Below are positions 1 through 39,493 of a DNA stretch of 39,493 bases, piece by piece. This DNA is from an uncultured Ureaplasma sp. GTDB taxonomy: Bacteria > Bacillota_I > Bacilli_A > Mycoplasmatales > Mycoplasmoidaceae. The notes beneath the pieces were generated by a model. That model saw nothing but the letters and a program-made list of their open reading frames with translations, ran no database searches and was not told where the DNA came from. Location: positions 1-39,493 of the forward strand of contig CALUPI010000010.1 in the NCBI GenBank assembly GCA_944322645.1, read 5' to 3'. Position 1 is the first letter of the stretch. Every line of letters starts with the position of its first letter. The position numbers and the translations under genes were made by a program.

Positions 1-127
1 TTAATAAATTGATAGCTTTATTTTGTCAGGTGTGATATCACACTAATATTTTAACATGATTAAAATTATTGTTATAATTTTTTATATCACAATTAAAAGT
101 GTTGCACTTGTTAATTGAATAAAGAAA
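1..127. repeat. Interspersed repeat, copy 1 (second copy at 38977-39099)
   Basis: The first 127 bases match 38977-39099 without gaps for about the first 80 bases and with a 4-base length difference near position 90-105. Both copies carry the perfect palindrome TGTGATATCACA (31-42 here) and a TATAAT at 73-78 that could be a rightward -10 element. The window opens inside or at the edge of this copy, so its true left end is unknown. It encodes no evident protein. What it is (dispersed regulatory repeat, inactive miniature element or recombination scar) is not clear. Confidence 0.85.
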
Positions 128-147
128 GCATTGATTATCAATGCTTT
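125..147 (-). terminator. Intrinsic terminator of the small membrane protein gene
   Basis: A 10-bp inverted repeat (AAAGCATTGA / TCAATGCTTT) with a 3-base loop lies just past the leftward stop codon at 155 and is followed on the minus strand by a T-rich stretch. Nearly the same stem is used at 29652-29674 after another small membrane protein gene. Confidence 0.75.
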
Positions 148-154
148 TAATATA

Positions 155-379
155 TTATTTTGCAATTTTTGTTTTTGTAGTAAAGAAACTTGCAATTGCA
201 CCAATTCCAGAACCAACTCCACCTAGGAACATTGCAACAACTAATCCAATATTAATACCAACATTTTTAATTGTGATTGAATCTCCACTTTGATCTAAAT
301 TAATAGCACCAAAAATTCCACCAACAATTAATCCAAATGCAATTACACTTAATGCGATTACTAATAAAGCTTTTTTCAT
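155..379 (-). CDS. Small two-helix membrane protein, function unknown
   Basis: A 74-residue protein. It begins MKKALLVIALSVIAFGLIVG, which is either a membrane helix or an uncleaved signal; a second Gly/Ala/Ile-rich hydrophobic stretch lies at about residues 42-66, and the C-terminus is basic (TKTKIAK). Between the helices is a short polar segment with QSGDS. The start is supported by AAAGGAA seven bases upstream of ATG. The gene is divergent from tex and ends in its own terminator, so it is probably monocistronic. I do not recognise a family. A similarly sized protein with an almost identical terminator is at 29683-29904, but their sequences are not clearly homologous. Confidence 0.7.
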   Translation of the reverse strand: MKKALLVIALSVIAFGLIVGGIFGAINLDQSGDSITIKNVGINIGLVVAMFLGGVGSGIGAIASFFTTKTKIAK

Positions 380-474
380 ATTATTCCTTTCACTTAGTTA
401 AAAATTTTATAAATATATTATACATTATAATAATATTTATTTAATATTAATTAATGTTTTATAATTTTAATATT
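380..474. promoter_or_regulatory. Divergent promoter region between the small membrane protein and tex
   Basis: This 95-base gap is almost pure A/T. On the minus strand it contains overlapping TATAAT-like hexamers about 45-65 bases before the small membrane protein start. The rightward promoter for tex must lie here or farther left, but no single -35/-10 pair stands out. Confidence 0.35.
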
Positions 475-2610
475 ATGATAAATATAGAAAAAATTATTAA
501 TGATTTAAGTCAAAGATTAGGATTAAAATCCTATCAGGTTAAAAACACTTTAAATTTAATTCAAGATGGAAATACAATTCCATTTATTGCTCGCTATCGT
601 AAGGAATTAACTGGAAATTTGGATGAAGAAAAAATATTTCAAATTCATAAAGAATATGATTATCAATTAAGCCTAGAAGAAAAGAAAATTTGGACAATTA
701 ATGCAATTGATAAAAAAGGTAAATTAACAAATGATATTATAAATTTAATCAACTCTTCTCAAAAATTAAGTGATTTAGATAACATTTATAAACCATATGC
801 TGAAAAGAAAAAAACAAGAGCAGCAATTGCAATTAAGCTAGGATTTGAGCCACTTGCAAAATATTTATTATCTTTACCCAAAGGCTCAATCAATTGTGAA
901 GTTCAAAAATATGTTACTAATGAAATTAATTATACTCAAGCTCTTCAATATGCATCTGATATTATTGCTGAAATTGTTAGTGATGATTTTGATGTTAGAA
1001 CAATATTAAAAAATTCAATATTTAATTATGGATATATAATTACTAAACCTTTAAAAATAGAAAATGATATTGAAAAAAAATATAAACTATACTATGATAC
1101 AAAATTAAAAATAAATAAAATTGCTTCATATAAAGTTATGGCAATTAATCGTGCTAAAACCGAAAAGGTAATTAGTGTTAAATTTGAATTCGATAAATCA
1201 TTTTCATTAAAACAAATTATTTGAAAATATACAAAAAATTACAAGTCTGAGGCAACTGAAATTATTTTAAAGGCTATTAATGATGGCTTAAGCAGATTGC
1301 TAATTCCATCTGTTGAAAATGAAATTTGAAATGATTTATTTGATGTTGCTGAAGCACAATCAATTGAGGTATTTTCAATGAATTTGGAACACATTCTTTC
1401 CCAATCTCCACTTAAGGATAAGAACATATTAGGATTAGATCCTGGATTTAGAACAGGTTGTAAAGTTGCACTTGTTAATAAGAATAATCAAGTATTAGAT
1501 ATTGATACTATTTTTCCTGTTGAGCCACACAATAAAATCGAAGAATCTGAACAAAAAATATTAAATATTATTAAAAATAACAATGTAGATGTTATAGCAA
1601 TTGGAAATGGAACAGCTTCTAGAGAAACAGAGATTTTTATTAATGAATTTATTAAGAAAAATAATTTAAAAATAAGTCACGTAATTGTAAGTGAAGCTGG
1701 CGCTTCTGTTTATTCAGCTAGTGAAAATGCAAGAAAAGAGTTTCCAAATTTAAATGTGGAGAAAAGATCTGCCATAAGTATTGCGAGAAGAATTATTGAT
1801 CCATTGAGTGAATTAATCAAAATTGATCCAAAATCTATTGGTGTAGGACAATATCAACATGATGTTTCTCAAAAAAAATTAAATCAAAATTTAGATTTTG
1901 TTATTAACAAAATTGTGAATAGGGTTGGTGTAGATATCAATACAGCGAGCGAAGAATTATTGAATTATGTTTCAGGAATCACAAAAGCTATAAGCAAAGA
2001 AATTATAAAATACCGTAATAAAGTTGGAAAAATAAATTCTAGAGAAGAATTAAAGTTGATTCCAAAATTTTCTAATAAAGTTTTTGAACAATCTTCTGGA
2101 TTTTTGAGAATTAAAGACGGCACTAATATTTTAGATGAAACTAGTATTCATCCAGATAATTATAAATGTGCTAATTTAATAATTCAAAAATACAATATTG
2201 ATCTAACAAAAGATAATAGGGATTTGTATTTTAGTGAATATGAAATAATAGAAATGTTAAAAATTACTAATAATGAATACTTATTAAATGAAATCCTAGA
2301 TTCAATTAAACAACAAAAACGTGATTATAGAGATAAATTTGACATGCCTCTATTACGCCAAGATGTATTAAAAGTTGAAAACTTAGTACCTAACATGGAA
2401 ATTAATGGTGTTGTAAGAAATGTTTGTGACTTTGGTGTATTTATAGATATTGGTCTAAAAAATGATGGATTTTTACATTTTTCAGGTATGAAAATAGATG
2501 ATAAAGATTTTAATCATTATCAAAAATTTTATATTGGACAAATTATTAATAATTTAAAAGTAAAAAAAGTTGATTTAGAATTAGAAAAAGTTGAATTATC
2601 TCAAATTTAA
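475..2610 (+). CDS. tex: Tex-family RNA-binding transcription accessory protein
   Basis: A 711-residue protein once in-frame TGA codons (for example 1222-1224 and 1327-1329) are read as Trp. The N-terminus has the typical Tex signature IPFIARYRKELTG. A YqgF/RNase H-like domain follows at about residue 315 (ILGLDPGFRTG), then helix-hairpin-helix repeats near 480-540 and a C-terminal S1 RNA-binding domain at about 640-700 (NGVVRNVCDFGVFIDIGLKNDGFLHFSGM). Tex proteins are cytoplasmic nucleic-acid-binding factors linked to transcription. The ATG at 475 is preferred over the in-frame ATG at 454 because family members begin close to the conserved IEKII...LS segment; no strong ribosome site separates them. 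The gene converges on the BI-1-like gene, with 16 bases between the two stops. Confidence 0.93.
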
Positions 2611-2626
2611 TGAACATAATATGAAT

Positions 2627-3377
2627 TTAATTTCTATTAATAATTCCTAAAATTCTTAGTACAAATATAAATATCATAATTATTGATGAAAGAATATTAA
2701 ATGTTTGAAATAACATTAATTTATTGTATGAAGTTTTATCAATATTTGTAATATTAATAAATTCAGTAGTTTTTCTTAAATTATAAAATGACATGATTGA
2801 TGATAATATTATTATTAACCCTAAACATGATGTAAGAATAATTTCTCATATTTCTAAATTTACAGTAGTTGTAAATCAAATTATTAATGATCCCACTATT
2901 GATACAAAAATATACACTATGAAACTAATCATTGAAAATTTTAGGATAGAATAAGCAACTTTTGATGGAATAACAAAACTAATTATTCCTATTATAAAAG
3001 TAGATAATGCAGTGAAGGCAAGTGCAAAAAATAATATTGTATTATTAATTAAACTAAAGTAAGCACTAAACATAATTATAAATGATAAACTATATAAGAA
3101 AATTGTAGTTATTATTAATCCAAATGATGCTTTTAAACCTTTAAAAGACATTATTAGTGAAAATACTAATGTCACAATTAAGGCAATTGAACCGATTAAT
3201 ATTAAATAATTATAATCAATATTGTTAACAAACACATATTTAGAGATAACAAAACTAATAGCAAAAATAATTGCAAAAAGAAATGATGCAAATAAGCTAA
3301 CTTTTCCAACAAATCAATTTTGTTTTTTTATTTATTAATTGATATTGATTATAATTTGTATTTTGTTTAATTTTCAT
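2627..3377 (-). CDS. Bax inhibitor-1/YccA-like membrane protein, frame broken in a 7-A tract near the start
   Basis: With TGA as Trp and one A removed from the tract at 3323-3329 (T7 on the plus strand), this reads as a 249-residue protein with about seven hydrophobic segments. The C-terminal end FIFVLRILGIINRN, after a last helix, resembles the LRxxG tail of the BI-1/YccA family, whose members are multi-pass membrane proteins with a proposed ion-leak role. The start ATG at 3377 has an excellent ribosome site (GAGGTG, five bases away), but its frame ends about 26 codons later unless the A tract is corrected. It is the last gene of a leftward operon, 16 bases after glpF. It could be a sequencing error, a slippage-rescued gene or a recent pseudogene. 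A shorter product from GTG 3235 is possible but would lose the first helix. The family call is moderate; the membrane nature is clear. Confidence 0.65.
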
Positions 3378-3393
3378 AAATTTCACCTCATAA

Positions 3394-4263
3394 TTAATAT
3401 AAAAATCCAGGCATAATTATTATACCTATAATAGTCGCTAATATTGGTGCTAATATTGGTACTCATGAATAATTTCAATCTTTTTTTCAATTTAAATCTT
3501 TTTTTCTATATATAAATAAATAAGCTAATCTAGGGCCTAAATCACGTGCTGGATTTAATGCATAACCCGTGCTTCCTCCAACACCATATCCAATACCAGC
3601 TACAAGTCCACAAATTAATAATATTTTTAAAATATATTGATTTGATTTTAATAATATACTTAATCCAACAATAGAAATAAATAATATAAAAGTTCCTAAA
3701 AATTCACAAATAAAACTATTAATTTTATGCTTAGTTTGTGGTGTTGTATAAAAAGCATTTCTTATTGTTGAGTATGGCACATTTCTATCTATTAAAAATT
3801 TAAAAATATAATTAGAAAGAAATGCTCCTAAAAATGCTCCTAAAAATTCCACAAATATATATATTAAACCATTTGTTATAGGAATATATGAAGATACATT
3901 TGTATAATTAGAACCTTTAATGATATTTGCAATAACAAATCCTGGATTTAAACAAAGACTAGTTAAATTAGCAAGTGTTTCATTATCTAACTTATTTTCT
4001 AAAGCATCGAATATACCGTATTGAATACCGTATGCAGACAATAATCCACAAAATAATGCAATTGAGACACCAATTACTATTCATCCAAATGGATGTTTTA
4101 GATATGCTTTTGATCTTGGTAATGTTAAATTTAGTAATACTGAAACTAATAAAAAAATAAATATAAAAGTACCAATGAATTCTCCTAAACTTGTTATTCA
4201 TACAAATTCATTATTATTAGTAATAGTATTAGTAGGATCACCATATGCAACGTAATTATTCAT
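3394..4263 (-). CDS. glpF: Glycerol facilitator (MIP/aquaglyceroporin family)
   Basis: A 289-residue membrane channel. The second pore motif is intact at about residue 235 (GYALNPARDLGPRL); Asp after NPAR marks the glycerol-conducting branch rather than water-only aquaporins. The first motif, near residue 106, is NPGF instead of NPA(V), a substitution of the conserved Ala. Two hydrophobic halves, each with three helices, can be seen (N-half from EFIGTFIFIFLLVSV, C-half from EFLGTFILFISIVGLSIL). Several TGA codons are read as Trp. The ATG overlaps the end of the upstream hydrolase gene by 8 bases, so translation is probably coupled. Glycerol uptake feeds phospholipid synthesis and glycerol metabolism in mollicutes. 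Confidence 0.9.
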
Positions 4264-5056
4264 TTATAAAATCCATTAAAAGTTGATAATATGTTTTAGT
4301 TTGTTCTAAAAATGGAATATGTCCAGCATTTTCAAAAACATACTCTTTAAAATTAATATTTTTTTTGTGAAAATTTTTTAAGGTTGTTTTCCAATTTATA
4401 CAATCATCATGTTTTCCAACAATTAACATAAATGGTACTGGAATATTTTTCTCAGCCTTACTTAAATACAACATATTTGAAATAGAAGCCATATTCATTT
4501 TTAGTTTATTAAAGTTTTTTTTGTATTTATTTTGCAGTTTTATAACTTGATTAATTTCTTCTTGTGTGACTTTTTGTTTATTATTAGCATAATCATACAT
4601 TAAAATATCGTAAAAACGATCGATTTGATCAATATTTTTAGGTTGAAATTTAAATAAAAAGTTAATTACATTTGTTGTTCCTTTTGAATTCATTGGTGTT
4701 ACAAGAATCATTTTCTTAATTAAGTTTGGAATCATTTGAGACACCATAGTACTAATTCCTCCACCCATGGAATGACCTATTAATATTACATTTTTTAAAT
4801 TTAATTTTTTTATTAAATTAGCAACTAATTTAGCATATTCAATTGGTTTTAATTGTTTTTTTGACTTCAATGGTGTTATTCCATGTCCTGGATGTTCAAC
4901 TGCATAATAATCATAATCATCTACTAAATCGCTAAAATAATTATGATAATTTGAATTTACAGCATAGCCATGAACAAAAAAAATTACACCTTTAGATTTA
5001 TTTTTTGCAGGTTTGAATTGAAAATATGGATAATATTCTTTATTTAATGTGTACAT
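4256..5056 (-). CDS. Alpha/beta hydrolase, monoacylglycerol lipase / lysophospholipase-like
   Basis: A 266-residue cytoplasmic-type alpha/beta hydrolase. It has an oxyanion segment FFVHGYAVNS, the nucleophile elbow GHSMGG (Ser near residue 95), an acid candidate in VGKHDD (about residue 213) and the His in NAGHIPF (about 243), so the triad is complete. The start is set by AGAGG nine bases before ATG 5056; an upstream in-frame extension lacks a ribosome site. It heads a leftward operon with glpF and the BI-1-like gene. That context suggests breakdown of host or membrane glycerolipids, with glycerol handled by the neighbouring facilitator (inference). The true substrate is unknown. Confidence 0.85.
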   Translation of the reverse strand: MYTLNKEYYPYFQFKPAKNKSKGVIFFVHGYAVNSNYHNYFSDLVDDYDYYAVEHPGHGITPLKSKKQLKPIEYAKLVANLIKKLNLKNVILIGHSMGGGISTMVSQMIPNLIKKMILVTPMNSKGTTNVINFLFKFQPKNIDQIDRFYDILMYDYANNKQKVTQEEINQVIKLQNKYKKNFNKLKMNMASISNMLYLSKAEKNIPVPFMLIVGKHDDCINWKTTLKNFHKKNINFKEYVFENAGHIPFLEQTKTYYQLLMDFINE

Positions 5057-5135
5057 TACTATACCTCTATATAAAATTAATATATTCAATAAATATAATT
5101 ATAATGAAAAAGATAATTTAATATAAAATATTATT

Positions 5136-5417
5136 ATGAAATTTTTTAATAAAATCAAAAAACATTTTTATAAAAAGAAAAAACCTGCAACTAGAATTAT
5201 TTTAAATATTATATCAATATTAATGATGGGTACAGGTCCATTTTTAATGATATTACCAGGTCCCCAGATTATAAGTTGATTAGGATTAGCAATTTTTATA
5301 TATACGAATTATGATTTATTAATTAAATATAAATGATTTAAATGAATAATTTTACTTTTTAAATATTGAAGCATTTCTAGAAAATTAAAAAATAGAAAAT
5401 TGCTAAGAAGTAGATAA
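5136..5417 (+). CDS. Small PGPGW-like two-helix membrane protein
   Basis: A 93-residue gene containing four in-frame TGA (Trp) codons. A very basic N-terminus (KKHFYKKKKPATR) is followed by one hydrophobic segment carrying GPFLMILPGPQIISWLGLAI, which matches the Pro-Gly-Pro turn of the PGPGW family of putative transmembrane proteins (Gln replaces the second Gly). A second hydrophobic stretch with WFKWIILLF follows, then a basic tail. The stop lies 4 bases before rnhB, so the two are probably co-transcribed. The molecular function of this family is not known. The Trp-encoding TGAs in plausible positions support it as a real gene. Confidence 0.65.
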
Positions 5418-5421
5418 TATT

Positions 5422-6030
5422 ATGAAAAATAAATTTTCGATGTATAAATATGAAAAAATAGCATATAAAAATGGATATAAATTAATAGCCGGTATTGATG
5501 AGGTAGGCCGTGGTTCAATTGCTGGTCCAATTGTATGTGCATGTGTAATATTTCCTAAAAATTATAAAAATAATAAAATTAAAGATTCAAAAATGTTAAA
5601 TTCTAAACAACGTGAAAATTTATATAACATAATCATTAATGATTGTATTGCTTATTCAATTGTTGAAATTGATGCTGATGTTGTCGATAAGTTAAACCCA
5701 AAAAAATCATCAATTTTAGGAATGGAAAAATCATTATTATCATTATCAATAGAACCAGATTTCGTTTTAATTGATTTTGAAAAAATATCGACTAATATTC
5801 CTAATAATTCTATTGTATATGGTGATAAAAAAAGCATTAGCATTGCTGCGGCATCAATTTTAGCAAAAGTATATAGAGATAATTTAATGAAAAATTTGTC
5901 TCTTAAATATCCTAATTATTATTTTCATAAAAATAAAGGATATTTAACAAAGCAACATTTAGAATCATTAAAAGAATATGGTCCAATTAATAATATTCAT
6001 AGATTTTCATACAAACCAATAAAGAAATAA
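5422..6030 (+). CDS. rnhB: Ribonuclease HII
   Basis: A 202-residue enzyme that cuts RNA in RNA/DNA hybrids and at single ribonucleotides in DNA. The signature GIDEVGRGSIAGP at about residues 24-36 supplies the first Asp-Glu pair. The DSKMLNSKQRE segment, the Asp in FVLIDFEK and the AAASILAKVYRD motif follow in the usual order, and the length is normal for the family. ATG 5422 follows the PGPGW-like gene by 4 bases; the ribosome site is weak, which suggests coupling to the upstream gene. A hairpin follows at 6034-6054. Confidence 0.95.
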   Translation: MKNKFSMYKYEKIAYKNGYKLIAGIDEVGRGSIAGPIVCACVIFPKNYKNNKIKDSKMLNSKQRENLYNIIINDCIAYSIVEIDADVVDKLNPKKSSILGMEKSLLSLSIEPDFVLIDFEKISTNIPNNSIVYGDKKSISIAAASILAKVYRDNLMKNLSLKYPNYYFHKNKGYLTKQHLESLKEYGPINNIHRFSYKPIKK

Positions 6031-6033
6031 TAA

Positions 6034-6054
6034 TTTTACTTTTTTAAAGTAAAA
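6034..6054 (+). terminator. Hairpin after rnhB
   Basis: TTTTACTTT and AAAGTAAAA form a 9-bp stem with a 3-base loop right after the rnhB stop. There is no T-tract on the 3' side of the plus strand, so it is a weak terminator at best, or just a symmetric A/T hairpin. Confidence 0.4.
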
Positions 6055-6086
6055 CTAATATATATCAAATAAAGAGATATATAAAA

Positions 6087-6694
6087 ATGAGTAAATTTAA
6101 TGAAGTTTTAGCTAGAAATATTAGTGATGTTGCAAAAGGATTATTTGATTTTTCACAATCTGTTGTTTTTTTTTTTTACACTATAATAACTTATTTGCAC
6201 AATTACCAATGATTCATTAAGTAAATTAGTGTCCAATGATATCAAGAAACAAGCATTCGATGTTTTAAACATATTGATACTATTGTAAAAAGTATTAATC
6301 ATACTTTAGATGATGTTGTTAGATTGACAATTATTACTAAGTCTACAAATGATTTTAATGTTTCTATTGATGTTTTAAATTCATTTTTTAGGGTTATAAA
6401 CCTGCATTAACTTTAATTACAGTTAAAGATATTCCATTAAATGCATCAATTTAGGTTGAGGTAGTTATTACATATGACATATATACTATTCCAAATGCAC
6501 CACAACTAGATGATTTAATTAAGTCAGTTAGAAATACAACTAATCTTCCAATAAATAATTATTCTTCATAAATTGTTGCTTTTTCACATTACAATCATTT
6601 ATCATCTCAATTACCTATTGATCCAAAAACAAATCAAATAATTAAAGGAGGATTAAAAGAAGAATTGAAACAATCTTCTTTATTTAATTGATAA
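6087..6694 (+). pseudogene. Decayed tandem RidA (YjgF/YER057c/UK114) gene
   Basis: No single frame is open, but joining frames recovers RidA-like blocks in order. First come MSKFNEVLARN and FDFSQSVV, then a 12-T tract at 6166-6177 that breaks the frame, then YNNLFAQLP, then SINHTLDDVVRLTIITKS, then GYKPALTLITVKDIPLNASI, a TAG at 6453-6455 where the family usually has Glu, and VEVVITYD. A second, shorter RidA start follows (AFSHYNHLSSQLPIDPKTN after a TAA) and ends after about 35 residues. RidA proteins deaminate reactive enamines/imines. At least three disabling lesions make this a true pseudogene and not one sequencing error. The two N-terminal-like blocks suggest the ancestor was a two-domain RidA or a tandem duplication. 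Confidence 0.8.
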
Positions 6695-6716
6695 TGCATA
6701 ATTTCTTTTGACAAAA

Positions 6717-6761
6717 AAATAACAACTACAACTATATTATATAGTGTTGCAGTTGTTATTT
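6717..6761 (-). terminator. Strong terminator of the APC permease gene
   Basis: Outer arms AAATAACAAC / GTTGTTATTT continue inward as a nearly perfect stem of about 19 bp, closed by a short loop, and are followed on the minus strand by a run of seven T. Its outer arms and a flanking segment (TTGAATGTGGGTTT) recur at 37844-37896. Confidence 0.8.
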
Positions 6762-6777
6762 GAATGTGGGTTTTTAA

Positions 6778-8646
6778 CTATTTTAAATATACATTTTCTA
6801 GCATTTCAAGTTGAACATCTTTTTCAAAATCTACATGATCATTAATGAATTTGATTTGATCCAAAGTTAATTTATCTTGTTTCATTATTTCTTTTTGTCA
6901 TTCATTTAAAATAATTACTTTCATATATCTTAATTGAATTAATAATTCTTCTTTTGGATCTTTTCCACATGCACGAGCAAATTCAAGGAACTTTTGTTTT
7001 TGACCATTCATAACACTACCATATTTTTTAAGGTAATAAATATCATCAATTATTGTTGGAACAAATGTTAAAGATAAATACATAATCAATGTAACAACAG
7101 TCATAATTCTTGGTACTAAAACATCAGGAATATAATCATAATATGCTAATCCAGTATCTGGATTAATTGGTGAATTTGCAGGAATTCTAAATAATAAGAA
7201 TAAATCTGCAATAGGTGCAAAATAAGTAATGAATATTGGTAATACTGATAAGAATAAACACAATATTGACATTGGTTTTAGATATTTAGATTTTTTTACA
7301 ATTACAGCATTGGTTTTTCTATTCTGTAATGCACCAAATATACTAAATATTATAAATGTAAATGCACCAACAGAAGTTCATGTTGCCATTAAATCAGCAA
7401 ATGAATATAAACTACCAACACCAGTTCCATATCCTAATGAAGAATATGTATTGATATATCCTAAACCACCTATTGCACAAAAAATTATAATTGTTGGGAT
7501 TGAAATTATAAGGTTATACATAATTCCAACTTTTGGTCTATGATTACTTAATTTATTTACAAATTTATTTCCGAAAGGAAGTTCATTCATTGCAATTAAA
7601 TTTTCAGCAAGTCTTGGTGTTCATATTCCAAAACTATTAATGATACTTAATACACCAACACCAATTAGAATATTAAATAACACATATAGTCATATTAAAT
7701 TATTTTTCTTGAAAAATGATAGAAAACCACTTGGAGTACCACTATCAGAACCTAAAGACATAGCTACTGAGATAGAAAGATAAATAATTGTTACAACAAA
7801 TAATCCTAATATCAATGCTAAAGAAACCTTTTTAGGTTCTTTTAATTCTGATTGCATACCAGCAGCTAAATAAAAACCATCATAGGCAAAGAAAATAGCA
7901 CCTACTGCAATAAATATACCAATTCCAGGGGTCATATACCCAAATCGATATAAATTAGCTGGATTAGCAGTATAGGTAGGAACAAAACCAACATTTATGT
8001 TTGGGTTTGAAAGATCACCAGAGTTTAAACCAATAGCAACAAAACCAGATATAATTGCAATAATAGCAGGTATCATATTAAGACAAGTAATAATCCAATT
8101 TTGAATATTACCAATTCTTGAAGATAAACCACAAACTACAATAAAATATATTGAAATTATCAATGCAAAGACCATCATAATAGCTCAGTCTGCATTTGTT
8201 CCAAAACCATTATAATTGTCACTTAATGCCATAACACCATCTTGAACTGACATAATTACATACAATGGTAAAAAGAAATAAGATAAAGGTACAAAAACAT
8301 ATATAAAGAAATTTTTAGATGCCTTATGGATAACTCTTTTATTAAAGGTTTGACATCAACCGATAATTGATAAATTATCATTTCTTGCACTTGATATTTC
8401 TATAAGCGCTAACACCATAGAAATAACTGCAAACACTCCTATAAGTCAACAAAATATCGACATTATGATTGAACCTTGTGAGTAACTTAGTACGGTATTA
8501 GATTTAAAAAAAATACCGGCACCCATTACAGCACCTATAACAATCATCATAGCTGAGAAAAAACCAATTTTCTTTTTCAGTGGAGCATTAGCTAATCCTG
8601 TTTGTGCTTCTCGTTTTTGCTTTTGAAAAGCATTTCCAGATGACAT
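6778..8646 (-). CDS. APC-superfamily amino-acid permease
   Basis: A 622-residue multi-pass membrane transporter with TGA codons read as Trp. The first helix carries the APC signature GAVMGAGIFF at about residues 34-44, followed by about twelve further hydrophobic segments. A loop contains FFAYDGFYLAAGMQSELKEPKK, the helix 6 and cytosolic loop region typical of amino-acid/polyamine/organocation permeases. A long hydrophilic C-terminal tail of roughly 100 residues (YYLKKYGSVMNGQKQ...) is an extension beyond the core fold. The start is fixed by AAGGAGGG six bases before ATG 8646. The substrate cannot be read from the sequence. It is flanked by terminators on both sides, so it is monocistronic. 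Confidence 0.88.
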
Positions 8647-8746
8647 ATTAGCCCTCCTTCGATAACATAACAAAAATTCTAAACTAAAAATTTATAATAA
8701 GTAAACATTAATTTAAAACTTTCTAATTATAATTATATCAAAAAAA

Positions 8747-8790
8747 TATCTATTCTCTTCTAAACCCAATAATGGAGACGAGAATAGATA
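8747..8790 (-). terminator. Intrinsic terminator of lon
   Basis: An 11-bp perfect stem (TATCTATTCTC / GAGAATAGATA) with a 22-base loop begins 7 bases after the lon stop. It is followed on the minus strand by six T and further A/T-rich sequence. Confidence 0.8.
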
Positions 8791-8797
8791 ATAATTA

Positions 8798-11200
8798 TTA
8801 TTTTTTCTTTGTTTTTATATGTAATGGAGTATTAGTTTCATCAAAAATAATAGGAGTTTTATTTTTAAATAATTCATCATAAATTTCATCATATTTTTTA
8901 ACAAGATGAACTTTAATATCTTTTAAAATATATTTAGGTACGTCTTCTAAAAATCTTTCATCATCAATAGGAATAAAAATTTCTCTAACTCCAGCACGAT
9001 ATGCAGAAATTGTTTTTTCCTTAACTCCACCAATTATACCTACTTTTCCTCTTAACATAATTTCACCGGTCATACTAATATTTGTAGATACTGGAATATG
9101 TGTTAATGATGAAATTATTGCAGTGGTTAAAGTGACACCAGCACTTGGACCATCCTTTGGAACTCCACCATTAGGAACATGAACATGAATATCAATATCT
9201 GCAAATATGTTAGGATTAATACCAAAATGTTCGGCATTTGCTTTTACATAACCAAGTGCAACATTAACAGATTCATTCATGGTTTGTTCAAGATTACCAG
9301 TTATTACTATATTTCCCTTACCTTTAAAATAAGTTGCTTCAATTGGTAATAAATCACCACCAGCACTTGTGTATGCCATACCATTAACAATACCAGGAAT
9401 TGCAATAGCATCCTTAATATTAATATCATATTTTTTCTTACCTAAATAATGTTCCACTTCTTTTGGAGTAATTACAACTTCTTTATTAGAATCTTTTTTA
9501 GTTAATAGTTCAACTAAATACTTTCTGACGATTGTTTGAATCATTCTTTCTAATTCTCTTACACCAGCTTCTTGAGTATAATAATTGATAATATAATCAA
9601 TACCTTCATCTGTAAATATAATATTTTGACCTGTTAAATTAGATTCATTTAACACTCTATTAATTAAATGTGATTTAGCAATTTCACGTTTTTCTATAGA
9701 AGTATAACTTGATAATTCAATAACTTCAAGACGATCAATAAGAGCATATGGAATTTGATTATAATAATTAGCAGTGGCTACAAACATTACTTTTGATAAA
9801 TCATATTCTTCTTCTATATAGTTGTCACTAAAGCGTGAGTTTTGTTCTGGATCTAAAATTTCAAGCATTGCACTAGCTGGATCACCTCTATGATCACTTC
9901 CCATTTTATCAATTTCATCCAATAAAAATAATGGATTTATTACTCCAGCTTTTTTCATTCCTTTAATAATTCTACCAGGCATAGCACCTAAATATGTACG
10001 ACGGTGTCCTCTTAGTTCTGCTTCATCCCTTACACCACCTAATGAAACTTTTATAAAAACCTTATCTAATGCTTCAGAAATAGATTTTACTAAACTTGTT
10101 TTACCAACACCAGGAGGACCAACAAGACAAATAATAGGACCTTTTGCTTTTGGATTTTGCATTTTAACAGCTAAATATTCAATAATTCTTTCTTTAACTT
10201 TATCAATCCCATAATGATTCTTATCTAACACTTTCTTTACATTTTTAAGATCATTATTATCCTTAGATTCTTGTCACCATGGTAAATTTATTAATCAATC
10301 CATGTATGATTTTATTATCATTGATTCATTTGAATTTAAAGCAGTTTCATATTTGTTTAACTCAGAAAGTATTTTTTCTCTAATATGTTGTGGATATGGA
10401 TATTGTTCTAATTTTTTTCTTATTATTTCACTTTCATCTTCTCTGCTATTAATATCACCTAATTCTTCTTTAATAATTCTTAAACGTTCACGTAAATAAA
10501 ACTCTTTTTGTTGTTTTCCTAAATTGTCATTCATTTTTTTATTAATAGTATTATCAACATCTGTTGATATATCTTTATCAACATTATTTTTAAAAAGAAT
10601 TTCGCGAATAAATTTTATTTTTTGACTTAATACATGTGTATTAAGAGCGGATTGCATAATTTCAATTTGATCTGCACCAATTCCATATAAAAAATTATGA
10701 ACAATTTTTTGATAATTTTTCTTATTATTAAATTCAGTATTAATAGCTTTTTTAAATTGAGTAGGAAACTTGTCTTTCTTGTTTTCAATTGCAAATTGAA
10801 GATCATTAATAATATCTTCTATATTTTCTGAATTTAAATCTAAATCTTGTTTAATTTCACTAAATTCAATATAATCACCAACAGATTTATCTAAATCAGT
10901 TTGATTAATTTCAATTTTTACAGCTTTTATACCAATTAATTCAATTAATAATTCTTTTGTTTTTTCATTATAAGAATGTTTTTTTATTTTTGCAATTGTA
11001 CCAATTTCTTCTAAATCTTTATATTGAGGTTTATCAATATTAATGTTTTTTTGTTTTACAATTATAAATTCAGACTTATCTTCTATAATTTTATTTAATT
11101 GTTTAATTGCGCTTTGACGAGCAAAAATAATTTTCATTTGAACTTCTGGTAAAAGAGGCATTGCTCTTGATACTATTAATGGTAAAGTGTTATTTTTCAT
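8798..11200 (-). CDS. lon: ATP-dependent protease Lon
   Basis: An 800-residue Lon protease. It has an N-terminal substrate-recognition domain beginning with LPLIVSRAMPLLPEVQ, Walker A GPPGVGKTS at about residue 360, Walker B LFLLDEIDKM at about 423, and a C-terminal protease domain with the catalytic Ser in DGPSAG (about 685) and the Lys in RGKVGIIGGVKEK (about 718-730). It degrades misfolded and regulatory proteins in the cytoplasm. TGA codons between 10231 and 10295 are Trp. The start has GGAGG eight bases upstream. A CIRCE operator overlaps the likely -35 element, so it is predicted to be a heat-shock gene under HrcA. Trigger factor lies upstream in the same direction but is separated by a terminator. 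Confidence 0.97.
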
Positions 11201-11224
11201 TATCTAACCTCCAATTATATATTT

Positions 11225-11253
11225 ATAATAACATAAAAAATGTTTTTTAGCAA
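11225..11253 (-). promoter_or_regulatory. Predicted lon promoter
   Basis: On the minus strand TTGCTA (11253-11248) and TATTAT (11230-11225) are separated by 17 bases, and the -10 lies about 25 bases before the lon ATG. The -35 overlaps one arm of the CIRCE element, as expected for repression by steric block. Confidence 0.6.
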
Positions 11254-11273
11254 TCAAATATTTAGAGTGCTAA
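11247..11273. promoter_or_regulatory. CIRCE element (HrcA operator) upstream of lon
   Basis: TTAGCAATC, a 9-base spacer, then GAGTGCTAA. This matches the CIRCE consensus TTAGCACTC-N9-GAGTGCTAA at 17 of 18 positions with the exact spacer. HrcA/CIRCE control of lon is known in mycoplasmas along with dnaK, dnaJ and clpB. Confidence 0.95.
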
Positions 11274-11290
11274 TAAATATAAAAAAGAAA

Positions 11291-11310
11291 AAAAGGAATA
11301 ATATCCTTTT
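11291..11310 (-). terminator. Intrinsic terminator after trigger factor
   Basis: AAAAGGA / TCCTTTT with a 6-base loop sits just past the tig stop and is followed on the minus strand by a T-rich tail. It separates tig from lon. Confidence 0.65.
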
Positions 11311-11314
11311 ATAT

Positions 11315-12631
11315 CTATTTTGTATTTTTTTCATTATATGAAATTAATAAATCTAAAACTTTATCATTTAATAATTGTTCTTTTATTGATTCTAATTTAC
11401 CATCTAATGATTTCTTTAACTCATCAATAGAAATATTGTAAACTTTAGAAAGCTTTTCTAAATATTGATTCAAGTCAATATCAGTAACTTCTAACTTATT
11501 GTCATTAATAATTTTTTCAACTGCTAATGCATATTTTAAAGAATCTTTTGCATTAGTTTCTAAATTTTTGTCAAATTCTTCTTTTGACATACCAATCATT
11601 TTTAAATATTTATCAATATTTAAGTTTTGACGGGATAATTGTTGTTCTAAGGTTTTACTAATTCTATACTTTTCACCATCAACTAATGACTTAGGAAATG
11701 ATGATAAATTGGTAATAGAAATAATATAATTAATAATATCTTTAGTGATTGCATCTTTATAATTTAAATCAAATTGAGCTTGAATTTGTTCCTTAAGATA
11801 TTTTTTAAATTCACTAACTGTTTTAACATTAGGAATGTTTTCACTAATAATAAATTCATCATTTAATGTAGGAATCTTTTGCTTTTTAATTTCATGTAAT
11901 GTCACTTCAAAAATAGTATCTGCATTAGCAAGGTCTTTTGAATGATAATCTTTTGGAAATTTAACATCTATTTTTTTTGTTTCTCCAATTTTCATACCAA
12001 TTAATTGTTCTTCAAAACCAGGAACAAATTGATTAGAACCAATTTCTAGGCTAAAAGATTTAGCTTCTCCACCTGGAAATTTTTCATTATCCTTATAACC
12101 TATAAAATCAATAACTGCAATATCACCTTTTTCTAATACTGATCCTTCAGGTTTAATTTCAAGTTTTCTATGACGTTTTAAAATTCTATTAATTTCTTTT
12201 TCAACATCTTCATCAGTAGCATTTTTGTGATTTATTGATTCTATTTTAATATCTTTATAATTTCCTAATTCTACAATAGGATATAAATCATATATAAAAG
12301 TTAATTCTAGATTTTCTAAATCAATTTTATTAACAGTAACAGCAGGAATTTCAACTAACAATTCATTACCATTTTTAAATTCGCTAGATGCTTCAATGGC
12401 TAATCTTGTTGGTTCAATAATTTTATCTAAACTACGAGTTAGAACATCACCAACATTTAAATGTTTCTTAGCCACATCAAAAGGAACTTTTCCTTTTCTA
12501 AATCCTTTAATTGATACATTTGATGCTAATTTTTTTTCAGTTTCAGAAATTTGTTTTTGTCAATCTTGTTTATCAATAGCTACAACAAATTGAATTGAAG
12601 TTTTTTCTTTTTTTAATTCTAAAATTTTCAT
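11315..12631 (-). CDS. tig: Trigger factor, ribosome-associated chaperone / peptidyl-prolyl isomerase
   Basis: A 438-residue protein in the three-part order of trigger factor. The N-terminal ribosome-binding domain has the signature GFRKGKVPFDVAKKHLN near residues 43-60. A central FKBP-type PPIase domain (GDIAVIDFIGY ... GSNQFVPGFEEQLIGMKIGE) lies at about 165-250. A helical C-terminal domain forms the substrate cradle. It acts on nascent chains at the ribosome exit. The start ATG 12631 has AGAGGT eight bases upstream. A TGA (Trp) near the N-terminus would make a standard-code reading lose the ribosome-binding loop. Confidence 0.95.
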
Positions 12632-12683
12632 AATAGTACCTCTTTACAATATTAATTATAAACATTTTTAAGGTTAAAATATC

Positions 12684-13487
12684 TTAATTTAAACTTTCTT
12701 GCTTTTCTATATACTCAATAATTTTATATACAATTTTCTCATCATGATTTAATATACTAATATCAACTTCTTCTAAATTCATAAATTTATTAATTAAATT
12801 AATTATTGCTTCTGCAAAAGAATCAATTGAATTAAATGGAAATTCAGGAAAATAATAATTTGCACAACATTCTAAAACATCTTTTGCAAAATTTGCCACG
12901 ACTTGATCCTTATTAATAATATTATCAATCTTATTTAATGTAAGATTATATTTTTTTAGATATTCACTTTCACGATATGTTAAAGTATTAACTACAACTT
13001 CATGATCGACATTATTGTTATAAAAAACAAAATCTTTATCAATTCCTTCTGATGCCAATGAATCTAGAATTAAAAATTTATCTTCATTAGTAATTATATT
13101 TGATTGCAATCATAATTGAATTATCGGAAAATATTTTTCATCAATTTTACTACCATATTTTTGAATAAAAAGTTCAAATATAAAAATATTAAACTTATTA
13201 TTAACAAAAATTTGTCCTATCATTTCATCCATAGACATATTTTTTACTTTATTATCAATTGATAAAAATTTTAATTCTCTTTGATAACTAAAAAGCATGT
13301 CACTCATTAATTCCTCATAATTATATGGTATGTATGGTTGATCTAATTCTTCTTGAAGTCTTTGTATTGCTAATTGATGTTTATTATTTTGTCAATCTTC
13401 ACTAATTTTTTTTATTAATTCATCATAATATTTTTTTATTTCATCAGTTTCCTCAACTCTAGAAATTGGTTGCTGTTTCTCTTTCAT
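12684..13487 (-). CDS. DUF3196-like helical protein
   Basis: A 267-residue acidic, mostly helical, soluble protein with two Trp-encoding TGAs. The N-terminus (QQPISRVEETDEIKKYYDEL, IQRLQEELDQPYIPYNYEEL) resembles the mollicute DUF3196 family, which has a TPR-like fold and no known biochemical role. The pattern 'two helices that pace a repeated LQEELxxPYxP' is what I recognise. ATG 13487 follows GGGAG eight bases upstream. It lies 12 bases after the DUF402 gene and about 50 bases before tig, in the same direction. No catalytic motif is visible. The family call is moderately sure. Confidence 0.7.
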
Positions 13488-13499
13488 ATATTTTTCTCC

Positions 13500-14062
13500 C
13501 TACTTATTTTTCATAATTTTATTCAAAAAACTTATATTCATAAATTTTTGAAAAAAATTTCTTCCTAATTTATTAATAACTTCTATCTCAACTTCTTGAA
13601 TAATTTTTATTAATTCTGGCGGATAATTAAATTTAATCATATTTTGTTCAAATTCTTTAATATCTACTTCAACCCAACTACCATCATAATTTATTCTAAA
13701 ATCTAAATCAAAGTCATAATATTTAATTGCTGCTTCTTCATAAATATAAGGACTACTAATATTTATATATCCAAACAAACGTTTATTATTATCAATAGTA
13801 ATTATAAAGTTATATCATTTATTAGGAAAAAATAATCAAAAAGATTTTTTCTGAATTTTTGAACTAAAACAACGAATTGATTCCTCTTCACTTGTCAATA
13901 CTCTAGAATTTTGTAAACTTAATATTATAAATTCCTCAGATTTAAAAATAACTTGAGGATATTCTCAAGTTCTATATAATCATCTTTTATATTTATATGC
14001 ATGAACCATTACACGATCATTTACACTAATATTTTTTTTTTAAAATCAATATTGAAATACAT
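13500..14062 (-). CDS. DUF402 family protein (nucleoside phosphatase-like), frame broken in a 10-A tract
   Basis: The body, read with TGA as Trp, carries DUF402 hallmarks: VMVHAYKYKRWLYRTWE, the segment NKWYNFIITI and the acidic active-site-like stretch YDFDLDFRINYDG. Relatives in Firmicutes hydrolyse nucleoside tri- and diphosphates with divalent metals. The natural start ATG 14062 (MYFNIDFKKK...) reaches the body only if the tract at 14032-14041 (T10 on the plus strand) has one more or two fewer bases; in the body frame a TAA precedes it. An internal ATG at 14009 would give a protein that loses only a few leading residues. So it may be intact from a non-standard start, rescued by slippage, mis-sequenced or recently broken. 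Confidence 0.75.
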
Positions 14063-14098
14063 ATTTTTATTATATTCTTTTTTTATAGAATAAAAAAA

Positions 14099-14122
14099 GA
14101 AAATGAAATTTACTCCATTTTC
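14099..14122 (-). terminator. Intrinsic terminator of the rpsD-infA unit
   Basis: GAAAATG / CATTTTC with a 10-base loop follows the infA stop within 6 bases and is followed on the minus strand by TTTTTTT. Confidence 0.75.
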
Positions 14123-14127
14123 CTATA

Positions 14128-14343
14128 CTATTTATAACGGTAGCTTATAATTCCTTTGGTTAAATCATAAGGACTAATTTCAACATCAACTTTATCACCA
14201 GGCAATACCCTAATTGAATTTACTTTCATCTTTCCAGATAATGAACAATCAATAGATAATCCATTTTCTAATGTAACCTTAAATTTAGCACCTGGAAAAA
14301 CATCCATAATTGTACCAGTCATTTTAATTTTATCGTTAGCCAT
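14128..14343 (-). CDS. infA: Translation initiation factor IF-1
   Basis: A 71-residue S1/OB-fold protein with the standard IF-1 layout: [22 protein letters not shown], then [29 protein letters not shown] and a C-terminal ITYRYK-like end (ISYRYK). It binds the 30S A site during initiation. The ATG has a GGGG-containing ribosome site. It sits 21 bases after rpsD and ends at a terminator, so the two form one unit. In most Bacilli and mollicutes infA lies in the large ribosomal-protein operon, so this location is unusual. Confidence 0.97.
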
Positions 14344-14364
14344 TTAAAACCCCAATCAATAAAA

Positions 14365-14967
14365 TTATAGAAGACGGTTGAATCATTCAACTACATAAGA
14401 CTCATTAATATTTTCAGGTAATTCAACACGTTCAGGTAATCTAATAAATTCAGCAGATTTTTTATCTTTATTTAATTTAATAAAATCAGCAGCAGCTCTA
14501 TTTACATTATTAATAATGTCTAAATTTTTAGATTTTTCATTAATTTCAATAACATCACCTATATTCAAAATTATTGATGGTATATTAACTTTTTTACCAT
14601 TAACTAAAACATGACCATGTGTAATTAGTTGTCTTGCACTTCTACGAGTAGGAGCAAGTGCAGATCTATATAAAAGAGAATCTAATCTTGATTCTAAAAC
14701 TTGTAATAAATTTAAAGTTGTAGCACCATGTCTTTTTTTAGCAATTATAAAAAATCTTCTAAATTGACGATCATTTAATCCATATAAATACATTAATTTT
14801 TGTTTTTCTTGTAATTGTTGACCATAGTTAGATAATTTTACTCTTTTTGATCCATGTTGACCAGGTGGAGTTAATCTTTGTTTTCCTTTATTAAATTCTT
14901 TATTATTTTCAAGTAAAGAAAATCCTAATCTACGTGATTTTCTATAAATACTTCCAGTATAACGCAT
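14365..14967 (-). CDS. rpsD: 30S ribosomal protein S4
   Basis: A 200-residue S4: N-terminal MRYTGSIYRKSRRLGFSLL, RLTPPGQHG, the GLNDRQFRRFF segment, and the S4 RNA-binding domain with LESRLDSLLYRSALAPTRRS and QLITHGHVLVNGKKVNIPS. The true C-terminus is VVEWFNRLL, reached only by reading TGA at 14380-14382 as Trp. The start at 14967 has GTGAGG at the right spacing and matches the family N-terminus. S4 nucleates 30S assembly and in many bacteria represses its own mRNA. A leader of almost 200 bases lies upstream. Confidence 0.97.
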
Positions 14968-15160
14968 ATTTTTCCTCACAATTATATTAAATCTAAAATA
15001 AATGTCACCTTTAATCCTTAATAACACATTGCATATTAAAGTTTTCAGTATATATCAGCATTCCTACTAACTAAATTTTAAAAAAAATTATGCACTGCTT
15101 AATATTAATATTAATATTGCTGAGTGACATAATAATTTTAACTTATTTTTATAAAAAAAA
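14968..15160 (-). promoter_or_regulatory. Long leader / promoter region of rpsD
   Basis: These 193 bases hold no convincing gene. On the minus strand a TTAAAATTATTATG stretch could serve as a -10 region. Downstream is a stem-loop (about 15088-15125) built from CACT..GC and GC..AGTG arms around an ATATTAATATTAATATT core, with no T-tail, so it is not an ordinary terminator. A leader of this length before rpsD would allow the S4 autoregulation known in other bacteria, but I cannot align it to a described S4-leader class. Confidence 0.4.
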
Positions 15161-16018
15161 TTAATTAAATTCTTCTATGATGTAATTAGTATTATCAATT
15201 GTAATATTTTTAGTATCATTGTAAGTAGTTTTAAAACCATAACGATCCATTAATCTACTAAAATTACTTAATAACATAAATGTTTCAAAAATTTGAGATT
15301 TATATATATTACCTTTAGTTTTAAAATTATATTTAATTGACACTAAAAATGCATTTAAATATCCATAATTCACATTTGATAACATAAAAATATTATTTTT
15401 ATTAAAAATAAAACTATCCAATTTTAATAATAATTTTTGATAATACATAATTACATTATCATATTTAGATGAATAAAATAATTTTTGATGTTTTTTATTA
15501 ATGCTACCAATTTCATCAATTAAATTATTTTTCTTACCACGTTCTATATTTTCATTTTTTAATAAAATTGAAATATCTTTTAACTTAGTTAAAAATTTAT
15601 TCATTTTTTTATTTTTTAATACAAATGACTGATAAAATTGATTTAATTGATCAATAAATGAAACATAATAAAAAAAATATTCATACATTTTTTTCTTAAA
15701 TTCATGAAATGACATTTTTTTTGTACTAATAGACCTTAAATACTCTTTATATATAATTTTTATAATTATTTTTTCAATAGTAAAATTTGTAAATTTATTT
15801 CATAGTTTTATAAATAAATAAAAATATTTAATTTGAAATATTTTTAATGAATGATATTGCTTTGATAAAAAAAAGTTAATCAAATCAGTTTTTGATATCT
15901 TATCTTTTTTAATAATCATCTTTAATCATAATAAATCAAAAGATGAAATATATTTATCCAATAAATAATTTTTAGTATTATCTGGATTTAAAAAGCGTTT
16001 AAGAATTTCTCTTATCAT
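15161..16018 (-). CDS. Hypothetical helical, Lys/Asn/Ile-rich protein downstream of argS
   Basis: A 285-residue protein, read with two Trp TGAs, that starts 7 bases after argS in the same direction. It is basic and rich in Lys, Asn, Ile, Phe and Tyr, with no signal peptide, no clear transmembrane helix, and no metal-binding or nucleotide-binding motif. Predicted helical segments run along most of its length (KKKMYEYFFYYVSFIDQLNQ, ...). I do not recognise a family. Its position between argS and rpsD suggests co-transcription with dnaB-dnaI-argS. The full ATG-initiated reading through two TGA codons supports a real gene; the ribosome site is weak. Confidence 0.7.
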
Positions 16019-16024
16019 AATATT

Positions 16025-17686
16025 TTACATTTTATCATATGCATTAATGCCTAATAAATTTAAGGCATTTTCAATAACAATTTTTGTTGCACTTACCAAT
16101 GATAGTCTTTGATATGTGATTCTAGGATTGTTTAAATCATTTATCATTACAGATCCATAATAACTATGAAAAAGTTTTGCTAATCCATAAATATAATTAG
16201 CAATTTTATGTGGTTCATATGTATTAGCGGAATTTAAGATTATATTTTGAAAATTCATAATTTGTCCAATTAATTCCTTTTCAATATCTAATGTTAATTC
16301 ATTGTAAGAATATTTACCAATTTCATAATTAAAATTAGATTTTTCTAAAATGCTAAAACATCTTGCATGAGCATATTGAATATAATAAATGGGATTATTA
16401 TTATCTTTTTTTAATGCTAAATCAACATCTATTTCAATATGAGTAGATGGAGAAGTTGAAATCATAAATCATCTAGCAACATCTTTTCCAAGTGTATTTA
16501 CTAAATCTTTAAGAGTTAAAGATTGTCCAGATCTCTTAGACATTTTAAATTCTTGGCCATTTTTAACTAATCTTACCATTTGCATACAAATAACATTCAT
16601 AATATCTTCATTATAACCAAGTGATTTAAGAGCAATTTGCATTCTTGTAATATAACTATAATGATCTGCACCTCAAATATTAATTAACTTGTCAGGCATT
16701 GGGTTTCTATTTAGTTTAATATTATGATATGCAATATCTGGCATAAAATATGTGGGAGTTTTATCAGATTTGATTAGTACTCTATCTTTATCGTCACCAT
16801 ATTGAGATGTTTTTAATCATATTGCACCATCTTTTTCATAAATATTGTCGCCTAATTTTGCAAGAGTTTCAGGAATTAAGTTATTTTTATGAATTTCTTG
16901 TTCACTGTAATACAAGTCAATAAATACACCAAGTGAAGCTAAATCAGATTTAATGATATTTAAAAGGATATCTCTTGAAAAATTTTTAATAAATTCTCTA
17001 GATTCATGATTTTCAATAATAAAATTACAATTTATTGATACATTTAAAAATTTATCATTATATTGATTTTTTAGCTCTTTTGCAACATCAATAATTTCTA
17101 AGCCATGATAACTATCTTCTGGAAGTTCCTCTTTTATATCAAATAATTGTTTATATCTTAATAATACTGATGAAGCTAACATATTCATTTGATTACCAGC
17201 ATCATTAACCAAATATTCAGTAATAACATTTATTCCAATTTTCGAGAATAATTTGGCTAATACATCTCCAAATACAGCATTTCTAGCATGTCCTATGTGT
17301 AAATATCCAGTCGGATTTGCTGAAACATATTCAATATTATACACCTTATTAGCTTTTTCAAAAATTGGATATTTTTCTTTTTGACTATGTATTAAATCAA
17401 ACAATTCTTTTACATTATCATTATTTAGATAAAAGTTAATAAAACCTGGAGGAACTACTTCAATTTTAGTAAATATTTTTGGATTAATAGTTTTTGCAAT
17501 TTCTTCAGCAATTTCAACTGGCATTTTTAAATCACTTCACGGTTTTACTTTTTTTAACATTAATGCAACATTAGAACTATAATCACCAAATTTTATAGTT
17601 TTCGTTTTTTCTACATTAAAGTCAATTTCAGGATATGATAAAACTTGTAATGCTTGTTTAATTAATGTTTCAATTTTTTTCTTCAT
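16025..17686 (-). CDS. argS: Arginyl-tRNA synthetase
   Basis: A 553-residue class I synthetase that charges tRNA-Arg. The N-terminal additional domain ([12 protein letters not shown]) is followed by PPGFINFYL, the HIGH motif in [20 protein letters not shown] (about residues 120-140), a catalytic core with NDAGNQMN, a KMSKRSG-type loop encoded near 16515-16550, and a helical anticodon-binding domain ending [15 protein letters not shown]. Several TGAs are Trp. ATG 17686 has AGGTG eight bases upstream. It starts 15 bases after dnaI. Confidence 0.97.
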
Positions 17687-17701
17687 AATAACACCTAATA
17701 A

Positions 17702-18595
17702 TTATCTTTGACTTTTACCTTTTAATTCAAATTTATTTTTTGATAAACACGAAATAAGATCAATTAATTTAAAAATATCTTTCTTATTTGTCCTACCTCT
17801 ACTATTATTAATTATATTATTTAAATATTTATTTTTTAATTCTTCAATATTTAAATGGCTTATAAAATACGTTGGTAAATTTTGTTTATATCTATATTCT
17901 AAAATTGGAATTAAATATTGAACATGATAAAAATTTTTAAATTGTTCCATACCAAGATTATCAATTAATAATATTTGATATTTTTTAAGCTTATCAAGAT
18001 ATGTTTCTAATTCTTGTTCATTAAGAATGTTTGTTTTTATAAAACTTATAGATTCATTAATATCAACATTATTCACATAAATCTTTCTAGATGATAATTC
18101 ATTTAAAAATAATGACATAATATAAGATTTTCCTACACCAGTATTTCCATATACATATAACCCTGTAAAATTAGATTCCTTAATTTGTTTTAGTAAATTA
18201 ATTATTAAAGGTTTTCTAGTTAAAAAATCAATACGAACATTTATATTTTTTGGTATAAATGATAATGATGATAATTCAAGAGAATTATTAATTCCATAAT
18301 AATTTTTATTTTGATATAAAGATAATTTTTTAATTAATTTAGGGCATTCAATATAATTGCATTCTATATCATTATTTTTATTACGTGTAAATTTAATATG
18401 CATTCCATTATTATTTATACAATTATTACTTTTTCAAAGCAAACATCTTAAATTAATACGCTTATACAATATTAAGTTAGATAAATTATTTTTAATTTCA
18501 AAATCATTCATTCCTAGTTCTTTAACAACATCTAATTCTTTGCATTCAGAAATTAATTTATCTATTTTTTCATTTATATTGTTAATTTTTTCCAT
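17702..18595 (-). CDS. dnaI: Helicase loader DnaI (AAA+ ATPase)
   Basis: A 297-residue AAA+ ATPase that loads the replicative helicase. After an N-terminal region with Cys residues (CLLWKSNNCINNNG), the ATPase core has Walker A GLYVYGNTGVGKSYIMSLF near residue 145-160, Walker B ILLIDNLGME near 208-216, and a sensor segment PTYFISHLNIEEL. Its ATG overlaps the dnaB stop by one base (TAATG), a typical coupled pair, as in Firmicutes where DnaB and DnaI act together. It is followed by argS. Confidence 0.92.
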
Positions 18596-19809
18596 TATTC
18601 TATCTCTTTCCATAATGTAAATAAATCTTCATCATATGTTAAATTTTTAGAATTAATTGGTAGTGACTCTTCTGTAATATTATCATTAGCAAACAATGAT
18701 GCATTAGGACGAACATTAGCATTTACTGATCTTAAATACTTCACAACATTATGCAATGAATTAATTGATAAATTATTAATACTAGAAGCTACTTTTTCTA
18801 TATATTTTGGAATTAATTTACCACAATTATGAAAAATAGAATAATCTATAATACAGTTTATAATAGAATCATGCAAATAAAACTTATTTCTTAATTTATT
18901 TAATAAATTAATAGTGTTATTATCTAATTCTTCTTTAGTTATCGAAATAATATAATTTTCAGAATTAAAATTTGAATAATCTTCATAAATAGCCTTATAA
19001 ACTTCATCATTTGTATTTCTTAAGAAAAAATCAAATTTACGATTAACTTTTGAAATAACATTAATATGTTGTGGAAGAATTAATAAATTATTTAAATTAA
19101 TTATTAATGAATCATAATGAACAAAATACGTATCATTTTCTATAATTAACGATTTATATATTGAATCTGAAATTTGTAAAAATGTTAAGTTGTGCTTTTT
19201 ATAAAAATAATTAATTTTTTCTTTACAAATTTCATCCATTATAAAATGATTATTTATTTTTTTCGAAATCAAAGTATAAATAGTGTCAAAATCTAACTCT
19301 AATTCATCAATATCATTGTTATCAATTAAATATGATATATCTTTTGAAATGTTTACAAAAGATGACTTAATAGTATGATTGTTATATTTATATTTTAATT
19401 CTGTGTATTCCTCATCACTAATTTTAATTTTTAATAATTTATTAAAATTTTCGTTTTGAATAAAATTATAAAAATTAAGAGGTTCATTTATGAAATATAT
19501 AATTTTAGAATTTACCAAATTACTGTTATCTTGATATGTAGTAATTAATGAAACTGATTCTAGTAATCTAAAACAATGTAATAAATTATCTTTATCTATT
19601 TTTATTTTTTTCATTATTTTTTGATGATTATTTATATAAATTGAAGAACTTATTTTTGACTGATATTCAGAAATTAGTAAATTATACAAATTAATAGCAT
19701 CAATTCCAATAATTGGCAAATAAAAATCATTTAAGTATTTATAATTAATAGAAGTTCCGTAAGACATATATATATCAAATTGAATATTATCATAAAAATT
19801 GATAGACAT
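18595..19809 (-). CDS. dnaB: Replication initiation / membrane attachment protein DnaB (Firmicutes type)
   Basis: A 404-residue, all-soluble, helical protein that begins INFYDNIQFDIYMSYG, a variant of the start of Firmicutes DnaB. This is the helicase-loading co-factor, not the helicase. A DnaB/DnaD-like region with FLYGIDAINLY-type residues (PIIGIDAINLYNLLISEYQ) comes first, and the C-terminal helical domain contains HNCGKLIPKYIEKVASSINN. Its overlap with dnaI supports the call. The start has GGGGG eight bases before ATG. No TGA-Trp codon is needed. Upstream is an intergenic region containing DnaA-box-like sequences. Confidence 0.85.
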   Translation of the reverse strand: MSINFYDNIQFDIYMSYGTSINYKYLNDFYLPIIGIDAINLYNLLISEYQSKISSSIYINNHQKIMKKIKIDKDNLLHCFRLLESVSLITTYQDNSNLVNSKIIYFINEPLNFYNFIQNENFNKLLKIKISDEEYTELKYKYNNHTIKSSFVNISKDISYLIDNNDIDELELDFDTIYTLISKKINNHFIMDEICKEKINYFYKKHNLTFLQISDSIYKSLIIENDTYFVHYDSLIINLNNLLILPQHINVISKVNRKFDFFLRNTNDEVYKAIYEDYSNFNSENYIISITKEELDNNTINLLNKLRNKFYLHDSIINCIIDYSIFHNCGKLIPKYIEKVASSINNLSINSLHNVVKYLRSVNANVRPNASLFANDNITEESLPINSKNLTYDEDLFTLWKEIE

Positions 19810-20141
19810 ATTTTTACCCCCTTTTATTAATTTTTTATTTTCTCAACACATATATAGTTTATAAAAAAAACCAGAGGAAAAATTAACTTTTTTTTACCCA
19901 AAAAGGTTATTCACATTAATTAAAAAAAATAATTTAAGAAAAAATAATTTTATTCCCTATAATTCATATATTTTTATGTTTTCCACATATTTTTCTAAAA
20001 AGTTATCCACATATTAAAAAAAATATTTAATAACTTATCAAAAAAAATTGTTAATTTTAATATATATTAATATTAATATATATTATTTTTTTATATAAAT
20101 AAAATTAAACTTTCATTATTTTTTTTATTAACATTTTTATG
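19810..20141. promoter_or_regulatory. AT-rich intergenic region with a DnaA-box cluster upstream of dnaB
   Basis: A gap of 332 bases with no gene. It contains the perfect DnaA box TTATCCACA (20003-20011), TTATTCACA (19907-19915) and the one-mismatch TTTTCCACA (19979-19987), all on the plus strand. Next to them is an A/T palindromic stretch at about 20056-20092 (repeats of TATATATTAATATTAATATATA) and long T and A runs. It must also hold the dnaB promoter and the end of the mutM transcript. In B. subtilis the dnaB operon is a DnaA target, so DnaA control of dnaB is a natural reading; an origin is less likely because dnaA and dnaN are not adjacent. Confidence 0.6.
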
Positions 20142-20966
20142 CTATTTTTGACATTTTTTACAGTAAAAAGTACCTCTACCATTTATTTTTTGATAAATAA
20201 TAGGATTGCCACAAATTTTACATAACTCATTTTTTCTTCCATGTACCATTAAAAACTTTTGATAACCACCTGAACTAAGAGTATTAAATTTAAATGAATG
20301 AATGGTAGTTCCATTGTGCTTAATAGATTGATTTAAAATTTCTTCAGAAGCATTTAATATATTCTTTCATTCAATGAATGATATTTCCTTACCTTTTTTA
20401 GTTGGAATAATATTAACTTTAAATAGAATTTCATTCGCATAAATATTACCAATTCCAGCAATAATAGATTGATCTAATAAAAGTGTTTTTATCGCTATGT
20501 TTCTATCTTTTATCAATTTAAATGTAGATTGAGGATCTAAGGTTTTATCGTTTGCATCAGGTCCCAATTTAATTAATGGTAAAAAATTGGAAAGATTTTC
20601 ACTTTTTAAAATATAAAATGTACCAAATTTTCTTGTATCATAATAACGTAATAATCCATTAGACAATTTAAATTCTGCTAATAATTGTGGATGAGATGGT
20701 TTTGAATCAAATTCTTCAAAAAACAATTTTCCTTCCATCCTTAAATGGATAACAAGATGTTTATTATTAGTTAAATTTATAATAATAAATTTTCCTTTTC
20801 TATCAATACTAATAATTATTTCATTTAGTAAAAATTTTTTAAATTCATCAATATTAGAATTTTTTAATAATTTATCATAAAAAACATCAATTTTATTGAT
20901 ACATTTTTTAATAATATTTTTTTTAAGGTAATTAATAACAGTTTGTACTTCTGGAAGTTCAGGCAT
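20142..20966 (-). CDS. mutM: Formamidopyrimidine-DNA glycosylase
   Basis: A 274-residue Fpg that removes oxidised purines such as 8-oxoguanine. It has the required N-terminal PELPEV (catalytic Pro2, Glu3), a central KGKFIIINL with the conserved Lys and HLRMEGKLFFE, and the helix-two-turn-helix segment LLDQSIIAGIGNIYANEILF. The C-terminal zinc finger is a four-Cys motif (CKICG ... YCKKC), encoded at about 20150-20230 and reached by reading TGA at 20364-20366 as Trp. ATG 20966 is chosen because Pro must be residue 2; AGGAG lies nine bases upstream. It starts 16 bases after the 5'-3' exonuclease gene. Confidence 0.96.
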
Positions 20967-20982
20967 GTATAATGACTCCTTT

Positions 20983-21876
20983 TTAGAATAATTTAGTTTG
21001 TTTAACACAATTTATAAAATATTTATCTAAACCATTTATATTATATTTTTTTATCATTGATAACAAGGATGTATAATTAGTTTCTTTAAAAAGAAAATTA
21101 TCTAATGATTCATTAATAAAAAGATTGGTATCAATAGTGGCAATTTGCTTAGACATAAATGCATTGTCTTTTGAAGTAATAAATTTTTGTTGATTAACAG
21201 GTGTTAATTCATCAAGGTGACTATAAATATTTTCTAATGTAGAATATTTTTGTAACAATTTAACACATGTTTTTAAACCAATACCTTTTACACCAGGTAA
21301 ATTATCTGATGAATCACCTACAATACCTTTGTAATCAATAATTTGATTAGGATTTAAACCATAATTTAACTCAGCAAAATTAGATAACGTATGAACAATT
21401 ACATCTGATAATCCTGACTTTAAAATATTTACATGAACATTTTTATCAACTAATTGTAACATATCTTTATCTGATGAATAAATATCAACTTTTATATCAT
21501 TATTAGACATTAATTTAGAAAATGATCCAACAAAATCATCAGCTTCAATACCTTCTTTACTTATAATATTAATTCCCATATATTCTAATGCTTCTTTTAT
21601 TAATGGCAATTGAGAAACAAGTTCATTTGGCATTTTTTTACGGCCACTTTTATAGTCTTCATAAACCTCATGACGAATAGTTCTTTTTCCGTGATCAAAA
21701 GCTACTAAACAATATGTATAGTTATTCTTTAACAAACGAAACATGGTATCAATCATTAATTTTAAAGCATTAACAGGTTGCAAATTATGCTTAACACTAT
21801 ATTCAGCTAAAGAATATGTAGCATAAAACATTCTATAAACTAAAGAATTTCCATCTACAACTAATGCACGCTTCAT
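20983..21876 (-). CDS. 5'-3' exonuclease (PolI N-terminal domain homologue)
   Basis: A 297-residue stand-alone flap/5'-3' exonuclease equivalent to the N-terminal domain of DNA polymerase I. It has VVDGNSLVYRMFYA, VAFDHGKRTIRHEVYEDYKSGR, GIEADDFVG, VDIYSSDKDMLQLV and the H3TH signature GVKGIGLKTCVKLLQKY, with the metal-binding Asp residues in place. No polymerase domain follows; single-domain forms are usual in mollicutes. It processes Okazaki fragments and repair intermediates. ATG 21876 has GGAGAA, and it starts 3 bases after dnaE. Confidence 0.93.
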   Translation of the reverse strand: MKRALVVDGNSLVYRMFYATYSLAEYSVKHNLQPVNALKLMIDTMFRLLKNNYTYCLVAFDHGKRTIRHEVYEDYKSGRKKMPNELVSQLPLIKEALEYMGINIISKEGIEADDFVGSFSKLMSNNDIKVDIYSSDKDMLQLVDKNVHVNILKSGLSDVIVHTLSNFAELNYGLNPNQIIDYKGIVGDSSDNLPGVKGIGLKTCVKLLQKYSTLENIYSHLDELTPVNQQKFITSKDNAFMSKQIATIDTNLFINESLDNFLFKETNYTSLLSMIKKYNINGLDKYFINCVKQTKLF

Positions 21877-21879
21877 CTA

Positions 21880-24810
21880 TTATTCTCCAATACTCTTTAT
21901 AAAATTTAAAATTACAAAAATTTCTTTATTTTTTTTAATTTCTAAAATTACATATTTAGATTCTACTAAACTATTATAAATAGAATCTATATTTTCAAAG
22001 GCATAAAGTTCATCTTCTTTGTCATTATTTAAAACAATTACCTTTAAAAAATTATGGTCATTTTTAGAAATATTTTTATAAACACGTTTTATCTCAAAAA
22101 AACAATTATGAATTTTATTATCATTTATCGATCAAAAATCAATTAAGTTATACTTTGTTTTTAAATTATCAAAAATCATTTCATATTTAGTTTTATAAAA
22201 ACTAATCCCTAAAACTTCTTTTTCATAGTTAGAGTAATTATTAAAATTTTCCATAATATCATTATTTAAATTTAGATCAAATATAAAATTCATATTTTCA
22301 TCCAGCATATTAATTTTCTTATCACACAACTTATCAATATTATTTAATAAAAAATCTCTTTTTAATAGTAATTCATCAAATGCTCCTACCTTAATTAATG
22401 ATTCAATATTCTTTTTACTAATTCCTGAATTATTTAAAATAGAAATTGCTGTTAATGCATTATTAAATTTTTTATTAGGTAATTTTTCTCTGATTTGTAT
22501 GATTTTTTTACAGGTCTCAATCCCTAAACCATTTATAGATTGTAATGAAAAAATTATTTTATTATTAACTATCAAAAAACTTAAAGTAGATAAATTAATA
22601 TTTGGTGCAGTTACTATAATATTGAATTTTCTAGCTTCTTGTACATAGCCAATCAATTTATCTTTACTATTATCACCATAAGTCATTAATACACATATTG
22701 TTTCTATAGGAAAATGACACTTTAAATATGCCATTCAATAACTTAACATTGCATAAGAAATTGAGTGTGAATGATTAAATCCATAATTACCAAATTCTTT
22801 AATATATTCAAACATTTCATTTGCTTGTTGCATAGTGTAATGATTTTGAATAGATCCATTAATGAAATCTAATTTTAATTCATTAATAACTTCATCTTTT
22901 TTCTTGCTAATAGCTCTTCTAAAATCATCAGATTTAGAACCACTAAAATTTGCCATTGTTTTTACAACTTCAATTATTTGTTCTTGATAAATAAAAGTTC
23001 CATATGTTGGTGATAAAATTTTAGAAATACTGTCATTAATATATTTTGGCTGTTCATTTTTTAATTTTCTACTAAAAAATATATCAATATTTCCTAGTGC
23101 TCCAGGTCTAAACATAGCAGAAACTAAGGATAGATCCTCGACAGAATTTGGTTTCATTCTTTTTAATATTCTTTTCATTCCTGGAGATTCAAATTGAAAA
23201 ATGCCATCAGTTTGGGCATTTGTAAACATCTCAAAAATTTTTGGATCATTAAGATCAATTTTTAATAAATCAAGATCAATATTATGAATATGTCTAATTA
23301 ACTTTAAAACATAATAAATAACTGTTAGGTTTTTTAAACCTAATAAATCCATTTTAATTAATCCTAATTCTTCCAAAAATTCCATGGAATATTGAGTTAA
23401 TATCTTATTATCAATACTTTTTTGCAATGGCACAATATCTGTTAATGGAGAATTTGATAAAACAATTCCTGCAGCATGTACACTTATTTGCCGCGGAATA
23501 TTTATAATTTTATTTGCAATCTCAAACAAGTAGTCATTTTGTAAATATTCTTCATGTAAAACTTTATTATTTTCTACTGCAATTAAAATGTCTTCATCAT
23601 AATTAGAAGAAATATTTTTAGTAATTTTATCAACAATTTTTAAATCAATCTCAAAAACTCTAGCTACATCTCTAATTGCTTGTTTAGCTTTAATATGTGA
23701 AAATGTAATTATATTACACACATGATCATTTCCATATTTAGAATATAAATAATTTACAACATCATCTCTTTTGATGTCCATAATATCAGTGTCAATATCA
23801 GGCATACTAGTTCTTTGATAATTTAAAAAACGTTCAAACAATAAATTATATTTTATAGGATCAATTTGTGTTATATTTAAGCAGAATGATACAAGTGATC
23901 CAGCTGCAGAACCTCTACCCGGACCAATGATAATGTCATTATTTTTTGCTCAATGAATAAAATCAAATACTATTAAAAAATAATCATTAAATCCTTTAGA
24001 GTCAATTATATCTAATTCATAATTTAAACGATCAAAATATATTTGTTTGCTTAATTCTAAATTATTATCAATTAAATATTTTTCTAAATATGAATAGCAT
24101 AATTTATGTAAATAGTCCTTTGAGGTTAATCCAAAATTATTTTTAAATTCTAAAATATTATTTTTATTATTATGTTCCATTTTTCAATCAATTTGCATTA
24201 TAATTTTTTGCAAATTTTGAACGGCAATTAAAGAATAATTATTTTGAATTTCGTGAGATATTCAGAATGAATTAGATTTATCTTTTTGGTTTAAATTAAA
24301 CTTGTTTAATTTTTCATCATTTTTAATTGCATTTAAGACCTTATAAATTAGATAATCATCTTCATCATAATAACAAACCTTATGGCAGGCAATGCTATTA
24401 TTTTGATCACCACCGTCTATATAAAAATTTGAATAATTTAAATTTAAATTACCATTAATTCTAATTATAAAAATGTTAGGATTATTCAAAGTATTAATAT
24501 CAATATTTTTATCTAACATTAATGATGATGAAAGCTTAATCAAAAAAAGATATCCATCATTATTCTTGGCAATTATAACTAATTTTGAATTATTCAAATT
24601 AATTTCAATTCCAATAATTGGTTTTAAATTATTTTCTATAGCTTTTTTATAAAATTCAATAGCACCATACATTACATTATCATCGACTAAACATACATAT
24701 TCTTGATTGTTTGAAATAGCAAAAGATATTATCTTATCTATGCTTAATGACGAAGATAATAAAGAATAATATGAATGTACATTTAAATTGATAATATTAT
24801 TTTTTTGCAT
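21880..24810 (-). CDS. dnaE: DNA polymerase III alpha subunit, DnaE type
   Basis: A 976-residue polymerase once seven or so TGA codons are read as Trp. The N-terminal PHP domain begins INLNVHSYYSLLSSSLSIDK. The polymerase active-site signature MPDIDTDIMD is at about residue 333, preceded by GPGRGSAAGSLVSF. Further conserved parts are AVSVHAAGIVLS-like text (QISVHAAGIVLSN), DLLGLKNLTVI, SAMFRPGALG and HSHSISYAMLSYWMAYLKCHFP. A helix-hairpin-helix and an OB-like tail complete it. It is shorter than the about 1,100-residue B. subtilis DnaE. It starts 14 bases inside the end of nrnA and ends 3 bases before the 5'-3' exonuclease. Confidence 0.95.
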
Positions 24811-25774
24811 TTTCTAAACACTCTTTAATTTTTTGTTCTAATTCCTTAGTTTGTTTAAAATCATTTAAAGTAAAACCTGAAGCTAACTTATGTCCACCAC
24901 CATTAAAGAAATTTGCAATTTTGCTAACATCATATTTTCGACTTCTAATTGATCCTTTTCATTTTTGTAAATTTTCATCATAATATACTAATGTTCAAAT
25001 ATGAATATTTTTTATATTTGCCATTAAATATACTTTGCCATTAAATGATTTTCTCAAAAATTTTTTATTATATTTTTTATCAATAAATAAAGTAGCATAA
25101 CCATAAGTTTCATTAAAATTAACTAAACTAAACAACTTATTATCTAAAACTACATCATCTAATTTTCTTAAATATAATTGACTATGCACTAATTCTCTAT
25201 CTAAACCAATGTCACACAAAAACGACATTAAATTAAATGTATTTTTAGAAACTGATGGATATAAAAAACGGTTAGTATCAGTGAGCAAACCAAAATATAA
25301 TGAATTTGCAATTTGAGAAGTTAATTTATATTTTTTTGACAATTTCATAAATATTAATCCAACTAATTCACAAGTTGATGATAAGTCAGGATCAACAATT
25401 TGGACATTTGCTATATTCTCAAATTGGGGATGGTGATCAAATAAAAATGTTCACTTACAAAAAATATTTAATTGAGTTAATATTCTTGATTGTGTAGAAG
25501 TATCAAAAATTATACCAATTGATTCCTGAGCAAAAGATTTATCAACTGGATAATAATTAATATCAAAAAATGGCAAAATATATTCTTTGTCAATATCTTT
25601 TAAACCTGCAATTCTTACATCTTTATTTTCAAAATTTTCTTCAATAAATAACTTAAATGCATATGCACTTCCAATTGCATCACAATCTGGATTTTCATGC
25701 ACAAAAATTGTAATTTTATTATTTGTATCAATTTTTGATAATAAATTATTAATTTTTTTAGTATTAATTATCAT
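24797..25774 (-). CDS. nrnA: DHH-family oligoribonuclease / pAp phosphatase NrnA
   Basis: A 325-residue DHH phosphoesterase. Motif I is HENPDCDAIGSA (about residue 28-40), motif II IIFDTSTQSRI, motif III the DHH in FLFDHHPQ (about 112), motif IV DTNR (in GLLTDTNRFLY), and the C-terminal DHHA1 signature GGGHKLASGF at about 290-300. It degrades short RNA and releases AMP from pAp. Three TGA codons read as Trp. It overlaps thiI by 11 bases upstream and dnaE by 14 bases downstream. Confidence 0.92.
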
Positions 25775-26948
25775 CTTTTAATTCCTCGATTCAAATGTGA
25801 TTATTAATTACATTTGTTAATATTACATCAATTAATTCTAGACGGTTTTCAATTTTTGTTACAATTTCTAAATTAGGTTTAGTAGTTGGATTCTTTGGAG
25901 CAAACAATAAGCAAGAATCATTATATGGAAGTATAGAAGTATGATATGTTTTATAAAACTTAGCTAAATTTATAATTTGTTCTTTATCATATGTTAATAA
26001 TGGACGCAATATTAAGCAATTATCAATTGCTGCTGATATTACATTCATACTTTCTATTGTTTGACTAGCGACTTGGCCTATTGAATCTCCAGTTGCAATA
26101 GCATCATAACCATATTTTTCTTTTAAAAAATTAGCAATTCTTAAAAAATAACGTCTCATTAATATGATTCTATAACTTTCCTTATTAATATGTGTTAATT
26201 CATGCATTAGCATTGTAAAATTACAAATATATAACTTAGAATTACATAATAAATTATTAAATGTAATTTCCTTCGATAATGTTCTTACTTTTTCTAATGC
26301 TTTCTCAGATGTATGAGGTGGTGTGATAAAGGTTAAAAAATCAACCGATAATCCTCTATTCATCAATAATTTTGAAGCAACTGGTGAGTCAATCCCTCCT
26401 GATAATAATACTAAAACTTTACCATTACTACCAACAGGCAATCCTCCTAAACCTTTAATTTTATTTGTAAATATAATTGCACAACTATCTTTAATCTCTA
26501 TATTTATATTTAATGAAAAATTTTTTAAATTTACTTGATACTTAGTATTTTGCAAAATCTCACCTGCTACAATGGATATAATTTCATTAGAATTCAAGAA
26601 ATAATTTTTATTATGACGATGACAAGTTATTCTAAAAGTAGCATTTTCAAAATATTTATCTTTAGCTAAAGATAAACAATAATCTTTAATTATATTAATA
26701 TCATTAGAAATTCGTGTAGCAATAGAAATATAATAAATTCCAGGAATAAATTGTAATATACGAATCACTTCATCAACGTGATTATCTAAATTTGTAAGAA
26801 TCATGCAATCAAACTTTTTTTCAATAATTATTGAAGAAAATGACTTTAAAGCTCTTTTAACATTTGATGCTAAAACAGAGACAAAATGTTTTCTATTTTT
26901 CCCTTTTAATGTTAATTCAGCGTATTTTATATAAATTATTTTTTTCAT
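25764..26948 (-). CDS. thiI: tRNA 4-thiouridine synthetase ThiI
   Basis: A 394-residue enzyme for 4-thiouridine at position 8 of tRNA. The N-terminal NFLD-THUMP region is followed by a PP-loop ATPase with LLSGGIDSPVAS at about residue 181, and TGDSIGQVASQT. There is no C-terminal rhodanese domain, as in most Firmicutes and mollicutes. The stop is at 25764, not 25789, because a TGA there is Trp; the extra residues are WIEELKDDN. It starts one base after the YqaJ-type gene and overlaps nrnA by 11 bases. Confidence 0.93.
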
Positions 26949-26949
26949 A

Positions 26950-27792
26950 TTAAATATTTAATTCACTTTTTATAAAATTTAAATCATCATCAGTTAATGT
27001 TGGAGAAATTCCAGTTTCAATATAATCATGATATCAATTGATTGCAACATCAATTAATTGTTTAAATTTTTCCATATTAATATCTAAATTAACCAATTGT
27101 ATTTCTCTCTCATCTACATTGCATAATTCTGGATTAATGTAATCTTTAGTTTCTAAAAAACAAATAGCAAAAATACCTTTATTAATCCCTCTTAAATAAC
27201 AATATAAAGATAATTGACATTCATATTCAATAGGAATAATTACATCTCCTTTGTTATTAAATCATTTTTCTCGTTTAGTTCCACTAGATTTGATAATTGG
27301 ATGATTTTTGTCATCTTTTTGTAATACAAATAAATTATTAATTTTTTTATACAAAAAAGAATCTATTGAAGTAGTTTTAATTTCTAACATTCGTTTATTA
27401 TTGTCATAATTAACAACATTATTAGTAATTGGTTCTCCATCAGGAATTCCACCAAAAATCTTGTTATCTTTAAATAAATCAAATCCAATTTTGTATGGAT
27501 CATATTGAATATAATCAATACCTGTAATTTTAGAAACATAATCCTTAATTTTTGGTTCTATAACACAACCTGCTTTAGATATCATTTCATCCATTGGTTC
27601 AACATATAAACCTGTCATTATACATCATGTTTTAAATGGTGAAGTATATTCATTTAAACCTATTACACTACTAAATCTACTTCCAGTAATTTTCTTAAAT
27701 TTAAATTTATTAGATTCAAAATATTCTTTTGAAAGTTTTAGACAATTATTTTCAAAATAAAAATCTTGATCAATTTTCTTTATAAATGGCAT
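26950..27792 (-). CDS. YqaJ/lambda-exonuclease-type nuclease
   Basis: A 280-residue protein. The N-terminal ITGSRFSSVIGLNEYTSPFK resembles the first motif of the YqaJ viral-recombinase family. Next come Glu in EPKIKDY, GGIPDGEP with its metal-binding Asp, and the PD-(D/E)XK core LEIKTTS (about residue 134), followed by Gln in CQLSLYCYLRG. The catalytic set Glu-Asp-Glu-x-Lys-Gln is complete. Related proteins in Mycoplasma and Spiroplasma genomes are annotated as putative nucleases. The start at 27792 has AAAGGTG. It lies between lepA and thiI in the same direction, in a chromosomal housekeeping cluster and not in a phage. Confidence 0.8.
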
Positions 27793-27802
27793 ATTATCAC
27801 CT

Positions 27803-29608
27803 TTAATCTTCAAATTTTAATACTTTAACAAATACATCCTGAGGAACTGAAACTTTTCCAATTGCCTTTAGTTTTTTCTTTCCTTCTTTTTGTTGTTCTA
27901 ATAATTTTTTCTTTCTTGATACATCTCCACCATAACATTTTGCCAGAACATTTTTACGATATGATTTTATAGTTTCTCTTGCAATGATTTTTGAACCAAT
28001 TGCTGCTTGTACAGGAATCTCAAATTGATGTTTTGGAATAAGTTCTTTCAATTTTTCAACTATTACTTTTGATTTTTGATATGCAAGATCTTGATGAGTA
28101 ATAAAGCTTAATGCATCAACCTTTTGACCATTCAATAACATATCAACTTTTACTAGTTTTTCTTTTCTATAACCTATTGGTTCATAATCCATAGTAGCAT
28201 AACCTTTGGTTATTGATTTTAATCTATCAAAAAATGAATACATAATTTCAGCTAGTGGTAACTCATAAACTAATTTTCTTCTAGTGTTGTCAATATATTC
28301 TAAATCCATATAATTACCACGATATTCCTGACATAATTCCATTACTGAACCAACATAAGTATCAGGAGTGATTATTTCAAGTTTTACAAATGGTTCCTGA
28401 ATTTCTTTAATTTCATTTTTATCCATTAATTTACTAGGGTTATCAATTACAATTAATTCATTATTAGTTTTATATACATGATACTGTACTGATGGTGATG
28501 TCATAATTAAATCAATATTAAATTCACGACTAATTCTTTCTCTAATAACATCCATATGTAATAATCCTAAAAATCCACAACGTATCCCAAATCCTAAAGC
28601 TTGGGAAGTTTCATATTCATATGTTAATGATGAATCACTTAAACAAATCTTAAACATTGCTTCTTTTAGTTCTTCAAATTTTGCTGTATCAATTGGATAT
28701 AATCCACAATATACCATTGGTTGAATTGTTTTATAACCAGGCAATGGATGTTCAGATGGTTGATTAACATGAGTAATCGTGTCTCCTACATGAACATCTC
28801 GTGCAGTTTTTATACTAGCAGCAATTCATCCAACTTCACCGGCAACTAATTGATCTTTATTAACATTTTTTGGAGTTCTTACACCAACTTCTGTAACTAT
28901 AAATTCTTTATTAGTAGCCATCATTTTTATATGATCACCTGGTTTTATAACACCATTTTTGACTCTTATCAAACATATTACACCCTTATATGAATCATAG
29001 TATGAATCAAATATTAATGCTTGTAATTTATTTGAATCTTCACCAATTGGTGATGGAATAAATTTTACTATTGCCTCTAGTACATCTTCAACATTTAAAC
29101 CAGTTTTTGCTGAAATTAAAGGAATGTTTGTTGTATCTAAACCTATAACATCCTCAATTTGTTTTTTAACAGAATCAATATCAGCACTAGGTAAATCAAT
29201 TTTATTAATAACAGGAATAATTTCTAAATTATTTTCCAGGGCAAGATATACATTTGATAAAGTTTGAGCCTCAATTCCTTGAGCAGCATCAACAACCAAA
29301 ATAGCCCCTTCACATGCGGCTAAACTTCTACTAACCTCATAAGTAAAGTCTACATGTCCAGGTGTGTCTATTAGATGAAAATAGTATTGGTTACCATTCT
29401 TTGCATCATATTTTAATTGAACTGCATTTAGCTTTATTGTAATACCTCTTTCTCTTTCAATATCCATAGAATCAAGAATTTGGTTTTTCATTTCTCTTTT
29501 TGTTAATGAATTAGTCAATTCAATAATCCGATCACTTAGTGTAGATTTTCCATGATCAATATGAGCAATAATACTAAAATTACGAATATTTTTCTTATCT
29601 ATTAACAT
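27803..29608 (-). CDS. lepA: Elongation factor 4 (LepA)
   Basis: A 601-residue translational GTPase. G1 is [10 protein letters not shown] at about residues 15-24, then [26 protein letters not shown] and the SAKTGLN motif. A C-terminal LepA domain has [26 protein letters not shown]. One TGA within AGEVGW is Trp. Length and motif order are those of LepA, not EF-G. It begins 44 bases after the terminator of the small membrane gene and heads the leftward cluster that runs through mutM. Confidence 0.97.
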
Positions 29609-29651
29609 AATAATATATTTATATATTATATTCTATTTTTATTAATAAAAA
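29609..29651 (-). promoter_or_regulatory. Probable promoter region of lepA
   Basis: Between the terminator hairpin and the lepA ATG the minus strand has AGAATATAATATATAA, with TATAAT as a plausible -10. No clear -35 and no ribosome site stand out. Confidence 0.4.
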
Positions 29652-29674
29652 AAGCATTGAATAAATCAATGCTT
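29652..29674 (-). terminator. Intrinsic terminator after the small membrane gene
   Basis: AAGCATTGA / TCAATGCTT with a 5-base loop, followed on the minus strand by seven T. The stem is the same as that at 125-147. Confidence 0.85.
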
Positions 29675-29682
29675 AAGAATAA

Positions 29683-29904
29683 TTATTTTCCAATTTTATC
29701 TAAATCAATAACATTGAAAGCATCTAATCATAAGAAAATAGCAGCTAATAGACCAAATGGAATAGTTAAGATAGCAACAACTAACTTAATTAAACTTCCT
29801 TTTGCTGCACCACACATAATAACATAAATTAAAAATCCAATAATTGATACAAATGGAAATAACATTAAAATTAAACTAATTAGTTCAAGTTTTTTGATTT
29901 TCAT
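29683..29904 (-). CDS. Small two-helix membrane protein, function unknown
   Basis: A 73-residue protein with one Trp TGA (AIFLWLDAF). Two hydrophobic segments (about residues 9-30 and 41-60) are joined by a short AAKGSLIK loop, and the end is acidic-basic (VIDLDKIGK). ATG 29904 has GGGGAG six bases upstream, a strong ribosome site. It lies 48 bases after mtnN and ends at a terminator, so it may be the last gene of the parE-mtnN unit or have its own promoter. I know no family. It was missed in frames that stop at TGA. Confidence 0.7.
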
Positions 29905-29952
29905 AATTTCTCCCCTTTTTTATAGATAAAATTATATTTAATTATAGCAATT

Positions 29953-30618
29953 TTATAAAAAATTTAAAACAATTTTTTTAATTAACTTTGAAATTTCGTT
30001 AATATTATTTTCAAATTCATCATGATTATTAATTGAATTTATATTATCAGAGACAATTTTTATTGCACTAAAATTAATTTTATAATGGTAACATGTTTGA
30101 GCGATGGCTGTTAATTCCATATCAATTCCAAGAATATTGTCTAATAATACCTCATTAAATTTTAAATAGTTTTCCTTAGTCACAAAAGAATCAACCGTCA
30201 TGAAATCTCCAATTTTATAATCAATATTTAATTTATTTAATATTTTTACAATTTTATTGTTAAATTTCTGAGATGTACTAAAGGTTTTTGGTTCATATGG
30301 AATTTGGTTAATTTGATATTTCTTATCAATTGATACATCAACATCACCATATTGAGTTTTATTAACCAATATAACATCTTTAATCAAAATATTAGAATTA
30401 GCAGATCCACAAGAACCAATATTTAAAATTTGATCAATATTAAAATTATTCATTAAATTTGTAATGGCGATTGTTGCATTAACTTTACCAACACCTAAAA
30501 ATGTAATAACAACTTCATCATTAAAATAAAATTTTTGATTATTTAATGTTTCAAATTGCAAGTTATCAAATATTACATTATCAATTTCATAATCTAAAGC
30601 TAAAACAATTCCTAACAT
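29953..30618 (-). CDS. mtnN: 5'-methylthioadenosine/S-adenosylhomocysteine nucleosidase
   Basis: A 221-residue MTA/SAH nucleosidase. It begins LGIVLALDYEID; GVGKVNATIA and GSCGSANSN follow; the substrate-binding segment FMTVDSFV and the catalytic-site ILGIDMELTAIAQ and IKIVSDNIN complete the set. It recycles by-products of SAM-dependent reactions. GAGGG lies nine bases before the ATG, and the ATG overlaps the nadD-yqeK stop by one base (TAATG). Confidence 0.93.
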   Translation of the reverse strand: MLGIVLALDYEIDNVIFDNLQFETLNNQKFYFNDEVVITFLGVGKVNATIAITNLMNNFNIDQILNIGSCGSANSNILIKDVILVNKTQYGDVDVSIDKKYQINQIPYEPKTFSTSQKFNNKIVKILNKLNIDYKIGDFMTVDSFVTKENYLKFNEVLLDNILGIDMELTAIAQTCYHYKINFSAIKIVSDNINSINNHDEFENNINEISKLIKKIVLNFL

Positions 30619-31685
30619 TACTTATTCCCTCTTAAATTTAATTGAAGTCATGAATACAATTCATTAAAACATTTATCTATATCTGTTTTTGCTAATTCTC
30701 GATAATATTCAATAGATTTACCAAAAACATCATCATCAGTTCTATTAGGTTCTAATTTATCTGCAACATAAAGTACTTTATCTAATAAATTTGGCTCATT
30801 CTTATAATGTTCATAAGGTAATGTATGTCTATTAATAGCATCTAATATCATTTTATTAGTAAATAAATATTTAGATTTTAAAATATATGAACCAATATAT
30901 CCGTGAAGAACTTTATAACTTTCAAAATTATTTATAGAAAGAATATTTTTAGCAACATAAACCTGGAAATCAGGTTCCATTTCTTTTGCAATATCATGAT
31001 AAATTCCGGCCGTAAAAGCTAAATTTGCTAAATTTGGATTATACATTTTTATTAATTCCCTGGCCATATATGCAACTCTTAAGGAATGATTATATCTTTT
31101 TTCAGATTCATATTTTTTAATTCTTTCTATTGCATATAAGCCATTGTCATTAATATAACTTAATACTTTTTCATTTAATTCAAAATATCTCACTTCTTCT
31201 CTTATACTACTACTAGAAATGTTTAAAATAGGCCCATTTAATAGTAAATATTCAAAATCATTAACACTCATTAGATTATTATCTCTTGGATAAACAACTA
31301 ATTTTACAATATTTAAAATTTCTTCATACTTGTATCAATTCTTAAAATTTCTTAATTGATCAGAACCAATTAATAAATATATTTCTGAATTAGGATGAAT
31401 GCTTTTGAAATATTGAATAGTATCAATGGTTTTTACTGATTGATTTTGCTTTATTTCATAATCTGATATAACAACATTATTCATTCCCACTATTGCTAAA
31501 TTAATCATATCAATTCTTTGTTCAACTGATGAATATGTAGTATCCTTATTGGGAGAAAGATAATTAGGAACAATATAACATATATTTGGCTTAATTTTAT
31601 CAATAGCAATATTTAACATATTTGTATGGCCAACGTGTATTGGATCAAATGAACCACCGTATATTAATATTTTAGATAATTGCAT
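30618..31685 (-). CDS. nadD: Fused nicotinate-nucleotide adenylyltransferase and YqeK HD-domain hydrolase
   Basis: A 355-residue two-domain protein. The N-terminal half is NadD with GGSFDPIHVGHTNML, SSVEQR, LLIGSDQL and the C-terminal signature ISSSSIREEVR; it forms deamido-NAD. After about residue 190 comes a YqeK-type HD domain with YNHSLRVAYMAREL, AGIYHDIAKEM and DAINRHTLP; YqeK proteins hydrolyse Ap4A. In B. subtilis these are adjacent genes, while mollicutes often have the fusion. Two Trp TGAs are used. It overlaps yqeH by 14 bases upstream and mtnN by one base downstream. Confidence 0.92.
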
Positions 31686-32763
31686 ATTTTGTCACACTTA
31701 CCCCTACTTCATTTAAAATTTTGACTTTTATATTTTTTACGCCCTTATTAATTGTTATCAATCCTAAACCAGAAATATCTAAATTATGTTTTTTATTTTC
31801 ATCTAATTGAAATTCAACTTCTTTATATTTATTAAATTTTTCTAAATATTTAATTGATTTAGGATTATTAAAAACAGTATTTCAATTTTTCTCAGCATTG
31901 ATAGTTTTCATTCTAGATATATTCAATTCCCTAGAGATATAGAATGTAAAAGTGGATTTTATTCCATCAATATAATCTATAGAACATAAACTTTCTATTT
32001 GTAATGTTTGTCCTGGATTAATAAAATAATTAATTGAATAAGAATTGCTAAAATTAATAATTTTTTTAACATTTGATGAACTAACATAATTTAATATATT
32101 TTTATTTTGAGGTAAACCAGGAGTATCAATTATTAAATTCTTACCCACTTTAATTTGCTTAAGTAAAATTGTAGTATTAATAAATGGGCTTACAGTCAAT
32201 TCTTGTTCTTGATTATTAAGTTTTAATAATTGATTAATTAAACTTGATTTTCCAACATTACTACAACCAACAAATAATGCTTTGAGCTTACGAATGTTAA
32301 CTTGAACTACCATTTTATTTATCTTTTTAATAGAACTTTTATTAAATGATGAAGCAAAAATTATTTTTGGATCATGATAACCAAATGATTCAATAGTTTT
32401 ATAAATCATACTTGCGGTTAATTCTGCGTTATATTGCCTTGGTAAACAATCCATTTTATTAACTATAAATATTAATTTATTTTGATATTCTAAAAAATTT
32501 CTTAAAACTGTATTATCTAAATCCATAACATCAACAACATGAAAAATATAAATTGATTTTGAATAATCTAGATTATTAATTTGATTAGTAATATCCTTAA
32601 TATTTAAATTAGAATTATCAATTTCAGAATAATTCTTCAATTTAAAACAACGAGTACAAAACTTAACATCATCAATTGATTTATTAACATATCCAATTGA
32701 ATTAATATCATTAGTTAAAAATGCACCACATCCTAAGCATTTTTTGTTATTACAAGATTTCAT
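31672..32763 (-). CDS. yqeH: Ribosome-assembly GTPase YqeH (circularly permuted)
   Basis: A 363-residue circularly permuted GTPase for 30S assembly. The N-terminal zinc motif CNNKKCLGCGAF...CTRCF is followed by G4 NKMD (about residue 101), G5-like SSFNKSSI, then G1 GCSNVGKSS (about 163) and G3 DTPGLPQ, the permuted order of the family. The C-terminus ends GVSVTKYAII. A Trp TGA lies in AEKNW. It starts 14 bases inside the end of yqeG; the ribosome site AAAGGTGGA is in the yqeG coding sequence. Confidence 0.93.
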
Positions 32764-33328
32764 ACAATTCTTCCACCTTTAATTCATCATTAGAATTGAT
32801 AAAGTTATTATTTTGCAAATACATATATATATATTTATCAATAAAACTAATTAATCAACCTTTTTTATTAGTACTTCCCACAAGTGGTAATGTTAATATT
32901 GATTTACATTTTAATCTATTAGCCATTCAAATATCAGTAATAACTTGATCACCAATAAAAATTACATCATCTAATTTCACATTATTTTTTCTAAAAAATT
33001 TTTTTATTTTAAATAATGTTGGCTTCATTGCACTATAAATATAACCATCAATTTCTAAATTTTTACAAAACTCTTTTACTCGTTTTTTTGAATTATTAGA
33101 AACAATTACAAACATCAGACCCTGATCTCGGATTTGCTTTATAAAATTAATAACTACCATGGTTGGTGTTTTTGTAAAATGTGGAACTAAAGTATTATCA
33201 AGATCACATATTACCATTTTAAAGCCTTGCAACTTTAAATTATTAATATGAATATCTTTAATACTTTCTACAAAAATACTTGGTTTAAAATATGTTAAAA
33301 GTCTAATTTTAGTAATATCTAAATTCAT
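32750..33328 (-). CDS. yqeG: HAD-family phosphatase YqeG
   Basis: A 192-residue HAD-IIIA phosphatase. The catalytic motif DLDNTLV is near residue 42, motif II VIVSNNSKKR, and motif III IFIGDQVITDIWMANR, the last reached through a TGA (Trp) codon. YqeG commonly accompanies yqeH and nadD-yqeK, as here; its substrate is unknown. It begins 6 bases after parC and overlaps yqeH by 14 bases. Confidence 0.9.
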
Positions 33329-33334
33329 ATATTA

Positions 33335-35839
33335 TTATTTTAACAATGATAATTGATCTTGAAAATCATTATCTTCATTGGATTCAAATTTTTTGGGTAA
33401 TATTTTTGCATTTTTTAGATCTTCGAAAAGTTCACCAGAATTTAAATAGTCATAAGATGCATTTATAATATTATTAACTTTTGGAACTTTATTGAATTTA
33501 TTTATTCCAAAATTTACAATATCACACGATATAAATTGATTGTTTTCATCCAAAACCGTTATAATTGAGTTTTTATTAACTAAAATAACATTAATTAACT
33601 TATCATTAGTGTTAGTTTTAATATGTAAAACACTTTTACCGGTACTACATCTGGATAAAACCTTAAATTCATTTAATGGAGATAAACGCATACCCGAATT
33701 TAAAACAAACAAGCAAAGCAAATCTAAAGTTAATGAAACATTTGCAGAAACCAAAAATTCATTTGGTTTTAACTTTATAGATTTAACCCCACTAGCTATT
33801 TTTGTTAATGTGGGTATTTCATCTGAACTAAATGCATAACCATTACCAACATTTGAAACTAATGAAACAAAATAAATATTAGAATTCTTAATTTGATTTA
33901 CAGAAATTATTTCATCATCATTTTTTAATTTAAATATAGAAGTGGACTTCATTGATTTTAAATTAATAAAATCATTAAATAATATTTTTTTATTAATACC
34001 TAATTTTGTAAATAATAATAAAGAATTATTTTCTAAATTATCACTATCAATAACATTAGCAAAAACCACTTTATCACTTGGATCAATAGTCATAAAATTG
34101 TTTATATGTTGACCCATTTCCTTCCATTTTCCATTTTCTAATTTAAAAATAGGTAAACATATTGCTTTTCCAAATTTTGTTACAAGCAATAAATATTGAT
34201 TAGAAAAACATTTTTTTGAAAAAAAGATAAAATCTAAAGGTTTAAACCCAATAGAAGATAATTCATTTGAATCATATACCTTTGGTGTAATTTTCTTGAT
34301 ATAACCATCATTTGAAACGAAAATTATATTTTCTTTTATATCAATCATTTCTTCTTCATTAATTTCTAATTTTTTAATATTTTCAGATATTTTTGTTTTT
34401 CTAGAATAACCATATAACTTACGATATTCAAATAAAACATTAATTAAATATTGTTCCTGCAGTTTTTGACTAGACAACAAATTCTTTAAATTATCAATTA
34501 TATTATGCAATTCTGCAGCTTCTGCCAATAATGTTCCAATATCTGTTTTTGATAATCTATATAAACGTAAAACAAGTATTGCTTCAGCTTGGTTTTCTGT
34601 AAAACCAAATCTACTAATTAGGTTAGATTTAGCATCATCCTTAGAATCACTTTTTCTAATTATACTGATAACTTCATCAATATTATTAATCGCAATTACT
34701 AATCCATCAACAATCTCTAATCTATTTAGATGTTTTTCTAAATCAAAAATAAATGTTTTTCTTTGGATGTCTAGTGCATGATTGATGTAATGCTTTAAAG
34801 CAGAAATTAAATCTAATAATACAGGCTTTCTATTAACAATAGCTACAAAATTAGTAGAATAACTAATTTGTAAGTGGGTATTTTTTAATAAATAATTAGT
34901 TATTTGTTCAATATTTTTTTCTTTCTTTATATCAATAACAATATTTATACCATTCTTATCAGATTCATCCCTTACCTCAACTATTCCGCTAATTTCTTCA
35001 TCAAAAATAATATCATTAATCTCTTTAATTATTGTTGATTTGGTTACATCAAATGGAATTTCTGTAATTATTAATTGATTATATTTTTTATCATCAAAAT
35101 TAATATTAAATTTTGAAGTTAATATAAATTTACCTTTACCAGTTTCAAATGAACCTTTAATTCCATCTTTTCCTTCTATAATTCCACCTGTTGGAAAATC
35201 AGGAGCTGGAATTATTTTCATAATTTCATCTAAAGTTGCATTTGGATGATCAATTAAATAAATAATTGCATTAAACACTTCTGTTGGATTATGAGGTGGA
35301 ATGTTTGTAGCATAACCTGCCGCAATTCCCACAGCACCATTAATTAATAAATTAGGTAATAAGGCAGGTAAAATTACCGGTTCCTTTTCAGAATCATCAA
35401 AATTAAATGTAAAATCAACAGTGTTTTTTTTAATATTTTCTAACATTAAATTAGAAACAGAAGATAATCTACATTCTGTATAACGCATAGCCGCAGGACT
35501 GTCACCATCAATTGAACCATTATTACCATGCATATCTAAAAGTGGTAAATTACTTTTTCATGATTGTGACATTCTAACCATAGATTCATAAATAGATGAA
35601 TCACCATGTGGATGATATTTACCAATAACTTCACCTACAGTTCTAGCAGATTTTTTATATGGTTTATCATTTGTTAATCCTAATTCATACATTGCATATA
35701 AAATTCTTCTTTGTACAGGTTTTAAACCATCTCTAGCATCTGGAATTGCTCTATCCTGTATTATATACTTAGCATATCTACCAAAACAATCACCAATAAT
35801 TATTGATAAGGGTTGATTTATAATTTTTTTATTTTCCAT
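33335..35839 (-). CDS. parC: Topoisomerase IV subunit A
   Basis: An 834-residue type IIA topoisomerase subunit. It starts with [20 protein letters not shown], then the [22 protein letters not shown] segment of the breakage domain and the active-site Tyr in [11 protein letters not shown] near residue 120 (the usual TEARLS/TEAKLS has Cys here). The C-terminal beta-pinwheel repeats are present but lack a clear GyrA box, which favours ParC over GyrA. It decatenates daughter chromosomes with ParE, whose gene is 11 bases upstream. ATG 35839 has AGGTG. Confidence 0.92.
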
Positions 35840-35850
35840 AATTCACCTAA

Positions 35851-37758
35851 TTATTCATCATATTCAAAATTAATATTCTCATCAATTCACTTTTTTCTAA
35901 CAGACACATCTTCACCCATTAAGGTATCTACTTGAATATCTGCAGCAATAATGTCCTCAATATCAATTCTTAATAACATTCTATTGTCAGGATTCATAGT
36001 TGTTTCTCATAATTGATCAGCATTCATTTCACCTAAACCTTTATAACGTTGAATTTCATAACTTTTAAATTCTTGTCTATATTCATTCAATTGTTCTTCT
36101 GATCAAGCATATTTAAATTTTGATGAATCTGATTTTTTAGAAATTTTATAAAGTGGTGGAATAGCAAGATAAATATGACCATGTTCAATTAATGGTCTCA
36201 TAAAACGATAGAACATTGTTAATAATAATGCCTGGATATGTGATCCATCCACATCAGCATCTGTCATAATTATTACTTTATTATATTTTAATTTTGAAAT
36301 ATCAAATTCCTTACCAATTCCAGTCCCTAAACAAGTTATGATAGTACCAATTTCTTCGTTTTTTAAAACATCACTTAATTTAGCTTTTTCAACATTTATT
36401 ACTTTACCTTTTAATGGTAAAATAGCTTGGTGTTTTTTATTTCTTCCTAATTTAGCTGAGCCACCAGCAGAATCTCCTTCAACTAAAAATAATTCATTTA
36501 AGTTTGCATCTTTTGATTGAGCAGGTGTTAGTTTAGAACTTAATATTTTTTCAGCTGTCTTTCCTTTTGTTTTTTTAATTGTATCTCTAGTTTTTTTAGC
36601 AGCTATTTTTGCATCTCTATTTGCAATAATTTGTTTGATAATAGAAAAACTTTCATTTTTATGACTATCTAATCAATAACTAATTTGTTCCTCTGATATT
36701 TTTTTAACTACATCAAGTGCTTCTGGTGTAAATAGTTTATTCTTAGTTTGACCTTCATAAGTAATTAATGATTCAGGTACACAAACTGAAATAATAGCAG
36801 TAATTCCTTCACGAATATCATCACCATCTAAATTTTTATCTTTTTCCTTTAATAATTTTCATTTTCTAGCATAATTATTAATAGCTAATGATAAACCTGT
36901 TTTAAATCCATTTTCATGTGATCCACCTTCAATTGTTTTAATTGAATTTGCAAAAGATACAATTATTTCATTTAAGTTATCAGTATATTGAAATGATACA
37001 CAAACTGAAATATTGTTAATATTACCATTATATGAAACAATAGGTGATAAAATTCTTTTTGAATGATTAATATATGCAACAAAATCAGCTAAATTATTTT
37101 TAGCTTCAAAAATATCTTTAGTATTGTTAATTTCATCTATAAAAATAATTTTCAAACCATTAAATAAAAAAGCACTTTCTTGTAATCTTTCTCTAATAAT
37201 TGAAGGATTAAATTGTAAATTGCCAAATATTGCAGGATCTGGATGAAATTTAATATAAGTACCTTTTTTATTAGTATTGCCAATTTCAACTAAATGTTGA
37301 ATTATTTCTCCACCATGTGCAAACTTTGCTTGATATATTTTATGATTTCTATATACTTCACACAATAATGAATCACTTAATGCATTAACAACAGATGATC
37401 CAACTCCATGTAAACCACCTGCAGTCTTATAAACTGTATCATCAAATTTACCACCAGCATGTAAAATAGTTAAAACTGTTTCCACACCACTTAGTTGTGT
37501 TGTTGAATTAATATCTATAGGGATGCCACGTCCATTATCTTGAATACTTATATAATTATTTTTTGACAATGTTACAATTATTTCAGAAGCAAAACCAGCC
37601 ATTACTTCATCAATTGAATTATCAACAATTTCTCATACTAAATGATGAAGTCCACGTATATCAGTAGAACCTATATACATTCCTGGACGCTTTCTAACAG
37701 CTTCTAACCCTTGTAATACTTTTATATTTTCAGCTTTATATTTATTTTCTATACTCAT
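35851..37758 (-). CDS. parE: Topoisomerase IV subunit B
   Basis: A 635-residue GHKL ATPase/TOPRIM subunit. The N-terminal segment [14 protein letters not shown] is followed by the ATP-site Asn in EIVDNSIDE and [35 protein letters not shown] (ATP lid), a TOPRIM domain with [14 protein letters not shown] (about residue 426) and [10 protein letters not shown] (about 497), and the terminal YDE. Its pairing with a ParC-type parC supports ParE over GyrB. Several Trp TGAs are used. The ATG is followed by [15 protein letters not shown]; no strong ribosome site is seen. Confidence 0.93.
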
Positions 37759-37843
37759 AATACTAATAATTTTATACTAACTAATATTAATTTTATAAAT
37801 AATTAAATAAATTACAGAATTATACTATAATTAATATTTAAAA
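37759..37843 (-). promoter_or_regulatory. Promoter region of parE
   Basis: On the minus strand the segment AATTATAGTATAATTCTG contains a good TATAAT about 60 bases before the parE ATG, inside a very A/T-rich leader. It starts right after the terminator-like hairpin at 37844-37882. A -35 at the ideal distance is not evident. Confidence 0.45.
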
Positions 37844-37896
37844 AAATAACAACCATTATAATTAATAAATAAGTTGTTATTTGAATATGGGTTTCT
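37844..37896. repeat. Terminator-like hairpin with conserved flank, second copy
   Basis: AAATAACAAC (37844-37853) and GTTGTTATTT (37873-37882) form a 10-bp stem followed on the minus strand by a T-run. It is flanked by TTGAATATGGGTTT. The same arms and flank are found in the APC permease terminator at 6717-6775. It stands as a second hairpin after that of the YbjQ-family gene. Confidence 0.6.
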
Positions 37897-37935
37897 TTAT
37901 TCAATTTAAAGTATTCCACTGGTAATTTAATAAAG

Positions 37936-37960
37936 AAACTACCAATTTTCATGGTAGTTT
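37936..37960 (-). terminator. Intrinsic terminator of the YbjQ-family gene
   Basis: AAACTACCA / TGGTAGTTT, 9 bp with a 7-base loop, begins 17 bases after the stop and is followed on the minus strand by TCTTTATT. The left arm can alternatively pair with 37891-37901. Confidence 0.65.
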
Positions 37961-37976
37961 TTTATTATATTTACTA

Positions 37977-38219
37977 TTAATTGATAAATTTAATTGCCGT
38001 TCCAATAACAGTTGTTGAATCTCTTGCGCTTGTATTTATTCTAATACCAATAACACCATCTGCACCCATTTCTGCAGCATCTGACACCATTTTATCAATA
38101 GCTTTTTGGGCTTCAGTTTTAGAAAAAATACTTACTGCACGGTTTCCAACAACAATTCCTAAGATTTGGTATTGACGGTTAGGAATATAATCGACTGTTG
38201 CTACTAAAATTTTTGACAT
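37977..38219 (-). CDS. YbjQ-family (heavy-metal-binding domain) protein
   Basis: An 80-residue protein of the YbjQ/UPF0145 family: YQILGIVVGNRAVSI, EAQKAIDKMVSDAAEMGADGVIGIR, and IGTAIKF at the end. It is somewhat shorter than the roughly 105 residues common in the family, but the core alpha-beta pattern is complete. Small oligomeric members are structurally known; the function is not settled. AAGGAG seven bases before ATG gives a firm start. It lies alone between the decayed lipoprotein gene and its terminator. Confidence 0.85.
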   Translation of the reverse strand: MSKILVATVDYIPNRQYQILGIVVGNRAVSIFSKTEAQKAIDKMVSDAAEMGADGVIGIRINTSARDSTTVIGTAIKFIN

Positions 38220-38304
38220 ATTATTTTCTCCTTTTTAAATTATTAATATTAATAATTATATAATTTAATTTCATTAGTATAATATATTTTACAAATATAT
38301 GAAA

Positions 38305-38963
38305 ATGAAAAGAAAAAAATATTTTTAATCTTATCATTATTTACCATAAGTCTTCCTTTAATTCCAATTTTGACATCATGTAGTAGTAAAAATAATGATG
38401 ATAAACCAAATAAAATTAATATATCTATCAAAAGTAATATTTTAAATAATACTTGTTTTCAAAATGATAATGTAGAATTAGAAATAATTACTAATATAGA
38501 TAATTTAGACAATTATCAAATTAAATGACTACCCATTTCCTAATTCATCAATAGTTACCTTTCCAACAAATAAGGTTGGAGAGTTTGATATTTATGTTTC
38601 TTTAGTTCAAAATGATATTAGAATTGCCCTATCAAGTTATAAATTAATTATTAAGGAATTAGTTATACCTGAATATAACTTAGCTTATTACTACTGATAA
38701 TGGTATTGAATTGGAAAAAATTGCATATTAGCAAATTGAATTGATTGTCAAGTTTATTATTGTGAACCATATGCTTCATATCAAAAAGGTAGTAATAAAC
38801 ATTTAAATGGAATTATTAGACGATTTTATAAAAAATGATTTGATTTTTCAACACTCATAGATTCCAATATTAATGATATGCAAAACTAAATTAATCATAT
38901 GAGTAGAGAAATTTTTAATTGAAAAAGTAGTAATGATTTATATGAATATGAAAATAAAATGTA
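38305..38963 (+). pseudogene. Decayed lipoprotein gene
   Basis: Starting at ATG 38305 (MKRKK), a frame break in the A7 tract at 38313-38319 must be corrected by one A to enter a signal peptide KIFLILSLFTISLPLIPILTSCSS, which has a lipobox-like TSCS. The mature part (NDDKPNKINISIKSN...) then stops at a TAA, and another frame continues with PNSSIVTFPTNKVGEFDIYVSLVQ, an Ig/PKD-like strand pattern. More in-frame stops follow at 38699 and 38887. The original product was most likely a surface lipoprotein of about 215 residues. At least three lesions make this a pseudogene. Confidence 0.7.
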
Positions 38964-38966
38964 AAA

Positions 38967-38992
38967 AAACTACCAATTAATAAATTGATAGC
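38967..38992 (-). terminator. Hairpin at the left edge of repeat copy 2
   Basis: CTACCAATT and AATTGATAG pair best on the minus strand (with a G-U pair) and are followed there by TTTTTTT. It may end leftward transcription coming out of the repeat, or act in either direction. Confidence 0.4.
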
Positions 38993-39099
38993 TTTATTTT
39001 GTCAAATGTGATATCACACTAATATTTTAGTATGATTAGGATTCTTATTATAATTTTTATACCACAATTCAAGGTACACTTGTTAATTGAATAAAGAAA
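38977..39099. repeat. Interspersed repeat, copy 2
   Basis: This matches 1-127, including the perfect palindrome TGTGATATCACA (39007-39018) and TATAAT (39049-39054). Overall identity by eye is about 80 per cent, with a 4-base deletion. It is followed 240 bases later by the start of a rightward gene. Confidence 0.85.
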
Positions 39100-39336
39100 A
39101 TTAACAACTATTGGATAATTTTTTTATTTTATCGTCCCAAACTTTAGAATGCTTACAAACATTTTAAAAATTGTATTATAGAAATATTTTGATAATTGTT
39201 GTCTAAAACATCTAATCTATAATATAGGGATTTAATTATTTCTAGTGTTGTATTTTTTAGTCTATAATTGAGCCAGATTTTATTAACATTAGAAAATTTT
39301 GAATTTTATTCATTATTTATTAATGAGGTAATAAAT
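39100..39336. other. Intergenic region, possible decayed coding remnant on the minus strand
   Basis: No intact gene is seen. On the minus strand a stretch at about 39150-39300 stays open for some 45 codons (KIWLNYRLKNTTLEIIKSLY, then YRLDVLDNN) without a credible start, then a frame shift would lead into KHSKVWDDKIKKLSN. It could be chance in A/T-rich DNA or a fragment of an old gene. The right end must hold the promoter of the gene starting at 39337. Confidence 0.3.
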
Positions 39337-39493
39337 ATGAAAAATCAAAATAAAAAATTTAAACATGTTCTAAGTGATTATGATGTTGAGTGAGTTGAAA
39401 TTCACAATTATGATTTATCTGCTAAATTAAAAGATAAAATAAAGATAGAAAAATCAAATAATATTGCAAAAGACAAGGAATCTAAAATGGCAA
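39337..39493 (+). CDS. Hypothetical protein, N-terminal part, cut by the window edge
   Basis: ATG 39337 is preceded by GAGGT at good spacing. The visible 52 codons give a hydrophilic, Lys-rich N-terminus (MKNQNKKFKHVLSDYDVEW, with W from TGA), without a signal peptide. The frame is open to the window end. No family can be named from this fragment. Confidence 0.6.

Follow-up and report, generated by a model that had tools for sequence, protein, structure and literature searches.

The repeat and its surroundings

The window, the whole stretch of 39,493 nucleotides analyzed here, spans contig C10 in full; the draft genome to which it belongs is mollicute-like, comprises 42 contigs and 787 kb, and has genes that read through with TGA as Trp. 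A repeat lies at both of its ends: positions 1-127 and 38977-39099 align in the same orientation with 87% identity over their whole length (BLAST, E ~2e-38), and the homology put forward in the original prediction is real. Copy 1 (1-126, plus strand) closes with the boundary AATTGAATAAAGAA and is followed by a terminator hairpin (127-145), by a small membrane protein gene on the minus strand (155-379), for which no Pfam family was found, and by tex, which starts near position 481. The hairpin is situated just past the stop codon of the membrane protein gene. At the other end of the window, a broken lipoprotein-like gene (38300-38680) is fused on its 3' side to a decayed C-terminal piece of an IS30 transposase (38728-38907, plus strand; NF033563, E 7.8e-15, profile positions 207-266), which lies directly upstream of copy 2 (38977-39098, plus strand). 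The outer boundary of copy 2 is occupied by a degenerate hairpin with a T-run (39099-39126; fold of -2.1 kcal/mol). Beyond it, an open reading frame (39338-39493, plus strand) belongs to a repeated family that adjoins several relics of the element described below (here and at loci L003, L005, L009, L012 and L057); its members read MKNQN.KFKHVL.DYDVE..EIHNYDLSAKLKDKIK, with a coiled-coil tail and a weak, sub-threshold DUF16-like match. No Rfam family reached its gathering score within the window.

BLAST of the contigs identified eight long copies of the repeat in the genome (two in C10 and one each in C3, C35, C11, C9, C37 and C1) together with at least three more right ends that are partial (C33, C16 and C5). 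These right ends have the outer end (T)TAATTGAATAAAGAA or close variants of it in common, followed by unrelated flanks. The original prediction had suggested a dispersed, possibly mobile element and had named ten or more copies with sharp common ends in a genome-wide search as the observation that would support it; the search returned at least 11 right ends with one outer boundary, and this part of the proposal holds. The right boundary of the repeat is accordingly sharp and real. The left boundary at positions 1 and 38977 is not a biological one: copy 1 starts at base 1 because contig C10 begins there, inside an insertion sequence collapsed by the assembly, and other copies remain similar upstream of 38977. 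The palindrome GTGTGATATCACAC, said to be perfect and conserved, is kept in recent copies and broken in the alignment of C3, C35, C11 and one congener, while copy 2 of the window preserves its inner 12 bases. Both the palindrome and the TATAAT are parts of the element's tail.

Transposase remnants and the layout of the element

Remnants of IS30 transposases were recognized directly upstream of the repeat in C3 (NF033563, E 2e-19), copy 2 (8e-15), C35 (6e-9) and C9 (2.5e-4). A Pfam scan of the relic translations gave a weak result (rve only, E 0.003), and the NCBIfam profile NF033563 was decisive. Because the transposases of this genome are broken, their individual matches fall below the curated cut-off of the profile, while matches above it were obtained for intact relatives and for an old relic in a congener (G006), in which most of the transposase gene (NF033563 positions 43-264, E 3e-29) is followed by the same right end. 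This congener's relic shows GHWELD and TDNG, two motifs of the IS30 catalytic core, with SNEHF near the third residue; the transposases found in the genome under study are all broken.

Since the transposase gene stops just before the repeat, the latter comprises a 3' untranslated region and a right inverted repeat. We consider it almost certain that it forms the right terminus of a ~1.15-kb insertion sequence of the IS30 family and IS1630 type, a label based on features, namely the transposase family, the ends and the target duplications. The earlier descriptions as a miniature element or a regulatory module thus give way to the non-coding right end of a full-size IS30-family insertion sequence. 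Copy 1, which is 100% identical to the ends in C37 and C1, is a recent, near-identical copy whose remainder was lost at the contig break, and copy 2, whose similarity to other copies runs upstream into the transposase remnant, is an old, 5'-deleted and frameshifted relic. The contig break removed the element body from copy 1 and decay removed it from copy 2, and together these gave the repeat its free-standing appearance.

An intact element would open with a left end that contains a ribosome-binding site and an imperfect inverted repeat of 29 bp, continue with a single transposase gene (TGA as Trp) and an untranslated stretch of ~125-140 bp with a hairpin just past the gene, and close with the right inverted repeat. 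The sequence CTACCAATTAATAAATTGATAG, just past the transposase gene, is able to form a hairpin. The inverted repeats of the two ends agree at 23 of 29 positions, a terminal repeat length within the ~20-30 bp expected of the IS30 family, and in the relics of C3 and G006 a single transposase gene together with the right end fits into ~1.1 kb. There is no intact copy in the assembly, where every transposase found is broken, and we therefore infer the full length of the element and its current activity from ends, relics and relatives.

Additional traces were detected within the window. A relic left end with the first transposase codons (MHYQLNKED) lies just past a permease-like gene (6663-6770, minus strand) and scores 84, compared with a maximum of 36 in 60 shuffles. 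Upstream of gyrB, a probable degenerate left end (37842-37891, minus strand; marginal score of 27, shuffled maximum 25) is abutted by a ~47-bp fossil with inverted, right-end-like arms (37892-37938), which is followed by the hairpin CTACCAATTTTCATGGTAG. IS30 of Escherichia coli chooses hot spots or sites adjacent to its own inverted repeats (PMC9333248), and an insertion of the latter kind might explain the abutment at 37842-37938. Three fossils of 44-48 bp, each made of two inverted insertion-sequence ends with almost nothing between them, were found in the genome (37892-37938 of the window; C37 9263-9306; C8 ~3523-3570), and they may stem from repeated internal deletions or represent tiny derivatives that were mobile. 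Elsewhere in the window, resemblances to the right end were weak (scores 28-34) and no better than shuffled sequence, which scored up to 37; they were set aside.

Contig ends, target duplications and alternative readings

An identical 126-nt right end is common to the start of C10, the end of C37 and the end of C1, and an identical 126-nt left end to the start and end of C33, the end of C34 and the starts of C35 and C36. These five left ends carry AGGAGAAATTATG and the transposase-start codons MYYQLNKEERYLIDKMF, with a ribosome-binding site present. The distance from the contig extremity to the true outer boundary is exactly 126 bases at every contig end with the element (8/8), which fits the k-1 overlap of a de Bruijn assembler around a multi-copy repeat with k = 127, a value itself derived from the overlap; the element body would then be a short collapsed contig that is absent from the assembly. 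The identity of the ends at several sites points to recent movement. Fragments of IS3-like transposases were also observed at contig ends (L056 on the 3,581-base contig C29; C3 1-240; the end of C36), and in C29 genes that resemble CRISPR cas1 and cas2 come after the fragment.

Left and right ends pair through perfect target duplications of 19 bp between the start of C33 and C10 (AGCATTGATTATCAATGCT, the hairpin at 127-145 of the window), 19 bp between the end of C33 and C37 (CCTAACTGTTCTAGTTAGG) and 25 bp between the end of C34 and C1 (CTTAGTTATATATAATATAACTATG); for the left ends of C35 and C36, two of the five left-end contigs, no matching right-end contig was found. All three duplications abut the element on both sides, and each is a self-complementary inverted repeat that folds on itself. 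Long inverted-repeat duplications of variable length, here 19, 19 and 25 bp and in relatives 21-46 bp, are those of an IS1630-type element. Two genes from the start of C33, the small one and the transporter gene, directly adjoin tex in a congener (G008), where the element is missing; this gene order lends independent support to the join of C33 and C10. Copy 1 inserted recently, into the hairpin that separates the gene at 155-379 from the small gene at the C33 start, a site that is occupied here and unoccupied in the relative.

The preference for hairpins extends to the other right ends. A strong hairpin (-7.8 kcal/mol or stronger) is found immediately outside nine of 11 right ends, the weak cases being copy 2 and C11, and the 35 nt outside these 11 ends fold with a mean of -9.1 kcal/mol, versus -1.9 kcal/mol for random intergenic 35-mers of the window (Mann-Whitney p ~2e-6). 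Hairpin target choice in this genome is that published for IS1630.

The many dispersed non-coding copies, and the existence of the three end-to-end fossils, would also suit a unit of ~125 bp that stands alone and is reused at many loci, either a miniature element (MITE) or a regulatory module. A MITE would possess both terminal repeats, no transposase and a target duplication of its own; the 125-bp unit possesses the right repeat only. Moreover, this unit has a left boundary at contig ends alone, in each case exactly 126 nt in; where contigs run on, four copies are preceded by remnants of the transposase, and the target duplications flank the whole element and not the 125 bp. Given these remnants and the way in which left ends pair with right ends, we regard this explanation as very improbable and, for the 125-bp unit, as refuted.

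It is less credible still that the repeat terminates a larger element, composite or conjugative, that merely borrows IS30-like ends. In favor of this reading, the body between the 126-nt ends is unassembled at the three recent sites; against it, the recent left end carries an IS30 transposase start, the C3 and G006 relics show the gene and the right end within the ~1.1 kb given above, and the elements of relatives measure 1,164-1,227 bp. Two copies in one orientation on one contig could further be taken for a segmental duplication of an intergenic region, to which we assign a negligible probability, the lowest among the three, since at least 11 right ends share one sharp boundary at unrelated flanks, which refutes it, and the flanks of the recent copies are duplicated hairpins. 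The reading as the right terminus of an IS30-family insertion sequence is retained.

Related elements and mode of insertion

Two genomes of the same family harbor comparable elements: an IS30 element of 1,164 bp present 14 times in G051, and one of 1,227 bp present six times in G019. Target duplications of 21-46 bp, nearly all of them hairpins, were present in 18 of these 20 insertions. Like the element described here, both have hairpin target duplications, the core GTTGCACTT in their ends and a hairpin just past the transposase gene; in contrast, their outer end sequences differ, and the sequence of that hairpin, read by eye, differs from CTACCAATTAATAAATTGATAG. Amino acid identity to the C3 relic is ~32% for the G051 transposase and ~38% for that of G019, and the 74-residue piece from the window shares 61% identity with the intact G019 transposase and 41% with that of G051. 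IS30 of E. coli, which has a transposase of the same family, targets a hot-spot sequence, unlike the inverted repeats of varying sequence used here.

The closest published parallels come from other mollicute hosts. IS1630 of Mycoplasma fermentans, an IS30-family element, generates variable-length target duplications that are inverted repeats (Calcutt et al. 1999, as cited in PMC3317919), and the same article gives 27-bp inverted repeats and duplications of 16, 23, 25 and 26 bp for IS1630 in M. fermentans M64. The element studied here likewise combines an IS30 transposase, imperfect terminal inverted repeats of ~27 bp and variable-length inverted-repeat target duplications, in another host and as known only from ends and broken relics, and the two are likened by features and not by sequence. 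The same holds for ISMhom-1 of Mycoplasma hominis, described in PMC7648426 as a 1.26-kb element with an IS30 transposase, inverted repeats of 27 bp and 140 bp of non-translated 3' sequence, which resembles the present element in transposase, size, 3' non-translated region and inverted repeats, again in a different host and by features, not sequence. In each respect tested, the element agrees with IS1630 and ISMhom-1.

IS30 moves by a copy-out-paste-in route through joined ends, and the element may be expected to transpose in the same manner. It inserts into inverted repeats that closely follow genes, for the most part intrinsic terminators, and duplicates the hairpin on both sides, so that each neighbor keeps a hairpin at its end and, presumably, a functional terminator. 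The right end, read inwards, begins with TTCTTTATT and would give a new U-rich tract to the hairpin that has been separated from its own; with this U-rich supply, a working terminator could persist for both neighbors after insertion. That the element is adapted to harmless insertion beyond its choice of terminators, and that the 44-48 bp end-to-end derivatives also moved as tiny non-autonomous copies, appears to us conceivable and rather unlikely.

The element, an ordinary one viewed through a break in the assembly, is a new addition to the IS30 family and, within it, to the IS1630-type group. It accounts for eight contig ends of the assembly, its target duplications give three contig joins (C33 start to C10, C33 end to C37 and C34 end to C1), and it calls for caution, since a 126-base repeat that borders a contig may reflect assembler overlap rather than a biological unit. 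A mollicute-like lineage that has received little study thereby gains a terminator-targeting IS30 element, and targeting of hairpins, as published for IS1630, occurs in other genomes of this family as well.
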